Source of the DNA: Cytophagales bacterium
Lineage (GTDB): Bacteria; Bacteroidota; Bacteroidia; Cytophagales; Spirosomataceae
Assembly (NCBI GenBank): GCA_013298215.1
Contig: JAAFKE010000015.1
Span: 1-64,000 of the forward strand
Reading direction: 5' to 3'
Length of the DNA stretch: 64,000 bases
The notes under the pieces were generated by a model. That model worked only from the letters and a program-made list of their open reading frames with translations. It had not been told where the DNA came from and did not search any database. A program made the translations under genes and the position numbers. Within the stretch, counting starts at the first letter, position 1; every line of letters starts with the position of its first letter. This document shows positions 1 to 64,000 of this stretch, piece after piece.

Positions 1-153
1 ATTGCAGGTGTTGCCTTCGTAGCCCGTGCTGGCAATGCCAATCTGTGCTTTTTGCATATCTTCTTGGGTCAGCCCAACGCCGTAGAGCATGGCTTTGGCG
101 GCAGGATTGGTTACGTCTTGGGTGAGGGTGCGGCTAAATTTATTGAGAGGCAT
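1..153 (-). CDS. ilvD: Dihydroxy-acid dehydratase, N-terminal fragment (cut by window edge)
   Basis: Only the first 51 codons lie in the window; the rest continues to the left. The readable N-terminus begins [14 protein letters not shown], continues with an [10 protein letters not shown] block and ends in [10 protein letters not shown], which matches the N-terminus of IlvD/Edd-type dehydratases. In that family the Cys of the last block belongs to the iron-sulfur cluster region. IlvD dehydrates 2,3-dihydroxy-isovalerate and 2,3-dihydroxy-3-methylvalerate in valine and isoleucine synthesis in the cytoplasm. The ATG is at 151-153. It is divergent from the acyl-CoA dehydrogenase at 423. Assignment to IlvD rather than a sugar-acid dehydratase rests on the short N-terminus only. 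Confidence 0.85.
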
Positions 154-315
154 GGTTTTATTTTTGTGTTTAGACTGGCAATTGAAAAATGGGTTAATTT
201 CACTGACAGCGAAATTTCGCTAAATGCGTAATTACACCACAAAAAAAACACAACAACTTTTTATTTCCTAATAATGACCGCTGAAACTTATTAATTGACC
301 CAAAAATAATTTAGA

Positions 316-336
316 TAGTATGCTTGCAGAATACTA
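316..336. promoter_or_regulatory. Palindromic operator candidate 1 (TAGTAT...ATACTA)
   Basis: A 21-bp imperfect palindrome with 6-bp outer arms TAGTAT and ATACTA; 8 of 10 positions per half are symmetric. It covers the -33 TTG (324-326) of the predicted promoter of the acyl-CoA dehydrogenase gene. It shares the GTATGC/ATACTAAAA words with the second palindrome at 370-383. It is probably a repressor site; the regulator is not in the window. Confidence 0.5.
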
Positions 337-354
337 AAAAAGGTAATAGTTTTG
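324..354 (+). promoter_or_regulatory. Bacteroidota-type promoter of the acyl-CoA dehydrogenase gene
   Basis: TTG at 324-326 and TAGTTTTG at 347-354 are separated by 20 nt. This fits the known Bacteroidota consensus TTG-N19-21-TAnnTTTG. The transcript would start near 361, about 60 nt before the ATG at 423. Confidence 0.55.
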
Positions 355-369
355 CTCGTCAAAAAAAAG

Positions 370-383
370 GTATGCGTGCATAC
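370..383. promoter_or_regulatory. Palindromic operator candidate 2 (GTATGC-GT-GCATAC)
   Basis: A perfect 6+6 bp inverted repeat with a 2-nt spacer. It lies just downstream of the predicted transcription start (about 361), where a bound repressor would block elongation or open-complex formation. It pairs with the related palindrome at 316-336. Confidence 0.5.
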
Positions 384-422
384 TAAAATTCAAAACTATA
401 TAAATCTAAAAAAAACACCCAA

Positions 423-2225
423 ATGGCCATACTCACCGAAAATAGCGCATCAATAAAAGGAGGAGAGTTTCTGATCAAAGAAACCCAATCTCAACAGATT
501 TTTATCCCCGAGGAATTTACCGAGGAGCAGCAAATGATTGCCGACACCTGCCGCGATTTTTTGAGAACTGAAATCTGGCCCCGCCTCGAAGAAATAGACC
601 AAGCCAAAAGTCCCGACCTCATGTCGTCGCTGATGAGCAAGGCGGGCGAGCTGGGGCTCCTCGGCACGGGCGTTCCCGAAGAATACGGCGGTTTTGGAAT
701 GAGTTTCAACACGTCGATGCTCGTAGCGGAGGTTACGGGTGCTGGCAACTCGTTTTCGGTGGCGTTGTCGGCGCACACGGGCATTGGCACGCTTCCGATT
801 GTATATTACGGTAGCGATGCCCAAAAATCGAAGTACCTTCCGCTGCTTGCCTCGGGCGAGTGGAAAGCAGCCTACTGCCTCACCGAGCCAGATTCGGGAT
901 CGGATGCCAACTCGGCCAAAACCAAAGCGGTGCTTTCTGCCGACGGCAAAAGTTACGTTTTGAGTGGCCAAAAAATGTGGATTACCAACGGCGGTTTCGC
1001 CGAATTGTTCATTGTGTTTGCCAAGATTGAAGACGATAAAAACCTGACTGCTTTCATTGTTGAGAAAAGCATGGGTGGCATCTCGATGAACGAACCCGAG
1101 CGCAAGATGGGCATAAAAGGCTCCGATACGCGCCAGGTGTTTTTCAACGAATGCGTTGTGCCCGCCGAAAATATGCTCTCAACGCGCGGCAACGGTTTCA
1201 AAATAGCCGTGAATATCCTCAACATTGGCCGCATAAAACTGGCCGCCGCAACGCTCGGTGGAGCCAAGGCGGTTGTTACGCAGGCCGTCAATTATTCCAA
1301 CGAACGCAAGCAGTTCAACACGACGATTTCTAACTTCGGAGCGATTAAGCACAAATTGGCCGAAATGGCCGTTAAAATATACGCCTCCGAAACAGCCGCC
1401 TACCGCGCTGGCCAGAACATCGACGACCTCATTGAAGACCTTAAAGAAACGGGCATGAGCGATGCCGATGCCAAGCTGAAAGCTTTCGAGCAGTTTGCCA
1501 TTGAGTGTGCCATGCTGAAAGTACACGGATCTGAGGCACTCGACTACGTGGTGGACGAGGGCGTGCAGGTGTACGGCGGCATGGGCTTTTCGGCCGATGC
1601 ACCGATGGACCGCGCCTACCGCGACAGCCGCATAAACCGCATATTTGAGGGTACGAACGAAATAAACCGAATGCTGACGGTTGATATGCTCCTCAAGCGC
1701 GCCATGAAAGGCGAGATTGACCTGATGGGACCCGCTATGGCGGTTGGGAAAGAAATTATGTCGATCCCTGATTTTTCGGCCGATGACAGCGACACCCAGT
1801 TTGCGGCGGAGAAAAAAGTAATCAAGAACATGAAAAAAGCTACCCTGATGGTGGCGGGCGCGGCCGTGCAAAAACTGATGATGAAACTCGGCGAGGAGCA
1901 AGAAATATTGATGAGCATTGCCGACATGGCCATCGAAACCTACGTGGCCGAATCGGTTTTGCTGCGGGTCGAAAAACTAATTGGTGTGCGGGGTCAGGTT
2001 GCCTGCGAACTGCAAACCGACCTGGCGATGTGCTACCTGCACGAAGCAGTCGAAAAACTGAACAACGCTGGGCGCTACGCCATTACGAGTTTTGCCGAAG
2101 GCGACGAACTCCGCGTAATGCTCATGGGCCTAAAACGCTTTACAAAGATCGAGCCCATGAACCTCAAAAATACGCGCCGACGCATTGCCGATGCCATGAT
2201 CGAGGAGAATAAATACATTTTCTAA
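423..2225 (+). CDS. Acyl-CoA dehydrogenase, long form with C-terminal extension (600 aa)
   Basis: A flavoprotein that introduces the alpha,beta double bond into acyl-CoA in fatty-acid beta-oxidation. The N-terminal helical domain is at about 35-150. The middle beta domain contains YCLTEPDSGSD (151-161) and WITNG (186-190). The C-terminal domain contains YGGMGF (384-389) and RIFEGTNEI (406-414), where Glu409 is the expected catalytic base by analogy with VLCAD/ACAD9. About 180 further residues follow, as in the VLCAD/ACAD9-like branch rather than in 380-residue short-chain enzymes. The ATG at 423 is the first in frame. The gene stands alone, behind a promoter flanked by two palindromes, and ends in a hairpin at 2272-2299. 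Substrate chain length cannot be read from the sequence. Confidence 0.9.
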   Translation: MAILTENSASIKGGEFLIKETQSQQIFIPEEFTEEQQMIADTCRDFLRTEIWPRLEEIDQAKSPDLMSSLMSKAGELGLLGTGVPEEYGGFGMSFNTSMLVAEVTGAGNSFSVALSAHTGIGTLPIVYYGSDAQKSKYLPLLASGEWKAAYCLTEPDSGSDANSAKTKAVLSADGKSYVLSGQKMWITNGGFAELFIVFAKIEDDKNLTAFIVEKSMGGISMNEPERKMGIKGSDTRQVFFNECVVPAENMLSTRGNGFKIAVNILNIGRIKLAAATLGGAKAVVTQAVNYSNERKQFNTTISNFGAIKHKLAEMAVKIYASETAAYRAGQNIDDLIEDLKETGMSDADAKLKAFEQFAIECAMLKVHGSEALDYVVDEGVQVYGGMGFSADAPMDRAYRDSRINRIFEGTNEINRMLTVDMLLKRAMKGEIDLMGPAMAVGKEIMSIPDFSADDSDTQFAAEKKVIKNMKKATLMVAGAAVQKLMMKLGEEQEILMSIADMAIETYVAESVLLRVEKLIGVRGQVACELQTDLAMCYLHEAVEKLNNAGRYAITSFAEGDELRVMLMGLKRFTKIEPMNLKNTRRRIADAMIEENKYIF

Positions 2226-2271
2226 GGGGGATATTCCCCGAACACAGGAACTAAAAACCAAATAATAACCG

Positions 2272-2302
2272 AAAGCCGACACCATTTGGAGTCGGCTTTT
2301 TT
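2272..2302 (+). terminator. Rho-independent terminator after the acyl-CoA dehydrogenase gene
   Basis: A 9-bp stem, AAAGCCGAC (2272-2280) with GTCGGCTTT (2291-2299), a 10-nt loop, and a T-run that continues to 2302. Confidence 0.7.
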
Positions 2303-2379
2303 GTGGTTCTATGAAAGTAAAGCGTGGTTTTAACGACCGATAAAGCTAACTTTGGGCGTTTTAAATGGATTAAAAATGC

Positions 2380-2387
2380 TAATTTTG
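2380..2387 (+). promoter_or_regulatory. Possible -7 element TAATTTTG for gpmI
   Basis: The TAnnTTTG box ends 11 nt before the ATG at 2399. The nearest upstream TTTG (2351-2354) is 25 nt away, longer than the usual 19-21, so the promoter is weakly supported. It would give a nearly leaderless transcript. Confidence 0.3.
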
Positions 2388-2398
2388 ACGTAAACGCG

Positions 2399-3943
2399 AT
2401 GACTGCCGTGAACAAAAAAGTAATACTAATCATCATGGACGGCTGGGGAATAGCCAAAAAAGGCGAAGAAAGCCGCTCGGCAATTATCGAGGCCCAAACG
2501 CCTTTCTTTGACTCAGTTCTCCAAAAATACCCCCATGCCACCCTCCAAGCCAGTGGTTTGGCGGTGGGCCTGCCCGACGGACAGATGGGCAACTCCGAAG
2601 TAGGACACACAAACTTGGGCGCGGGACGGGTGGTGTACCAAGATTTGGTAAAAATAAATTTGGCGGTGCAGACCAATTCATTGGCCCAAGAACCCGCGCT
2701 CGTAGATGCGCTGCAATTTGCCAAAACCAACCACAAAAAGGTGCATTTTATCGGGCTGGTGTCCGACGGCGGCGTGCATTCGCACATCGACCACCTAAAA
2801 GGGCTGTGCAGTATTGCTCACCAAGTGGGGCTTTCGGAGGTGTTTGTGCACGCTTTTACGGACGGGCGCGACTGCGACCCCAGGAGTGGTCTGGCGTTTC
2901 TGACCGATCTCGAAAACCACTGCGCCCAAACCACGGGGCAGATTGCCAGCATAACGGGACGCTACTACGCCATGGATCGCGACAACCGCTGGGAGCGGGT
3001 TAAGTTGGCCTACGATGCCATGGTGCGCGGCGTGGGAGAAGAAAAATTGCCCGCTGACATTATTTTAGAGGGCGTTCAAAAATCGTATGACGCGGGTGTT
3101 ACCGACGAGTTTATTAAACCCATTATTGCCACAAAACCCGACGGAACGCCCTTGGCCAAGATAGAAAACGGCGACGTGGTGCTGTGTTTTAATTTTAGAA
3201 CCGATCGTGGGCGGGAGATTACGCAGGCGCTGACCCAGCAGGATTTTCCCGAACAAAACATGACCAAACTTGATCTAAAGTACGTGACGATGACCAGTTA
3301 CGACGATAATTTCGAGCATGTTTCGGTGATTTTTGACAAAGATAACCTCGCCAATACCCTGGGCGAAGTACTGGCGAAGGCAAACAAAAAGCAGATTAGA
3401 ATTGCCGAAACCGAAAAATACCCGCACGTCACGTTTTTCTTTTCGGGTGGTCGCGAGAAGCCCTTCGAGGGCGAAACGCGTCTGCTTTGCGCGTCGCCCA
3501 AAGTGGTCACCTACGACCTGCAACCCGAGATGTCGGCCTTTGATATTCGGGATGCCATTGTGCCGGAGCTCCAAAAAGAAAGCGTCGGTTTTGTTTGCCT
3601 CAACTTTGCCAACGCCGATATGGTTGGGCACACGGGCGTTTTTGAGGCCGCCGTAAAAGCCTGCGAAACGGTGGATGTTTGCGTGGAAGCGGTTGTAAAC
3701 ACTGGATTGGCCCACGGGTATGCGTCGATTATTATTGCCGACCACGGTAACTCCGACTACATGCTAAACGACGATGGCAGCCCAAACACAGCGCACTCGC
3801 TCAACGTAGTGCCTTTTGTTTTGGTGGATGCCTCACACAAATCGCCCATTAAAGACGGAAAGCTGGCCGACATTGCCCCCACTATTTTGGCAATGATGGG
3901 CATCGAAAAACCCGCCGAAATGACGGGAACAAGTTTATTCTAA
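2399..3943 (+). CDS. gpmI: 2,3-bisphosphoglycerate-independent phosphoglycerate mutase
   Basis: Interconverts 3- and 2-phosphoglycerate in glycolysis, in the cytoplasm, using two metal ions and a phosphoserine. The alkaline-phosphatase-like fold begins with the metal-binding IIMDGWG (11-17). The catalytic Ser66 is in GQMGNSEVGHTNLGAGR, and the C-terminal metal site includes IIADHGNSDY. The frame is open back to 2324, but the ATG at 2399 gives 514 aa, the normal length, with the usual short N-terminus before the first strand. It heads a tight plus-strand run; the next gene starts 12 nt after its stop. Confidence 0.95.
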   Translation: MTAVNKKVILIIMDGWGIAKKGEESRSAIIEAQTPFFDSVLQKYPHATLQASGLAVGLPDGQMGNSEVGHTNLGAGRVVYQDLVKINLAVQTNSLAQEPALVDALQFAKTNHKKVHFIGLVSDGGVHSHIDHLKGLCSIAHQVGLSEVFVHAFTDGRDCDPRSGLAFLTDLENHCAQTTGQIASITGRYYAMDRDNRWERVKLAYDAMVRGVGEEKLPADIILEGVQKSYDAGVTDEFIKPIIATKPDGTPLAKIENGDVVLCFNFRTDRGREITQALTQQDFPEQNMTKLDLKYVTMTSYDDNFEHVSVIFDKDNLANTLGEVLAKANKKQIRIAETEKYPHVTFFFSGGREKPFEGETRLLCASPKVVTYDLQPEMSAFDIRDAIVPELQKESVGFVCLNFANADMVGHTGVFEAAVKACETVDVCVEAVVNTGLAHGYASIIIADHGNSDYMLNDDGSPNTAHSLNVVPFVLVDASHKSPIKDGKLADIAPTILAMMGIEKPAEMTGTSLF

Positions 3944-3954
3944 CCCACGAAGCA

Positions 3955-4944
3955 ATGCCTACTAAGTTTCTGGTAATCAGGTTCTCGTCGATCGGAGACA
4001 TTGTGCTCACAACCCCCGTGGTGCGCGCCATCAAAACGCAACTGCCCAACGTTGAGGTGCATTTTTGTACTAAATTGGCCTACAAAGACCTCGTTATCAA
4101 CAACCCGTACATTGACAAATGTCATTTTTTAGAAAACAGCATTTTTGATTTAATTGCCAAGCTACGCGCCGAGCGTTTTGAGTTCGTGATAGACCTCCAC
4201 AACAACTTACGCACCACGCTCATTAAATATGCCCTCGGCGTTGATGCGATCGGGTTTAGTAAATTGAACGTCGAAAAATACCTTTATACGCGGTTCAAAA
4301 TCAACGTGTTGCCCAGGGTACACATTGTAGATCGGTACATGAAAACCGTGAAGCCTTTTGGGGTCAAGAACGACGGGAAGGGCTTGGATTTTTTTATTCC
4401 TTACAAAGACCAGGTGGAGAGCGACTGGCTACCGCCAACGCACCAAAATGGATTTGTGGCCTATGCGATCGGTGGACAGCACGCCACCAAAAAGTTGCCG
4501 CTGGAACGGATGATCGAACTGTGCCAAAAAATTAATTATCCGATCGTACTTTTGGGGGGCAAAGAAGACGCGCCCCAGGCCCAGCAGATCGAAGGTGCGC
4601 TGGGCAATGCCCTCATTTACAATGCCTGCGGCAAGTATAATTTCAACCAGTCGGCTTCATTGGTAGAGCAGTCGGAGTTGGTGTTTAGCCACGACACCGG
4701 TTTGATGCACGTGGCGGCGGCCTTTGGCAAAAAAATATACTCGATCTGGGGCAGTACCACCAAAGATTTTGGAATGTATCCCTACAATACGCCCTACGTA
4801 ATTTTAGAAAACAACGAACTCGACTGCCGCCCTTGTTCAAAAATAGGGCACGATAAATGTCCCCAAGGGCATTTTAATTGCATGAAGGCCCTAAGTTTTG
4901 ATTTCGAGATCCGAGAACTCAGAAATAAATCTCGAACGATTTGA
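3955..4944 (+). CDS. Glycosyltransferase family 9 (heptosyltransferase-like)
   Basis: GT9 enzymes such as WaaC and WaaF transfer ADP-heptose to the lipopolysaccharide core at the inner face of the cytoplasmic membrane. The N-terminal Rossmann half has RFSSIGDIVLTTPVVRAIK (9-27). The donor-binding half has the SHDTGLMHVAAAFGK block (245-259) and IWGSTT (264-269). The C-terminus has four cysteines (291, 294, 302, 309) in a CRPC-x7-C-x6-C pattern that may bind a metal or be structural. The length of 329 aa is typical. It follows gpmI by 12 nt. The sugar donor cannot be decided from sequence. Confidence 0.85.
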   Translation: MPTKFLVIRFSSIGDIVLTTPVVRAIKTQLPNVEVHFCTKLAYKDLVINNPYIDKCHFLENSIFDLIAKLRAERFEFVIDLHNNLRTTLIKYALGVDAIGFSKLNVEKYLYTRFKINVLPRVHIVDRYMKTVKPFGVKNDGKGLDFFIPYKDQVESDWLPPTHQNGFVAYAIGGQHATKKLPLERMIELCQKINYPIVLLGGKEDAPQAQQIEGALGNALIYNACGKYNFNQSASLVEQSELVFSHDTGLMHVAAAFGKKIYSIWGSTTKDFGMYPYNTPYVILENNELDCRPCSKIGHDKCPQGHFNCMKALSFDFEIRELRNKSRTI

Positions 4945-5013
4945 GGCAAACAGTTACCCACAATTCACTACCCCGTATTTACTTAGTCATACCACCATTC
5001 GGCCATTGTTACC

Positions 5014-5898
5014 GTGTCTAAAAAAATCAAAATTGGTCTCGTTCAGATGTCGTGCAGCGAGCGCGTCGATCAAAATGTAGAGAAAGCCGTGGCGGGCATA
5101 CGCCAAGCAGCGGCGGCGGGTGCGCAGATTGTGTGCTTGCAGGAGCTTTTTAGTTCGTTGTATTTTTGCGACGTTGAAGACCAACAAAACTTCGGCCTGG
5201 CCGAGGCCATTCCTGGACCCACCACCGATGCGCTGTCGGAAGTGGCCAAAGCGCTGGGCGTGGTCATCGTTGCGTCGTTGTTCGAGAAGCGTGCCGCTGG
5301 TTTGTACCACAACACCACCGCCGTTTTAGATGCCGACGGCGCGTATTTGGGCAAGTACCGCAAGATGCACATTCCAGACGACCCTGGTTACTACGAAAAA
5401 TTTTATTTCACCCCCGGCGATGCCTCCGCTGACGACCCTGGTTATAAGGTATTCGAGACAAAGTTTGCCAAAATTGGCGTGCTCATTTGCTGGGATCAGT
5501 GGTATCCCGAGGCTGCCCGCATAACGACTTTGATGGGCGCGGAGGTGCTGTTTTACCCAACGGCAATTGGGTGGGACACCAACGAGACCAACCCCGCTGC
5601 CAACCAAGAGCAGTACGACGCGTGGCAGGTTGTGCAGCGCGGCCACGCAGTGGCCAACGGCATTCACGTGGTGGCCGTGAACCGCGTGGGCCGCGAGGCC
5701 GACCAGCAGTTTTGGGGCGGGTCGTTTGTGAGCAATCCGTTCGGGCGGTTGTTGTATTTGGCTCCGCACCACCAGGAGGTAGTGCACGTGCAGGAAATTG
5801 ACCTCGCCGACACCGAATACTACCGAAATACTTGGCCCTACCTGCGCGACCGCCGGGTAGATTCGTACCAACCCATCACAAAACGCTACATTGATTAA
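5014..5898 (+). CDS. aguB: N-carbamoylputrescine amidase (nitrilase superfamily)
   Basis: Hydrolyses N-carbamoylputrescine to putrescine, CO2 and ammonia, the last step of the agmatine route to polyamines. The nitrilase catalytic triad is visible as Glu44 (CLQELF), Lys117 (GKYRKMH) and Cys159 (LICWDQW). The ICWDQWYPEAAR block and the YPTAIGWD strand are characteristic of AguB among nitrilases. The start codon is GTG at 5014; no ATG in frame fits better. It is flanked by glycosyltransferase genes, and the usual partner agmatine deiminase (AguA) is not in the window. The substrate is inferred from similarity. Confidence 0.88.
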   Translation: MSKKIKIGLVQMSCSERVDQNVEKAVAGIRQAAAAGAQIVCLQELFSSLYFCDVEDQQNFGLAEAIPGPTTDALSEVAKALGVVIVASLFEKRAAGLYHNTTAVLDADGAYLGKYRKMHIPDDPGYYEKFYFTPGDASADDPGYKVFETKFAKIGVLICWDQWYPEAARITTLMGAEVLFYPTAIGWDTNETNPAANQEQYDAWQVVQRGHAVANGIHVVAVNRVGREADQQFWGGSFVSNPFGRLLYLAPHHQEVVHVQEIDLADTEYYRNTWPYLRDRRVDSYQPITKRYID

Positions 5899-5902
5899 AC
5901 CC

Positions 5903-6745
5903 ATGAATACCCCCAAAGTGAGCGTCTGTGTGCCTACTTTCAACCACCAAGCCTACATTGCGCAAATGCTCGATGGGGCTTTGGCGCAGCAGACCGATTT
6001 TGAGTTTGAGATTGTAGTCGGCGACGATGCCTCTACCGACCAAACGCCCGCCATTGTGGGGCAGTACGCTGCCCGTTTTCCGGGTAAGATCAGGGCTTTT
6101 TTGCACCCAACCAACCAAGGGCCGCCGCAGCCCAAAGAGTTTGCGGGGCGCAACAATGTGTTGCAGCTTTTGAAGGCTTGTGCGGGCCAATACGTGGCCT
6201 TGTGCGAGGGCGACGACTATTGGACGGATCCGTTGAAACTCCAAAAACAAGCCGATTTTCTGGACAAAACCCCAACCTGCGCCATTTGCCACCACAACCT
6301 GCGGGTTGTGTACGAAGACGGCTCGGCGGCGCATGATTTCAACCAAAGCGACCAAAAAATAGACTCTACCCTGGCCGACGTACTGGCCGACCGTTGGTTT
6401 ATTGGTACGGCCAGTACGTTTTACCGCAATATTTTTAGGGAACAAGATTTTGCCCGTTGGCACGCCAAAGCTGCCAGCGGCGACTGGGCCCTGGTGCTCC
6501 AGTTGGCCGCCACGGGAAGCATTCATTACTTGCCCCAAACCATGGGTGTGTACCGCAAGCACCAAGGCGGGCTGAGTAATGTACACGCGTCGGACAATGT
6601 TTTTTTTCTAAAAAACCGCCAGCAAATGTTTGAAGACGTGAACGTTTGGACGGATTTTAGGTTCGACGGCATCATCAAAAAAACGATCGAAAAATACCAA
6701 AATAGCATTGCAGAACTCACCCAAAAAAGGAACGAATCAGTATGA
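5903..6745 (+). CDS. Glycosyltransferase family 2
   Basis: An inverting GT-A fold transferase. It has the N-terminal VSVCVPTFNH strand (6-15), the nucleotide-binding VVGDDAST (38-45) and the ACAGQYVALCEGDDYW segment (92-107), whose acidic pair would bind the metal-nucleotide. There is no membrane segment. A TTG at 5891 is also in frame, but the ATG at 5903, 5 nt after the aguB stop, matches the family start. Its stop overlaps the start of the next glycosyltransferase by 4 nt (ATGA), so the two are probably co-translated. The acceptor is unknown; cell-surface polysaccharide or glycoprotein assembly is likely from context. Confidence 0.85.
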   Translation: MNTPKVSVCVPTFNHQAYIAQMLDGALAQQTDFEFEIVVGDDASTDQTPAIVGQYAARFPGKIRAFLHPTNQGPPQPKEFAGRNNVLQLLKACAGQYVALCEGDDYWTDPLKLQKQADFLDKTPTCAICHHNLRVVYEDGSAAHDFNQSDQKIDSTLADVLADRWFIGTASTFYRNIFREQDFARWHAKAASGDWALVLQLAATGSIHYLPQTMGVYRKHQGGLSNVHASDNVFFLKNRQQMFEDVNVWTDFRFDGIIKKTIEKYQNSIAELTQKRNESV

Positions 6746-7476
6746 AATTAAGCGTAGTTATACCCGCCTACAACGAAGAGGAGTCGCTCCCGCAAACGCT
6801 CAGGTTGCTGCACGAAACGTTGAAAAAACACGGTATCGAGCACGAAATCTGCGTGACCAACGATAGCTCGAAGGACGGAACGCTGCGGGTTTTGGACGAG
6901 CTAACCCTGGAGATACCCACGTTGGTGTATTTTACCAACCCTGGGCCAAATGGTTTTGGGTATGCGGTGCGCTACGGTTTGGAGCGTTTCACAGGCGGCT
7001 GCGCGGCGGTGTTTATGGCCGATATGTCGGACGACCCCGAGGATTTGGTAAAGTACTACCGCAAAATGCAGGAGACCGACGTTGATTGTGTTTTTGGTTC
7101 GCGCTGGGACGAGGGGGGGAGGGTGGTCGATTATCCGCCCGCCAAAAAAATTATTAACCGGGTGGCCAATCTTATCATTCGCGCCACGATGCGCATCAAA
7201 TACAACGACACCACCAACGCCTTTAAACTCTACAAGCGCGAAACCATCGAGGGCCTGAAACCATTTTTGGCGCCGCATTTCAACCTCACCATCGAGCTGC
7301 CACTCAAAGCCATGGTGCGCGGCTACACCTACGCCGTGGTGCCAAACAGCTGGACGAACCGAAAGTATGGTGAGTCGAAATTGAAAATAAAAGAAATGGG
7401 AAGCCGCTACTTTTTTATCCTGATGTATTGCGTCATAGAAAAGTATTTTGCCCGGGGCGACTACCGAAAAAAATAA
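6742..7476 (+). CDS. Glycosyltransferase family 2, polyprenyl-phosphate sugar transferase-like
   Basis: Resembles dolichol/polyprenyl-phosphate mannosyltransferases of the DPM1 type, which load a sugar onto a lipid carrier on the cytoplasmic face. The GT-A motifs are SVVIPAYNEE (4-13), VTNDSSKDGT (38-47) and MADMSDDPED (92-101). No C-terminal membrane helices are present, as in the short DPM1-type enzymes. The start overlaps the preceding stop by 4 nt. It ends the gpmI-GT run and faces a minus-strand membrane protein gene. Confidence 0.83.
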   Translation: MKLSVVIPAYNEEESLPQTLRLLHETLKKHGIEHEICVTNDSSKDGTLRVLDELTLEIPTLVYFTNPGPNGFGYAVRYGLERFTGGCAAVFMADMSDDPEDLVKYYRKMQETDVDCVFGSRWDEGGRVVDYPPAKKIINRVANLIIRATMRIKYNDTTNAFKLYKRETIEGLKPFLAPHFNLTIELPLKAMVRGYTYAVVPNSWTNRKYGESKLKIKEMGSRYFFILMYCVIEKYFARGDYRKK

Positions 7477-7515
7477 CGTTGGCTTGCCCCAAAAATAATC
7501 GTCCGAGAACCTGTG

Positions 7516-7956
7516 TTAGGCCACCAAACCGCGTATCCAAGGTATTTGGTAAAGCCCCAATGTGAGGATGCTGCCCCAGATAATGGCCGAGCCGAGCATC
7601 CACAACAACAACGTGCCGCGCGGTACTTTGAACGAAACCGCCAGCAGTGTGCCACCGATGGGCATGAAAATAGGGGGCGTGAGCAGAGCGATGCCCCCCA
7701 TGCCAAACCGCCCCCAGATACGAACCGCGCGGCGCGTACTACTGCTGAAAAGTTTGGGTTTGGTTTTGCGAAAACAGCCCACGAGCTTTTGTATTTGCGG
7801 GCCAAGAAATGCAAAAAGTAGCACGCTCGTCATCATTCCAGCCACGCTCAGGCCCAGGGTCTCCCACCACCTCAGCCCCAGCAAAGCCCCCGCAATGGGG
7901 CCGCCAAAAAACTTGACCATACTCGGAAAATAAACGGGTAAATATCTAATAATCAT
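7516..7956 (-). CDS. Small multi-pass membrane protein, unknown function
   Basis: A 146-residue hydrophobic protein with about four membrane segments and a basic cytoplasmic loop in the middle (FRKTKPKLFSSSTRR). Its layout resembles uncharacterised small membrane proteins of Bacteroidota sometimes grouped with 'small multi-drug export' proteins; I am not sure of that family. The frame is open up to 8133, but the ATG at 7956, just before the hydrophobic part, is preferred. The conserved-looking segment is RFGMGGIALLTPPIFMPIGG. No transport function should be assumed. Confidence 0.6.
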   Translation of the reverse strand: MIIRYLPVYFPSMVKFFGGPIAGALLGLRWWETLGLSVAGMMTSVLLFAFLGPQIQKLVGCFRKTKPKLFSSSTRRAVRIWGRFGMGGIALLTPPIFMPIGGTLLAVSFKVPRGTLLLWMLGSAIIWGSILTLGLYQIPWIRGLVA

Positions 7957-8171
7957 GGCTTTATACGGGTACAACGCATCGAGAATTAATTGAATTGGGC
8001 GTGCAGACCCCCAATTGGATTTACCAAACTTACTGAATAATACTACTGACTGCCAACGCTCGTATTGCTGATGGTTGGAAAATAGAACTCCGTCGGCCTG
8101 TAAGCGCTGCCCATTGTTATTCCCGCCGCCCAACCATTGGTAATACCCATATTGGTGGCAGTCTTTTCTTG

Positions 8172-9443
8172 TTATTTCAATTTCTTATAAAGTATTAAAC
8201 CCGTAATTATGACCCCTACCACCCCTGCTACCCAAGTGAGTTTTCGTTTCAATTTGTCCGCTTCGTCATAATCACTGTTTAATAAATTATTGGGTTTTAT
8301 GTAAATGAAGTTATTTTGAAAATCGATAATTTGATTAAATCTTTTCAAAATATCACTACCAATCAAAGGTCTTTCGTAAGGTTTTTGTTGGGTTTTATCC
8401 TGCAAATCAATAGGTACATCTTTAAGTACCAAACTGCCCAAAAAAAGTTTCGGCACTAAAACAGTTTCAGTTTCACCGTTCATATTTGTTCTACGATGAC
8501 CAATTTTTGTCATTGTGCCATACAAGTTATTCGTATTGCAGAATGCGTTATCAACTAATAGACTATTATCGTAACCATTATCGAACATAAACCATTTTCC
8601 AGTTTTTTTGCTGTTGTTGTCAATAGTTATAAATATGTTGGGTACGCCATCTCTAATTTCGGTTTCAATTTTTTCAAAGCCAGCTTTAATTATCGGTAAT
8701 TTTGAATGGAAAACAATTATTTTATTGTCGTAGTCTATTTCAACTATTTTTTCTTGCAGTAAATCGTTTCCAATTATTCCTTGGTAATTCCAACCTGTTT
8801 TCTTGGTAGAAAAAAAAACAATATCATCCCAGATCATTTTTCCCATCTGAACTTTATTGCTTTGGCTCGATTTTACCATTGTAGTGCCCTGAACACTTCC
8901 CATTTCACCTGAACCTGTCCACGTAATATGATTGTTGTCTGCCACATTTTCTCTGATGATGCAAGATGTTGTACCTAAATCAAAAAGAAAATCTACTTCT
9001 TTGTTGTCATTTACTTTTACTTTAACATAAATTTTGTTGTTTATTCCAAGTTCAAACGGAATTGTATCACTTGTAATTTCACATTTATCGCAGTTTTTTT
9101 TATAGTTATTTGCTTTTGGGGGCAAAGTAGAAACCCTTGTCAAACAACTATCTTTTTCTTTCAGTACAATTATAAAGTCATAAATCTGATTATATTTCAC
9201 ATCAAAAGAAATACTATCAACATCCGTATAAAAAGTTACTTTATGCGTTTTTTTGGGGTTTTCGACATGATAATAGTCTGGTTTTTTTTCAGGCATAATA
9301 TACCACCAACCATCTCGTAAATGTGTTCCATCAAGAACTGTAACATTTTTGGAGTTTGCTTTGATTGTTTGCAGCGTTTTCTGAGCAAAGCTAAACTGTC
9401 CTAATAGTGTTAGTACAGCCAAAATTATTTTATTTTTTGTCAT
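8172..9443 (-). CDS. Secreted, membrane-anchored double retropepsin-like aspartic protease
   Basis: A 423-residue protein with a signal peptide (cleavage near SFA-Q, 18-21) and a C-terminal membrane helix (about 403-420), so most of it should lie in the periplasm. It has two retropepsin-like halves. The first has FLFDLGTTS (153-160, Asp155) and the family hallmark GIIGNDLL (222-229). The second has MFDNG (286-290, Asp288) and PLIGSDIL (359-366). Pepsin-type folds need two Asp-bearing halves, so a single-chain enzyme is plausible, although DLGT and DNG depart from the canonical D-[TS]-G-[TS]. The gene is much more AT-rich than its neighbours, which suggests recent acquisition. Substrate unknown. 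Confidence 0.65.
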   Translation of the reverse strand: MTKNKIILAVLTLLGQFSFAQKTLQTIKANSKNVTVLDGTHLRDGWWYIMPEKKPDYYHVENPKKTHKVTFYTDVDSISFDVKYNQIYDFIIVLKEKDSCLTRVSTLPPKANNYKKNCDKCEITSDTIPFELGINNKIYVKVKVNDNKEVDFLFDLGTTSCIIRENVADNNHITWTGSGEMGSVQGTTMVKSSQSNKVQMGKMIWDDIVFFSTKKTGWNYQGIIGNDLLQEKIVEIDYDNKIIVFHSKLPIIKAGFEKIETEIRDGVPNIFITIDNNSKKTGKWFMFDNGYDNSLLVDNAFCNTNNLYGTMTKIGHRRTNMNGETETVLVPKLFLGSLVLKDVPIDLQDKTQQKPYERPLIGSDILKRFNQIIDFQNNFIYIKPNNLLNSDYDEADKLKRKLTWVAGVVGVIITGLILYKKLK

Positions 9444-9559
9444 TTTTAGCGTAAGTAAGGAAACTTAGATTCAATTTAAGCGTCAGCATTTTTTTGTTTT
9501 TTTCTTTAACAACAATAGGTCCTTAGTGGCTTGCCAGTTATGACCTGCGTTCGCAACCG

Positions 9560-10000
9560 CTACGCGTCGTCGGTTTTTTTGCCAACGCCAAACAACTGCC
9601 AGCGGTCCAGCTGGTCTTCCATGTCGGAGAGTTCTATTTTTAGCGCGCTGATCGACATCGATATTTCCCACACCGACAAACCCAGCGCAACAATCTGCAT
9701 CACCAGCGCACCGTAAAACAGCCCCCGCGCCGCCAGTTGCAGGCCCTGCATAATGAGCAAAATGCAGACCGAACTCAGCAGCAGACTCGACACAATAATG
9801 ATCTGAATGTTGCGGATTAACTGCAAGCGGCGGTGCAGGTTCCTGATCTGATCTACGTAGAAGGTGCTTTTATTGGTCTGAAACTTGTCGTGCAAATCGC
9901 GGATCAAACTTGCAATGGCCAAATAACGGTTCGTGAAGGCGATCATCATGAGCGAAACCGTCGAAAATAAAAGGGCTGGGGTACTAATGGCGAGTTCCAT
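9560..10000 (-). CDS. DUF2721 family membrane protein
   Basis: A 146-residue membrane protein. It has an N-terminal hydrophobic segment with STPALLFSTVSLMMIAFTNRYL, a basic/helical middle (RIRDLHDKF ... NLHRRLQLIRN) and two further membrane segments, then an acidic tail. This order is typical of DUF2721. The ATG at 10000 is chosen over an upstream non-ATG start because the family begins with the TPALLF block. Function is not known. Confidence 0.72.
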   Translation of the reverse strand: MELAISTPALLFSTVSLMMIAFTNRYLAIASLIRDLHDKFQTNKSTFYVDQIRNLHRRLQLIRNIQIIIVSSLLLSSVCILLIMQGLQLAARGLFYGALVMQIVALGLSVWEISMSISALKIELSDMEDQLDRWQLFGVGKKTDDA

Positions 10001-10318
10001 GGTTGGTTGTGGTGGATGTTTGTTTTGTAACGAAATAAAATCGTTTTGTGATCCAACTCCAGCGGTTTTAGTGGCCGAAACCACTATTTATCAACGGTTT
10101 CCGATGCTAAATAATGGAAATAAATTACCACTCGATAATTTCCATAGCCTAAAATGACCGTTGGATAGGTGTATTGCACCAACTCTCGGGGTTGCTTCTA
10201 CATTTGCCTCCATAGTCTCACTGCTATAATTAACGCCAACACGCTCCTCAAAAAACGTCGCTCAACGCAAACCACATGAATTTGTAAATGTTTCTAACCA
10301 ATTGTAAACACCATCCTC
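10001..10318. other. 318-nt intergenic region between divergent genes, no recognised element
   Basis: It separates the DUF2721 gene (minus) from the CotH gene (plus). I see no convincing TAnnTTTG promoter, hairpin or small ORF. TGAATTTG near 10275 is one base off a -7 element for the CotH gene. Confidence 0.5.
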
Positions 10319-11878
10319 ATGAAAAAGTACGCATCACGTTTCGCACTGGTATTATTAACCCTGCAAATCGTAACCTTCAAAACCCTAATTGCGCAGACTT
10401 TTACGTCTTCTAATTTGCCAATCGTAGTCATCAACACAAACGGCCAAACCATCAACGATGAGCCAGGTATTGTTACTGACCTCGGGATTATTCACAATGC
10501 TGGCGGCGCAAGAAACAACCTAACCGACCCCTTCAACCACTACACGGGCAAGGCCAAGGTGGAGTATCGGGGGTGCAGCAGTCAGAATTTCCCCAAAAAA
10601 TCGCTGGGCATCGAGCTCCGTAACGTCAATTTTCCGCTTTTAGACAGCGCGGTGGCGTTGTTTGGTTTCCCCGCCGAAAGCGACTGGGTGCTCAATGCAT
10701 CTTATACCGACAAGACTTTTTTGCGCGACGTCCTAACTTACCGTCTCTCCAACCAAATGGGTCAGTACGCCTCCCGAACCAAGCACGTGGAGGTGGTAAT
10801 TGACGGGCAATACATGGGCTTGTACGTTTTTCAAGAAAAAGTAAAGCGCGACGCGGGTCGGATTGCGGTGTCTAAACTGGAGCCCAACGACGTGTCGACC
10901 GCTAAGATCACGGGCGGCTACATCGTAAAAATAGACAAGTGGTGCGGCAATCAGTCGTCGCATACCTGGCAGTCGAGCCACGCAAGTGCAGGCTCTACCA
11001 ACCCCCATTATTTTATTGCCGACTACCCAAACGATTCAAATATTACGACTGCCCAGTTCAATTATATTAAGAATTACATAAACACTTTTGAAACCGTAAT
11101 GAGCGGCACTGGCTTTGCCAACGCCACCACCGGGTACCCTAAGTACATCAAAGACAGTACTTTTATCGACTATTTTTTGTTGCAGGAAATTAGCAGCAAT
11201 AACGATGCGTGGCGTTTTAGTACGTACATGCGCAAAGAGCGCGACAACAAAGGGGGCAAATTGCGCATGGGAGCACCCTGGGATTTTAACCTTGCGTGGG
11301 GTTTTTTGAACAGTTCTTCTGGCAATAATTATGAGGGCTGGCGGTACGAAGCCCCTGGCGACCCCAGCTTTGCGGTGCCATTTTGGGTGGGCAAGCTCCT
11401 AACCGACTGCAAATACGCCCTCCGCACGGTATCACGTTTTCAGAATCTCAGAAGTGGCGTTTTGCAAATGGCACCCATCGGGCAGTATATAGACTCCATG
11501 ACGGTGGTTTTGGACGAAGCCACCGCCCGAAATTTTGTAAAATGGCCAACAATCAACACCATGATCTGGACCGACGGGGCGGGGTCTTACGTGGGTGGGA
11601 GTGTGGCGGCCGAGGTAAACCATCTCAAAACCTGGATCAATAACCGCCTCGTTTGGATGGATGCCAATATTGCGGCGGTGGCCACCAATAGCGAAAAAAT
11701 AATGCCGCCAAATTGCACCACTGGACTAACCGACGTGAGCGTACAGATAAAATCTGCGTGCGTGTTTGCGCCAAGCACCTCCACCAACTACCGCGCGGGG
11801 CGGGCCATAGTCTTGCAGCCAGGTTTCACGGCCAATGCGGGCAGTGTTTTTAAGGCCGAAATAAAAACCTGCCTGTGA
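10319..11878 (+). CDS. Secreted CotH-family kinase-fold protein with Cys-X-COOH tail module
   Basis: A 519-residue secreted protein. An N-terminal signal peptide (about 1-26, ending LIAQ) is followed by a CotH domain with YRGCSSQNFPKKS, LNASYTDKTFLRDVLTYRL, GLYVFQEKVKRDAGR and the late APWDFNLAWG motif. CotH proteins have an atypical protein-kinase fold; the Asp of WDFNLAWG corresponds to the metal-binding region. The last ~50 residues form a separate beta-rich module ending AGSVFKAEIKTCL, shared with the proteins at 25219-27486 and 58546-61362. No classical T9SS C-terminal domain is seen. Extracellular phosphorylation or a spore-coat-like structural role are both possible. Confidence 0.82.
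   Translation: MKKYASRFALVLLTLQIVTFKTLIAQTFTSSNLPIVVINTNGQTINDEPGIVTDLGIIHNAGGARNNLTDPFNHYTGKAKVEYRGCSSQNFPKKSLGIELRNVNFPLLDSAVALFGFPAESDWVLNASYTDKTFLRDVLTYRLSNQMGQYASRTKHVEVVIDGQYMGLYVFQEKVKRDAGRIAVSKLEPNDVSTAKITGGYIVKIDKWCGNQSSHTWQSSHASAGSTNPHYFIADYPNDSNITTAQFNYIKNYINTFETVMSGTGFANATTGYPKYIKDSTFIDYFLLQEISSNNDAWRFSTYMRKERDNKGGKLRMGAPWDFNLAWGFLNSSSGNNYEGWRYEAPGDPSFAVPFWVGKLLTDCKYALRTVSRFQNLRSGVLQMAPIGQYIDSMTVVLDEATARNFVKWPTINTMIWTDGAGSYVGGSVAAEVNHLKTWINNRLVWMDANIAAVATNSEKIMPPNCTTGLTDVSVQIKSACVFAPSTSTNYRAGRAIVLQPGFTANAGSVFKAEIKTCL
11714..11878 (+). other. Tail module ending in Thr-Cys-Leu-COOH, CotH protein
   Basis: Encodes the last ~54 residues. The core is YRAGRAIVLQPGFTANAG followed by SVFKAEIKTCL. 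It matches the consensus hYRAG-x2-V-x-L-x-PGF-x3-x2-G-x-x-FKA-x-I-x-x-C-x shared with two other secreted proteins in the window. It is probably a sorting or anchoring module. Confidence 0.65.
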
Positions 11879-11899
11879 GTAATAATTTTGAGTTTTGAG

Positions 11900-11935
11900 T
11901 TTTGAATGATAGGCGGCTCCGCCTATCATTCAAAA
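11900..11935. terminator. Bidirectional terminator hairpin, 17-bp perfect stem
   Basis: A perfect inverted repeat of 17 bp with a 2-nt centre, flanked by TTTT on one side and AAAA on the other. It lies between the convergent CotH and phosphorylase genes, so it can stop transcripts from both sides. Confidence 0.7.
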
Positions 11936-11942
11936 CCATTAC

Positions 11943-13589
11943 TTACGAGTACAGTTTTTGGTAGTATTCGGTGGCCATGCGGTCGGAGGTGAAAAACGCA
12001 TCTACGTCGTTCATGCTTTGAAGCACCAATTTTTGCCAATCGGCGGGGCGGTCGTAGTACATCGGCAGGATTACTTGCTCCAATTGGGTGAAAAAATTGT
12101 CGATATCAACACCATCGCGGTTGGCATCGGGAGCCACGGGTACGATGAACGAGTTTTCGTTGTTGCGGGCAAACTCACAAATCCAGCCGTCAAACGTCGA
12201 AACGTTCACGCTGGCGTTCATGGCGGCGGTCATGCCACTCGTTCCTGAGGCCTCGCGCGTTACCACGGGCGTGTTGAGCCAGCCGTCCGACCCATTTTTG
12301 AGCAACTTCGACAGCCCTAACTCGTGGCCCGTCAGCACGGCCATGTTCGGGTAGAGGTGGCTCAAATAAAACAGTCGGTTGAAGGTATTGATCGCGCCGT
12401 CGTCTTTTGGGTAAGGTTTTCCTGCCCAAATAAACTGAATGGGGTAGGTGGTGTTTTTCATCAAACGCTCAAACCGCGCTTGGTTGTGGGTTAGCAGGTC
12501 GGGGCGTTTGTAGCCCGCAAAACGCCGCGCCCACACCATCGTAAACACATTGGGGTCGAATAGCTTGCCTGCTTGGTCGGCCACCACGTCAAAAAGCGGC
12601 TTTTTTAGTTCTTTTTTGCGTTTGCCGATGGCTTTCAAGTCGCCCTTCAAACGGGCTTTTTCTAAATCTGCGTCGGCCCAGTAGTTTTTATTTTGGGCAT
12701 TGGTCACGTGGGTAATGTTGCAGATGTCCGAATAACCGCCCCACATCTTGCGCGACACCTCGCCGTGCAACGCCGAAACACCGTTGGCTTTGCGGCTCAA
12801 CCGCAGCGCTGCCAGCGAGTGGTTAAAAGTACTATCGGGCGTTCCCGTTATTTTACGAACCTCGGTCAATGGCACGCCCGCAAAAAAGCCCATTTTGTCC
12901 AACAGGTTTATATCGTGTTTTTCGTTGCCCGCTTCCTCGGGCGTGTGGGTCGTAAAAACCAAACGCGCTTTCACCTCATCGACACTTTTTAGTTTTTTGT
13001 ACAAATAAAATGCCGAAGAAACGGCGTGGGCTTCGTTGAGGTGATAGACCTCGGGCTGGTAGTCGAGGGCATCCAGGAGCTTTGCTCCGCCAATGCCCAA
13101 AATCATGCACTGCGCTACTTTGGTGGTTGCGGAGGCATCGTACAGGTGGTACGACAACTTGCGTGCCTCGATGTCGTTACCGTCGGTGTCGGTTGTCAGA
13201 AAAAACATGGGAACAGTACCAAAAACCTGCGGCGGCAAAAAGTAGGCCGCCACCCAAACGGCTCGCCCCTCGATCTCAATTTGAAACCGAATGGTGGTGT
13301 CCTGCAAAAAAGAGTACATTTTTTCCCTAAACTGGCACGCCATGCTGTTGTCGGCGGCGCGCACTTGGTCGTAGTAGCCCATTTTCCAGAGCATCCCGAT
13401 CCCGATGAGGTTCTGTTTTTTTTCGGCGGCACTTCTCATGTGCGAGCCAGCCAAAAAACCCAGCCCTCCCGAGTACGTTTTTAGGGATTGGTCGATGGCA
13501 AACTCCATCGAAAAATAGGCAACGGACTTCTCGAAGGTGGGGTCGAAGGGGTAATTGTGCGCAAAACGCGCGGGTAGTTGTGCAGACAT
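11943..13589 (-). CDS. Short alpha-glucan phosphorylase homologue (GT35) lacking the PLP lysine
   Basis: GT35 enzymes degrade glycogen or maltodextrin to glucose 1-phosphate with pyridoxal phosphate. At 548 aa it belongs to the short alpha-glucan phosphorylase type, not the 800-850 aa GlgP. Recognisable blocks are YSGGLGFLAGSHMRSA, YHLNEAHA, FTTHTPEEAGN, WARRFAGYKRPDLL and EASGTSGMTAAMN. The last block normally carries the Lys that binds PLP (SGTSGMK or SGTGNMK). Here the codon is ACC (Thr), clear in the DNA near 12230. Phosphate-site residues in ARRFAGYKR are kept. It may be an altered or inactive enzyme; related short proteins in Bacteroidota may share this change. Confidence 0.82.
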   Translation of the reverse strand: MSAQLPARFAHNYPFDPTFEKSVAYFSMEFAIDQSLKTYSGGLGFLAGSHMRSAAEKKQNLIGIGMLWKMGYYDQVRAADNSMACQFREKMYSFLQDTTIRFQIEIEGRAVWVAAYFLPPQVFGTVPMFFLTTDTDGNDIEARKLSYHLYDASATTKVAQCMILGIGGAKLLDALDYQPEVYHLNEAHAVSSAFYLYKKLKSVDEVKARLVFTTHTPEEAGNEKHDINLLDKMGFFAGVPLTEVRKITGTPDSTFNHSLAALRLSRKANGVSALHGEVSRKMWGGYSDICNITHVTNAQNKNYWADADLEKARLKGDLKAIGKRKKELKKPLFDVVADQAGKLFDPNVFTMVWARRFAGYKRPDLLTHNQARFERLMKNTTYPIQFIWAGKPYPKDDGAINTFNRLFYLSHLYPNMAVLTGHELGLSKLLKNGSDGWLNTPVVTREASGTSGMTAAMNASVNVSTFDGWICEFARNNENSFIVPVAPDANRDGVDIDNFFTQLEQVILPMYYDRPADWQKLVLQSMNDVDAFFTSDRMATEYYQKLYS

Positions 13590-13607
13590 TAGGCGGCAGA
13601 TAAGGGT

Positions 13608-13706
13608 TTAGACAGGTTGTACGAAGGCAATATCGACGGGGCGCGTTGCCAGTAAGCGGAAGGTGAAAATGTATAAAAACAGTAAAAGCAAGACCAAAAA
13701 GATCAT
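13608..13706 (-). CDS. Candidate 32-aa single-pass membrane microprotein upstream of the phosphorylase
   Basis: A small open frame ATG (13704-13706) to TAA (13608-13610). Residues 2-16 are almost all Leu/Ile/Val/Phe, followed by a basic flank (FRLLATR) and a short polar tail. That is the layout of a single membrane helix. It ends 18 nt before the phosphorylase ATG at 13589 and follows the FMN reductase stop on the same strand. No homologue is recognised. A spurious ORF cannot be excluded. Confidence 0.35.
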   Translation of the reverse strand: MIFLVLLLLFLYIFTFRLLATRPVDIAFVQPV

Positions 13707-13730
13707 TTTGCTATCCAAACTACAAAGGTC

Positions 13731-14309
13731 TTAGGCGATTTGCCAGCGTTTGGCTACTTCGAGCGAGTAGTCTAAAAATGCTTTTGTGCCTTTTTCAAAA
13801 ACTTCATTTCCGAGCGAATCACCGTTGGCATCCAGATTTTTTGGAATCTCGTGGGCTTCAAAAACCCTGGGCGAAACCACCGAAAACTGGTTGCCAAAAC
13901 TAATTACTTTATTGACCATCATGGTCATTTCGAGCGCTGGCTGGCGGCCTCCGCGTCCGCTCGACGTGCCCGCAAAGGCAAAAGTTTTGTTGTTGAAAAG
14001 GTGCATAAAATCGCGGCCACCGAGGTGGTTCACGGCGTTAATGAGCTCGGCGTTGGGCAACCAATTGTATTCAGGAATGGCCATAATGACCAAATCGGCA
14101 GCCTCCCAGTTCGTAATGAGCGCGTGCTGAAACGTCGTCAAGTTGTCTTTATTGATACTTGTGCCAACATTTGGCATGTCAAAGCCGCTAAAATCAACCA
14201 GGCTCACCTGCGCCGAGGCATCGGCTTGAAGCTGGTTTTGCAAGTACTTGGCAAACCGAAGTGAGTTGCTGTTATGGCGTGGCGATGACGAAATAATGAG
14301 AATATTCAT
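13731..14309 (-). CDS. NAD(P)H-dependent FMN reductase family protein
   Basis: A 192-residue flavodoxin-fold protein. It has ISSSPRHNSNSLRFA (6-20), the phosphate-binding loop, then VIMAIPEYNWLPNAELINAVNHLG, the central NAD(P)H-dependent reductase motif. FAGTSSGRGG is the third FMN contact. Such enzymes reduce FMN, quinones or chromate with NAD(P)H in the cytoplasm. The physiological substrate cannot be assigned. It lies on the minus strand 68 nt after a DUF4293 gene. Confidence 0.83.
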   Translation of the reverse strand: MNILIISSSPRHNSNSLRFAKYLQNQLQADASAQVSLVDFSGFDMPNVGTSINKDNLTTFQHALITNWEAADLVIMAIPEYNWLPNAELINAVNHLGGRDFMHLFNNKTFAFAGTSSGRGGRQPALEMTMMVNKVISFGNQFSVVSPRVFEAHEIPKNLDANGDSLGNEVFEKGTKAFLDYSLEVAKRWQIA

Positions 14310-14377
14310 ATTTTCTATAATGATGAATGATTGGATGACAGGATGTTGAATGTGAATTAAAAGTTGTGCGTTGGCGC

Positions 14378-14845
14378 TTACCTCATTCGCTCGCTTTCTT
14401 TAACCATGCGCTCGTCGCGGCGGATGAACCGATTGGCCAATAAGTTGCCCAACATGGCCAATATGAGCGCAAAAAAACCCATTTGGTAGCTTCCTGGCTC
14501 TTGCGGATCGAAGAGGTTTTTGCCTTTACTGTACGAAAAATACAGAACGGTGGCCATTAGAGCGGTCATTAAAATAGAATTGAGGGCGCACAATGCCGAC
14601 TGTACCAGCCGATTTTTGTAGCGCGTAATGGCGAAAGCCGCCACCGCCGCCACTGCCACCGCCAGCACGGCAATGTACCAAGTGGGCGTAATGTAGGAGC
14701 TGATGCCCTGCTTGTGCACCAATTGGAACGCGGTAAGTTCCGCGCTGTTGGTGGGCGATGTTTTTGTCCAGATCGGAAGCACCAAAAATGCTCCCATTCC
14801 CACGCCCACCAAGCCTAAAAATAGCGTTTGGATTCGTTGCAACAT
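14378..14845 (-). CDS. DUF4293 family membrane protein
   Basis: A 155-residue protein starting MLQRIQTLFLGL, which is the typical DUF4293 N-terminus in Bacteroidota. Four membrane helices are visible (about 7-27, 55-76, 86-106, 120-141), with a charged C-terminus (RRDERMVKESERMR). The ATG at 14845 is preferred over a TTG two codons upstream. Function is not known. Confidence 0.75.
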   Translation of the reverse strand: MLQRIQTLFLGLVGVGMGAFLVLPIWTKTSPTNSAELTAFQLVHKQGISSYITPTWYIAVLAVAVAAVAAFAITRYKNRLVQSALCALNSILMTALMATVLYFSYSKGKNLFDPQEPGSYQMGFFALILAMLGNLLANRFIRRDERMVKESERMR

Positions 14846-14904
14846 AATCAAAAAATAGGTTTTGTTTGTGAAATAAAATGGATACTAATCGGATAAAAAA
14901 CCAG

Positions 14905-15489
14905 TTATCGGGGGAACTTCATCCTGTAATCTACCTTCACGTTGCCCTTGGTGATGTCGGCCAGTCGTTTTTTGAGAATCTGCCGTTTCAAAATCGGCAT
15001 ATAATCGGTAAAGAGTTTCCCTTCGAGGTGGTCGTATTCGTGCTGAATGATGCGGGCGGCCATTCCGTCAAAATCGCGGGTGAACTCGTTACCGTCTTCG
15101 TCGAAATAATTAATGGTTATGCGCTCGGGCCGTAGCACGTCGCTTCTAATTCCTGGAATGCTCAGGCAGCCCTCTTCATAAGCCCACTTGCCGCCGTCGG
15201 TGGCCGTGATCTCTGGATTGATAAACGCCATTTTGAAATCGATCAGGCTCGGGTCGGGCTCAAAATCGTCGCCGTCGTCTTCGTCGGGATCATTGAGTGG
15301 CCTGCCATCGACCACAAAAATGCGGATGCTTTTGCCCACCTGCGGGGCGGCCAAGCCTACGCCAGCGGCTTCGTACATGGTTTCGTACAAATCTGCCACA
15401 AACTGCTTAACGTCAAACACTTCGGGGTCTATCTCTTGGGCTATTTTTCGCAGAACGGGATCGCCGTAGGGTACAATCGGGTAAATCAT
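14905..15489 (-). CDS. def: Peptide deformylase
   Basis: Removes the N-formyl group from nascent proteins; Fe(II)/Zn enzyme of the cytoplasm. All three signature motifs are present: GVGLAAPQVG (43-52), EEGCLSIPG (105-113, metal ligand Cys108) and QHEYDHLEG (149-157, His150, Glu151, His154). An acidic loop (DPDEDDGDDFEPDP, 67-80) sits between motifs one and two, where other Bacteroidota deformylases also carry a charged insertion. The length of 194 aa is normal. The next gene upstream on the same strand is ruvX, 49 nt away. Confidence 0.95.
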   Translation of the reverse strand: MIYPIVPYGDPVLRKIAQEIDPEVFDVKQFVADLYETMYEAAGVGLAAPQVGKSIRIFVVDGRPLNDPDEDDGDDFEPDPSLIDFKMAFINPEITATDGGKWAYEEGCLSIPGIRSDVLRPERITINYFDEDGNEFTRDFDGMAARIIQHEYDHLEGKLFTDYMPILKRQILKKRLADITKGNVKVDYRMKFPR

Positions 15490-15538
15490 TGGTACTGTTG
15501 CTAATTAAAAAAATGCGTAAAATATTAAAGTAGGTGTT

Positions 15539-15970
15539 TCATAAACGGTGCGCGCGCATGCTTTGCTGGCTCATGTACGACTGCAAAATAATGGTGGCAC
15601 TCACCTGATCGATCGCCCCTTTTTGGCGGCGGTCGCTCTTTTTTGTGCCACTCGCAATCATCGCCTGCAATGCCATCGAGGTCGTAAACCGCTCGTCGTG
15701 CTGGTGAATTGGCACGTCTGGGAACGCTTTTTGAAGCTGTTTTATGAAGCCCTTCACCAAAGGTGTGTTGTTGGTGTCGGTGCTGTCCAATCGTTTGGGC
15801 ATACCTACCACAAACGCTTCAACGGGTTCGGTTTCGGTGTATTTTTTCAAAAAATCGATCAATAAAAACGTTCGCACGGTTTCCAAAGCGGTGGCTATAA
15901 TCTGCAACGGGTCCGTCACGGCGAGGCCCGTTCGCTTGGCTCCGTAATCTATGGCAACAATTCGCGGCAT
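15539..15970 (-). CDS. ruvX: Holliday junction resolvase-like / pre-16S rRNA nuclease YqgF
   Basis: A 143-residue RNase H-fold protein. It starts MPRIVAIDYGAKRTGLAVTD with the catalytic Asp in AIDYG. It has VVGMPKRLDSTD and HQHDERFTT blocks and the C-terminal Asp in KGAIDQVSATIIL. The family is known for processing the 5' end of 16S rRNA and may be involved in recombination. The open frame extends upstream, but the ATG at 15970 gives the standard start and length. It is divergent from gldH. Confidence 0.92.
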   Translation of the reverse strand: MPRIVAIDYGAKRTGLAVTDPLQIIATALETVRTFLLIDFLKKYTETEPVEAFVVGMPKRLDSTDTNNTPLVKGFIKQLQKAFPDVPIHQHDERFTTSMALQAMIASGTKKSDRRQKGAIDQVSATIILQSYMSQQSMRAHRL

Positions 15971-16031
15971 TGGTTTTCGGTGTTTGAGCGCAAATATACG
16001 ATTTTTAGCCGTAGAATCGTTCCATAAAAGG

Positions 16032-16062
16032 TTTGAAACCTTGGTAGTCTGTGTTAGTTTTG
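16032..16062 (+). promoter_or_regulatory. Bacteroidota-type promoter of gldH
   Basis: TTTG (16032-16035), 19 nt, TAGTTTTG (16055-16062): a near-perfect match to the Bacteroidota consensus. It predicts a start near 16069 and a 10-nt leader to the ATG at 16079. Confidence 0.6.
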
Positions 16063-16078
16063 CAAAAAAAGTGATCGT

Positions 16079-16597
16079 ATGAAACCACCCCGAAGCGCAG
16101 TAAGTTGGTACTCTTTGAAGCCGCTTGCCATTTCTTTTGCCGCCACCACCATGCTCCTCGTGGCGGCCTGCAACCAAAACGCGCTCTTCAAAGACCACCG
16201 CGACATTGAGGATGGACTTTGGTACACCAAAATAACGCCCACGTTCGAGTTCGAGATCAGCGACACCACCCAAAGTTATGACATCTATTATTTGATCCGA
16301 AACAGCGTGGGGTATCCTTATTTCAACTTATTTGTGAAACGACGATTATTAGACGGCACTACTGGAAAAGAAATAACGGCTAAATTGGACGAACTCTCGC
16401 TGATGGACGAGCGCACGGGCAAACCGCTGGGCGAAGGCCTGGGGGATATTTTTGACCACCGCATATTGGCCATGAAAGCCTACAAATTCCCCAAAAAAGG
16501 CACCTACAAACTTCAAATCGAACAATTTATGCGCCAAAACCCCCTGCCCGAGGTACTGAGCGTGGGTATTAGCGTGGAACCAAACCTAAAACCATGA
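16079..16597 (+). CDS. gldH: Gliding motility lipoprotein GldH
   Basis: A 172-residue lipoprotein; the signal sequence ends in LLVAACNQN, with the lipidated Cys at about 31. The DIYYLIRNSVGYPYFNLFV block is characteristic of GldH. In Flavobacterium johnsoniae GldH is required for gliding and chitin use, and is grouped with the T9SS-associated Gld proteins. The stop overlaps the next start by 4 nt (ATGA). PorU, PorV and GldD are encoded about 17-23 kb further on. Confidence 0.88.
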   Translation: MKPPRSAVSWYSLKPLAISFAATTMLLVAACNQNALFKDHRDIEDGLWYTKITPTFEFEISDTTQSYDIYYLIRNSVGYPYFNLFVKRRLLDGTTGKEITAKLDELSLMDERTGKPLGEGLGDIFDHRILAMKAYKFPKKGTYKLQIEQFMRQNPLPEVLSVGISVEPNLKP

Positions 16598-17223
16598 AAA
16601 ACTCACTCGCGTTATTTCCGCTCAATCTGGTTGCCTACCCCAACGAAGACCTCAACCTGCATATTTTCGAGCCAAGGTATCGGCAGTTGGTAAATGAGTG
16701 CTTGGAAACGGGAAAAACATTCGGAATTCCCGCTTTTGTGGACGGCAAATTGATGGGATACGGCACCGAAATGAAGGTGACTAACCTCGAACAAAAATAC
16801 GATGGCGGCCAAATGGACGTGAACACCAAGGGCGTTCGGGCGTTTAGGCTTACGTCGTTCGAGAATCCGATGCCCAAAAAACTGTACGCGGGCGGCACGG
16901 TGGTGTTTTTAGAACAAGCCAACGAATACAAGTCGCCTTCGTTCGACCTTTTGGATGCCATTGCCCACCTCTACGAACTGCTGGGTGCGGAGGCGGCCTA
17001 TGACATTTCGCAGCCTTATTTTTCGTACCAAGTGGCCCACAAAATTGGTCTTTCTTTGGCCGACGAATATAAACTCCTAACCATTTTTGACGAAGTTGAA
17101 CGACAGGCTTTTTTGGCCGACCACTTGGAGAAAAGCATCCCAGTTTTGGCCGAAATGGAACGCACCAAAGAACGCATTAAAATGAACGGGCATTTCAAAA
17201 ACCTGGACACTCTCGACTTCTAA
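16594..17223 (+). CDS. LON N-terminal (substrate-binding) domain protein
   Basis: A 209-residue stand-alone LON N-domain protein, lacking ATPase and protease parts. It begins with ALFPLNLVAYPNEDLNLHIFEPRYRQLV, the hallmark of PF02190. The C-terminal half is helical. Such proteins are widespread in Bacteroidota; their function is not settled. It is translationally coupled to gldH by an ATGA overlap. Confidence 0.82.
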   Translation: MKNSLALFPLNLVAYPNEDLNLHIFEPRYRQLVNECLETGKTFGIPAFVDGKLMGYGTEMKVTNLEQKYDGGQMDVNTKGVRAFRLTSFENPMPKKLYAGGTVVFLEQANEYKSPSFDLLDAIAHLYELLGAEAAYDISQPYFSYQVAHKIGLSLADEYKLLTIFDEVERQAFLADHLEKSIPVLAEMERTKERIKMNGHFKNLDTLDF

Positions 17224-17292
17224 GTGGGCTGTCGAACTTACCCACGATTGTAGTGCCAATACTAAAAACATGAACCCTAAAACTTTATCAGT

Positions 17293-18045
17293 ATGAGATT
17301 TAAAGACCAAGTAAGTATTGTAACGGGCTCGGGCTCGGGCATTGGACGGGCGGCTGCGGTGGCTTTCGGGCGCGAGGGATCAAAAGTAGTGGTGTCGGAC
17401 GTGAACGAAGCGGGAGGTCTCCAAACCGTTGAAATGATAGAGGCAGCTGGCGGCCAGGCCATTTTTATACCCTGCAACGTGGCCGACAACGCGCAGGTTG
17501 CGCATTTGATAGAGCAGACTGTGGCCACTTTTGGCCGCATCGACAACGCCATTAACAACGCGGGCGTGGGCGGGCCGCTCTGCAAGATAACCTATGTAAG
17601 CTGGCAAGACTACCAGCAAGTAATGGACGTGAACCTGGGCGGGGTGTTTTTGTGTATGCAGCACCAAATCAGGCAAATGCTCGTTCAGGGCGGCGGCAAG
17701 ATCGTCAATGTGTCGTCGGTGGCGGGCTTGCGGGGCTTGCCAAACAGTTCGGTCTATTCGGCCAGCAAACACGCCGTGGTGGGCCTCACAAAATCAGTAG
17801 CGGTGGAGTATGTGCGCAAAAACATCAGAATCAACGCCGTTTGCCCCGTTTTCACGCGTTCGGGCATGGTCGATTCGTTGTTTTCGATTGACCCGAGTTA
17901 CGAAGAAAAACTAAAACGCAACATCCCGATGGGGCGCTACGGCCAACCCGAGGATATATCGCAGGCAATCTTGTGGCTGTGTGCCGACGAAAATAGCTTT
18001 TTGACGGGACACGCCTTGCCCATGGATGGCGGCATGATGGCCTAA
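17293..18045 (+). CDS. SDR-family NAD(P)-dependent oxidoreductase
   Basis: A classical short-chain dehydrogenase of 250 aa. It has the cofactor motif TGSGSGIGRA (11-20), NNAG (about 88-91), catalytic Ser in VNVSSVAG, and YSASK with Tyr and Lys. The C-terminus ends PMDGGMMA. VVVSDVNE, with an acidic residue after the second strand, suggests NAD(H) preference. It lies 69 nt after the LON-domain gene. The substrate is unknown. Confidence 0.85.
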   Translation: MRFKDQVSIVTGSGSGIGRAAAVAFGREGSKVVVSDVNEAGGLQTVEMIEAAGGQAIFIPCNVADNAQVAHLIEQTVATFGRIDNAINNAGVGGPLCKITYVSWQDYQQVMDVNLGGVFLCMQHQIRQMLVQGGGKIVNVSSVAGLRGLPNSSVYSASKHAVVGLTKSVAVEYVRKNIRINAVCPVFTRSGMVDSLFSIDPSYEEKLKRNIPMGRYGQPEDISQAILWLCADENSFLTGHALPMDGGMMA

Positions 18046-18064
18046 CGATGAGTTGGTTAAGAGA

Positions 18065-20596
18065 TCAAAAAGGGTATCCGATGCCGATTTGCGGCGTGAG
18101 GCGGTAGGGGGCATCGGGACGAAAAGTGAACTGAAACCGATCTAATACGTATGGCTTGGCCTGCGAGGGATCAAATATTTTTATGCCAAAATCGAACCGA
18201 AGAATGAAAAAATTAAAATCGTAGCGCAGGCCAAAACCACTTCCCACGGCCATTTCACGCCAAAAACGCTCCCCTTCAAAATTTGAACCTTGTCGGGTAG
18301 GGTTTTTGTAGAGTGTCCAGACGTTGCCTACATCCACAAAAAGTGCGTAGTTGATGTCTCCCACCAAATGAAACAGCCGCCCGCGTAGTTCTAAACTGCT
18401 TTCGATCATCAAATCGCCGGGGGCTTCGATCACAAACCCCCTCGACGACACCGTGGGGGGAGAACTCCCCGGCCCGAGCCTTCGCGGTGCCCACGCCCGC
18501 ATTCCGCTACTACCGCCCAAAAAGAAATATTTTTCGTAGGGCGGTACCGACTGCTCGCCGTTGCCGTAGCTAATGATAGCCCCGGCACTCACCCGCAGGT
18601 TTACTGAACTGTTGCGGCCGAGCGGGCGGTAAATTCGGTAGTCTGCAATGGCTTTTACGTATTTGTAGAGTTGGATTTCTTGCCCCAGGATGTCGTTTAC
18701 TAATTTTTGTTGGCTAAACAAATTGAGTGTAGTGCCGCCCGACTCGGCAAATAGCCTAAAATACCGCGCCGCGCGGTTTTCGCTGGGTAGCTTGTTGTTG
18801 AACAAATAATTGAAACTAATACTGGACACAAACGAGGGCTGAAAACTCCGAATGAGCTGTATGCCTTGGTTTTGTTGGAGGTTTTGGAGTTCGACCAAAA
18901 AATTGACCGAGTCGATCTTTTGGTTGCGGAGGTAGTTAAAATCCAACAGCGAAAAATTGAAGGACTCGTACTGCGATTTTTGCCAAATGTAGGTCAAACC
19001 CGCCCTCAGATTGGTACGGGTATATTCGGGGCGTTGCACGTAATTGAAACCCACGCTCACCTGGGTGCGCGGATTGAAAGCATTGAAGCGGTTTCGGAAG
19101 CGCGTGGGCAACAATATTTGCGGAAAAATAAGCGAGGAGTTCGTGCCCAATTCGGTGGTCGGAAAAAGCCCCGATTGCGACGTGAGCCCAGGCTGGGCAT
19201 CGAGCGCAAAACGCACCGACTGCTCGAAACTTTCCATGCCCCTAAATATGTTGCGCACCTGAAAACTGAGGTTCAGAAATGGCCCAGGCGTAGACGACTG
19301 CACCACGTTTAGGCCGCTCTCGAGGGTGACTCCGTATTTGGGCAGCGGAACCACCCGAATGAGCGACCGTATTTTGCTACCCACCGTGTCGTTGTCGATG
19401 TTTACATACGAAAATTGTTGCAAGTTGCCGAGCAATAAAGACGTTTTGTTGCGATTATTGAGCCGATAAAGGCTATCGGGACGAATAAAAATGCGGCTGT
19501 CTAATATTTTGGGCGCGTAGCGCTTTCCCGAAAAATAATAATTAACGCCCTGGTAGCGAATTGTGTCCGACTTTATTTTGGGCATTAGGCTGTCGGCGGG
19601 GGCGGCTTCTACCACAAAATCGACGCGTTCGTAGGTAAACTTGGGGTGTGCTTGCAGAAAGCGCGGCAACAAAATGTCAATCTTCAACAGGTCGATGGGC
19701 CGCTGAACACTGTCTAAAATTACCTGTCGGAGGCTGTCGCGGCGGTTGGCGGTGGCGGCAGTGTCCAAAACAAATCCACCATCGACGCGCCCCGATTTGG
19801 AGAGTACTTTTTTGAGATATTGACGCGAAAAACCGTAGTAGCCGTTGTTTTGGAGCAATTGTTCGATGCGCACTTGCTCGCCTTCTAATTTGTCCTGGCT
19901 GTAACGCTCTCCAGCGGTTATAAATGACTCGGCGCGGTGATCTTTCAGCAGCGAATCGATTTTTGTGTCGCGGCCTGTTTGCAGATTAACGTTTTGGTAA
20001 TGGTACGGCAGGTTCTCGTTGATGGTATAAACCACCCTAACTTTGCCAGCCACGGTGTCGGCGTTGTAGCCAACCTTGGCATTAAAAAAACCGTGGTTGA
20101 ACAGATATTGCTGAATCTTACTCTGGTTTTTTTTTGTTTCGTATTCGCTAAAATAAACGGGAGCTTCTCCCAGCCTCATCCAAAAATTACCCTCCCCGAT
20201 TTTTTTCTGGTACTTTTCGGCATCTTTTAAATATTTTTTGCGAATCTTTTCAAGTTTTTTCGGTTGGGCTGCCACTGCTAAAAAAAGTCGTTGGTAGCGC
20301 ACATCCAACGAGTCCCATTTGGTTTGTTGGGCTTGGCGGTCAAAACCTTTTTCGCCCCATTGGTACAACCACAGTGCAGTAGTAAACCCAGGTATTCCAA
20401 AAAGCGTTTTGTTGGGCTTTTGTGGCAGCAACCCCAGCAATTCTGGTGCGGTTATGAGTTTGTTGCCCCGAAAAGCCTGTCCCGACAGCAAATACTTTTC
20501 GTTGGTGGTGTTCACGCTGCGGGCGCAAGAAAAAGCCAACCAACTACCCATCAAAATCAAAAGTATAGCCCTACATTGCAATTTCAAATCAATCAT
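18065..20596 (-). CDS. tamL: TamL-type lipoprotein, BamA/Omp85 family outer membrane protein
   Basis: An 843-residue Omp85 protein with a lipoprotein signal (LLILMGSWLAFSC, lipobox LAFSC), the distinguishing trait of TamL, the Bacteroidota BamA/TamA-like lipoprotein. POTRA-type repeats fill the N-terminal half (for example the QQYLFNHGFFNAKVGYN and EQLLQNNGYYGFSRQYL segments). The C-terminal half is a 16-strand type barrel with GGSSGMRAWAPRRLGPG, the Omp85 L6 motif region (RAW/VRGY equivalent). It ends in Phe (IGIGYPF), as outer membrane proteins do. The ATG at 20596 is chosen over one at 20662, which would overlap the divergent methylase gene. Role: insertion or assembly of outer membrane or surface proteins. 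Confidence 0.85.
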   Translation of the reverse strand: MIDLKLQCRAILLILMGSWLAFSCARSVNTTNEKYLLSGQAFRGNKLITAPELLGLLPQKPNKTLFGIPGFTTALWLYQWGEKGFDRQAQQTKWDSLDVRYQRLFLAVAAQPKKLEKIRKKYLKDAEKYQKKIGEGNFWMRLGEAPVYFSEYETKKNQSKIQQYLFNHGFFNAKVGYNADTVAGKVRVVYTINENLPYHYQNVNLQTGRDTKIDSLLKDHRAESFITAGERYSQDKLEGEQVRIEQLLQNNGYYGFSRQYLKKVLSKSGRVDGGFVLDTAATANRRDSLRQVILDSVQRPIDLLKIDILLPRFLQAHPKFTYERVDFVVEAAPADSLMPKIKSDTIRYQGVNYYFSGKRYAPKILDSRIFIRPDSLYRLNNRNKTSLLLGNLQQFSYVNIDNDTVGSKIRSLIRVVPLPKYGVTLESGLNVVQSSTPGPFLNLSFQVRNIFRGMESFEQSVRFALDAQPGLTSQSGLFPTTELGTNSSLIFPQILLPTRFRNRFNAFNPRTQVSVGFNYVQRPEYTRTNLRAGLTYIWQKSQYESFNFSLLDFNYLRNQKIDSVNFLVELQNLQQNQGIQLIRSFQPSFVSSISFNYLFNNKLPSENRAARYFRLFAESGGTTLNLFSQQKLVNDILGQEIQLYKYVKAIADYRIYRPLGRNSSVNLRVSAGAIISYGNGEQSVPPYEKYFFLGGSSGMRAWAPRRLGPGSSPPTVSSRGFVIEAPGDLMIESSLELRGRLFHLVGDINYALFVDVGNVWTLYKNPTRQGSNFEGERFWREMAVGSGFGLRYDFNFFILRFDFGIKIFDPSQAKPYVLDRFQFTFRPDAPYRLTPQIGIGYPF

Positions 20597-20630
20597 TCTA
20601 CCGACCCGCAACCAGGCGTTGCGCTTTATT

Positions 20631-21383
20631 ATGCTTTCTAAAAACGTAGCTAAGTACATCAATTCTCTTCAAACCAAAAAATTTAGGCAGCAATACAACC
20701 AATTTGTAGTTGAGGGAGCAAAAAGCGTATTTGAGGTTTTAGCGTCTGACTATAAGGTACATATGATTGTGATGACCCCTGATTTTTTTGATAAAAATCA
20801 AGCGTATTTGAGTCAGTACGCGCTTCAAATCGAAACCACGTCTGCCGACGAATTGGCAAAGTTAGGGTCTTTTCAAACCAACCAAACCTGCTTGGCCATT
20901 GTTGAAACGAAAAAAAATACCTTTTTGTGCGCCGAGGGTCAGGAATTAGTTTTGGTTTTAGACGATGTAAGAGACCCCGGAAACTTGGGGGCAATTCTAC
21001 GCGTAGCCGACTGGTACGGGATTCAAAAAGTGGTTTGTTCAACCACCACCACCGATCTCTACAACCCCAAAGTAATTGCCGCCAGCAAGGGGTCGTTCAC
21101 TCGGGTGGGGGTTTATTATTGCGACCTGTCCGTTTTTTTTGAATCCAACAAACACCCAATATATGGTGCGGTTCTAACGGGGAAGTCGATTTACGAAACC
21201 GTTTTTGAACCCCAGGCCAGTTACTTGCTAATGGGCAACGAGGCCAACGGGGTTAGTCACGACTTGGCTCGGCTAATAACCCACCCAACCACCATTCCGA
21301 GAGCGGGCGGTGCCGAATCGTTGAACGTAAGTATTGCAACGGCGATTTTATTGGACAACTGGTATCGGCAGACCCCAAAGTAG
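20631..21383 (+). CDS. TrmH/SpoU-family RNA 2'-O-ribose methyltransferase
   Basis: A 250-residue SPOUT methylase using SAM. An N-terminal substrate-binding domain (FRQQYNQFVVEGAKSVFEVL) precedes the trefoil-knot domain. The three TrmH motifs are present: DDVRDPGNLGAILRVADW, LLMGNEANGVS and PRAGGAESLNVSIATAILL. It most resembles RlmB/TsnR-type rRNA methylases. The frame is open much further upstream, but the ATG at 20631 is the natural start, 34 bp from the divergent tamL ATG. The target nucleotide is unknown. Confidence 0.88.
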   Translation: MLSKNVAKYINSLQTKKFRQQYNQFVVEGAKSVFEVLASDYKVHMIVMTPDFFDKNQAYLSQYALQIETTSADELAKLGSFQTNQTCLAIVETKKNTFLCAEGQELVLVLDDVRDPGNLGAILRVADWYGIQKVVCSTTTTDLYNPKVIAASKGSFTRVGVYYCDLSVFFESNKHPIYGAVLTGKSIYETVFEPQASYLLMGNEANGVSHDLARLITHPTTIPRAGGAESLNVSIATAILLDNWYRQTPK

Positions 21384-21641
21384 TTCAACGCTATTTGAAA
21401 TACACAAGTTACCCCACAATAATGCAACCTGGCACCGCGTTTAGTGCATAAATAGGTTGTAGATACTCGGGTAAGCACTTTTCGCCTTTATTCGACTGAA
21501 ATCATTAAAAAATGCAAAATGCGTATTTTTAACTCAATTTAATTACATTTACGCTTCAAAACAGTGTATTACTAAATTCAGTTGGTCTTGTTAAGGGATC
21601 AAACTCAACGTACCCATTAGCCATAAAATTAAACAATCAAA

Positions 21642-21980
21642 ATGAAAGAAACCACACTACTCTTAGAGAACGACCAGCTCATGGATGAGTTGATTAGCCT
21701 TCTAAAACAAAAGTTCGACGTATTGACGACCGACAATCAGAAAGACAAACTGGTACTATTGGCAAAGTCGCAGCGAAACCGTAAGTCGAGTATTGAAAAA
21801 CACGGGTTAAGTGTTCGTCAGGTCCAGATCATGAACTTCTTAGCCGAGGGCCTAACCTACAACCAGATGTCGGACCAAATCGGTATCAGCGTAGACGGCG
21901 TTCGTTTCCACATCAAACAAATCTATCGGGGGCTGGACGTGACCAACAGCCGAGAAGCAATCAAAAGATTTTTCGATTAA
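21642..21980 (+). CDS. Small stand-alone LuxR-type HTH protein
   Basis: A 112-residue protein whose C-terminal ~65 residues form a LuxR/NarL helix-turn-helix: LSVRQVQIMNFLAEGLTYNQ, then IGISVDGVRFHIKQIYRGL. There is no receiver or ligand-binding domain; the N-terminal ~45 residues are a short charged helix region. It is therefore a DNA-binding-only protein, like the small GerE-type regulators. It lies 117 nt upstream of the two-gene membrane operon, with an RNA-type stem between. Target genes are unknown; the operon is the nearest candidate. Confidence 0.75.
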   Translation: MKETTLLLENDQLMDELISLLKQKFDVLTTDNQKDKLVLLAKSQRNRKSSIEKHGLSVRQVQIMNFLAEGLTYNQMSDQIGISVDGVRFHIKQIYRGLDVTNSREAIKRFFD

Positions 21981-22002
21981 ACCACCGAGTTATTGAGTAT
22001 GA

Positions 22003-22052
22003 TCCGCCAGTTGCGGTCCGTCAATACACAAAAACGGATCGTAACTGGCGGA
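22003..22052 (+). other. 19-bp stem-loop between HTH gene and coiled-coil membrane operon
   Basis: TCCGCCAGTTGCGGTCCGT (22003-22021) pairs with 22034-22052 across a 12-nt loop. The only non-Watson-Crick pairs are two G-U pairs if the plus strand is transcribed; on the minus strand they would be A-C mismatches. No T-run follows, so it is not a standard terminator. It could be a leader structure of the operon or a processing site. Confidence 0.5.
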
Positions 22053-22097
22053 CACATTAGTATGCATTAGCCCAAGTCCATTAACAGCCATCAACCC

Positions 22098-23171
22098 ATG
22101 GGTATAATTAGTAAACTAAGAGCCTTTTTTACAGATGTACCTGATGGCTCGGCACCCCTACTCGCGGCAGCGGAGGGGCTGCCTGCGAGCACTGACGAAA
22201 GTGAGGTGCTTGGTGAAGCGTATCTGCACAAAACTGAAAATTTGCCAGCCATAATGCCCGTTCCGGGGTGGCTTCGCGACGAGGAAAGTCTGCGAGATGA
22301 GGCCGTAGTGTTTGGCCTCACTACCATTTCGATGGACGATAAGGTTGCCATAATTCACAATTATTTTGCCAGCCAAACCTCCCACACAGCGCAAAACCTG
22401 GCCCATACCCGTCAAAAAATGGGTGAGTTCGACCTGCGCATTGGCCACAAAAAAGACCAAATCTACGAACTCGAAAAACTGCATACTACCGTCGAAAGCA
22501 ATGGAGCTACCCCGCCGCAGATGCCGCGCGTGGTGGTGGGCTTTGGGTTGTCTATTGCCATGTGCGTGAGCAATTTCTACCTGATAGAACAGAGCCTACG
22601 GCCACTTTATGGCAACAATCAGCTGGTGGCCGTTGGTGTTTTTTTAGCGGGTATGTTCAGTTTATTTGGTAGGATGTCGGTTTTTCACGACACTGATTCA
22701 AAACTCAACTGGCGAAAACTTTTAGAAGAAATAGGAATGCCCGCCGCCGCCGCAACTTTCATATTGGTTCAGGCTGCCCAAAGCCAGCCAATTGAGCGAG
22801 CACTCGCGCTGTTTTTTTTTGTATTTTTCTTGTTTCTTTTGTCGGGCAAACTTTTACTTAGCAACCTGTCGGCACTCACAACTGAGGTGGCAAGGCTGTT
22901 AAAACAAGCAACAGATCGTCGGCAGAAACAAGTACGTTGCCGCGAGGTAGTAGATTTGCAGGCTCAAATAGATGTTCTCGAAGCCGAAAAGAGTCAGCTT
23001 GTGCCCGCTGCCAACCGCGACGAGGCAGAACTGACGCGTCAAAATGCGCGCCGTGACATGCTCGTTAAATTATTTGAAAGCGAATTTAAATTGGCCCGAA
23101 CCGTCCGTGAGCAGCTGTCGGAACGGCAGCTTGGACAACTTTTAAACCAAAACTACGCAGATGGTCAATGA
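22098..23171 (+). CDS. Unknown coiled-coil membrane protein A (357 aa)
   Basis: I recognise no family. It has a soluble N-terminus of ~90 residues with Asp/Glu-rich stretches, a helical coiled-coil segment (about 95-135), four membrane segments in two pairs (about 144-164, 174-192, 211-229, 233-256), and a long charged coiled coil (about 262-330). The N-terminal part and the long C-terminal helix are probably cytoplasmic. No catalytic motif is seen. Its stop overlaps the start of gene B by 11 nt, so the two products are probably made together. Gene B has the same general plan, which suggests a hetero-oligomeric membrane complex. Function is unknown. Confidence 0.72.
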   Translation: MGIISKLRAFFTDVPDGSAPLLAAAEGLPASTDESEVLGEAYLHKTENLPAIMPVPGWLRDEESLRDEAVVFGLTTISMDDKVAIIHNYFASQTSHTAQNLAHTRQKMGEFDLRIGHKKDQIYELEKLHTTVESNGATPPQMPRVVVGFGLSIAMCVSNFYLIEQSLRPLYGNNQLVAVGVFLAGMFSLFGRMSVFHDTDSKLNWRKLLEEIGMPAAAATFILVQAAQSQPIERALALFFFVFFLFLLSGKLLLSNLSALTTEVARLLKQATDRRQKQVRCREVVDLQAQIDVLEAEKSQLVPAANRDEAELTRQNARRDMLVKLFESEFKLARTVREQLSERQLGQLLNQNYADGQ

Positions 23172-24543
23172 AAACGAAGATTACCAGCACGGCTACGCCA
23201 ACGGAGTAGAAAGTATTGACAAAAATTTCTACGAAGGCTACGTGTCGAGTAAGGTAAATTATGACTGGAATCTGGAGGCGATAAACGAACGAAAGGCCGA
23301 TTTGCAGCGAATTGACCGCGAAATTGACGACACGCAAGCCCGCCAAAAAATTGCGTTCGACCGTTTGCAGCAGTTTAGCTACACCGCAGGCGTACTCCAA
23401 AAACAGATAGATATTCACCAACACGAGCTGGCAACGGTAGCGCAGGAGAACGAATTGCTCCGCCAACGCCGCATCAATTCGAGCGCCGATTACTCGTTGC
23501 TGGGTGGTTTTATATTTGTGTTGGCTGGGCTAAGTTTTATATTCGGCGACCTGATTATATCGCACGAGATTGTGGCATACGCCCTCAATATCCGCGACAA
23601 CACCGATGCTTGGGCCTTTGCCGTGGGTTTGGCCATGGTATCGGTGCTCCTAAAACCAGTTTATGACCGTCTCATTGAGATTCCATACGCCAACGACCGT
23701 GCCGCCAGCCAGCGTACATACGGCCGTTTCAAAATTATTTTAGCTTGCTTTGCCGTACTCACGCTCGCCGTGTTGGGTTGGTTTAGGTACGACGCCTACC
23801 GAACAGATAAGCTCAAAGAGGCGATCAACAAAACCATTAAAAACCTGCAAAACACCGCTCCAATCGACCCCCAAACGGGCTTGCCGATGGCTTTAGACCA
23901 GCCCACATTGCAGCGCATTGAGCGCGAACTGCAAAACTTCGATGCCCTTAATCTTGACTTGGTAAACAGCCCCTGGGCGTTGCTGTCGTTTGTGCTGAGT
24001 GGGGTTTTGTTTGCGGTAGCTGGTGCAGTTTGCCTGGGAATCGGTCTCCCAGTTTTGCAGAAGTTTTGGTTTAGGTGGTTACAAATAGACCCGCGCTTGT
24101 GGCGGCTGCGAAGGCGCAAAGCAAAACACCAAAAGGCCCTCAAACCGCTTCAAAAAGAATGGGCCGACATGACCTCGCAGGAGAGAATTATTGAAAACGA
24201 GCTCGCCCAACTTACCCCCATTGCTGAACTTCGCCTCCGACGCGAAGGGATAGACGTTGAACTACGAAGCCTGGTCAATGTCATCAAAGGCATTGAGTCC
24301 GACTACCGCGTGGCGGCCTACAACGATGGGGTGTCGAGCGGAGAAAAGACCCGCGAAATGATGTCGAACGACGAATATAATGCGTTCAAGAACAGCCATT
24401 TCACAACCGCAAACTTAGCCCTCCGCGCCAAAGACTCTGCCGACAAACCCCTGACAATGGGTGGTGGCAAAAAAGCTCCAGCGTTGCGCCCGCACCTGGC
24501 AATTCGTAAAATGATAACGGATCAATTTGAGGGAGAACAATAG
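23161..24543 (+). CDS. Unknown coiled-coil membrane protein B (460 aa)
   Basis: No family is recognised. The N-terminus is acidic and Tyr/Gly-rich (EDYQHGYANGVESIDKNFYE), followed by coiled coil (about 40-105). Membrane segments lie at about 111-133, 148-166 and 189-208. A soluble loop (about 210-270) follows, then another hydrophobic segment (about 271-300) and a long charged helix (about 312-385). The tail is polar and basic. Like protein A it alternates coiled coil and membrane pairs. YNDGVSSGEKTREMMSN (387-403) echoes the N-terminal GYANGVES. The start overlaps gene A by 11 nt. The next gene (OsmC) is 107 nt away and very different in composition, so the operon probably ends here. Confidence 0.72.
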   Translation: MVNENEDYQHGYANGVESIDKNFYEGYVSSKVNYDWNLEAINERKADLQRIDREIDDTQARQKIAFDRLQQFSYTAGVLQKQIDIHQHELATVAQENELLRQRRINSSADYSLLGGFIFVLAGLSFIFGDLIISHEIVAYALNIRDNTDAWAFAVGLAMVSVLLKPVYDRLIEIPYANDRAASQRTYGRFKIILACFAVLTLAVLGWFRYDAYRTDKLKEAINKTIKNLQNTAPIDPQTGLPMALDQPTLQRIERELQNFDALNLDLVNSPWALLSFVLSGVLFAVAGAVCLGIGLPVLQKFWFRWLQIDPRLWRLRRRKAKHQKALKPLQKEWADMTSQERIIENELAQLTPIAELRLRREGIDVELRSLVNVIKGIESDYRVAAYNDGVSSGEKTREMMSNDEYNAFKNSHFTTANLALRAKDSADKPLTMGGGKKAPALRPHLAIRKMITDQFEGEQ

Positions 24544-24650
24544 CTGCCCGTGCTAAGTACGGAACTGCGTTTAAATGTTTTTGGTACTCATTGCAAAGAG
24601 ACAGTACCGACCTTTGACTTGTGAAAATGAGATACTGAAAATTAATAAAT

Positions 24651-25121
24651 ATGGACGGACAGCATAATTATCAAGCAATAATTCAGTGGACGGGAAACAA
24701 AGGTACAGGAACTGATAACTATCGAAATTACGAAAGAAGCTACACAATTAACATCGCTAATAAGGAAGAAATCTTAGGCTCGTCGGATCCAGCATTTCGC
24801 GGAGATAAAACTAAACATAACCCAGAAGACTTGTTAGTTGCCTCTCTTTCTTCTTGCCATATGCTTTGGTATTTACATTTATGCTCAGAAGCAGGTGTAA
24901 TTGTTGTAGATTATGTGGATAATTCGACAGGAGTAATGATTGAAATTTCAAACGGTAGTGGACAATTTAGCGAAGTAACACTAAATCCTATTGTCACTGT
25001 AATGGAAAAAAGTATGGTATACAAAGCAAATGATTTGCACAAGAAGGCAAACGAACTTTGTTTTATATCAAAATCTGTAAACTTTCCAGTTAAGCATAAT
25101 CCAGTAGTGAAAATATTATAG
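24651..25121 (+). CDS. OsmC/Ohr-family peroxiredoxin-like protein
   Basis: A 156-residue OsmC-fold protein. It has NPEDLLVASLSSCHMLWYL, containing the family's first Cys, and the second Cys region LCFISKSVNFPV. These paired thiols reduce organic hydroperoxides in the family. The gene is clearly more AT-rich than its neighbours, with many AAA and TTT codons, and may be a recent acquisition. It is isolated from the genes on either side and converges with the esterase gene. Confidence 0.82.
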   Translation: MDGQHNYQAIIQWTGNKGTGTDNYRNYERSYTINIANKEEILGSSDPAFRGDKTKHNPEDLLVASLSSCHMLWYLHLCSEAGVIVVDYVDNSTGVMIEISNGSGQFSEVTLNPIVTVMEKSMVYKANDLHKKANELCFISKSVNFPVKHNPVVKIL

Positions 25122-25218
25122 CGATGCAAAAGTCAGGCTACTCCATAAAATCATCGACGGCACCAGATTGAAGGCAACTTCCCTGCGAACTGATAGGGGT
25201 TCATGGCGCGCAATAAAA

Positions 25219-27486
25219 CTACGGACAACCTTGGACGTAGGCCTTGAAAACGGTTCCTGGCTCAACCCTGAAGCCAGGGTTGAGCGTGACCGATGCACCT
25301 GCCCGGTAAATAATGTTTCCTGAGTTAATGCTGTTGGTGGCCACCACCGTGCTGGCTGCCCTAAACTCGGTGGTGGGCGATGTGGAATCGATCGTTGAAG
25401 TGATGCTGTGCGTTGGCGGACACTGGTTTACGGCCACTGCCACGCTACCACTGCAACCCGTCGAAGCGCAAGTGGCCAGGTAAGTTGTGTTGGCAGTGGG
25501 TTGCACCACCACGCTGCTGCCACTCCCGGCGCTGTTGTTCCAACTGACCGTGCCCGAGCAGTTGCTGGCCGTTAGGGTGGTTGTTTGGCCGTACACGATC
25601 GAACTCGGCGAAGCGCTTGCCGTGATAGCAGAGCTAACAATGACGGTGGTGCTGGCCGATGTGCCGCCACAACCGCCGCTGACCGTCACCGAATAGTTGC
25701 CGGTACTACTCACAACTATACTCTGGGTGGTTTGGCCAGTGCTCCAGATGTTTCCGGTGGGGCTACTCGATGTGAGCGTGAGCGAGCCGCCACTTTGGCA
25801 AATGTAGTTTGTGCCGCTGGGTGTGATGGTGGGCGGGCCCGAAGAACTACTTGCGGTCACGGCAACGGGGTCGGAGGTGGTGTTGCAGCCAAAAACATTC
25901 TGCGAAGTCACGGTGTAGTTGCCACTCGTTGTCACGCCAATACTTTGGGCGTTTGAACCTGTGCTCCATACATTTATCACGTTGCTACTGTTGGAGGTTA
26001 GGGTAACTGTTCCACCGCTGCAATTGGTAATTGGGCCAGCTGGCGAAATGACGGGTTTGGCTGGATATGGACTGGCAGGAACAACAATTGGCGTCGAAAA
26101 AGATAGGTTTCCGTTGGCATCGGCACCGTAAACGCGGTACGTTCCTTGCCCAAGCGTAACGGCCTGCGCGTTAGAAAAAGACGTTTCGAACGAATTATTC
26201 CCGTTTACCCAGTAGTAAGTTGTAAAACCAGCCTGAGCCGTAAAAGTAAGGTTGCCGCCGTTGTTTGGACAAGACACCGCCACGCTCAAAGGTTCGCGGG
26301 CGGCCTGGGGAGTGGAGGCTGTAAAAAAACTGTTAGAAAGCCAGCCGTCCCACGCACTGGCAAGGGCGGCAAGATTGGCCGCACCAGTCAGGTGTACGTC
26401 GTCTGACCGGGGTTGAATACCGTCGGTGTTTGGGCCTTCAAACACTTGGCTGCTGGCTGCCCGTATGTCGTTCTGGCCATTGATAATCTCCGCGTCGGTA
26501 ATTCCCTGAAAATACGTAGCCTTGGCCACCACCCAAGGAATCTGTCGCCCGTAATCGGCGCGCGATTTATCGATTATTTTTTTGAGTTCGTCTCTATAAA
26601 CAGTTCGGTTGATGGTGCTGCCGCCCGCATTGGGGAACTTTGCGTCAGACTCGCCCTGGTGCCAAAGTACTGCCCGCGCACCCAAGAAAGAGGCGTAGTT
26701 TTTGAGCGACCGATTGAGATAGACATACGGTATTTCGACGTTGTTGCCAAATTGAGAGTTAAAAAAATAGTGGTTTGACAGTTGATTATAGGCACTTTTA
26801 CTCCAATTATAAAGCCCCGATCCGCCCGCCGCCGCATTAAAAAACACCACGGGAGCATTGATTCGTGCCGAAATAAGATCGCCCAGTTTCCCCCAACACC
26901 AAGAGCTGTTGCCGTTTGGAGATAAATTTGCTGAGAAAGACAGTGGGCTGTAGCTCGGAAAAGGCAGTTGTGGGTTTCCGCAGTTGAAGTTTGGCCCCGG
27001 GCAAGACACGTAAGGAATGGTATAATCGACGGTATTGACGCGGTCATCTACGGCGGCCAGACTACCGTCGCTGCCGCCCACTCCTTGCCCGTTAGACTGC
27101 CCCGCCACGATAAAAACTTCACCCACGCCTACTTTCTGAACCGTGTGGATGTTCCCAACTTGAACGCCATTGAGCATTCCGCGTGCCTCTAATTTGTACC
27201 AACCTTTGTAAACATTGATAGATCCTTTGAAGAAACCACCCGTTGGGTTGCTCACGATGCTCGTCCAAGGCACGGAGATGCCACCGTTTAGGGCCGTCAG
27301 TTGTACCTCCACACTATTAATAAAAAGCGTGTACGAACCCGACACAAAGACGGGGGCGTAGTCGTTGCTCTGGCGCTGGAGCACGGTGCGTTCGAGCGGT
27401 ACGCCTACGACGACGTTGGTCTGCGAAAAGGACTTTTGGGCAATCGAACAAACAAAAAGGAGGAAAGTGAATCGTCTTAGCTTCAT
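25219..27486 (-). CDS. Secreted SASA-type carbohydrate esterase with Ig-like repeats and Cys-X-COOH tail
   Basis: A 755-residue exported protein with a signal peptide (MKLRRFTFLLFVCSIAQKSFSQ). The SGNH-type esterase domain (about 20-400) has VFIVAGQSNGQG (block I, nucleophile Ser in GQSN), FFNAAAGGSG, VLWHQGESD (block with Gly/Glu) and DDVHLTG (Asp-x-x-His of the triad). This matches the sialate O-acetylesterase/CE6 group. Then come two Ig-like repeats with the word WSTG-x-NAQS/TTQS-I-x-V, a third module with VSWNNSAG, and the shared tail ending FKAYVQGCP. The ATG at 27486 gives a proper signal peptide. The likely role is deacetylation of polysaccharide outside the cell. Confidence 0.8.
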   Translation of the reverse strand: MKLRRFTFLLFVCSIAQKSFSQTNVVVGVPLERTVLQRQSNDYAPVFVSGSYTLFINSVEVQLTALNGGISVPWTSIVSNPTGGFFKGSINVYKGWYKLEARGMLNGVQVGNIHTVQKVGVGEVFIVAGQSNGQGVGGSDGSLAAVDDRVNTVDYTIPYVSCPGPNFNCGNPQLPFPSYSPLSFSANLSPNGNSSWCWGKLGDLISARINAPVVFFNAAAGGSGLYNWSKSAYNQLSNHYFFNSQFGNNVEIPYVYLNRSLKNYASFLGARAVLWHQGESDAKFPNAGGSTINRTVYRDELKKIIDKSRADYGRQIPWVVAKATYFQGITDAEIINGQNDIRAASSQVFEGPNTDGIQPRSDDVHLTGAANLAALASAWDGWLSNSFFTASTPQAAREPLSVAVSCPNNGGNLTFTAQAGFTTYYWVNGNNSFETSFSNAQAVTLGQGTYRVYGADANGNLSFSTPIVVPASPYPAKPVISPAGPITNCSGGTVTLTSNSSNVINVWSTGSNAQSIGVTTSGNYTVTSQNVFGCNTTSDPVAVTASSSSGPPTITPSGTNYICQSGGSLTLTSSSPTGNIWSTGQTTQSIVVSSTGNYSVTVSGGCGGTSASTTVIVSSAITASASPSSIVYGQTTTLTASNCSGTVSWNNSAGSGSSVVVQPTANTTYLATCASTGCSGSVAVAVNQCPPTHSITSTIDSTSPTTEFRAASTVVATNSINSGNIIYRAGASVTLNPGFRVEPGTVFKAYVQGCP
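25222..25431 (-). other. Tail module ending in Gly-Cys-Pro-COOH, SASA esterase
   Basis: Encodes the last ~70 residues: a short spacer, then IYRAGASVTLNPGFRVEPG and TVFKAYVQGCP. It matches the tails of the CotH protein and the subtilase almost position by position. Confidence 0.65.
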
Positions 27487-27540
27487 AAAAATGATAAATC
27501 GCACGGGGGAGGGCCGCACGACTTATTTGTTTTGGGGGGC

Positions 27541-28674
27541 TTAATTACTGCTTTTGAACGTGCTTACATCTAAAACTGGAATCTGAACGCCCAGTGAAGT
27601 ATTGGCATTTTTTATGAACTCATTGGCCACCAGGGCGTTCCCGCGCGGACTGAGCATGAAGCCGTCTTTGGCATAGAAGTTTTTCAAGTTTTCGGTTTTG
27701 CCGCTTTTCACCGATTGGTATAATGCACTCAAATCGACCACAGTCAGATTTTTGGTTTTGGCATACTGCGCAACCGTCATGTTGTAATCGTTCAAAGCCC
27801 GCTGGCCGAGGCTGATCTCGGCTTCGTCGAGCAAAAACTCGCTCGGCAGCGGAGCGTCTGCCGACAAGCCCGTAGTTTTTCCGCTGGCGTTTGGCTTGCC
27901 AATCAGGGCGTAGCCTGCGTTGAGAAGCACATCTTTGGCGGTGGCCCTTCGCACTGTGCCGCTGCCCGTGGTGGTAAAAATATCGGTTTTGAACTCTTTT
28001 TGCGCGTCCGTAAAGTTGTAGGTATTAAGGGCCGCCGCCGCAAACAGGTCGGGTACGTTGGCAATAATTCCTTTGGCTCCGTTTGCTTGCAGCGCGGCCA
28101 ATACTTTTTCTAACGACGCAATAAAAGTAAGGCTTTCGGTAAAGGCTTCTTTGCCGCCGCTCTGCACAAACCGCATGAGGTCGTCGTTGCCGATTTCGAT
28201 GCTAAAAAAGGTAGGTTTGCTGTCTTTTATAACTTCTAAGTAAGTTTTGTTTTGGTTGCCCGAGGCGAGCAGCCTGCCAAAAAACGGGTTAAAAGCACTC
28301 TGGGACGGATCGCCGAGGCCACTTTTGGCCGTGTTGAAAACCAGCAGCCCAGGCACACCAAAGTTGTTGATCGCCCCCGAGACGGGACTCATAATACTGG
28401 CTTCTTTGCCGTTCAACTCCATGCCCGCCGCCACGAGTGGCTGCACGAACGCGCCCCCGCCTACGGTTTTCATCTGCTGGGCAATGAGGTTAGGAAACGC
28501 CGCCAATTGACCGTCGCGGGTTAGTTTGCCGTCGCCAAAACCAGCGGTTAGCGAGCCGCCCACGGCCACGTAGTTTGCCAGATTTTGGTTTTCGGCTGCG
28601 GGGGTGGCCACCTCCACATTGCTACAAGCCGCCACAACGGCGGCGCACGATAAAACTAAAAATGCCTTTTTCAT
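27541..28674 (-). CDS. SGNH/GDSL hydrolase lipoprotein
   Basis: A 377-residue lipoprotein; MKKAFLVLSCAAVVAACSN gives a lipobox VAAC. The SGNH blocks are YVAVGGSLTAGFGDG (nucleophile Ser in GGSLTAG), FSIEIGNDDLM (GND, block III) and, near the C-terminus, LSPRGNALVANEF with DGFMLSPRG in place of the usual DxxH. The proline-glycine change in the last block makes the catalytic His uncertain. It probably acts as an outer-membrane-anchored esterase or lipase. The ATG at 28674 is chosen for the signal sequence. It lies 54 nt upstream of the SASA esterase gene on the same strand. Confidence 0.8.
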   Translation of the reverse strand: MKKAFLVLSCAAVVAACSNVEVATPAAENQNLANYVAVGGSLTAGFGDGKLTRDGQLAAFPNLIAQQMKTVGGGAFVQPLVAAGMELNGKEASIMSPVSGAINNFGVPGLLVFNTAKSGLGDPSQSAFNPFFGRLLASGNQNKTYLEVIKDSKPTFFSIEIGNDDLMRFVQSGGKEAFTESLTFIASLEKVLAALQANGAKGIIANVPDLFAAAALNTYNFTDAQKEFKTDIFTTTGSGTVRRATAKDVLLNAGYALIGKPNASGKTTGLSADAPLPSEFLLDEAEISLGQRALNDYNMTVAQYAKTKNLTVVDLSALYQSVKSGKTENLKNFYAKDGFMLSPRGNALVANEFIKNANTSLGVQIPVLDVSTFKSSN

Positions 28675-28752
28675 AATCACCTGAGTTACCTTGTTTCTAT
28701 TAAGACGCATAATTCACTGAAAAGGTTGTGTTTATGTTGTTTTTTCAAGTAG

Positions 28753-30840
28753 TTATTTAATAAATCTTATAATTAGTATTTCGGCCAACAGAAAAAACAG
28801 GGCGGCGCACAGAAAATATTTCCAAAGCGTTTTGCCAAAATTCTGTTTTTCAAACTCTTTCACAAAATCTGCATCGGCTATTTTATCAAAAACCTGTACG
28901 TTGGGTTGGTTCTTGAAAAAATCTCGGAGTTCGCTGGGCGTGAAATAATCCATCATCGACTCCCGGTTATCGTGGTTGAACGCCAGCAACTGCTGCGTTT
29001 TTCCGTTCAAAGTCAGTTGATAATACCCCGACTCAACCGCTTGGTTGGCACCCAACTGGTTGCTTTTTGGCATTTCAATATACAGTTGGTTTCCAATTAG
29101 ACGCTGAACGGGAATAATGTCACTGCCATTTTTGGCCGTACCTCCAGTGTCTGCGGCTGGTTTAAGTTTGTAAATATCGTTTTTATTTGGATTATCTAAG
29201 GTCAAAACAATGTTGTTTTCTTCAAAAGAGTACGCCGTTCTTTGCTGGCGCACGCTCATGGCGGCTATTTTATAAAAAGTAGGTACAAAAAGCGCGTGCT
29301 GGCCAAAGTTGCCAAAATCGGCGGCCAGCGGGGTGGCAAACACGTAAACTTTGCCGCGCTGGCTGTTGTTTTGGCTCAAAAAGAGGTTTCCGTTTCGGAG
29401 GTTGAGCAACGAACTACCCGCCCGCCACTGCCAAACTGGCGACGCCGATGGAACATCCAGGCTTGCCGTTTCTCGGATCGACTCCTCAAAAACATCGCTA
29501 AAAAACGGATTCCTGCGGTCGGGTATGGCCAGCGGAGTAGGAGCGGGGTTGGTGCTCGATCGGGGCGTGAGGTCGGTTACGCCCAAGTTTCCCAAAAACT
29601 GGCCGTAAGAGGTCAGGTCGGGCGCGGGTGGTGGAATTACGGCCAGGCTACCCCCGTTTTTCACGAAACGCTCAATCTCGGCCCGCGCCGAACCCTCCAC
29701 CCGTTCCAAGCCTTCGACCACAATCAGGTCGGCGGTTTTAAACAGACCCACATCAGCATTGTTTATGTTCAGGCTGCGGGTCATAAAAAGACTATCATTG
29801 TCAAACACATTCTCGACGTATTTGTCGGTGATTTGGCTACCGGTCAGGTGCAAAATTTTGATCGTAGGCGAGGCATTGAGTACAAAAAAATGGGTGTTGT
29901 CAAATGTTATTGGGTAGTCATCGAACGTAATCCGACCCTGCTTAAAGCCCTTTCCTTTTACGTTGAAATTGAAACTTGCCGTGCTGCTACCCCGGGCCGC
30001 CACATTGACGGGCGCGGTAGAAACCTGCACATTGTCGATGAACAATTTTACGACCAAGTTTGTCACCTTGTCCTCCCCCGAGTTACTCACTTTTACGTAC
30101 AAAATATTATTTTGGAGTTCGCGGATGAAAGGCGTGTTGAGCCACACCGAATCGACGAAAATGTTTTGGCGTGCCTTGGCCTGCACTGGTACAATAAACA
30201 GGCGGTTGGTGGTGTCTATTTTAATGTTTTTCAAATTGCCTGCCGTACTTTTCTGAAAATCCGAGAACCAAAACAATTGGTTTTTGCCCGAGCTGTGCCG
30301 TCCGAGTAGGTTTACTTGGCGTTTATAAATGGCTTCAAATGAGCGTGGTGAGTGCGATAAATCGACGGTAGTGAGGCGGTCTTTGATCTGAGTCGATGAG
30401 CTAACGGCCTGCTCCTGGCTGTTAAAATCGTTGGTAATGAGCTGGATGTTCGTCGCATTTTTGAAGATTGTTAGCAGCTCGTCCAATTTGTTTTTTGCCA
30501 CGTCCAAGTACCGTTGGGTATTTTCTTCGTTCTGCATGCTGTACGAATTGTCCACGTAAAAACTCGTGACCCCCTTTCGGTCTAAACCCAATTTGTTTGC
30601 CGTTGGTATAAACGGTTGGGCAAAAGCCAGCACCAAGCAAGCCAAAAAAAGTACGCGTGCCAGCAAGGTGAGCAACTGCTTGAGCCGACGGAAGGAACTG
30701 GTTTGGGTTTCGACGGCCCTCAGAAAGGCTACATTGGTAAAATACACCTTTTTGGTGCGCCGAAAATTAAAGAGGTGGATAGCTACTGGGATGGCAATGG
30801 CGGCCAATGCCCACAAAAAACTCGGAAATAAAAAACTCAT
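28753..30840 (-). CDS. BatA-domain membrane protein with von Willebrand-like region
   Basis: A 695-residue protein with the BatA N-terminal domain: a first helix with FLWALAAIAIPVAIHLFNFRR, then a second helix (ARVLFLACLVLAFAQPF). A vWA-like region follows, with FYVDNSYSM, a MIDAS-type DxSxS. A DUF4350/GATase-like middle has LIVVEGLERVEGSARAEIERFVKNGGSLAVI. The last helix is at the C-terminus (FLCAALFFLLAEILIIRFI). These proteins are linked to Bat/aerotolerance operons, but MoxR and other Bat genes are absent here. Function is inferred only as a membrane-bound, metal-binding sensor or scaffold. Confidence 0.82.
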   Translation of the reverse strand: MSFLFPSFLWALAAIAIPVAIHLFNFRRTKKVYFTNVAFLRAVETQTSSFRRLKQLLTLLARVLFLACLVLAFAQPFIPTANKLGLDRKGVTSFYVDNSYSMQNEENTQRYLDVAKNKLDELLTIFKNATNIQLITNDFNSQEQAVSSSTQIKDRLTTVDLSHSPRSFEAIYKRQVNLLGRHSSGKNQLFWFSDFQKSTAGNLKNIKIDTTNRLFIVPVQAKARQNIFVDSVWLNTPFIRELQNNILYVKVSNSGEDKVTNLVVKLFIDNVQVSTAPVNVAARGSSTASFNFNVKGKGFKQGRITFDDYPITFDNTHFFVLNASPTIKILHLTGSQITDKYVENVFDNDSLFMTRSLNINNADVGLFKTADLIVVEGLERVEGSARAEIERFVKNGGSLAVIPPPAPDLTSYGQFLGNLGVTDLTPRSSTNPAPTPLAIPDRRNPFFSDVFEESIRETASLDVPSASPVWQWRAGSSLLNLRNGNLFLSQNNSQRGKVYVFATPLAADFGNFGQHALFVPTFYKIAAMSVRQQRTAYSFEENNIVLTLDNPNKNDIYKLKPAADTGGTAKNGSDIIPVQRLIGNQLYIEMPKSNQLGANQAVESGYYQLTLNGKTQQLLAFNHDNRESMMDYFTPSELRDFFKNQPNVQVFDKIADADFVKEFEKQNFGKTLWKYFLCAALFFLLAEILIIRFIK

Positions 30841-30878
30841 TTATCGCTCGGCTACTGATGATTAACTAAACTGCGAAA

Positions 30879-31547
30879 TTACGACAATGTGCGTTCAATA
30901 CCTAAAACCAGGTTTGGGTCGGGGCATAGTTCAAGGTATTTTGCGCGGTCTTGCAGCGTACAAACCCCTGGGAAGTCGCCCTTTTGCCCCATCATATCGG
31001 TGATAATCTGAAAATGTAGGTGGGCTGGCCAGTCGCCATTTGTGGGATAGTCGCCGATTCGGGCAATTTCCTGGCCTTTTTCTACGGCCATGCCCTCGTA
31101 CAAACCGTCCAAAGAATCTACCGTCAGGTGTCCGTATAAAGTATAGAAATGGCGGTGTTGCAAAATAATGGTTGGCCCGTAGTCGCCGTAAGCACTGTTG
31201 TTTCGGAAACTATGCACCACACCAGCGGCGGGTGCGTGCACTGGCGTGGTGGCCGCAGTCCAAATATCTACGCCCAAGTGGATGCAGCGCGGCTGGTCGG
31301 TTTGCTGAAAATGCGTGCTGCGTGCATAAATTACGCGGTGTTCGTTGTAGCCACCCACGCCGAAGCGCGCGCCCGCTTTTTTTAGCTTTTTGAATACGTA
31401 GTCCGCAAACGCCGCCGAATCGTTTAAGTTCACGCGGTTGAGCTCGGCGTTGTTGGGGCCAAAATCCATGCGTAGGTACGGCTCCGTTTGCCAATCGACC
31501 GCTATCACGGGCGCAAAGTCTTGGGTAGTCCACTGGTTATTTATCAT
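30879..31547 (-). CDS. M23-family metallopeptidase, no signal peptide
   Basis: A 222-residue protein with the LytM/M23 zinc motifs His90-x3-Asp94 (HLGVD) and HLHF (His176, His178), plus TLYGHL. M23 enzymes cut peptidoglycan cross-bridges or stem peptides. Unusually, no signal peptide is visible (N-terminus INNQWTTQDFAPVI). ATG at 31547 is preferred over a TTG one codon upstream. It is divergent from the GntP permease by 63 bp, and 39 nt upstream of the BatA-type gene on the same strand. Confidence 0.8.
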   Translation of the reverse strand: MINNQWTTQDFAPVIAVDWQTEPYLRMDFGPNNAELNRVNLNDSAAFADYVFKKLKKAGARFGVGGYNEHRVIYARSTHFQQTDQPRCIHLGVDIWTAATTPVHAPAAGVVHSFRNNSAYGDYGPTIILQHRHFYTLYGHLTVDSLDGLYEGMAVEKGQEIARIGDYPTNGDWPAHLHFQIITDMMGQKGDFPGVCTLQDRAKYLELCPDPNLVLGIERTLS

Positions 31548-31553
31548 CAAAAA

Positions 31554-31607
31554 GGTGTTTTTAACCGTAAAAATAAAGGAGAACTTGGCATCAACGGTGT
31601 TTTAACC
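31554..31607. promoter_or_regulatory. Two direct repeats GGTGTTTT(T)AACC, 42 bp apart, in the M23/gntP gap
   Basis: GGTGTTTTTAACC at 31554-31566 and GGTGTTTTAACC at 31596-31607. They start 42 bp apart, four helical turns, so a dimeric regulator could bind the same face of the DNA. They fill the 63-bp gap between divergent genes. This is a weak regulatory guess. Confidence 0.35.
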
Positions 31608-31610
31608 AAA

Positions 31611-32960
31611 ATGTTATTCTATTTACCCGATCTCGCCATGCTTTTGCTTCTCACATTAATGGGTATCGTTGCCTTGGTGCTGCTGATCGCCTACGTTCGG
31701 TTAGACACTTTTATATCATTTGTGGTCGTGGCGTTGGGGCTGGGTTTGGCCACGGGCATGGACATAAAGGCAGCTGGCAAGTCCATTCAGTTGGGTATCG
31801 GCAACACCCTCGGCGAATTAGTGCTCATCATCGGGTTTGGAGCTATGCTGGGCAAGTTGGTAGCCGAAAGCGGTGCTGCCCAGCGCATTACCAACTCGTT
31901 AATCGCTTTTTTTGGGCAAAAATACCTTGCGTGGGGGTTGGCGCTATCGGGTTTTGTTGTCGGAATCCCGTTGTTCTACAACGCTGGTTTTATTGTTGTC
32001 ATCCCGATAATTTTTGCCGTGGCGGCGGCTACGCGCTTGCCCATGCTGTGCGTGGCCATGCCAATGCTCTCGGCGTTGTCGGTGGCGCACGGGTATCTGC
32101 CGCCGCACCCGTCGCCCGCTGCCATTGCGGGGCAGCTCCACGCCGACCTCACCAAAACGCTGCTCTACGGCATCATCATTGCGGTTCCTGCCATTGCGTT
32201 GGCGGGGCCAGTATTTGCCAAAACGCTCAAAAAATTCAATCCAAAACCCAACGTCTCTTTGTTTCAAAACCAGTCACCGACCAGCAACCAACTGCCAAGT
32301 TTGGGGGTGAGCCTGTTCACGGCCCTGCTCCCCGTTTTTTTGCTCACGGTCGTTGCGGGCTTAAAGACCCTTTTTGTGGCGGGGTCGGTGCTTTATTTTG
32401 TATTCACGCTCCTGAGCGAGCCTTACGTCGGAATGTTACTATCGGTTTTAGTGGCCGTTTATTGGTTGGGCATTAAACGCGGCTTGACCATGAAAACCAC
32501 CATGAGGCACTTGGAGGAGGCCATAAAATCGGTATCGCCCATTTTGCTGGTCATCGCGGGGGCGGGGGCATTTAAGCAAGTGCTCAACGACAGCGGTGTG
32601 AGTGCGTACATTGGCCAGCAGCTGGGTCACGTGGCGCTCAACCCGCTTATTTTGGGGTGGGGCATTGCTGGTGTTATTCGGGTTTGTGTGGGGTCGGCAA
32701 CGGTGGCGGGGCTAACGGCAGCGGGCATTTTGGCTCCCGTGGTTCAAAACCGCCCCGAAATCAGCCCCGAACTGATGACGCTCTCGATTGGGGCGGGCAG
32801 CTTGATGTTGTCGCACATAAACGACAGCGGATTCTGGCTTTTCAAAGAATATTTCAACCTCAGCATCGGCGATAGCCTCAAAACTTGGACGGTTATGGAA
32901 ACAATCGTGTCGGTGGTGGGGCTGCTGGGCGTATTGCTATTGAATGCTTTGTTGTTGTAA
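31611..32960 (+). CDS. GntP-family gluconate/organic acid permease
   Basis: A 449-residue inner membrane protein with about 12 membrane segments. It has GFGAMLGKLVAESGAAQRI near the N-terminus, typical of GntP family helix 3, plus AMPMLSALSVAHGYLPPHPSPAAIA and SHINDSGFWLFKEYF, both characteristic. GntP proteins import gluconate or related sugar acids with protons. The frame is open to 31488, but ATG at 31611 gives the right length. A clear terminator follows. No gluconate kinase lies nearby, so the substrate is uncertain. Confidence 0.88.
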   Translation: MLFYLPDLAMLLLLTLMGIVALVLLIAYVRLDTFISFVVVALGLGLATGMDIKAAGKSIQLGIGNTLGELVLIIGFGAMLGKLVAESGAAQRITNSLIAFFGQKYLAWGLALSGFVVGIPLFYNAGFIVVIPIIFAVAAATRLPMLCVAMPMLSALSVAHGYLPPHPSPAAIAGQLHADLTKTLLYGIIIAVPAIALAGPVFAKTLKKFNPKPNVSLFQNQSPTSNQLPSLGVSLFTALLPVFLLTVVAGLKTLFVAGSVLYFVFTLLSEPYVGMLLSVLVAVYWLGIKRGLTMKTTMRHLEEAIKSVSPILLVIAGAGAFKQVLNDSGVSAYIGQQLGHVALNPLILGWGIAGVIRVCVGSATVAGLTAAGILAPVVQNRPEISPELMTLSIGAGSLMLSHINDSGFWLFKEYFNLSIGDSLKTWTVMETIVSVVGLLGVLLLNALLL

Positions 32961-32961
32961 A

Positions 32962-33001
32962 AAAACGGGATGGTCGATTCTACGTTCGGCCATCCCGTTT
33001 T
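32962..33001. terminator. Bidirectional terminator hairpin (gntP / porV)
   Basis: A 12-bp perfect stem AAAACGGGATGG (32962-32973) with its complement at 32990-33001. The ends are A/T-rich on both sides and it lies between convergent genes. Confidence 0.7.
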
Positions 33002-33065
33002 CGAGACTTGAAATCAAATGGTGGATTCTCAATTAGTTCGCCCAGTGGCAATTCCAATGCCCACG

Positions 33066-34295
33066 CTACTGGGCCGACTCTTCGGCCTCTTGTTCGGTAG
33101 TTGCCTTTGGTTTTTTGACCAAATCCAACAAAAGTGATATTCTGAAAGTATTGGCCAGCGGGCTGTTCTGCGCGAAAGGCATCATGTAGGCCATATCGAT
33201 TCCGTAGCGATCCTGGATCTTGAAGCCAAAGCCAACGGTGGCATATTTGCGACCTCCTTTGGTGTTAGACTCGTTGAAATATCCGCCCCTGATGGCAAAC
33301 TGGTTGTTGTACCAATACTCCAAACCCGCCGAAATTGTAAACTCCCTCATCTCCTCTTTGAAACCATCGGGAGCATCGGCAAAAGATCCAAACACTGCGC
33401 TCGTATAGTCGCGGTTGAGTGGTTTGCCCCGCAAAACTGGGCGTATTGTTTGGCCAGGAAGCGCATTGCCAAGCACGGGCGGAGTTGGCACCATCAACTT
33501 ATTGAGGTCCAACAAAAACGTAATCTTGTTGTGGCTGTCGATCTGCCGCGTGAGTGCCGTACCGATTTTGAAATTGGTAGATATAAAATAATTTTCGCCG
33601 CCGTAACTGATTTTTCCGCCCAGGTTCGAGATCATCAAACCATACGCACTTTTCCAGCCTCGGTTGCTTTCGGTGTCTATGTTGTCTTTTTGGTAAAACA
33701 AACTAATGTCGGCGGCGGCGGTCGAAGCGGGTTTAATGCTGATGTTTCCGCCGCTGACGCTGCCCTCAACCCCAGGATTAGAGTTAATGTATTTAAGGTT
33801 GAGGCCCACGCTAAAATTGTCAGACAATTTGCGGGCATACGAGCCATTCACGTAGAAATCGCGCGAGTAAAACTCCCCAGTTAGTGCGCCAAAGCCATTG
33901 CGGCCTTCAAACTTGCCAAGGTCAAAATACATCATGGCCAAACCAATTGCTTGGTTTTTGCCAATTTTCTTGTAGCCCGACAGGTACGTAAACGACATAT
34001 CGCCCACCAAGTTGCGGAGCCACGGGGTGTATGAAATGGCCAGGCCGTGGCTTTTTTCGGCGAAGGCCAATTTGGCAGTATTCCAAAAAATCGAATTTGC
34101 GTCGGGCGATGCCGCCACGCCCGCGTCGCCCATGCCCGCGCTGCGCGAGTCGGGTGTAAAATTTATGAACGGAACGCCACCAATAACTGGGCGCAGTGTG
34201 TCGCCGCTTTGACCAGTGGTACTTTGAGCCAGCAGGTGGTTTGAGCAGACAGTTGCAATGACGAGTGCAAAACAAAGAGAAAGATTGCGAATCAT
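33066..34295 (-). CDS. porV: Type IX secretion system outer membrane protein PorV (LptO)
   Basis: A 409-residue FadL-like barrel with a signal peptide ending in LLAQS. The N-terminal block GVPFINFTPDSRSAGMGDAG and NSIFWNTAKLAF are hallmarks of PorV. In P. gingivalis PorV binds T9SS cargo by its C-terminal domain and brings it to the PorU sortase. The ATG at 34295 is preferred over one at 34385 because it places the signal peptide at the N-terminus. It follows porU by 102 nt on the same strand; the pair is conserved in many Bacteroidota. Confidence 0.92.
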   Translation of the reverse strand: MIRNLSLCFALVIATVCSNHLLAQSTTGQSGDTLRPVIGGVPFINFTPDSRSAGMGDAGVAASPDANSIFWNTAKLAFAEKSHGLAISYTPWLRNLVGDMSFTYLSGYKKIGKNQAIGLAMMYFDLGKFEGRNGFGALTGEFYSRDFYVNGSYARKLSDNFSVGLNLKYINSNPGVEGSVSGGNISIKPASTAAADISLFYQKDNIDTESNRGWKSAYGLMISNLGGKISYGGENYFISTNFKIGTALTRQIDSHNKITFLLDLNKLMVPTPPVLGNALPGQTIRPVLRGKPLNRDYTSAVFGSFADAPDGFKEEMREFTISAGLEYWYNNQFAIRGGYFNESNTKGGRKYATVGFGFKIQDRYGIDMAYMMPFAQNSPLANTFRISLLLDLVKKPKATTEQEAEESAQ

Positions 34296-34382
34296 ATAGG
34301 GTTGATTTATACTTAACGGACACGTACCTGGCGGTATCAACAAATGCCCGATCCAAAAGTAGTGTTTGCGTTTAATAGTTTG

Positions 34383-34390
34383 CAAATATA
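34383..34390 (-). promoter_or_regulatory. Possible -7 element (TATATTTG) upstream of porV
   Basis: TATATTTG on the minus strand fits TAnnTTTG exactly. No TTG stands at the usual distance. It lies just after the porU stop, so porV may have its own weak promoter with a leader of about 80 nt. Confidence 0.35.
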
Positions 34391-34397
34391 TAAGTTT

Positions 34398-37300
34398 TTA
34401 TTTGCTGTAAAGTAATTTATCCGTGCGAATGTCCGAAGAATTGTCGGTCAATGACCGCACCACAACTCGGTAAACGTAGGTCTGTAAAGTATTTGTGGTT
34501 TTTAAAATGTTTGGTACTGACCAGTTCACATCATTAATTGTGCTGTTGGCGTTGTAATACATTTGTTTTTTTGAAGCCACGATTTTTCCCGTTAAATCGG
34601 CCACTTCGAGGGTTATCTCTATGTCGTTGCCTGGACGGTTTTGCGTAATCTTAAAATTGGCACTTTCGGTAAAAGGATTCGGAAAAACGATCATGTCTGT
34701 GATTTGAATCTGCTCAGTTCGAACACTAAATTTCAACGATTTTTCGGTTGAGTTATTGTGCGTATCCCAAGCCTTAAACGCCAACTTGTAGTTTCCTTCG
34801 GGTAGTTTATCAAACTGAAATCGGACGGTTCCCGCCCTAAAATCGTCGATGTTGGCGCTAAAATAGTCGTTCATGTTGAGCGCAAGGGTGTCGTTGAGCG
34901 TAAGTATGAGGCTGTGGCCAATGCCCGCCTGCGACGTATTGATGCCGTCGTCGTCGCTGATTTGGGCAATAAACGTGGGGCTTTGGTTCAAAACCATCCC
35001 ATCCACAAATTTATTGTTGTTCATAAACACCTCAACCACTGGCGCCTGGGTGTTCAATGGTTTGCTTAAACTGCCCCCCACAATTATTCTGTCCGAGCTC
35101 CCAGCGGCATCCATTAAACTGTCGTTTTGCACGGCATAAATACTGATTCGGCCTTTTCCGAAGCGGTAATCAATGTCTTTCGGCACGTTGAAGGCGCACT
35201 CAAAACGCCCCGATTTCACCGATACGCGTCCCTCAAAAAGGCGATTTTGAAAACTACCGTATTTCATTTTACTCGACTCGTTGCCCAAGGTTGTGAGCAC
35301 GTTTTGTTTGTCAAAAATAACAACGTTGGCAAAACCGTTAAACGTGTCCACCAACTCTTTCCCGTTTCTGATTTCGCCCACTATTTTTACCGACGACAGT
35401 GCACGCAAAGTGTCCGTTTGTTTGTTGTTAATCTGGGTCACAACTGCCTGAAAATTAGGGTAATTGAGCCGCATGGACGGATCGCCGAGGAACGCAAAAT
35501 TTCGGTTGAGGCTCCCCGCCAGGCTATTGTTTTTGGTGATGCGCATGACGTCGCCCATGCGGGGCATTTGGCCGTTTATGGGCTTAAAGACGGTTTCAAA
35601 AAAAGCGGCATTGACCAAAAAATTGGTGTTTGCAAACACGGGGCGCGTGGTGGTGAGCAGGCCAACGCCGCCGCCGCGCGGCGACAAAATGGTGAGTTCG
35701 GCCCCCGAAACTACGGCAGGGTTGTCGTAGCGGCCAAACTCGCAGGTGGCCGTCACAAACAGCGGTAGGTTGTTGGGGTTTCGCCAGCCAAAAATATCGT
35801 TAATTCCCAAAATTTGCTCTTCGGCCCAGCCCGACTCGCCGCCGTGGCCAATGTAGTTTACCACCAACGAACCGTCGTTGATGCTCCGATTGATGGCCGC
35901 ATTGACCGCTGGCGCACGCTGAAAAGGCGTGGCAACTTGCGGAAACGCATCGACGTATATTTTATTGAAATTATAGGCCGAATTGGCTTGGGCTACCACC
36001 GAGTCAGACAGGTACTCCGAGTCGTTGGGGTAGTAGTTGCCATCCCCGTCGTCGGCCACAAACGTAAGGCGGTTGCGCCACTGGCCCACGCTTTTGCTGG
36101 CGCGGTATTGGATTAATTTTTGTACCAGAGTTTCGGCTTCCCCGGTTGTTTTGGCGGGCAAACGGCCCACTCCGATGTCGAGGGTATGGTCGCCGAAGCC
36201 CTCCGTCCACTCGCCGTCTTGTGGTTTGAGAAACCCAAAATAATCGTCGGACGAGTACGTAAAAATCGGGTGCAGCGATTCTCGACTTTGGTAAACTGGC
36301 ACAAAATCAGTTAGTTGGGCGGCGGTTTGGGTTTTGGTGTTGTTTTTGGGGTCGTAAGTGGCATCACCAAAAAGCAGCAAATATTTTAATTTATTGGGGG
36401 TTTTGTCGAACAAAAACTTGGCAAAATCTCTGATGGCAGACACGTCGTTTTTGCCCGACGAAAATTCATTAAAAATTGTCTGCGTACTCACCACCAAGGC
36501 ATCTAATCCGTCGTTTTGTTGCCTAAAATCAGCTAATTTTTGCGCCTCGGCGCGCCACTTTTGTGCCGTCACAATCAGTAAATTGGGCGTAGGGAGGTTG
36601 CGCAGGTTTTGGTTTGGAATGGCGTAGCCAACCGCTGGAATGAGCGTTTGAGATTCGGTAAAACCGATGAATTCGCGCAGTTTTTTGGATTCAAAACCAA
36701 AAGAGACCTCTTGGTTTGGCAGCGAAACATACAATTGGTTGCGCGGGCGGAGCGCGTCGGTTACGTCCCAAATTATTAGGTCATTAGAAGCCGACCTGAC
36801 CACAAAACCAGCTCGGTCGAAACCAGTACTTTCAATCGACCGAAAGGGCATCGTTTGCGTGCCGTGCCTCAACTGACGCTTTGTTTGCACCCCCAAAAAA
36901 TCCAAGTATCCCTCGGCCGATCCTTGCCCGTTTTTATCAAAGGTCGCGTTGATCCGAACGCGGTCTCCGTCGATAACGACTGGTCTTTCAAATTTCTGAA
37001 CCCTCCGATCGCCTTTTGTGGCGTATCTAAACGTACTTACAGTGCCCATGGTTTGTTCGCCGAGTGGTTGGTCATTGACCCGAAAACTAAATTTAGTAGC
37101 CACCTGGGCGGCAGCCACAACCGCCGCCGTGACAATAATATTGCTGTTTGGAACAATGTTGGGCAGCTCAAAATCGGAGTTTTGGCTCGTCTGCGCCCCA
37201 AAAAACGCCCCCAGCCACTCGCGCCCCGAACTCACCTTACTAATCTGTTCTTTTTCGTCAAAAACGTAGTCATCATACACCGAAAACGAACGATCGGCTG

Positions 37301-37787
37301 CCACACTCGGGCGGCTTTCGACCCGTAGTCCAGGCGAATTATCCACTGATAAAAAGTAGAAAGTAGTGTCCGAATAGTAATTGATTTGGTGCGTAAAGAG
37401 TTTATTGTCAGCATCAAACAGTATTTGGTGCGGGCTCTGGCCGTAGAACCAAAGCGCGTCGTTGGCATCAAAACGCCCATCGGCCTCACCTTTTACAAAA
37501 ACGGCGTTTTCGGTCAATGAACTTGGGCGCGGCGTGGCGTTGGGTTGGGGGAGCATGGCGCCACCGTTGCCATAAAGGCGCAGATTTCGGGGGTCGATCT
37601 GAGTGGGGTCTACACCCATTTTGCGCAAAAAAGCGGCGTCGAGTTTGTATATCCCAGCTTGCGTAACGCCTATTTTGAAACAACGCCCTTTGGCCAGCTG
37701 GGCCACCACTGGCGGCGTGCCCAACCAAACGAGTGCTGGTACTAAAAGGCACAGAAAAACGGGACTATACTTTTTTGACCAACGCAT
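34398..37787 (-). CDS. porU: Type IX secretion system sortase PorU
   Basis: A 1129-residue C25-type (gingipain-like) sortase with signal peptide (ending PVVAQ, about 30). The catalytic pair is visible: His648 in YIGHGGESGW and Cys682 in FVTATCEFGRYDNP, corresponding to His657/Cys690 of P. gingivalis PorU. The Ig-like region and a C-terminal domain with VFPNPFTESANFKITQ resemble a non-cleaved T9SS C-terminal domain. PorU removes the C-terminal signal from cargo at the cell surface and attaches it to lipopolysaccharide. Its start overlaps the end of the SprT-like gene by 23 nt. Confidence 0.93.
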   Translation of the reverse strand: MRWSKKYSPVFLCLLVPALVWLGTPPVVAQLAKGRCFKIGVTQAGIYKLDAAFLRKMGVDPTQIDPRNLRLYGNGGAMLPQPNATPRPSSLTENAVFVKGEADGRFDANDALWFYGQSPHQILFDADNKLFTHQINYYSDTTFYFLSVDNSPGLRVESRPSVAADRSFSVYDDYVFDEKEQISKVSSGREWLGAFFGAQTSQNSDFELPNIVPNSNIIVTAAVVAAAQVATKFSFRVNDQPLGEQTMGTVSTFRYATKGDRRVQKFERPVVIDGDRVRINATFDKNGQGSAEGYLDFLGVQTKRQLRHGTQTMPFRSIESTGFDRAGFVVRSASNDLIIWDVTDALRPRNQLYVSLPNQEVSFGFESKKLREFIGFTESQTLIPAVGYAIPNQNLRNLPTPNLLIVTAQKWRAEAQKLADFRQQNDGLDALVVSTQTIFNEFSSGKNDVSAIRDFAKFLFDKTPNKLKYLLLFGDATYDPKNNTKTQTAAQLTDFVPVYQSRESLHPIFTYSSDDYFGFLKPQDGEWTEGFGDHTLDIGVGRLPAKTTGEAETLVQKLIQYRASKSVGQWRNRLTFVADDGDGNYYPNDSEYLSDSVVAQANSAYNFNKIYVDAFPQVATPFQRAPAVNAAINRSINDGSLVVNYIGHGGESGWAEEQILGINDIFGWRNPNNLPLFVTATCEFGRYDNPAVVSGAELTILSPRGGGVGLLTTTRPVFANTNFLVNAAFFETVFKPINGQMPRMGDVMRITKNNSLAGSLNRNFAFLGDPSMRLNYPNFQAVVTQINNKQTDTLRALSSVKIVGEIRNGKELVDTFNGFANVVIFDKQNVLTTLGNESSKMKYGSFQNRLFEGRVSVKSGRFECAFNVPKDIDYRFGKGRISIYAVQNDSLMDAAGSSDRIIVGGSLSKPLNTQAPVVEVFMNNNKFVDGMVLNQSPTFIAQISDDDGINTSQAGIGHSLILTLNDTLALNMNDYFSANIDDFRAGTVRFQFDKLPEGNYKLAFKAWDTHNNSTEKSLKFSVRTEQIQITDMIVFPNPFTESANFKITQNRPGNDIEITLEVADLTGKIVASKKQMYYNANSTINDVNWSVPNILKTTNTLQTYVYRVVVRSLTDNSSDIRTDKLLYSK

Positions 37788-38385
37788 GGGCAGGAATCAA
37801 AAATTGTTTTTTACTCATTGGTTCAACTACAACGTACCTGGTGCGCCTGAGCGCGCCTCTGACGAAGGTTTTTTGTCTAAAACTAAAGACCTCTCCCTCC
37901 GCAATTTGGTTGAGCGGCACGCCTTGGTCGGCGTTCGACAACCCTGCTGGGGCGGTCTCGGCTTGGAAGGCTTGCAACGCCAGCATGAGCGGGCCGTCGG
38001 AGGCCGTCGATGCCTTTGGATTTTGGGCGTAGCGGAGCAGGGGTACTAATATGGACACTGGAAAAACGCTCACGTCGAGCACGGGTATGAGCAACTGCCT
38101 AAAGTTTGCTTTCCATTCTTTGCCGTGCGGAGCTACCCTTTTTTTTGGGTTGGCGCGGTACGTTACCAAGTGCGCAATTTCGTGGAGGTAGGTTATCAAA
38201 AAGCCGTAGGGATTGCGGTCATTGTTAATGGTAATGCACGCTCGCTGGCCTGGCCGAACCCTAAAATCTCCGAATTTCGTTTGTCGGGGGCGCGTCACTT
38301 TGAAGTCAAACTGGTGTTGGTGCCACAAGGCCAGGCAATACTCGAAGCTCGGCGCGGGGACGTGTTTTTGGAGGATTGTTTGCAT
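37765..38385 (-). CDS. SprT-like zinc metalloprotein
   Basis: A 206-residue protein with the SprT-like zinc motif LHEIAHLV followed by HGKEWK (HExxH...H). The N-terminal half matches the SprT-like domain; in eukaryotes (Spartan) this domain degrades DNA-protein crosslinks, in bacteria the role is uncharacterised. ATG at 38385 is preferred to a TTG one codon upstream. Its last 23 nt overlap the porU start. It sits between gldD and porU in the minus-strand run; whether it works with T9SS is unknown. Confidence 0.82.
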   Translation of the reverse strand: MQTILQKHVPAPSFEYCLALWHQHQFDFKVTRPRQTKFGDFRVRPGQRACITINNDRNPYGFLITYLHEIAHLVTYRANPKKRVAPHGKEWKANFRQLLIPVLDVSVFPVSILVPLLRYAQNPKASTASDGPLMLALQAFQAETAPAGLSNADQGVPLNQIAEGEVFSFRQKTFVRGALRRTRYVVVEPMSKKQFLIPAHALVKKV

Positions 38386-38448
38386 CAAAAAATGCTTTTA
38401 GTAAATAACCACAAGTTATTGTTTTCTGTTTTGGGAGTAAACAAAAAC

Positions 38449-39048
38449 TCAGATACTTGGGCGCCACCTAAGCGTGTTGAGTAGGTGTTCGATGTCGCGG
38501 CGGAGGTAGTCTATGGCGGGTTGCAGCGAATCGCCTTTTCCAGCCACGTTGAAATACAGGGCGCCACGCAGGTAGTTTTTGGTCGAATCGGTGGTATAAA
38601 ATTGGTAGTACGTAGGCACGTTTCCAGTCAGTTTTAGCACCGTGGCCGTGCGCCCAGATTTTGATCTGATTGTTTGTTCCTCCAACGAAAATGCCCGTTC
38701 GGAGTGTTTTCCAGCCAGTTTGTAGGCATCGTTGATGAAGCCCGCCAGCCGTTTTGGGTTGTTTTCAACGGTTTTGTAGGTCAATTGAATGTTTGCTTTA
38801 AGGTCAGGATAATAAATATAAATCCAGTGCGGCTCCGAACGCGCAAAAGTATCGCGTAGAATGACGGCCTGTTTGGAGTATTCAAACAAATAAGGATGGG
38901 TGGGTTCTAAAAGCTGGTAGGCTGCCGCTGGGAGGTCCATTCGCGGATAGGCTTTGGGTTTGGGAACGTAGGTAGGCTCGGTTTTTTGGCACGAAACAAA
39001 ACCAATAAGCATAAACCAAAATGAGTGTAAAAAGTGGTTTTTTTGCAT
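38449..39048 (-). CDS. gldD: Gliding motility lipoprotein GldD
   Basis: A 199-residue lipoprotein with lipobox region LIGFVSCQK (Cys about 20). AYPRMDLPAAAYQLL and PHWIYIYYPDLKANIQLTYK are typical GldD blocks. In F. johnsoniae GldD is needed for gliding and is counted with the T9SS accessory proteins. It lies 63 nt upstream of the SprT-like gene on the same strand. Confidence 0.88.
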   Translation of the reverse strand: MQKNHFLHSFWFMLIGFVSCQKTEPTYVPKPKAYPRMDLPAAAYQLLEPTHPYLFEYSKQAVILRDTFARSEPHWIYIYYPDLKANIQLTYKTVENNPKRLAGFINDAYKLAGKHSERAFSLEEQTIRSKSGRTATVLKLTGNVPTYYQFYTTDSTKNYLRGALYFNVAGKGDSLQPAIDYLRRDIEHLLNTLRWRPSI

Positions 39049-39182
39049 GGGTAGGCTAACTGATTGTGAATTTTGAATGAAAGAATGGCAGAATAGATGA
39101 CTGATAATTAAATGTTTACAAACTAAAATATGTCAGTTATTTAATTGCATTTATTTGGCAAAGACATTCTGAAAGACAACGT

Positions 39183-39869
39183 TTATTTTTTTGCGGTATT
39201 GTTGGCAACTGGCTTTGGTTTAAATATTCGCAAAATACCAAAAACCGATACGACCACCGACACCACAATGGCTATTTTTGGGAGCAGCCCTTCGTTTGGG
39301 TTTTCCACTAATTTAATTATTTCTTGCGCCTGGCTTCCCACCCAAACGGCCAATATTGTGCGGGGGATCATACCGAGAAAACCGCCGATCATTACATTTT
39401 TGAGCCGCACCCCCGCCAGTGCAAAAGCTAAGTTGGTGAGTGCAAAGGGCAAAACTGGCGAAAGTTTAGTGAAAAACACCAAACGGAGCTCATCGCCGTG
39501 CATGGTTTGCAGCAGGGCATTGGCTTTTGGGTATTGATTTAAAAAAAACAACAGTCGTTCTTTGTCGAAGTATTGCGTGAGTTTATTGACCAAAAAAATG
39601 GCGCCGAGGTTGAGCGCAAAAAGGGGAAGCAGGGCCTTGAAATGCAGAAAATACCCAAAGATAAGTGCCAGGAATGTAGGCGGCGTTAAGGCCACCATCG
39701 ACGTGAAACAGCAAGCCAACGAGACCCAAAACCACTGCGAAGCGTCGAAATTGGCCAGTTTTTGTTCGTTTTGTACCACCCAAACCGCCGTAGCCGAACC
39801 AAACAAAAGTGGAACAACGGCCATAAAAATGCCAGAAATGATTGGAAACGAAAAACGGGGTGGCCTCAT
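39183..39869 (-). CDS. TVP38/TMEM64 (VTT/DedA-type) membrane protein
   Basis: A 228-residue inner membrane protein with the VTT domain. It has a GYFLHFKALLPLFALNLGAI block and the characteristic FFTKLSPVLPFALTNLAFAL...GGFLGMIPRTILAV, similar to the [FY]-xxR-x-x-P-x-x-P motif but with Lys (FTKLSPVLP). About six membrane segments. DedA-type proteins are linked to lipid carrier or lipid flipping; the exact role here is unknown. It ends 134 nt before gldD, and its start is 3 nt after the anti-sigma/OMP stop. Confidence 0.82.
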   Translation of the reverse strand: MRPPRFSFPIISGIFMAVVPLLFGSATAVWVVQNEQKLANFDASQWFWVSLACCFTSMVALTPPTFLALIFGYFLHFKALLPLFALNLGAIFLVNKLTQYFDKERLLFFLNQYPKANALLQTMHGDELRLVFFTKLSPVLPFALTNLAFALAGVRLKNVMIGGFLGMIPRTILAVWVGSQAQEIIKLVENPNEGLLPKIAIVVSVVVSVFGILRIFKPKPVANNTAKK

Positions 39870-39872
39870 AAA

Positions 39873-41387
39873 TCAGAAACTATAGCGAAGTCCTACGCCC
39901 GCGCCGAGCACCCTGGGGCGGGTTTGCACCAGGCTCTGGGGCGTGTTTTCGGAACCCAACGCCTGCTGGTACGTACCCGTAAATGCGCCAGCCCACCGCT
40001 GTGACACCCGATAGTTGAGCCGCACTCCCGTTGTGGCTGCCACATTGAAGGCGTTGTACTCGGCCTGGGCGGCGGTGTAGGTGTTGGCATTAATGGTGTT
40101 TTTAACCATAAAACTCCCCAATACTCCCGTTAGCAGGGTGTAAGAAAGTTTTTTTGCTGGCCAGATCGTATAACCAGCCTGCAACGGGACTTGAACAAAC
40201 TGAAAAATGTTCGATACCGACTGGCCTCCAGCCACCACCGAGTTGTTGAATAGCGGGTTGGCTGCACTGCCGCTGTTGCCCAACTTATTGTTTGAGAGGG
40301 CAAAATCCAACGACGTATTGGCGTTCGAGAGCCTAAAATAATCGTTGTAGGTAGAGTTGCCGCGCAGGTAGGACAAACCCGTTTCGAGCGACCAATGCTT
40401 GCCCAACTGAACGCCGCTGCTGATTTGCAACACAAACGAAGCACCGCCTTTGCTGAAATTGCCGCTACCTGGGGCCACCGACTGCTTGGAAGAAGTAAAA
40501 GCCAAGCTGGTTGCGGGGGGGCTGTCGAACGAAACCCCCGCCTGAGATGCCAGCGAGGCCACACTCTGCCCGCTCACTTGGCTGAACGAATTGAACGATG
40601 CGGGCATGAAACCCAGCCCTGCCCAGTAGGTGGTAGCCGCGCGTTTTTTTGTGTTTTCTGTTTTTTGTGGCAATGAATAAAATACGTACCGGGGCGCAAA
40701 CGCAACTTGGTACGCCCGCCACGCTTTCGGACTGATTTGCCCGAACGACACCATTTGGGCTTGGATGGTTTTTTTTTCGGGCAAATCGACGACGGGAAAA
40801 TCGGCCTGTGGCGGCTCAGTAGCTGGTACCAATTTTGTCGATTCGCCCGTGCTTTCTCCGTCGGTAAGCGCAGTAATGGCTATTCCCGAAACGCCGCTTA
40901 CTTTAAAAGTTGTCTTACGCTTTGGGTTTTGAACCTTCGGGTTGTTTGCTGTCAGTTGGTTCGGAGGCGAACTAATTTTGTCCGAATACTGGGTGCTCAG
41001 AATAGTGTTTGCTGCTATTTGTTCTGGAGCCGAACTAATTTTGTCCGAATACTTGGCAGAAGCACGTTGGGGGAGGGGTTCGTTTTGTTGCGCGTCAGTT
41101 TGCACACCGCGCGCGGTTTTTGCTATTTGAACCGTTTTATTTTTAGACCAGTTGCCTCCTGCTAAAAATAACCAACCTACTGCCAGCAGCAAACCTACTC
41201 CCGCCGCCACCGCCCACGGCCTGCCCGCCGAAGCAAATTGCCAGAACGGAACGGCGAGGGGTCGTCTATTTTTGCGGTCGAGTTCGTACTCAATGTGCCC
41301 CCAGGCGGGCGGGGGCGGAGGTACCGAGGCGTTTGCCATGGCGCGTTTCCACTCATTACCGAAATTATTTTGATCGAATGGATCCAT
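39873..41387 (-). CDS. Anti-sigma-like N-terminus fused to an outer-membrane-type beta barrel
   Basis: A 504-residue protein. A short cytoplasmic N-terminus (about 1-55, with a Pro-rich stretch and WGHIEYELDRKNRR) precedes one membrane helix (about 58-78, AVAAGVGLLLAVGWLFLA). A polar linker (80-225) follows, and the C-terminal half has beta-barrel traits (alternating strands, GVQLGKHWSLETGLSYLRG, ending GAGVGLRYSF). Its ATG overlaps the stop of the ECF sigma gene by 2-4 nt, so the pair is coupled, as anti-sigma factors are. The linker carries a 23-bp exact repeat. The membrane topology of such a fusion is unresolved. Function is inferred from gene position. Confidence 0.65.
   Translation of the reverse strand: MDPFDQNNFGNEWKRAMANASVPPPPPAWGHIEYELDRKNRRPLAVPFWQFASAGRPWAVAAGVGLLLAVGWLFLAGGNWSKNKTVQIAKTARGVQTDAQQNEPLPQRASAKYSDKISSAPEQIAANTILSTQYSDKISSPPNQLTANNPKVQNPKRKTTFKVSGVSGIAITALTDGESTGESTKLVPATEPPQADFPVVDLPEKKTIQAQMVSFGQISPKAWRAYQVAFAPRYVFYSLPQKTENTKKRAATTYWAGLGFMPASFNSFSQVSGQSVASLASQAGVSFDSPPATSLAFTSSKQSVAPGSGNFSKGGASFVLQISSGVQLGKHWSLETGLSYLRGNSTYNDYFRLSNANTSLDFALSNNKLGNSGSAANPLFNNSVVAGGQSVSNIFQFVQVPLQAGYTIWPAKKLSYTLLTGVLGSFMVKNTINANTYTAAQAEYNAFNVAATTGVRLNYRVSQRWAGAFTGTYQQALGSENTPQSLVQTRPRVLGAGVGLRYSF
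40968..41053. repeat. 23-bp exact direct repeat, 63 bp apart, in the anti-sigma/OMP linker
   Basis: The same 23 bp stands at 40968-40990 and 41031-41053, 21 codons apart in frame. It encodes the repeated word YSDKISS plus flanks (SAPEQIAANT / SPPNQLTANN). It is a tandem-type duplication of linker sequence. Confidence 0.8.
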
Positions 41388-41389
41388 GC

Positions 41390-41926
41390 TCAACGATGAC
41401 GTTCTATCAATAACTTATCTTGTAACAGCTGCTTGGCCCGGTGGTACTGCGATTTTGAAGTACCCTCGCTGATGCCCAACATCTGCGCAATTTCTCGGTG
41501 CTGAAAACCCTCAATGGCACAAAGGTTAAACACCGTTTGGCAACCTGCGGGTAGTTCTCGAATGAAGCCCAGCAGTGTTTCGTACTCAAAACCCGACAGG
41601 ATCACGTCGGTTTCGGTCCCGTTCTCTGTAACAGCCTCAATGTCAATGCTATTGCGCCATTTTAGCGATTTTCTCAAAAACGACAGCGCGGTGTTCACCA
41701 TCACCGTTCTTATCCAACTCTCCAACGGGCACTCGAAGCGAAATGTATTAATTTTATCAAAGATCTTCACAAAGCCATCTTGCATCACGTCTTGGGCATC
41801 GTCGGCGTTTTTGGTATAGCGCAAACACACCGCAAACATCTTGCCCGCATACTGCTCGTAAAGCTGTCGTTGGGCGAGACGGTCGTTGTTTTGGCACCTG
41901 CCTACTAACGTTTGGTCTTCGAGCAT
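41390..41926 (-). CDS. ECF-type RNA polymerase sigma factor
   Basis: A 178-residue sigma-70 family protein of the ECF group. Region 2 has QDVMQDGFVKIFDKI and region 4 has FNLCAIEGFQHREIAQMLGISEGTSKSQYHRAKQLL, the HTH that reads -35-like DNA. The ATG at 41926 gives the usual start MLEDQTLVGR; a TTG at 41992 is also open. It is followed at once by the anti-sigma-like gene. In P. gingivalis the ECF factor SigP drives por genes; a similar link here is inference only, though gldD, porU and porV follow downstream. Confidence 0.88.
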   Translation of the reverse strand: MLEDQTLVGRCQNNDRLAQRQLYEQYAGKMFAVCLRYTKNADDAQDVMQDGFVKIFDKINTFRFECPLESWIRTVMVNTALSFLRKSLKWRNSIDIEAVTENGTETDVILSGFEYETLLGFIRELPAGCQTVFNLCAIEGFQHREIAQMLGISEGTSKSQYHRAKQLLQDKLLIERHR

Positions 41927-41992
41927 ATATGGTTCTAAGTCAAGACGCACTTGTTTTGTGCAAGGTTGGAACGCCCGCAAAAAAATGTGCAA

Positions 41993-43270
41993 TTAGCCCA
42001 CCTCCACCCGCGACAACGACTCGATTTGCCAGTATTTGTTGGCTATTTCTATAATTTGCTGCGGGGTCACTTGCCTAATCTTTTGCACGTAATCGGCGTA
42101 GTAGTTGGGGTCTAAGCGTTCCAGTTGGATCATTTTCACGCGGTCAGCAATCTCAAAAGGTGTGTTGAGGTTGCCCACAAACTGCCCCGCCATGTAGTTT
42201 TTCACCGTTTGTAGCTCGTCGTCTGGCACAAGTTCGGTTTGTAGTTTTCGTATTTCTTTTTCAATCTCTTCCGACACTTGGCCCGCCAGCTCTTTTTTGC
42301 ATTCGCTGCTGATGATAAAATACCCATCGTTACTAAAGCTAAGTGCGCTCGACGATATTCCGTAGGTCAGCCCTTTTTCTTCGCGGATATTTTTCATGAG
42401 CCGAGACCCAAAATAGCCGCCCAAAATTTCGTTTGTCACCAATAATTTAAACCAATCGGCGTGGTGGCGCGTAATGAGCCGCTTGCCGAGCCTAATGGAA
42501 GTTTGTACACTTTCGGGCCGGTCTATGCGGCTTTGGGTTGTGTTTTGTGGGCCGTCAAAAACCGCCGTCGTTGGTTGGTCAGCGGTTGGCCAGTTGGCGT
42601 TGGGTTGCCCTAAAAACTGGTTCACCAAGGCCACGTCCTGCTCCGAGATCCTGCCCGACAACACCACCGCGCGTGGGCGCGTGTTGATGCGCTGCGCGTA
42701 GAAATGCCGTAAATCTTGCGTTTCCACGGCCGCAATGGTGTTTTCTTGCTGGCTTTTTCCGTAGGGATGCGCGTTTCCGAACAGGCTTTGGCGGAGCATG
42801 ACCGACGCCAAGTACCCGTTTTTTTCTTGATTGACCTTTAAATTTTGGAGCGTGCTATTTCTGATTGTTTCTAACTCGGCTTCTGGAAAAACCGCTTCCG
42901 ACAGCAGTTCGCTCACCATCGGCAAAATAGCTGCCAAGTGTTTGGTTAGGCCATACACCGACAAATTGGCGCGGTCGGAGCCGTGCCCGAGGTCAATAAA
43001 AGCGCCGATGCTGTCGAAATACTCGCTAATTTGAACGGCTGTTTTTTGCTTGGTACCCTCGGCGAGCATCTTCATTGTAAAAAAAGAAACGCTGTCTTTG
43101 GGTTCAAACCAAGTGCCCGCGTCGAAGATCACCTCCAAACGAACGATGGGCTGTTGGCCCACGTTGATGATGTACAAAGGGGTGCCGTTGTCCAAAGTTT
43201 GGGTTCTTGCCGCAGGAAAATTAACTTCTTGAATCGTCTGAAACTCGGGGGCTGTTGTTCGGTTGAGCAT
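41993..43270 (-). CDS. M16-family (insulinase-like) protein without the zinc motif
   Basis: A 425-residue protein with the two-domain M16 fold: FFTMKMLAEGTKQK where active subunits have HFLEHMLFKGT, and KGLTYGISSSALSF plus the C-terminal Arg/Tyr-type region (LNTPFEIADRV). The HxxEH motif is absent (FFTMKMLAEG), so it should be the non-catalytic partner of a zinc M16 peptidase; none is in the window. No signal peptide is seen. It lies 66 nt upstream of the sigma gene, 71 nt downstream of menC. Confidence 0.85.
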   Translation of the reverse strand: MLNRTTAPEFQTIQEVNFPAARTQTLDNGTPLYIINVGQQPIVRLEVIFDAGTWFEPKDSVSFFTMKMLAEGTKQKTAVQISEYFDSIGAFIDLGHGSDRANLSVYGLTKHLAAILPMVSELLSEAVFPEAELETIRNSTLQNLKVNQEKNGYLASVMLRQSLFGNAHPYGKSQQENTIAAVETQDLRHFYAQRINTRPRAVVLSGRISEQDVALVNQFLGQPNANWPTADQPTTAVFDGPQNTTQSRIDRPESVQTSIRLGKRLITRHHADWFKLLVTNEILGGYFGSRLMKNIREEKGLTYGISSSALSFSNDGYFIISSECKKELAGQVSEEIEKEIRKLQTELVPDDELQTVKNYMAGQFVGNLNTPFEIADRVKMIQLERLDPNYYADYVQKIRQVTPQQIIEIANKYWQIESLSRVEVG

Positions 43271-43341
43271 TGAAAAAGTTTGGTGGTTATGAAAACGTCG
43301 CTTTTAACTACGTCGGGCAATCAAAATTATGTTTGCTGCGG

Positions 43342-44418
43342 TTAGATTTCCGTGGGTTCAACTCCCCCGCGATGGTGGAGAAAGCCCCCGCTGATTTCGA
43401 GCGGGCTTGGGGTGTTGTTGTGGTAGAGCTGGCCAGTTCCGAGGCCCTGGGGCAGTGGGTTTTTGAACTGCGCCGTAAACTGCGCCACGGCATTAAGACC
43501 TACGTTCGACTCGAGGGCGGAGGTGATCCACCAATTGATTTTCAGGCGGTTTGCAATCTCGATCCACTCCTGACACTGCTGAAAGCCGCCCAAAAGTGTG
43601 GGCTTTAAAATGATAAATTGCGGTCGAACCAATTTGAGCAAACTCATTTTGGTGAGGTATTCGGGTTTGCCGATGAGCTCTTCGTCGAGCGCAATCGGCA
43701 CGGGTGTGTGTTGGCAGAGCGCGGCCATGGTTTCGGGTTGGCCTGCTTGAATGGGTTGTTCGATGGAGTGGAGGTCGAATTCAGCCAATCTCGCCAGTTT
43801 TTCGGCCACTTCGTCTGGGGCGAAGGCTCCGTTTGCATCTACCCTGAGCGTAATCTGGTCGGCCGAAAACCGCGCCCGAATGTCGGCCAGTAGCCTACAC
43901 TCTTGCTCGAAATCGATGGCCCCAATTTTTAGTTTGAGGGTTGTATAACCCGCCGATAATTTTTCTTCGATTTGCCGTTGCATAAAATCGGCGCTACCCA
44001 TCCAGACCAATCCATTGATGGGTATGGGCTGTGTTCCGCCCGAAAAAGCGTTTTTGAAGATGATTCTCTGCCCACCGTTTAGGTAGTCTAACATGGCGGT
44101 CTCGAAGCCGAACCGAATGCTGGGCCATCCTTGGTCAGCGAGCTGGTTGATAATAATGCCGATGTTCCAGGCGTATATTTCCAAGTCTAAGCCATCAAAA
44201 ACGGCGCAAACATCCCGAAGTTTTTGCTCAAAGTTCGGTGTATCGTCAATGCTAAGTCCTGGTAGAGGGGCGCACTCGCCAAGGCCAAAGACGCGTGGTG
44301 TTTGCTGGTCGAAAATTTTGACAAACCAAGTACTTTTTTCCGTCAATACCCCGCGCGAAGTCCCTGCCTCGAAGCGAAACTGCAATTCACGGCGCTGAAA
44401 GACAGCTTTTAGGGACAT
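43342..44418 (-). CDS. menC: o-Succinylbenzoate synthase (enolase superfamily)
   Basis: Dehydrates SHCHC to o-succinylbenzoate in menaquinone synthesis. A 358-residue enolase-superfamily protein with catalytic LKLKIG (Lys162, Lys164), metal ligands Asp194 (VDANGA), Glu220 (IEQP) and Asp245 (ALDEE), and Lys272 (LKPTLLGG). PINGLVWMG is typical of MenC in Bacteroidota. Dipeptide epimerases share the fold, so assignment rests on overall resemblance. No other men gene is in the window. Confidence 0.85.
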   Translation of the reverse strand: MSLKAVFQRRELQFRFEAGTSRGVLTEKSTWFVKIFDQQTPRVFGLGECAPLPGLSIDDTPNFEQKLRDVCAVFDGLDLEIYAWNIGIIINQLADQGWPSIRFGFETAMLDYLNGGQRIIFKNAFSGGTQPIPINGLVWMGSADFMQRQIEEKLSAGYTTLKLKIGAIDFEQECRLLADIRARFSADQITLRVDANGAFAPDEVAEKLARLAEFDLHSIEQPIQAGQPETMAALCQHTPVPIALDEELIGKPEYLTKMSLLKLVRPQFIILKPTLLGGFQQCQEWIEIANRLKINWWITSALESNVGLNAVAQFTAQFKNPLPQGLGTGQLYHNNTPSPLEISGGFLHHRGGVEPTEI

Positions 44419-44523
44419 ATTGGTGGCGAGATTCTTGGTTTGAACTCAAAAATAGTAAAATATTTTTTTTCTACACCATCAAAGCCACCGAAATAAGCGA
44501 TCGGTGGGAGCTAAAATTAAATT

Positions 44524-45408
44524 TCACGCCTTCGGGTGGGCTTCTTGGTACGCTTTTTTGAGTCGTTCAATATTATTGTGCGTATAAACCTGGGTGGCGG
44601 CCAAACTGCTGTGGCCCAGCAAATCTTTGATAGCGTTTAGGTCTGCACCACGGTTTAGCAGGTGCGTGGCATAGGTATGGCGCAAAACGTGCGGACTTTT
44701 TTGGCTCAAAGTAGTTACCAAACTTAGGTAGTTTTTCACAATCCGCTGGATCAGAACGGGGTACGTTTGTTCCCCGTCGTCGGTTAGAAGCAAGTAGTTT
44801 GGGGTGCCTTCGGTATTGAAGTGCAGGCGGTAGGTTTGAAGGTATTTTTGGATGCACAACATGAGCACCTCGCCCACGGGAATGATCCGCTGTTTGTTTC
44901 GCTTGCCGAGAACTTTGATGGTACGGTCGAAAAAATGCACGTCGGCGGTTTTGAGTCCGATCAGTTCCGACAGCCGTATGCCAGTTCCGTAGAGCATTTC
45001 AAGCACCAAACGGTCGCGGTGGCCGTTAAAATCGTCGGCAAACGCAACCTCATCAAATAAAAATTGTGTTTGGGTTTCCTCAACGAAAACGGGTAGTTTT
45101 TTGTCCGTTTTGAGGGCAACGATTCGGGGGGTGGGGTCGATTAAAATGTGTTTGCGGCGAACCAAAAAACCGTAAAAGGCACGCAGGGTTGCTATTTTTC
45201 GGTTCACTGAGCGGTGGTCCAACTTAGACTCTACCAGCGACATGATCCACGACCGTAGTAGCTGAAAATCGGCCTTTTGTACCTCGCTGATCTCGTACTC
45301 AGCGCTCAGGTACAACGCCAGTTGCTCAAGGTCGCTTTTGTAGGCTTTCACGGTGTGCGGACTTAGCCTTCTTTCGGTCTCGATGTAGCGCAAAAAAAAA
45401 TCAATCAT
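44524..45408 (-). CDS. xerC: Xer-type tyrosine recombinase (XerC-like)
   Basis: A 294-residue site-specific recombinase. The SAM-like core-binding domain (1-90) precedes the catalytic domain with Arg145 (GTGIRLSE), Lys169 (GKRNK), His240-x2-Arg243 (HVLRH), His266 (LLGHSS) and Tyr275 (VYTH). The length and full set of catalytic residues fit the chromosomal XerC/XerD resolvases that act at dif rather than an integrase. XerC is preferred to XerD from its place next to rpsU, common in Bacteroidota. The ATG at 45408 is used; a TTG at 45438 is also open. Confidence 0.85.
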   Translation of the reverse strand: MIDFFLRYIETERRLSPHTVKAYKSDLEQLALYLSAEYEISEVQKADFQLLRSWIMSLVESKLDHRSVNRKIATLRAFYGFLVRRKHILIDPTPRIVALKTDKKLPVFVEETQTQFLFDEVAFADDFNGHRDRLVLEMLYGTGIRLSELIGLKTADVHFFDRTIKVLGKRNKQRIIPVGEVLMLCIQKYLQTYRLHFNTEGTPNYLLLTDDGEQTYPVLIQRIVKNYLSLVTTLSQKSPHVLRHTYATHLLNRGADLNAIKDLLGHSSLAATQVYTHNNIERLKKAYQEAHPKA

Positions 45409-45454
45409 ACCTGGTAGTTCTCGTTTTGGTGTAAGCAACTAATTGATGCACCGT

Positions 45455-45462
45455 CAAAACTA
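45455..45462 (-). promoter_or_regulatory. Possible -7 element (TAGTTTTG) of the xerC-like gene
   Basis: TAGTTTTG on the minus strand, 46 nt before the ATG at 45408. No well-placed TTG is seen upstream, so support is partial. Confidence 0.35.
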
Positions 45463-45513
45463 ACAGATATGACTGAACGGCACCGTGAAATGCCAATATA
45501 TAATCTTAGCGGC

Positions 45514-45711
45514 TTAGTCGTTGCTGCTAACGCCGTAGGTTCTCTCTTTGTAAGCTGCCCGAATGACCTCCTGGCGACGAACTACAGACGGCTTGTGGAA
45601 AGCCGACCGCGAGCGAAGTGAGCGAAGCACACCAGTTTTCTCAAATTTTTTCTTAAAACGCTTTAACGCCTTGTCAATTGACTCGTTGTCTTTGATGTTG
45701 ATAATGAGCAT
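45514..45711 (-). CDS. rpsU: Ribosomal protein bS21
   Basis: A 65-residue basic protein with the bS21 pattern IDKALKRFKKKFEKTGVLRSLRSRSAFHKPSVVRR. The small-subunit protein helps base-pairing at the 3' end of 16S rRNA. A strong own promoter precedes it. It is 105 nt upstream of the xerC-like gene on the same strand. Confidence 0.95.
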   Translation of the reverse strand: MLIINIKDNESIDKALKRFKKKFEKTGVLRSLRSRSAFHKPSVVRRQEVIRAAYKERTYGVSSND

Positions 45712-45751
45712 AATGTCGTGATATTTCCGTTGTTTTGTTTAAAATGGATCG

Positions 45752-45782
45752 CAAAAATAGGGATACTCTAACTAAAAACCAA
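45752..45782 (-). promoter_or_regulatory. Bacteroidota-type promoter of rpsU
   Basis: On the minus strand TTG (45782-45780), 20 nt, TATTTTTG (45759-45752). Start predicted near 45746, 35 nt before the ATG. Confidence 0.6.
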
Positions 45783-45809
45783 TAGTTTGCACAAAAAATA
45801 ACGCAACCA

Positions 45810-46763
45810 ATGCAAAGCAATCCAAAGAAATATCCCCGTGCGGTCATCGATCTGGGTACAAATACTTTTCACCTACTCATTTTGGACGACACAAACCAGG
45901 TCGTATTCCAGTTGAGTGAGGCCGCAAAGATCGGCATGGCGGGTATTAACCAAGGAATTATAACCGACCAAGCCACTATGCGGGCGGTGGAGGTGCTGAG
46001 AAAATTCAGCGCAAAAATAGCTGAACACCAAGTAGATGCAACCAATGTGCTGGCCGTGGGAACGAGCGCCGTGCGTAATGCGGGAAATCAGTCGGCTTTT
46101 TGCGCGGCCATTTTAGCGGCAACGGGCATTAAAATTGAGGTAATTACTGGACAACAGGAAGCCGCGCTCATCTACGAGGGCGTGCGGTGCGCCCTGAAAA
46201 TAGGCACTGAGCCCGCGCTTATTATCGACATCGGCGGTGGCAGTGTGGAGTGTATTATTGGAAACGACGAGCGGATTTTTTGGAAACAAAGTTTCGAGAT
46301 CGGTGGGCAACGCTTGCTCGAAAGGTACATGGCGACCGATCCGATTTCGGAGTCGGCGGTCAGGAAAATGAATGATTATTTTCGGGAGGTGCTGCTGCCG
46401 CTCCACAATGCCTACCACCAGTACGCGCCCACTACGCTCATTGGCTCGTCGGGGTCGTTCGACACGTTGGTTGATCTTTATTTTATGCACCAACGGGGCT
46501 GCTTGCCCGATCCCGAAATGGTTTCCTTCGACCTGCCTCTGGACGAATTTAACCGTTCTTACGCCCAGCTTATTGCCCAAAACCGCTCCGAAAGAATGTC
46601 CATGCCAGGTATGATCGAGCTGCGCGTAGAAATGATTGTGGTGGCGGTGGTCTTGGTAAAATACATGTTGGCCAATTATAACATTACAAATATACGGGTG
46701 TCGTCTTTTGCACTAAAAGAAGGACTGGCCGCGTTAAATGAACCGTTGAGTAACTTTTCCTGA
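45810..46763 (+). CDS. ppx: Ppx/GppA-family phosphatase
   Basis: A 317-residue ASKHA-fold phosphatase. It has the N-terminal phosphate loop IDLGTNTFHLLI and the second loop IIDIGGGSVECII. Ppx releases phosphate from polyphosphate; GppA acts on pppGpp. At 317 aa this is the short, two-domain form lacking the HD-type C-terminus of E. coli Ppx. Which substrate is used cannot be told. The gene is alone on the plus strand between rpsU and an outer-membrane protein gene. Confidence 0.88.
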   Translation: MQSNPKKYPRAVIDLGTNTFHLLILDDTNQVVFQLSEAAKIGMAGINQGIITDQATMRAVEVLRKFSAKIAEHQVDATNVLAVGTSAVRNAGNQSAFCAAILAATGIKIEVITGQQEAALIYEGVRCALKIGTEPALIIDIGGGSVECIIGNDERIFWKQSFEIGGQRLLERYMATDPISESAVRKMNDYFREVLLPLHNAYHQYAPTTLIGSSGSFDTLVDLYFMHQRGCLPDPEMVSFDLPLDEFNRSYAQLIAQNRSERMSMPGMIELRVEMIVVAVVLVKYMLANYNITNIRVSSFALKEGLAALNEPLSNFS

Positions 46764-46843
46764 TAAAGTTCGGTGCAGTAAGTACATTTATCCAACTTTG
46801 ATTAACCCAAAAGCAGGCCATCCACAATTTTATTGCTTACCAC

Positions 46844-47782
46844 ATGAAAAAACTTGGAATCTTCATCGCACTGATTTGTATCGTCTTTTGCTCGCGGGCG
46901 CAAACAAAAAAGAAAACATCGGCCAAAACTACGGCTACCACTAAATCAGCACCCAAAAAATCCAACAAATCGTCGGCGGTGGGGGTCTCCAAAGATCGCA
47001 GCGAAGTGTCGCCGCCCGTAAGTTCAGAAAAGTGGAGGGAAGGCAAAACCATGCAACAACTCTACGATGAGTTGCACGGTGCCGACAAAAAACCTGCCGA
47101 TACCGAGAGTGTAAGCCCAGTTATTACCACTAAGCCAGCTGACTCAATCGACGATACCAAGGCAATTGCCCAAAATATGAATACGCTCAAATCCAACGGT
47201 CGGCAGTGCGCGGTGGGTCTTCGGGCTGGAGCAGGCTTGGGCACCACTGCGGGTGCTGGCCTTTCAGAAGCGTCGATGGGTGCTGCAATGGGTTACAACT
47301 TAGGTTTTCATGCTGGGGTGTTGCTAAACGTGCCCATTGGTAAAACGTTTTCGATCCAGCCAGAGGTGCTTTACCTGCAAAATGGTGCCAAGTTTACCCG
47401 TACTATCAACGGTACTGAGTTTGTTTTTAGAACGCGACAAAACGTAGTACAACTGCCGTTGCTGCTGAAGGCATCGTTTGGTGGTCGAACCCAACTGTAT
47501 GTGGAGGCGGGGGGCTTTGGCAGTTACGCCCTTTTTGTACAAACAACCACTACTGCGGGCGGGCAAAGCCAGCAGACCACCACGCAGTACACTGGTTCGG
47601 CGGGACGCTTCGAGTTCGGCGTAGTGGGTGGGCTGGGGGTGTCGTTGCCAGTGGGCAAAAATAAATTTCAAATTGGCGGGCGATTTACGCGCGGTCTGGC
47701 CAACAACGCCACCCAAAATGCCAGTACCTATACCCAAAATATAATAGCTACCGCCGCCCTTCTAATACCGCTTGGTAGGTAG
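46844..47782 (+). CDS. Outer membrane beta-barrel protein (PorT-like domain)
   Basis: A 312-residue exported protein with signal peptide (ending SRAQ). A Lys/Thr/Ser-rich linker (20-75) and a region with GKTMQQLYDELHG precede a C-terminal barrel (about 120-312): GLRAGAGLGTTAGAG, FSIQPEVLYLQNGAKF, FGVVGGLGVSLPVGKNKFQIGGRF. This is the outer membrane beta-barrel/porin-like pattern common in Bacteroidota. The unusually long basic linker may bind peptidoglycan or another envelope part. It converges with moaC. Confidence 0.8.
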   Translation: MKKLGIFIALICIVFCSRAQTKKKTSAKTTATTKSAPKKSNKSSAVGVSKDRSEVSPPVSSEKWREGKTMQQLYDELHGADKKPADTESVSPVITTKPADSIDDTKAIAQNMNTLKSNGRQCAVGLRAGAGLGTTAGAGLSEASMGAAMGYNLGFHAGVLLNVPIGKTFSIQPEVLYLQNGAKFTRTINGTEFVFRTRQNVVQLPLLLKASFGGRTQLYVEAGGFGSYALFVQTTTTAGGQSQQTTTQYTGSAGRFEFGVVGGLGVSLPVGKNKFQIGGRFTRGLANNATQNASTYTQNIIATAALLIPLGR

Positions 47783-47800
47783 CTTATAAGCATTTTTTGC

Positions 47801-48298
47801 TTATTCAGACAGTCGAAAGTCCGACTTACCGCCCGTCTTTTCGATGAGCCTGGTCTCCTTAATGATAATATTGGGCGACAGTGCTTTGCACATATCATAA
47901 ACCGTGAGTGCGGCCACTGATGCGCCAACGAGCGCCTCCATTTCTACGCCCGTTTTGCCCGTGAGGCTGGCCGTGCAGTCTATCACGACTTCGTTTTGGG
48001 CGTTTATATGCACCTCAACCTGGCAGTTTTCTAACCCAAGCGGGTGGCAGAGCGGGATCAAATCGCTGGTGCGCTTGGCGGCCATGACCCCCGCAATAAT
48101 GGCGGTTTGGAAAACGGAGCCCTTGCGGGTTTTTATTTCGTTGTCTTGGAGCAGTGCCAAAATCGAATCGTCGAGCAGCACCACTGCGCGGGCTTTGGCC
48201 ACGCGGTGCGTACTGGTTTTAGCCGCTACATCAACCATGCTGGGGTTGCCTTTGGAGTCTAAATGCGTAAAGTCGGGACTGTTTGTGGGAGTGTTCAT
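47801..48298 (-). CDS. moaC: Cyclic pyranopterin monophosphate synthase
   Basis: Makes cPMP, with MoaA, in molybdenum cofactor synthesis. A 165-residue protein with DFTHLDSKGNPSMVDVAAK at the start, LIPLCHPLGLE and TGVEMEALVGASVAALTVYDMCKA, all diagnostic; the conserved Lys-rich KTGGKSDFR closes it. ATG at 48298 is used. It lies 22 nt after moeA, so both are probably one transcript. MoaA is not in the window. Confidence 0.95.
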   Translation of the reverse strand: MNTPTNSPDFTHLDSKGNPSMVDVAAKTSTHRVAKARAVVLLDDSILALLQDNEIKTRKGSVFQTAIIAGVMAAKRTSDLIPLCHPLGLENCQVEVHINAQNEVVIDCTASLTGKTGVEMEALVGASVAALTVYDMCKALSPNIIIKETRLIEKTGGKSDFRLSE

Positions 48299-48320
48299 GC
48301 TTACTGTAAAGGTGAAAGTT

Positions 48321-49505
48321 CTATCTGTATTGCCAAATTTGGTAGGCTTGGCCAGCCAAAAAAACGTCTTCGGTGCTCGGGAGTTCCATAAACGCGTCGG
48401 CATCGGTTAGGTTGGCGGCATCGCCCGATCCATTGCCAATTATTGGGGTGGCTTCCGTGCGTCCGTCGGCGTTGTAGGTGCATTTTACTTGCAAAAAATA
48501 CGTTAGCTCGGGCTTAAAAACCACGTCTTGCGTCAGCACGGCAAATTTTGGCGTTGCTTCGGGTTGGCTGATCCACGGCAACACGTAGCGCGTGAGGCAC
48601 ATAAACGTCGAAACTGGATTGCCAGGCAGCGCAAAAACGTAGGTACCACCCGGCGATCTGCCAAACCAAAACGGCTTGCCTGGCCGCTGCGCTACTTTAT
48701 AAATAAACTTTTCGACGTGTAGTTTTTGGAGTGCCGCAGGTACAAAATCGAACTTGCCCGCCGAAACTCCGCCGCTCAACAACACCACGTCGTACTGCGC
48801 CAAACAGCGAGCCAACTCGGTTTCAATCAACCGCTCGTCGTCGGCCAAATGAAGGTTGTGGGCCGCTACGCCTGCGCGTTGGAGGGCGGCAGCGATGGCA
48901 AAACCGTTTGAGTTGCGGATCTGGTGCATCAACGGCTGTTGATCGACTGCCACCAGTTCGTTGCCAGTTGAGATTATAACTACGCTCGGGGTTTTTTCTA
49001 CCCAAACCAATGCTTTGCCCAGGGTGGCCGCCAGGCCAATTTCGGCGGTGGTTATTTTTCGGCCCTTGGCGGCTATCAGTTGCCCAGCCGCCCGGTCAGA
49101 CCCGCACTTGTGTACATTTTGCCCCGCCTTCACCGCGCTGGTTATTAGCACGGCAGTTCCGTTTTCGATCTCCAAGTCTTCGTAACGGACTACGGTATTT
49201 GCGTTCAAGGGCAAAACCGCACCCGTCATTACTTCCACGCAATTGGTTGGTTTTTGTAGTGTGCATTGCGGTTGCCCAGCGGCGGCCACCGACTCAATCG
49301 TGAACGCTCGCCCGCCCAACTCGAAGGCGGCAAAGTCAATCGCGATCCCGTCCATCGTTACCCGGTCGAAGGGGGGCATTTGGCGGTCGGCCACTAAATC
49401 CTCGGCCAGTGTGCGCCCGTTGGCAAGTTCAAAATCTATTTGCTCGGTTCCAAAACTAACTCGGTGGCTTCGGATAATGTGGTCGGCTTGGTGTACGGTG
49501 GTCAT
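48321..49505 (-). CDS. moeA: Molybdopterin molybdotransferase
   Basis: Inserts molybdate into adenylylated molybdopterin. A 394-residue protein with PPFDRVTMDGIAI, VEVMTGAVLP (catalytic region), the MoCF_biosynth block VVIISTGNELVAV...QIRNSNG, LLSGGVSAGKFDFV and the C-terminal FALPGNPVSTFMC. All match MoeA. It is the first gene of the moeA-moaC pair. Confidence 0.95.
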   Translation of the reverse strand: MTTVHQADHIIRSHRVSFGTEQIDFELANGRTLAEDLVADRQMPPFDRVTMDGIAIDFAAFELGGRAFTIESVAAAGQPQCTLQKPTNCVEVMTGAVLPLNANTVVRYEDLEIENGTAVLITSAVKAGQNVHKCGSDRAAGQLIAAKGRKITTAEIGLAATLGKALVWVEKTPSVVIISTGNELVAVDQQPLMHQIRNSNGFAIAAALQRAGVAAHNLHLADDERLIETELARCLAQYDVVLLSGGVSAGKFDFVPAALQKLHVEKFIYKVAQRPGKPFWFGRSPGGTYVFALPGNPVSTFMCLTRYVLPWISQPEATPKFAVLTQDVVFKPELTYFLQVKCTYNADGRTEATPIIGNGSGDAANLTDADAFMELPSTEDVFLAGQAYQIWQYR

Positions 49506-49698
49506 AAATAGCTAACGGGTTGATTTTTGGGTATTGCTCCGAGAGAGCGCATTCAAATGTACCAAAACATTTGGCGGCAAACGCCAAACTAAATCCCAAA
49601 TACTAAATCTCGAACGAAAAAAAAGAATTAAAAGTTGAATCTGTCATTTATTAAATTGCACTATTTGTATAATATAACACTTAATCACTTGATAGTCA

Positions 49699-49730
49699 TT
49701 GACATGAATTGTATTTTGTCGATATATTTG
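49699..49730 (+). promoter_or_regulatory. Bacteroidota-type promoter of the CBM48 gene
   Basis: TTG (49699-49701), 21 nt, TATATTTG (49723-49730). Predicted start near 49737, about 20 nt before the ATG at 49758. Confidence 0.6.
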
Positions 49731-49757
49731 CATCTAACAACCAAAAAAACTGCAGAA

Positions 49758-50069
49758 ATGGCAATCGTAAAACAATTTTCTAAAAGCAAGCCCGTGTGTA
49801 AAGTAACGTTTACAATTGCGGCAGATTCAGTGGCCGATGCAAAAGACATCGCGTTGTTGGGTGAGTTTAACGGCTGGAACCTCGAGACCGCCGCTAAATT
49901 GAAAAAGCAAAAAGATGGTTCTTTCAAAACTTCGGTCGAGTTGGAGGCTGGCAAAACCTACCAGTTTCGCTACTTGTTAGATGGCAAGGTGTGGGCCAAC
50001 GACACCGCCGCCGACGGCTTTGCGCCCAGTGGTGTGTCTTCGGAGGAAAACTCGGTCGTTGCGCTTTAA
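49758..50069 (+). CDS. Stand-alone CBM48 / isoamylase N-terminal domain protein
   Basis: A 103-residue protein consisting almost only of one CBM48-like domain: VTFTIAADSVADAKDIALLGEFNGWN and YQFRYLLDGKVWAND. CBM48 binds glycogen or starch, as in GlgB and the AMPK beta subunit. There is no enzyme domain and no signal peptide, so it may target another protein to intracellular glycogen. Good -33/-7 elements lie just upstream, and a terminator follows, so it is monocistronic. The frame is open to 49635, but the ATG at 49758 lies after the promoter. Confidence 0.78.
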   Translation: MAIVKQFSKSKPVCKVTFTIAADSVADAKDIALLGEFNGWNLETAAKLKKQKDGSFKTSVELEAGKTYQFRYLLDGKVWANDTAADGFAPSGVSSEENSVVAL

Positions 50070-50091
50070 TTGATTAGACCGACTGTCTGAG

Positions 50092-50134
50092 ACGGGCTTT
50101 GCCGAGGTTTACAACCAGGCGAAGCCCGTTTTTT
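50092..50134 (+). terminator. Terminator of the CBM48 gene
   Basis: Stem ACGGGCTTTGCC (50092-50103) with GGCGAAGCCCGT (50118-50129), one G-U pair, followed by a T-run (50130-50134). Confidence 0.7.
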
Positions 50135-50156
50135 GTTGCTCAAAAACACCACAAAC

Positions 50157-50184
50157 AAAAAAAGCCAGCAGATGCTGGCTTTTT
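50157..50184 (-). terminator. Terminator of the tRNA-Glu pair
   Basis: Stem AAAAAGCCAGCA (50159-50170) and TGCTGGCTTTTT (50173-50184) with a 2-nt centre. On the minus strand it is followed by a long T-run, just after the second tRNA. Confidence 0.7.
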
Positions 50185-50187
50185 GCG

Positions 50188-50259
50188 TGACCCATAGGGG
50201 AATCGAACCCCTCTTTCAACCGTGAAAGGGTCGTGTCCTAACCGATAGACGAATGGGCC
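50188..50259 (-). tRNA. tRNA-Glu (anticodon TTC), downstream copy
   Basis: A 72-nt tRNA on the minus strand. The acceptor GGCCCAT pairs with ATGGGTC; the anticodon stem CGACC/GGTTG holds loop CTTTCAC with anticodon TTC; the T-arm is GAGGGGTTCGATTCCCCTA-type. CCA is not encoded. It is identical to the copy at 50317-50388. Confidence 0.92.
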
Positions 50260-50316
50260 ATTTCGTTCGGGTAATCTGTACTGTCTTTTGGCGGCCTTTG
50301 AAAGGTGGCACTTGCG

Positions 50317-50388
50317 TGACCCATAGGGGAATCGAACCCCTCTTTCAACCGTGAAAGGGTCGTGTCCTAACCGATAGACGAATGGGCC
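50317..50388 (-). tRNA. tRNA-Glu (anticodon TTC), upstream copy
   Basis: The same 72-nt tRNA, 57 nt upstream of the other copy, again without encoded CCA. The two should be one precursor. Confidence 0.92.
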
Positions 50389-50527
50389 AAGAGACGTTTT
50401 AGTACGATTTGAAAGAACTCGTTTGTAAATCGTGGTGCAAAAGTACCCTTTTCTAAATGTAAATCAAACAAGTAGCCAAAAAAAATGAATTTTTCTTGAC
50501 CATGCGCACTAATTGCCCGATTACTTA

Positions 50528-50535
50528 TAACTTTG
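50528..50535 (+). promoter_or_regulatory. Possible -7 element (TAACTTTG) of the M14 peptidase gene
   Basis: TAACTTTG fits TAnnTTTG and lies 32 nt before the ATG at 50567. No TTG at the standard distance is seen. Confidence 0.4.
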
Positions 50536-50566
50536 GCTTAAACTTTTAATAACCCCCTACGATCGC

Positions 50567-53089
50567 ATGAAGCATTTGGTACTGTCGTTTTTGTGTATTT
50601 TTAGCTCTTTGGATACTTTTTCACAAGGGTTGCAATCGCCCGAGCAGTTTTTGGGCTACCCGCTGGGTGGTAGGTTCACCCCCCACCACCGCGCCGTGGC
50701 CTACTTGGAGCACGTAGCGGCGGCGTTTCCGAGCAAAACAAAGGTCATTGCATACGGAAGCACCCACGAAGCCCGCCCACTCATGGTGGTGGCGCTGGGT
50801 TCGGAAGAGAACATTAAAAATCTCGAACAAATCCGCACCGATAACCTCAAAGCCATCGGAATGTTGGAGGGCAAGCCCAGCACCGCCAACCGCCCCGCCA
50901 TTGTTTGGTTGAGTTATAATATTCACGGCGACGAGGCAGTGAGTACCGAGGCGTTTTTGAAAGTGATTCACGAACTGTTTGAAAAAGGAAACCCCAAGTC
51001 CGAGAAAATCCTGAAAAATACGGTCGTCATTCTCGACCCGTGCCTAAACCCCGACGGCCACGACCGCTACGTGAACTGGTACAACTCGGTGGCTGGCGCA
51101 ACGCCAAACCCCACTCCGCAGGCCCGCGAACACGCCCAGCCGTGGCCAGGTGGGCGCTTTACCCATTATTTGTTAGATCCAAACCGTGATTGGGCTTGGC
51201 AAACCCAGGAGATCACCCAGCAACGAATGGCACTTTATACGCAGTGGTATCCGCACGTTCACGGCGATTTTCACGAAATGGGAGCCGACAGCCCTTATTA
51301 TTTTGCCCCCGCCGCCAAACCATACCACGAAGACATCTCGAAGTGGCAGCGCGACTTGCAAGATATTATTGGCGACTACAACAAGAAATATTTTGACCAG
51401 CGCAACTGGCTCTATTATACCCGCGAGCGTTTCGATTTGTTTTACCCCAGCTACGGCGACACCTATCCCATGTATAGCGGCGCCATTGGAATGACCTACG
51501 AAAGGGGCGGTGGCGGCTACGCTGGTTTGGCGGTAGAACGCGCCACAGAAGGCGACACGCTTACGCTCAAATTCAGGATCGACAACCAAGCAGGGGCCAG
51601 CATTGCCACCCTCGAGGCCATTGCCGACCGCCCCGCCAAGGTGGTTGAAGAGTTTGTGAAATACTTTGAAAAAGCCCAGAGCAACCCAGTTGGGTTTAAA
51701 TCGTATGTTATAAAAACTGCGGGCGACGAAGGAAAGGTCAAGGCTTTGGCCGACCTACTGACAAAAAATAAAATTCGATTTGGTTACGCGGGCAAAGCCT
51801 CCAATGCGCAGGGATTCAGTTACTTAACCCAAAAAGATGAGTCGTTTAAGGTAGATGCCGAAGACCTGGTGGTGTCTTCGTACCAGCCTAACTCTACGAT
51901 GCTGAAAATATTTTTTGAGGTTAAGCCCCTGCTCGAAGACTCGGTAACTTATGACATTACGTCGTGGTGCATTCCGCTGGCTTACGGCGTAAAATGCTAC
52001 GGTTTGAAAGACAGGATGAATCCCGTGGCCAAACCCATTTCGGCTTCGGCGGCGGTTACAGTGGGCAAACCCTACGCCTACATAGCCACGTGGCAGTCGG
52101 CAGAGGACGCTAAGTTTTTGGCTGCCGTCTTAAAAAAGAAAATAAAGGCGCGCGCCGCCGAGAAGCCTTTTCAGATTGGTACTCAGAAATACGGTGCGGG
52201 CACAATTATACTGACCCGGGCTGGAAACGAAAACTTGGGCGATGATTTCGATAAAGTTATTGCAGAAAATGCCGCAAGGTTGGGCGTCAAAATTCAGTCG
52301 GTGGCATCGGGCGCGGTAACTGATGGCTCAGATTTTGGGTCAGACTTTGTACTTATTCTGAAAACGCCGCGCGTGGCTTTACTGGCGGGCGAGGGCACGT
52401 CGAACCTGAGCGTGGGCGAGGTTTGGCACTATTTTGAGCAAGAACTCAACTACCCGATCACACTGATCGACCCCGCTGGTCGGTCGGGTGGGGTGATCCC
52501 ATTCAGCAAAATTGATGTGCTGGTGGTGCCGCAATCGGCTGGAACGGTGCTAAAAGAAAGCCAAATGCCCGAGCTAAAAGCTTGGCTGCGCCAGGGAGGA
52601 AAACTGATTTTGCTCGAAAGCGCAACGGCTATTTTGGCCGACAAAGAAGGATTTGGCCTAAAAACCAAGAAAGATGACAAGAAAAGTGACAAGAAAGCCG
52701 ACGCGGATTCGGTTAAAATATACGCCAACCGCGAGCGCGACGCCGTGTCGGAAGAGACACCTGGCAGTATCTACAAGTTCAAAATAGACAACACCCACCC
52801 ACTTGGCTTTGGGTATCCCGATTATTACCACGCCCTCGTAAACAACGCCTACAGCTACGAATTGCTAAAAGAAGGTTGGAATGTGGGTTACACCAAAAAA
52901 GAGAAAGAAAGCTACGTGGCGGGTTTTGTGGGCAAAGCCGCCAAAGAAAAACTCAACAACACCCTCATGTTTGGGGTTGAGGACTTCGGGCGCGGCAAGG
53001 TTATTTATTTGGCAAACAACCCCATGTTCCGGGGTTTTTGGTACAACGGCAAGCTACTTTTTAGCAACGCCATATTTATGGTAAACTAA
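50567..53089 (+). CDS. Secreted M14-family zinc carboxypeptidase-like protein
   Basis: An 840-residue exported protein with signal peptide (ending TFSQ). The M14 domain (about 30-350) has the zinc motif NIHGDEA (His120, Glu123), LDPCLNPDGHDRY, DPNRDWAW and HVHGDFHEMG. The C-terminal part has a class-I-glutamine-amidotransferase-like region (LKAWLRQGGKLILLES) and a Lys/Asp-rich insertion (KTKKDDKKSDKKADAD). No T9SS domain or lipobox is visible. It probably trims peptides in the periplasm or outside. A long terminator hairpin follows. Confidence 0.88.
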   Translation: MKHLVLSFLCIFSSLDTFSQGLQSPEQFLGYPLGGRFTPHHRAVAYLEHVAAAFPSKTKVIAYGSTHEARPLMVVALGSEENIKNLEQIRTDNLKAIGMLEGKPSTANRPAIVWLSYNIHGDEAVSTEAFLKVIHELFEKGNPKSEKILKNTVVILDPCLNPDGHDRYVNWYNSVAGATPNPTPQAREHAQPWPGGRFTHYLLDPNRDWAWQTQEITQQRMALYTQWYPHVHGDFHEMGADSPYYFAPAAKPYHEDISKWQRDLQDIIGDYNKKYFDQRNWLYYTRERFDLFYPSYGDTYPMYSGAIGMTYERGGGGYAGLAVERATEGDTLTLKFRIDNQAGASIATLEAIADRPAKVVEEFVKYFEKAQSNPVGFKSYVIKTAGDEGKVKALADLLTKNKIRFGYAGKASNAQGFSYLTQKDESFKVDAEDLVVSSYQPNSTMLKIFFEVKPLLEDSVTYDITSWCIPLAYGVKCYGLKDRMNPVAKPISASAAVTVGKPYAYIATWQSAEDAKFLAAVLKKKIKARAAEKPFQIGTQKYGAGTIILTRAGNENLGDDFDKVIAENAARLGVKIQSVASGAVTDGSDFGSDFVLILKTPRVALLAGEGTSNLSVGEVWHYFEQELNYPITLIDPAGRSGGVIPFSKIDVLVVPQSAGTVLKESQMPELKAWLRQGGKLILLESATAILADKEGFGLKTKKDDKKSDKKADADSVKIYANRERDAVSEETPGSIYKFKIDNTHPLGFGYPDYYHALVNNAYSYELLKEGWNVGYTKKEKESYVAGFVGKAAKEKLNNTLMFGVEDFGRGKVIYLANNPMFRGFWYNGKLLFSNAIFMVN

Positions 53090-53109
53090 CACCGAATAGC
53101 CATTAAAGC

Positions 53110-53151
53110 GCAAAAGGGGTTTGTTTCTTTTTAGAAACAAACCCCTTTTGC
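53110..53151. terminator. Bidirectional terminator hairpin, 19-bp perfect stem
   Basis: Perfect 19-bp stem (53110-53128 with 53133-53151) and a TTTT loop. It lies between the convergent M14 peptidase and rpsJ genes. Confidence 0.75.
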
Positions 53152-53184
53152 AAACCCCGCACGGGGCTCATTAATGCGCAAGCA

Positions 53185-53490
53185 TTATACTTTGATTTCT
53201 ACATCTACACCACTTGGCAATTCAAGCTTCATGAGTGCATCCACGGTTTTTGCGCTGGTCGAGTAAATATCGATCAAACGCTTGTAAGTACACAACTGGA
53301 ACTGCTCCCGCGACTTTTTGTTCACGTGGGGTGAGCGCAAGACGGTATAAATTTGTTTTTCGGTAGGCAGCGGGATCGGGCCGCTCACTACTGCGCCAGT
53401 AGCCTTTACGGCCTTGACAATGCGCTCCGACGATTTGTCGACCAAACTGTGGTCGAACGACTTGAGCTTAATTCTAATTTTTTGATTCAT
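53185..53490 (-). CDS. rpsJ: Ribosomal protein uS10
   Basis: A 101-residue protein with [27 protein letters not shown] and [23 protein letters not shown], diagnostic for uS10, which also acts as NusE in antitermination. The ATG at 53490 gives the standard start. Unusually it is not in the S10 operon after fusA: it has its own promoter and a terminator, with recX and an M14 peptidase gene as neighbours. Confidence 0.95.
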
Positions 53491-53534
53491 TTTGTGCTGG
53501 TTCGTTAAGTAATCCTTTTTCGAAAGAACCATTT

Positions 53535-53550
53535 ACTCCGAAAACGGAGT
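53535..53550 (-). other. Small hairpin at the predicted 5' end of the rpsJ transcript
   Basis: ACTCCG (53535-53540), AAAA, CGGAGT (53545-53550). It lies at the predicted transcription start of rpsJ and could protect the 5' end or be a regulatory site. Confidence 0.35.
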
Positions 53551-53551
53551 G

Positions 53552-53582
53552 CAAAATTAGGTCGTTTTTCTGAAAATACAAA
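53552..53582 (-). promoter_or_regulatory. Bacteroidota-type promoter of rpsJ
   Basis: On the minus strand TTTG (53582-53579), 19 nt, TAATTTTG (53559-53552). Start predicted near 53545, about 55 nt before the ATG. Confidence 0.6.
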
Positions 53583-53614
53583 TCGGTAGCCGTAACTTTT
53601 ATTGCAGTGGTGGG

Positions 53615-54067
53615 CTAAGTGTCTAACATTTGCCAAATCAGGTCTGATTCGTAGCCTTTACTGAGTGCAAAGCGCACCAGTTTTTGCTTAATTACCAGCG
53701 GGTTATCGTCGTTGATCTGCTCCCGTTTTTTGTCAATTAAATCGCGTAGGGTTTGGCGGTAGGGGTCGTCATCAATTTCTTTCATGGCTTGCTGGATGTT
53801 GTACTTAGACAGCCCGCGCGCTTTGAGCTCTTGTTCTATTTTGCGCCGCCCCCAGTGCTTCACCCTAAACTTGCCACCCGCAAAAGCCTTGGCGAAGCGT
53901 TCTTCGTTGAGGTAGTTTTGCCCAATCAGTTCGGCAATTATCTCTTCGGCCTCGTCGCCGTAGTAGCCCCATTCAGACAGGCGTTGGCGTACTTCCTGCT
54001 GGGTTCGCTCTTGGTAGGCGCAAAAAGCCGCCGCTTTAATGAGTCCTTTGCTGTGTGGAGTTGGCAT
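53615..54067 (-). CDS. recX: RecX-family regulatory protein
   Basis: A 150-residue helical-repeat protein with three RecX three-helix units: AAFCAYQERTQQEVRQRLSEWG, NYLNEERFAKAFAGGKFRVKHWGRRKIEQELKARGLS and KLVRFALSKGYESDLIWQML. RecX controls RecA filaments. recA is not in the window. It lies 37 nt downstream of the glycogen synthase gene on the same strand. Confidence 0.88.
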   Translation of the reverse strand: MPTPHSKGLIKAAAFCAYQERTQQEVRQRLSEWGYYGDEAEEIIAELIGQNYLNEERFAKAFAGGKFRVKHWGRRKIEQELKARGLSKYNIQQAMKEIDDDPYRQTLRDLIDKKREQINDDNPLVIKQKLVRFALSKGYESDLIWQMLDT

Positions 54068-54103
54068 TTTTCAATTTCAATGGCCAAGAAATCGGTTGGG
54101 TTT

Positions 54104-55918
54104 TTAAGGTTTTTTTCTTTTCAACGCCAAATCATGGGCTGTATCGTAATAGGCCCGCAGGCTTGTCCAGTCAAAAACCTCGGCGATACTTTCTACTTTG
54201 TTGCGCTGATTTACGCGCTCGCGGAGGGTCATTTTTACGAATTTTAGTAGGATTGTGGCCAGTTGGTCGGCGGCTTGGGCAAAGCCCTGCGTCTTGCGGT
54301 TAATCACGTAGATGCCCCGGTTCTCGTAGTCGCGCATGATTTGCATAATAAAGTCACCAAAACCCGACAGGTCGGAGGTCACTGTCGGAATCCCGCGCAC
54401 AATACATTCCAGGGGTGTGTAGCCCCACGGTTCGTAGTAGCTCGGAAACACCCCCAAGTGGCAACCACGCACAAACTGGCTGTAGTCCAGCCCAAAGAGT
54501 GGGTTGGTAGAGGCAATAAAATCGGGGTGGTAAATCACTTTTACGCGGTCTTCGGCGTGGTTCATCAGGCCCGACTTACGGCAAAAATCCGTGATTCCAT
54601 CCTCCGCTTTTAGGTCGTGGGTCACCACCGACGGCAGATTTTTAGTTTTCCAGCTTTGTATCGTGCGGCGCAAACGCAGCCGCCAATACTCGTCCACAAA
54701 CCCGTTGAGGTCGGGCAGGGTGTTTTCCGAACTCGCCGCCGCCGCGTTGAATAGGCGCTCACCCACCTGTTTTTCGATGTTGGCGCAAGTGTCCTGTATT
54801 TCATCGAGCATCGCCCGCGACTGCAATACGTCAGCGTTAATGGAATGAAACGGCTGGCGGGTCACAAAAAACATGACCACCGTCGTGTCCATGTTTGCCT
54901 GCCGCATTTTCCAGTTCAAGCGGGCGAGGGCTTCGAGCGTCAGGTCGTAGCCTTTGTTGGTAAACTCGTAGCGTCCCGACGTAAAAAAGTAAAGCGTTTT
55001 GCTGAGGTCGAACGAATAACTCGGAAAAAAATGCCCCATCACAAACTCGTGGATGCGCTCTTTGAACTTAATGTGCAGGTTCTGAAACTCGTGGGTGGCG
55101 GCAAATCGGGTTACGTTCAGGCCGTTTGGCAGGACTAAATCGGGATATTTGCCAAAAAATACCTCGCATTCCCGCGCCGTTACGTCGCTCACGGTTGTGG
55201 ACACGTGCGCCATTCGGGCCGAGAGTCGCTCAATGGTGGCTTGCGCCTCGATGCCGTAGCGTTTGGCCTCCTCGGCCCAGTCGTAGGTATTCAGTTTTTC
55301 GTAAAAATCAGGTTTTCCCGAAGCAATGTATCGCCCCAGCATGGTGGCGTGGGTGGTAAAAACAGTGGCTATTTTTACGTTATCGCGGCGCAACTCGGGC
55401 AGCCCCGAACTGGCCATCCATTCGTGAAAGTGCGCGACGATTTCCGTTTTTTTGGCTTGGATTTCGGCGTATTCACTCAAGAAAATGCGCACCAACTCGC
55501 CAAAACAAACCACTTGGTTCACAAGGTCTTCGATGTTGAGGGTCGAAATCTGGTGGTGTTCCCAGAGCGCGTATTTTATCTGATCTATTCGGGATTTGAT
55601 GGTTTCAATGTCGAACAAAACTATTTTTGGCCGCCCCGAAACCAGCCAATAGCCGTAGTGAACACCCAGCCCCTGGGCTTGCATTTTTAGGACGATCTTC
55701 CCGATTGGGTCGTCGTTGGTAGGCACAATGGGCTCGAACTCGGCCAAGGCACGCTGCGGAAAGTACGGCCCCAGGCAGCAGTAGTTCTCGTCCCATTTCT
55801 CGACCATAGCGGGTACTTTTGTGCGAATAACCGTGTAAATGCCGCCTACTTGGTTGCATACTTCCCACGCAATCTCGAACAGGAAAGTAGGTTTTTGAGC
55901 TAAGATTTTGTTTTCCAC
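54104..55918 (-). CDS. Glycogen synthase, GT3 (animal/fungal type)
   Basis: Elongates glycogen from UDP- or ADP-glucose. A 604-residue GT-B protein. It has the N-terminal FEIAWEVCNQVGGIYTVIRTKVP with the glycine-rich donor loop, HFHEWMASSGLP, and the C-terminal FPSYYEPWGYTPLECIVRGIPTVTSDLSGFG, with the E-x7-E pair of the family. GT3 is the family of GYS1/Gsy2; it is found in Bacteroidota instead of GlgA. The start is GTG (55918). Arg cluster residues for glucose-6-phosphate control were not checked. Confidence 0.92.
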   Translation of the reverse strand: MENKILAQKPTFLFEIAWEVCNQVGGIYTVIRTKVPAMVEKWDENYCCLGPYFPQRALAEFEPIVPTNDDPIGKIVLKMQAQGLGVHYGYWLVSGRPKIVLFDIETIKSRIDQIKYALWEHHQISTLNIEDLVNQVVCFGELVRIFLSEYAEIQAKKTEIVAHFHEWMASSGLPELRRDNVKIATVFTTHATMLGRYIASGKPDFYEKLNTYDWAEEAKRYGIEAQATIERLSARMAHVSTTVSDVTARECEVFFGKYPDLVLPNGLNVTRFAATHEFQNLHIKFKERIHEFVMGHFFPSYSFDLSKTLYFFTSGRYEFTNKGYDLTLEALARLNWKMRQANMDTTVVMFFVTRQPFHSINADVLQSRAMLDEIQDTCANIEKQVGERLFNAAAASSENTLPDLNGFVDEYWRLRLRRTIQSWKTKNLPSVVTHDLKAEDGITDFCRKSGLMNHAEDRVKVIYHPDFIASTNPLFGLDYSQFVRGCHLGVFPSYYEPWGYTPLECIVRGIPTVTSDLSGFGDFIMQIMRDYENRGIYVINRKTQGFAQAADQLATILLKFVKMTLRERVNQRNKVESIAEVFDWTSLRAYYDTAHDLALKRKKP

Positions 55919-56143
55919 AGATTGACGTTCTTGGGCTATGTTGTACGATTGAAGTGTTGCAAGTTATGAATATACGCATATAGTAAGTAACGAAATGGGT
56001 ATTTTTACGCCATTTATTTTGAAATTTTTGCCACGATTTTCATAAACTGGTTCTGTTTTGGTAAATAGATCGAATTTTTAGCGTAATTGTGGATGGTTCA
56101 TTTCCCGAAAAAAACTGCAAAAAGCGGTACACTCTCACATCCA

Positions 56144-56824
56144 ATGAATATTATAAAGGCCTTTTTAACCGTGATTTTGGTCGTTTTTGCCTCGGCATGT
56201 TTTCGCGCGGGAACAAACCAAAAAGCCAGTGCCAACCAAGTAGTAGCAATCTTGGGTTCCTCAACGGCGCAGGGAATAGGGGCCAGTCGGCCCGATAGTG
56301 CGTGGGCGGGGCTGGTCAAGGCGCACTTTGTGGGCAAAAAGCGCGTCATAAATTTGGCCAAGGGCGGCTACACCACCTACCAAATGCTCGACCTGGCCGC
56401 ACCAATTGCCGACCGCCGCCCCGCCCCCGACACTGCCCGAAACATAACCAAGGCACTGACCTATAAACCAGATGTGCTCATTTTGAGCATGACCACCAAC
56501 GACGTGTCGGCGGGTTTTGGGCTTGCCGCCTACTTTGCCAATTTGGATCGGGTCATCGGCATAGCCCACAAAGCTGGGGTAAAGCGGGTGTACGTCACTA
56601 CTTCGCTACCCCGTAGTAGTGTAGATTTCTCGAAACGGCAATTACTGAGCCAGCAACGCCAGCAAACGATGGAGAAATACGGCAAAATGGCCATTGATTT
56701 GTGGGAGGGCTTTGAGGGCGACTCGCTCAAGCTGAGTCCTCAATTCGATTCGGGAGACCATATCCATCTCAACAACGCGGGGCACCGTATCTTGGCCCGT
56801 CGCATAATAACGGCGCTGCAATAA
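56144..56824 (+). CDS. SGNH/GDSL hydrolase lipoprotein
   Basis: A 226-residue lipoprotein with LVVFASACFR (lipobox). SGNH blocks: VAILGSSTAQGIGA (nucleophile Ser in GSSTAQ), NLAKGGYTT (Gly), MTTNDVS (Asn) and GDHIHLNNAG (Asp-x-x-His). All four blocks are intact, unlike the SGNH lipoprotein at 27541-28674. Likely a lipid- or carbohydrate-ester hydrolase at the cell envelope. ATG at 56144 is used for the signal sequence. A terminator follows. Confidence 0.85.
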   Translation: MNIIKAFLTVILVVFASACFRAGTNQKASANQVVAILGSSTAQGIGASRPDSAWAGLVKAHFVGKKRVINLAKGGYTTYQMLDLAAPIADRRPAPDTARNITKALTYKPDVLILSMTTNDVSAGFGLAAYFANLDRVIGIAHKAGVKRVYVTTSLPRSSVDFSKRQLLSQQRQQTMEKYGKMAIDLWEGFEGDSLKLSPQFDSGDHIHLNNAGHRILARRIITALQ

Positions 56825-56829
56825 AACAA

Positions 56830-56863
56830 AAACAGGCATGGTTCAAATGAGCCATGCCTGTTT
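56830..56863. terminator. Bidirectional terminator hairpin
   Basis: 12-bp perfect stem AAACAGGCATGG (56830-56841) with 56852-56863, 10-nt loop, between convergent genes; T-run and A-run are short. Confidence 0.6.
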
Positions 56864-56886
56864 GCACCTAAACCCTAACTAAATTC

Positions 56887-57141
56887 TCACTTTCTAATGG
56901 CATCCACTATGTACCCCACAACGGTGCGCGTAGCGGTGCTTGATGCTTTCTCAATTTTAATTTTAAGGTTTTCGGTACTAACGTCTTCAATTTTTTTTAC
57001 GAACGAGGCATTTCTCACCGCTCTCAGGTGATAGGTGTTGGCCTTTTTGTGGGCGGCAAAAATACTGTGAGTGAAACCAATGCTGTAGCCGTTGGCACTC
57101 ACTATTAAACACAATAAAACGCTGATTGTTAGAGCTTTCAT
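56887..57141 (-). CDS. Small secreted protein, unknown function (84 aa)
   Basis: A signal peptide (MKALTISVLLCLIVSANG) precedes a ~65-residue basic mature part: AAHKKANTYHLRAVRNASFVKK and NLKIKIEKASS. No family is recognised. It has an excellent own promoter with three AGTACT boxes over it, and a terminator downstream. It could be a small surface or periplasmic protein under tight control. Confidence 0.55.
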   Translation of the reverse strand: MKALTISVLLCLIVSANGYSIGFTHSIFAAHKKANTYHLRAVRNASFVKKIEDVSTENLKIKIEKASSTATRTVVGYIVDAIRK

Positions 57142-57165
57142 AAGTAGTTGTTTTAGATAACGTGA

Positions 57166-57196
57166 CAAATTTAATACAGTACTTAGTACTTTGCAA
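57166..57196 (-). promoter_or_regulatory. Bacteroidota-type promoter of the small secreted protein gene
   Basis: On the minus strand TTG (57196-57194), 20 nt, TAAATTTG (57173-57166). Start near 57160, about 20 nt before the ATG at 57141. Confidence 0.6.
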
Positions 57197-57207
57197 TACA
57201 TAGTACT
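57178..57207. promoter_or_regulatory. Three AGTACT boxes over the promoter
   Basis: AGTACT at 57178-57183, 57185-57190 and 57202-57207. The first two form AGTACT-T-AGTACT, itself palindromic. They lie between the -7 box and just past the -33 box, the place for a repressor or activator. Confidence 0.4.
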
Positions 57208-57261
57208 ATAATTTCTGTCAAATAATGTTGAGCGGTAAAAATAACTTTTAATCGGTACTTC

Positions 57262-58377
57262 CTACGCGTATTGGGCAGCTACTGCCATAATTTGGTCGGT
57301 GTCGCAGGCATTACTTTGCCATTTTTCCAAGCGTTTGTCCATGACGGCAAACCACACTGGCGGCACTAAACTCATCAAGATCATGAGCGAGTAGCCGAAA
57401 GGCATCTGCGGGCTTTCGTCGAAATGCCGCAGTACCTGGTAGGGGCGGGCCGCATTGGCGTGGTGGTCGGAGTGGCGTTGGAGTTGAAACAAAACCAGGT
57501 TGCTAAAAATGTGGTTTGCGTTCCAAGAGTGGAGCGGGTTCACTTTTTCGTAGCGGCCAGGAGCTATTTCTCGCCGCATGATGCCGTAATGTTCAATGTA
57601 ATTGACGCACTCCAACATCAAGAAACCTATAATGCTTTGGGCAAAAAAGAAAACGGTAGCCTCCCACATGAACCGCTGGGCCAAAAAACTACCCCAGGCC
57701 GTAAGCAGTCCGCAGAAAACGAGTGGCCACACGCAGGCCCAAATCATTTCGTTGTGGCGGCTCCATACGGCCAAACCCGAGCGTTCTAAGCGTTTTGTTT
57801 CGATCTGCCAGGCACTCCTAAAACTCCCAGTGACGCTCTGCCACCAAAAGGCGTAAACTGTTTGCCCCTTGCGCGACGTGGCGGGGTCTTTGGGCGTGGC
57901 CACGTGGAGGTGGTGCCCACGGTTGTGTTCGATCAAAAAATGGATGTACGAAACCGTCATCAGCGTGAGCTTGGCGTGAAACTGCGCCGTTTTGCTGCTT
58001 CGATGCCCCAGTTCGTGGGCAACGTTTATCATCGTTCCAGAAAATATTCCGATGCTCAGAATCCAGCCCAAGTACCCGAGCGGGGTCATCTCAAAAGTGA
58101 GCATTGTGAGCGGACTCATAAATACTTGCACCAACTGCACATATACCAACGAGTAAACGACCACGTCGAAGAACCGGTCGTTGAGCAGCCGCTCGAAGTC
58201 TTCTTTGGCCACGTTCTGAGAATCGCGCCCGAGTAGAAAATCAGCGATCGGAACGAGTAAAAACGAGAACAGAACGCCCGTCCACGTAAACTCTCCTTTG
58301 GTAAGAATCATGGTGGTGGTACTCAAAATGAGCATCAAGTAAATGGAAAGAAATCCGAGCTTTTTCCAGTTTTTCAT
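57262..58377 (-). CDS. AlkB-type alkane/fatty-acid hydroxylase (membrane di-iron)
   Basis: A 371-residue inner membrane protein with about six membrane segments. It has all AlkB histidine boxes: AHELGHRSS, EHNRGHHLHV, LQRHSDHHANAARPYQ, and NYIEHYG. The NYIEHYG block is specific for alkane 1-monooxygenases rather than desaturases. The enzyme adds a terminal hydroxyl to n-alkanes or similar chains, with rubredoxin as electron donor. No rubredoxin gene is near. It is divergent from the subtilase gene. The actual substrate is unknown. Confidence 0.88.
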   Translation of the reverse strand: MKNWKKLGFLSIYLMLILSTTTMILTKGEFTWTGVLFSFLLVPIADFLLGRDSQNVAKEDFERLLNDRFFDVVVYSLVYVQLVQVFMSPLTMLTFEMTPLGYLGWILSIGIFSGTMINVAHELGHRSSKTAQFHAKLTLMTVSYIHFLIEHNRGHHLHVATPKDPATSRKGQTVYAFWWQSVTGSFRSAWQIETKRLERSGLAVWSRHNEMIWACVWPLVFCGLLTAWGSFLAQRFMWEATVFFFAQSIIGFLMLECVNYIEHYGIMRREIAPGRYEKVNPLHSWNANHIFSNLVLFQLQRHSDHHANAARPYQVLRHFDESPQMPFGYSLMILMSLVPPVWFAVMDKRLEKWQSNACDTDQIMAVAAQYA

Positions 58378-58545
58378 GCAGTGTAAATAGTTGAAGTGGA
58401 ACCTTTTAGAGTGATTTGGAAGAAAACTATATTGCTATGCAAGCTACAATTTAATCATGGTATTTTGATAGATAATGTTGCAAAAACAAGGATTTAATTA
58501 TAAACTCTTATTTTTACATTTTGTTGCTCAATAAAATATTTAGAG

Positions 58546-61362
58546 ATGAAATATTTACTACTGTGTTTTGCGCTTGTGGCAGTCGGTTTCCGTGGTTTTT
58601 CGCAGGATACCAAGAGCCCAGTTGCTGCCGAGATTGTTTCTGACGAAGTATATTTTAAAGTCAAGACGTTTGTTAAGCCCCCTGACGGCACCCTAAGCGG
58701 CGTTGCCTTGCTGGCCGAAGTCCCGTTTTTGGACAAATACGATAAACTCTTCGAGGCCAGCACGCTGACGCGCCCTTTTGCAGGTTCTAAATCGGTACTT
58801 TTGCAGACCGTTTACCGCGTTAAAGTCAAAAATTCGACGCAGATCAATACTTTTATCGAGTTACTAAAAAACGAAGGGAGGATCGAGTACGCCGAAAAAG
58901 TGCCCGTGAGCCGGGCCATTTATACCCCCGACGACGGTAGTTTGCCCACGCAGTGGCATCTAAAAGTTATCAAAGCCCAACAGGCGTGGGGCGTTTCGAC
59001 GGGTATTGCCAACGTGGTTGTTGCGGTGGTTGATAACGCCATTCAGGCCAACCATCCCGACCTGGCGGCCAACATGGTGGCGGGCCGAGACGTGGCCAAT
59101 AATGATGCCGACCCGAACCCCACTTTGGCTACTTTTAGCCACGGTACGCACGTGGCGGGTATTGCAGGTGCCACCACCAACAACGGCATTGGTATTGCGT
59201 CGGCGGGTTTTAATAAAGTGAAGATTATGCCCGTCAAAGCAACCCGCGATTCCGACGATCCGAATTCGATCACGTTCGGGTACGAGTCGGTGGCGTGGGC
59301 GGCACAAAACGGAGCGAGGATCATCAGTATGTCGTGGGGCGGGAGCGGGGCATCTATTACGGCCCAGAATGTAATCAACGATGCCGCCGCAATGGGCATT
59401 TTGCTGATTGCCGCCGCTGGCAACGACAATACCGAAAACAGGGGGTATCCTGCGGCCTACGACAACGTTTTGTCGGTGGCCAGCACCGCCCCCGATGACG
59501 CTAAAAGTTCTTTTTCGACCTACGGCACCTGGGTCGATATTGCCGCTCCTGGGAGTGGTATTTACAGCACGTTGCCGTTTGATACCTACGGAATTTTTAG
59601 TGGAACATCCATGGCCACGCCTTTGGTGGCGAGTGTTTGCGGGTATATTTGGTCGAACAACCCCACCTGGACCGCCGCCCAAGTGGAGGCACACCTCAAA
59701 GCCACTGCTGACAACATAGACCCTCAAAATGCTGGTTTCATCGGGAAAATGGGTGCGGGCCGCATCAACATGTTCAGGGCTGTGGGTGGTTGCGCGGTCG
59801 ATGGGCAGGCTTTGAGTATTTCGTCGAACGGTGGTCGGTTAATTTGCGCTGGTGATGCTGTAAATCTAACCCCCATTCCCGCTGGTAGTTATGTCTGGAA
59901 GCGAAACGGCGAACTGGTGCAGGGGGCTTCGCCAGCCTTCACGGCCACCCAGCGGGGCGGATATTCTATACTGACGCAGGCCTTGGGTTGTTTTCAGGTG
60001 TCGGAGAGTTTCAATGTTTTAGACAAACCCAGCACTCAGTCCGCCCTAACTACCAACCGCGTGCTGTGCCAAGCTACTCCTTTGGTTGTAGGCAACGGAC
60101 TCCAAGCCGCTGCGCCAAATTGTCTCATTGCCACCACCAACAGCTACGCCTACACTGGCGGCACAATTGGCTACGACAACAACAACCGAGGCGGGGCATC
60201 TGACCCGACCGTGGCCGTGACCCAAGTTGGCAAGGTGAGCAAAGTCGTGGTCTCGATTACGTGGATCAAAAAAACGGGCGGTACCGAGGCCGACTGCGGC
60301 ACCGCAAACACGGGCGGAGATCCGTTCTACCGCGAGGTTTCGTTCAGAATAAAAGCACCGAGTGGCCGAACCCTCACGCTTGTTCCCAACAGTTTGTATC
60401 GGGGTGCTACCAATTCTGGAACGGTCACGACGGTTTTTGAGGACAGCGCGGCGGGTATTGTGGCGGGATTTCCGCCCGTTTCGGGCGTTTTTTCGTCTGC
60501 CGAGGCACTTGCTGGCTTCAACAACGAAAATTCGGCTGGTAGCTGGACACTCCTGCCCAACGATAACGGAGGGTTCGATCCGCTGTGCGTTTCTGGTTTT
60601 AGCCTCACGGTTAGCTCCTTGGCACCAGGCTCGGCCGCGCCAACATTTACTTGGTACGCCGACTCGACCTCCAACGCCGTTCTACACACGGGCACTGAGT
60701 TCTTGCCGTCGGTGTCCTCGGCTGGGTTGTACAAATACTACGTTCAGGCCAGTTGCCAGGGAGCTTGCAATAGCCTGCGGACAGCCGTTTACTTGTCCAT
60801 CGACTCGCCAAACGTCCGTGCCTATCCAGTGAGTTTCTCGGTTTTTAATAACGAACTCGTCGATGCCAAAAACCTACAAGTCCAAGCCACTGCGGCTGGC
60901 TATACGCTGGTGGGTTCGGGTAGCAACGGCAATACTGTTCGGAGTTTTATTACGCTGGGCGCTCCCCTGGCCGAACCCGTCACAATTTGCCCAAACCAAT
61001 TGGTGATGATTCTGGCCAATTGTTGCCAAGGAACACTCAGTTGGGCAAATGGTGCAACGGGGGCAGCTATTATTGTAAGTCCTTCTGCCACAACTACTTA
61101 TCAGGGCGATTGCAGCCCTGCGGTTGGCGTGGCGGCTACCAATCTGCGAATGACCGTGCACGTGAACCCCGCACTTTTAACCATTGCCAGTTCAATTCCA
61201 GCCTCCACCAACCAGACATTCAACGCCCAAAAGATTGAGGCGTCCAACGTGGTGAACACCGTCGCGAATGTGGTTTACAAAGCCAGTAGCTCGGTGATCC
61301 TCGGCCCTGGTTTTGCGGTGTCGGGCAGTCAATTTAAGGCCGTTATTGGCGGTTGTAACTGA
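58546..61362 (+). CDS. Secreted subtilisin-like protease (S8) with P-domain-like region and Cys-X-COOH tail
   Basis: A 938-residue exported protease with a signal peptide (ending FRGFSQ). Propeptide-like N-terminal region (20-130). Catalytic domain with Asp163 (VVDNAIQANH), His199 (SHGTHVAGIAG), Asn293 (AAGNDN) and Ser355 (FSGTSMATPL). Then an Ig-like module (WKRNG), a P-proprotein-like region (about 510-690), further beta modules including LSWANGATGAAIIVSP, and the tail ending FKAVIGGCN. It likely works outside the cell. The neighbouring SDR gene is unrelated. Confidence 0.88.
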   Translation: MKYLLLCFALVAVGFRGFSQDTKSPVAAEIVSDEVYFKVKTFVKPPDGTLSGVALLAEVPFLDKYDKLFEASTLTRPFAGSKSVLLQTVYRVKVKNSTQINTFIELLKNEGRIEYAEKVPVSRAIYTPDDGSLPTQWHLKVIKAQQAWGVSTGIANVVVAVVDNAIQANHPDLAANMVAGRDVANNDADPNPTLATFSHGTHVAGIAGATTNNGIGIASAGFNKVKIMPVKATRDSDDPNSITFGYESVAWAAQNGARIISMSWGGSGASITAQNVINDAAAMGILLIAAAGNDNTENRGYPAAYDNVLSVASTAPDDAKSSFSTYGTWVDIAAPGSGIYSTLPFDTYGIFSGTSMATPLVASVCGYIWSNNPTWTAAQVEAHLKATADNIDPQNAGFIGKMGAGRINMFRAVGGCAVDGQALSISSNGGRLICAGDAVNLTPIPAGSYVWKRNGELVQGASPAFTATQRGGYSILTQALGCFQVSESFNVLDKPSTQSALTTNRVLCQATPLVVGNGLQAAAPNCLIATTNSYAYTGGTIGYDNNNRGGASDPTVAVTQVGKVSKVVVSITWIKKTGGTEADCGTANTGGDPFYREVSFRIKAPSGRTLTLVPNSLYRGATNSGTVTTVFEDSAAGIVAGFPPVSGVFSSAEALAGFNNENSAGSWTLLPNDNGGFDPLCVSGFSLTVSSLAPGSAAPTFTWYADSTSNAVLHTGTEFLPSVSSAGLYKYYVQASCQGACNSLRTAVYLSIDSPNVRAYPVSFSVFNNELVDAKNLQVQATAAGYTLVGSGSNGNTVRSFITLGAPLAEPVTICPNQLVMILANCCQGTLSWANGATGAAIIVSPSATTTYQGDCSPAVGVAATNLRMTVHVNPALLTIASSIPASTNQTFNAQKIEASNVVNTVANVVYKASSSVILGPGFAVSGSQFKAVIGGCN
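61195..61362 (+). other. Tail module ending in Gly-Cys-Asn-COOH, subtilase
   Basis: Encodes the last ~55 residues. Core: VYKASSSVILGPGFAVSG then SQFKAVIGGCN. It matches the tails of the CotH protein and the SASA esterase. Confidence 0.65.
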
Positions 61363-61444
61363 CGCTAAATGGCTGTAAACTGTTTTTTCTCGCACTTATT
61401 TATTCAAATATTCATTCATACAAAACTCAAAATTATTACTAAAA

Positions 61445-62212
61445 ATGACCGAAAAACAACTATTTAATTTAGAAGGAAAAGTAGCCCTCATCACGGGAGC
61501 CAGTAAGGGAATTGGCGAGGGAATTGCCCGAATCTTGACAAGTTTTGGCGCAAAAGTTGTTATTAGCAGCAGAAGGCAGGCTGAACTGGATGAGTTAGCC
61601 GCCGAAATGCGGCTTTCGGGTGCCGATGTCACGCCCGTTGCTGCCCACATGGGCGATGTTGCCCAGATTCACAACTTGGTTCAAGAAACGATTAAGGCCT
61701 ACGGTGGGGTAGATATTTTGGTGAACAACGCGGCGGCTAACCCGCACTACGGCCCCGCCGTGGAATGTCCGCTGACGGCGTTTGACAAAATTATGGATGT
61801 GAACGTGAAAGCCCCCTTCGAGTTGAGTAAACTGGTGCACCCAATCATGAAAAGTAGGGGTGGGGGTAGTATTATTAACATCAGCAGCATTGCTGGCACA
61901 ACGCCCGACCCAGGTTTAGGTATTTACAGTGTCAGCAAGGCATCTTTGAATATGCTCACCAAGGTTTTTGCCAAAGAATGGGGGCCAGACGGCATCCGGG
62001 TGAACGCCCTTTGCCCTGGCCTCATCAAAACCAAGTTTAGCGAAGCCCTCTGGAAAGACGATAAAATGCTGAGTCACTTCACCAAACGCTTGCCGATTGC
62101 CCGCATGGGAACGGTGGAGGAAATGGCCGCACTGGCACTTTTTTTAGCCTCCGATGCTTCGGGCTACTGCACTGGAACGCTGTTTGCGGCCGACGGCGGA
62201 ACGACTATTTAG
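61445..62212 (+). CDS. SDR-family oxidoreductase (DHRS4/carbonyl reductase-like)
   Basis: A 255-residue short-chain dehydrogenase: TGASKGIGEG (cofactor motif, about 18-27), NNAAANPHYGP, catalytic SSIAGTTP and YSVSK, ending FAADGGTTI. VISSRRQ after the second strand, with basic residues, suggests NADPH preference. The overall look is like DHRS4-type carbonyl reductases. It ends before a very long terminator. Confidence 0.85.
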   Translation: MTEKQLFNLEGKVALITGASKGIGEGIARILTSFGAKVVISSRRQAELDELAAEMRLSGADVTPVAAHMGDVAQIHNLVQETIKAYGGVDILVNNAAANPHYGPAVECPLTAFDKIMDVNVKAPFELSKLVHPIMKSRGGGSIINISSIAGTTPDPGLGIYSVSKASLNMLTKVFAKEWGPDGIRVNALCPGLIKTKFSEALWKDDKMLSHFTKRLPIARMGTVEEMAALALFLASDASGYCTGTLFAADGGTTI

Positions 62213-62233
62213 GGGCTAAGTATTTAGTCGAAG

Positions 62234-62294
62234 TACAAAATTCAAAAGGGGGACTCAGCCGAAGTGCGGCTGAGTCCCCCTTTTGAATTTTGTA
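62234..62294. terminator. Bidirectional terminator hairpin, 28-bp perfect stem
   Basis: A perfect 28-bp inverted repeat (62234-62261 with 62267-62294) and a 5-nt loop AAGTG. It lies between the convergent SDR and ATP synthase genes. Far longer than needed for termination. Confidence 0.75.
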
Positions 62295-62338
62295 TGGTTA
62301 TTTCGTAATTGGATTAACCCTCGGTAGGGCTGCTGAAG

Positions 62339-62875
62339 CTACTGTAAAAACTCCAGCTTCAACGCGCTCAGGCGGCTCTTGACCGATGCGTCGATTTGCT
62401 TGTCGTTCACTCGGATCACGTAACCGCCAATCAGATCAGTATCTATTTTTTCTTCCAGCACAACCTTCATTTTTGTAGCATCGGCCACCAGTGCTGTAAA
62501 TTTTTGGCGCAGCACGTCGGTCAGTGCTACGGCCGTTGTGACGGTAGCCTTCTGAATTCCTTCGCGGAGGTCGTATAGTTTTATGAACTCGTCGGCGATC
62601 GAATAGATAATTGCCTCTCGGTTTTTCTTGGTAATAATCTCAAAAATAGTGTAGGTCACGTCACTCACGCGGCCTTTAAAAATGCCTTCGAGCACACCCA
62701 TTTTCTTATCGTGGCGCACCACGGGGCTTCTCAGTGCGAGCATTAGGTCGCGGTTGTCGTCGGCGGTTTGCTTAAAAAAAACCATATCGTCGTACACCTG
62801 CCCAACCACTTTTTTTTCTTCGGCCAATCCAATCAATGACTTGGCGTACCGGTATGCTACTGTCGATTCTGACAT
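62339..62875 (-). CDS. atpH: F1Fo ATP synthase subunit delta
   Basis: A 178-residue protein with SESTVAYRYAKSLIGLAEEK at the N-terminus and the C-terminal motif DTDLIGGYVIRVNDKQIDASVKSRLSAL, both diagnostic. It links F1 to the peripheral stalk b subunits. It follows atpF by 8 nt and ends the visible part of the atpBEFH run. Confidence 0.93.
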   Translation of the reverse strand: MSESTVAYRYAKSLIGLAEEKKVVGQVYDDMVFFKQTADDNRDLMLALRSPVVRHDKKMGVLEGIFKGRVSDVTYTIFEIITKKNREAIIYSIADEFIKLYDLREGIQKATVTTAVALTDVLRQKFTALVADATKMKVVLEEKIDTDLIGGYVIRVNDKQIDASVKSRLSALKLEFLQ

Positions 62876-62883
62876 CGGTTCGT

Positions 62884-63378
62884 TTAATTAAGGTTGGCCT
62901 TACTTACCAGTTCGGTCACTAATTTTTCTTGGGCTGGTTTGTTGTTCAGCTCTTGACGGAGTATTTTCTCGGCAATGTCCAACGACAGCGTAACGACCTC
63001 TTTTTTCATCTGAGCCACAATGGCGTTGCGTTCGTTGTTGATGGCTTCGCGGGCATCGTCAATAATGCGCTTGCCCTCGGCGGCGGCTTTGTCGCGCGCG
63101 TCGTTTATCATTTTATCGGAGGCTACCTTGGCAGCTTTGATAATCTGGTCGCGGTCGGCGCGGGCTTCGGCCTGCAGTTTGTCGTTGTTGGCTTTCAGCA
63201 GTGCCATTTCGGCGCGGGTTTGCTCGGCCAGTTTCAGTGCGCCTTCAATTTGGCCTTCGCGCTCTTTGAGAGTGGCCAAAATTGGCTTCCAAGCGTATTT
63301 TGCAAGCACAAAAAACAGCAAAAGAAAAAATATCAGTTGCCAGATAATAAGACCTGGTTCGGGAGTAATTAAGCCCAT
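62884..63378 (-). CDS. atpF: F1Fo ATP synthase subunit b
   Basis: A 164-residue protein with one N-terminal membrane helix (LIIWQLIFFLLLFFVLAKYAW) and a long charged helix that dimerises as the peripheral stalk. The pattern of Lys/Arg/Glu with ATLKEREGQIEGAL is typical. It lies 83 nt downstream of atpE. Confidence 0.93.
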   Translation of the reverse strand: MGLITPEPGLIIWQLIFFLLLFFVLAKYAWKPILATLKEREGQIEGALKLAEQTRAEMALLKANNDKLQAEARADRDQIIKAAKVASDKMINDARDKAAAEGKRIIDDAREAINNERNAIVAQMKKEVVTLSLDIAEKILRQELNNKPAQEKLVTELVSKANLN

Positions 63379-63461
63379 TTTATGTTTGTTTCGGGTGATT
63401 TTTTCGGTTAAAACAAAACCTCTTTCGGTTGCCTAATGCTACACGAAAGAGGTTTTTGAGG

Positions 63462-63728
<267 letters not shown>

Positions 63729-63752
63729 TTATTGAGTGAAAAAAAACTAAAA

Positions 63753-64000
63753 TTAATGGTGATGCTCTTCAACGGCTCCGCCGATGTAGGATGCCGTGAG
63801 TACAGTAAAGATGTAAGCCTGCAAGGCTGCCACCAGTAGCTCGATGAGGTTCATGAAAACCGTGAACAACGCAACCACGGGACTAACGGCGATGGTTTTG
63901 AAGATGAAAATCATGCTCAACAGACTGAGCAATATGATGTGACCAGCCGTAATGTTGGCAAAAAGCCGAATCATCAACGAGAACGGCCGCATGAATACGC
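63753..64000 (-). CDS. atpB: F1Fo ATP synthase subunit a, C-terminal part (cut by window edge)
   Basis: The C-terminal ~80 residues. SLMIRLFANITAGHIILLSL contains the essential Arg of the proton channel, and the last helix (LIELLVAALQAYIFTVLTASYI) is diagnostic. It ends in a His-rich VEEHHH. The gene continues past 64000. The order atpB-E-F-H on this strand is standard. Confidence 0.93.
   Translation of the reverse strand, partial: VFMRPFSLMIRLFANITAGHIILLSLLSMIFIFKTIAVSPVVALFTVFMNLIELLVAALQAYIFTVLTASYIGGAVEEHHH

Follow-up and report, generated by a model that had tools for sequence, protein, structure and literature searches.

Three genes, here called A, B and C, co-occur in related genomes and very probably work together. 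A and B are neighbours in the window, the stretch of 64,000 nucleotides from a Cytophagales bacterium that was analysed as a whole, and C is found at a separate locus of the same genome (Table 1). Here it is proposed, with a probability of roughly 0.5, that the products of A and B would form an inner-membrane hetero-complex and, with the lipoprotein C, an obligate three-protein complex across the envelope. A sequence-only reading of the window had described a two-gene system. The unrecognised membrane pair stands, and its members do co-occur, but the account was incomplete because C, lying elsewhere, was not visible from the window sequence and is needed to describe the system. No matching family or described system was found for A, B or C in the sources searched, and the set is in this sense an undescribed system; "new" refers here to absence from those sources and not to a mechanism demonstrated as new. 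A literature search, with most subscription papers outside its coverage, found no paper on these genes.

Gene pair A-B and its surroundings

The two overlapping open reading frames are present as had been described, and, of 59 related genomes, 31 have a homologue of A and 33 one of B, so they are not chance open reading frames. The two genes are adjacent and on the same strand in about 32 loci, and are neighbours in about 30 genera of Spirosomaceae. In most relatives a gap of ~10-150 nt separates them, and the 11-nt overlap is therefore local to the genome of the window, as is the translational coupling that had been read from it. A few relatives have a truncated or incomplete A or B. At locus L083 (genome G007), A (9381-10112) is shortened to 243 aa with much of the membrane region lost, next to a nearly full-length B, a case which could reveal a dispensable part of A.

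AlphaFold2 gave all-helical models for both proteins, in which long helices flank the membrane segments, with a mean pLDDT of 68 for A (long soluble helices mostly 80-94) and 59 for B. Confidence was high in the long soluble helices and low in the membrane parts of both, because the input alignments for A and B held only eight and seven sequences, respectively. The distribution of positive charges around the hydrophobic segments suggests that both termini of A and B alike are cytoplasmic, and the segment of B at residues about 209-271 would be periplasmic, judging by its positive-inside flanks. The soluble helices are charged and have few Gly or Pro, except for a C-terminal stretch of B with seven. 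Their heptad periodicity was not significant (p 0.10-0.77), so that "long helices" is a safe description and a coiled coil, as had been claimed from the sequence, is likely but unproven. Bacteroidota is a phylum rich in gliders, and long cytoplasmic helices beside membrane helices would suit a cytoskeletal or gliding-motility anchor. This role is very unlikely, as no gliding or cytoskeletal genes were recognised among the recurrent neighbours, and the genes are patchy in Rhodothermia and missing from most of the sampled Bacteroidota; the cytoskeletal, motility and secretion roles suggested earlier find no support in the present data.

Conservation is higher in B than in A. In 29 sequences of A, residues W58, R66, D67, E68, G73 and L74, ahead of the first long helix, are invariant, as are F326, E329, L332 and A333 close to the end of the C-terminal long helix. 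The best-conserved stretch of B comprises membrane helices 1 and 2, where D130, W151, K165, R170 and E173 are invariant as far as Rhodothermia and E136 nearly so. A G...G motif akin to the N-terminal motif of B reappears near its C-terminus, and R443, P444 and R449 in the tail are invariant from Spirosomaceae through Rhodothermia. The earlier claim of a shared plan was borne out: in a profile-to-profile comparison A and B matched over their C-terminal halves, beginning at the last membrane helix, with a probability of 78% (E 1.9e-5) against 0.7% for the reversed control, and therefore the two may be distant paralogues in these halves.

Table 1. Features of genes A, B and C and of the elements upstream of A; positions are those of the window, unless a contig is named.
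Feature	Position	Strand	Description and basis
HTH gene	21642..21980	+	small LuxR/GerE-type, 112 aa, outside the A-B system; GerE E 7.3e-11
RNA stem	22002..22054	.	~19-bp helix between HTH gene and A, outside the system; z -5.8
Gene A	22098..23171	+	membrane protein, 357 aa; ORF list, hydropathy, AlphaFold2, homologues
A, motif W..DE..LRDEG...GL	22269..22319	+	residues 58-74; alignment
A, N-terminal long helix	22332..22502	+	residues 79-135, predicted cytoplasmic; AlphaFold2, heptad test not significant
A, membrane region	22530..22859	+	four hydrophobic segments; hydropathy
A, predicted membrane helices			four, residues about 145-163, 174-192, 208-226, 236-254; hydropathy
A, C-terminal long helix	22860..23132	+	extends last membrane helix; AlphaFold2, alignment
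A, topology			predicted N-in/C-in, long cytoplasmic helix at each end; AlphaFold2 and hydropathy
A/B overlap	23161..23171	+	11 nt, ATGGTCAATGA
Gene B	23161..24543	+	membrane protein, 460 aa; ORF list, hydropathy, AlphaFold2, homologues
B, topology			four predicted membrane helices, predicted N-in/C-in, ~60-aa predicted periplasmic segment between helices 3 and 4
B, N-terminal motif D..HGY..G	23179..23205	+	residues 7-15; D7, G11, G15 invariant in 33 sequences
B, membrane helices 1 and 2	23503..23679	+	GDLIISHEIVAYALNIR..EAW.FA.GLA...LLKP.YDRL.E.P; alignment
B, membrane helices 3 and 4	23728..24048	+	enclosing predicted periplasmic segment, residues about 209-271; AlphaFold2, hydropathy
B, C-terminal motif DG...G	24325..24342	+	residues 389-394, like the N-terminal one; G390, G394 invariant in 33 sequences
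B, tail motif RP....R	24487..24507	+	residues 443-449; alignment
Gene C	contig C45, about 42215-42988		in the host genome of the window

The searches agree with the earlier statement that A and B contain no known domain; a clear match to a known family, which had been named in advance as evidence against the pair, did not appear. Neither protein gave a match in Pfam or NCBIfam at the curated cut-off, and PADLOC and PHROGs returned no convincing match, with coiled-coil similarity at noise level only. The profiles of A and B matched solved structures in the PDB only weakly, by coiled-coil or by chance, and scanning each aligned homologue of A and B against curated families gave scattered weak matches only. 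A Pfam family of the MotA/TolQ/ExbB type was matched neither by A or B nor among the listed matches of the alignment members. Of the 742 loose long-helix matches retrieved in a fold search with the A model, not one reached E<=0.001, and the search was therefore uninformative.

The small HTH gene and the RNA stem upstream of A had been taken to form a compact unit with the pair, and a regulatory unit of this composition can be argued from position only. The stem is a real fold present as one copy in the genome of the window, has no match in Rfam and is not conserved upstream of A in relatives; although it has no T run, it may serve the HTH gene as a terminator. At the 37 other loci, nothing homologous to the HTH gene was found within ~10 kb of A or B. 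With neither element conserved beside A-B in relatives, both were rejected as parts of the system, and the regulatory unit is largely refuted and extremely improbable.

The genes recurring beside A-B in relatives, by inspection, encode a ~220-aa unknown protein, an APC-type permease, PurA, a RelA/SpoT-like protein and an ArgB-like protein. They vary by genus and are missing beside the pair in the window, and were also rejected as further parts. The ~220-aa protein often precedes A, at about 20 Spirosomaceae loci (e.g. L068, 7734-8405) and not in the window. Elsewhere in the window, a 423-aa open reading frame (8172-9443, - strand) reads as an aspartyl protease of the retropepsin type that has a signal peptide and, at the C-terminus, a membrane helix; it is contained in a low-GC stretch (8001-10000, GC 0.375 against ~0.50 around it), which was possibly acquired recently. 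A 174-aa open reading frame (9560-10084, - strand), by its look a DUF2721-type membrane protein, lies partly in the same stretch.

Lipoprotein C and the co-inheritance of the three genes

In Rhodothermia, C is the gene directly after A-B and encodes a lipoprotein of ~260-270 residues; in Spirosomaceae it occupies a separate locus, with neighbours that differ among genomes. Among 24 aligned sequences the N-terminus is hydrophobic and is followed by an invariant lipobox cysteine, Cys18, the combination of N-terminal signal and invariant cysteine that defines bacterial lipoproteins. C also contains the motif D-x-S/T-x-S...T...SD (D41, S/T43, S45, T148, D174), in which D41, S45, T148 and D174 are invariant in the 24 sequences and the order is that of the VWA/MIDAS metal site. 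As a difference from VWA/MIDAS proteins, the spacing between the first and second motifs is long (~107 residues) and the profile similarity is not significant: in a small comparison of the C and VWA profiles the motifs fell in register, but one of 30 shuffles scored better. Pfam VWA_2 gave E 0.03 against C, reached in just two of the 24 members, the other matches to curated families were at noise level, and no solved VWA structure matched the C profile. C may thus be called VWA-like on motif grounds only.

The conserved residues of B and C bear on a further possibility, that A/B serves as an ion channel or transporter whose conduction path includes the charges of B helices 1 and 2, and C as a periplasmic metal-binding gate or ion supplier. 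The invariance of D130, K165, R170 and E173, the near invariance of E136 and the metal-site residues kept by C are consistent with it; however, no transporter or channel family matched A or B above the cut-off, the charged residues of B may sit at the membrane edges and not within the bilayer, and a simple transporter has no need of large cytoplasmic helices, which makes this function decidedly unlikely.

C is present in 31 of the 59 related genomes, nearly the same set as those with A and B. In contingency tests that ignore phylogeny, A and B share 31 of these genomes (p 1e-14), A and C share 30 with one of each found alone (p 1.6e-14), and B and C co-occur with p 1e-14. Across 396 genomes of Bacteroidota, the same nine carry A, B and C at E<=0.001, and the extra matches are one weak hit each for A and B, both within much longer open reading frames. 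The occurrence of A and B in different sets of genomes had been named in advance as evidence against the pair; the two were found in the same genomes. The three genes are contiguous in six genomes (G052, G061, G066, G115, G152 and G364). In a genome from another family of the order (G044) they are on three different contigs and all kept; that dispersed genes persist together in this way is the strongest indication that they share a function.

Incomplete sets are found in G013 (A and B, C not detected), in G032 (87% complete, B alone) and in G019 (B and C, A not detected). The B of G019 (L084, 9353-10504) also has the usual N- and C-terminal motifs missing, and at this locus the system may be decaying or have been reorganised. 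Two genera that belong to a single Rhodothermia family have genes near A-B-C for very long helical proteins (about 1150-1225 aa) whose N-termini are similar (L178 in G528, 13044-16721; L179 in G544, 4033-7485); these may be an additional partner there.

Type III CRISPR loci in Rhodothermia

Two plasmids of Rhodothermus marinus, pRMAR01 and pRHOM17201, have A-B-C within a type III-A locus. The three genes are flanked there by the csm1/ring-nuclease side and by csx2, and C ends 3 nt ahead of csx2; on pRMAR01 the genes are RMAR_RS14165, RMAR_RS14170 and RMAR_RS14175, annotated as hypothetical proteins. In another Rhodothermus genome (G061) the three genes adjoin genes for Cas10, RAMP and CARF proteins. 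G364 belongs to a different family, and there A-B-C leads directly into a Cas10/RAMP/Csx1 operon. A recruitment of A-B-C by type III CRISPR in Rhodothermia is possible, on the strength of two independent cases. Type III systems with membrane effectors, Cam1 and Csx23, are known (PMC10808066, PMC11014256).

Accordingly, A-B-C could be read as a phage-defence module at the membrane, which would sense, or would carry out a response in which the inner membrane is opened or disrupted, and which would have been recruited as a type III accessory in Rhodothermia. The loci just described count for this reading, as does the patchy spread of the genes in Rhodothermia (3/7 and 3/27 genomes). The type III context was found at three of seven Rhodothermia loci and at none in Spirosomaceae. 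Against the reading, cas genes are absent near A-B or C at the fetched Spirosomaceae loci and at the other four Rhodothermia loci (some contigs short). The presence of B and that of Cas10 are uncorrelated in the 59 relatives (p 1.0), and the genome of the window has no Cas10. Domain searches of A, B and C found neither CARF nor any other recognised domain for sensing cyclic nucleotides, and PADLOC gave no family above noise. In Spirosomaceae, moreover, the genes are widespread and have housekeeping genes as neighbours, which sets them apart from most defence genes. No homologue of B was found in the phages searched, and the plasmids searched gave the two R. marinus records only. A defence role, put forward earlier for the pair, retains limited support from outside Spirosomaceae and none within, and is unlikely. 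A general CRISPR link was rejected for the order of the window, given the uncorrelated Cas10 and the absence of cas genes nearby, and without a Cas10 association the system in the window does not require CRISPR.

A and B resemble Cam1 and Csx23 in being membrane proteins whose genes, in some genomes, lie in type III loci. They differ in that A-B-C comprises two membrane proteins and a lipoprotein in which no CARF or cA4-binding domain was found, and in that CRISPR is absent nearby, or Cas10 is lacking altogether, in most carriers.

Proposed trans-envelope complex

In the proposed trans-envelope complex, A and B would together form the inner-membrane part, each with four membrane helices and with its N- and C-terminus in the cytoplasm; there, the long helices of the two would build a large helical body. 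B would contribute the invariant charged residues in and beside membrane helices 1 and 2, as well as the periplasmic segment of ~60 residues. C would face the periplasm, or be anchored in the outer membrane, with its VWA-like domain keeping the MIDAS residues; in the most likely working, it would bind a partner in a metal-dependent manner and dock on B at its periplasmic side. The membrane helices of A/B could then relay the state of the outer envelope to the cytoplasmic helices, or a signal could run in the opposite direction.

In its logic only, this arrangement is like Tol-Pal-type trans-envelope complexes, which also have multi-helix inner-membrane partners and a lipoprotein, with adjacent genes in some lineages. 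A, B and C have no sequence match to the Tol, Exb, Mot or Pal families, however, and the large helices of A/B are placed in the cytoplasm, in contrast to the periplasmic arm of the TolA type. Zorya ZorA and MotA/ExbB-like proteins share with A/B the order of membrane helices followed by a long helical tail, but A and B have no PADLOC or Pfam match and no ZorB-like partner was recognised.

Three families without a curated model that are inherited as a set across distant families, even where their genes are scattered, predict a physical or functional complex, and A-B-C is a clean gene set open to testing. It is tentatively suggested, as a scenario of low probability, that A-B-C is a trans-envelope device of a new kind, in which the two-protein membrane complex links a metal-site lipoprotein to a helical body in the cytoplasm. 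In this scenario it would sense or act at the envelope on its own in Spirosomaceae, while in Rhodothermia type III CRISPR would have captured it as an arm acting at the membrane. In two lineages of Rhodothermia the genes sit within type III CRISPR loci, which provides a direct way to test a membrane-acting defence module.
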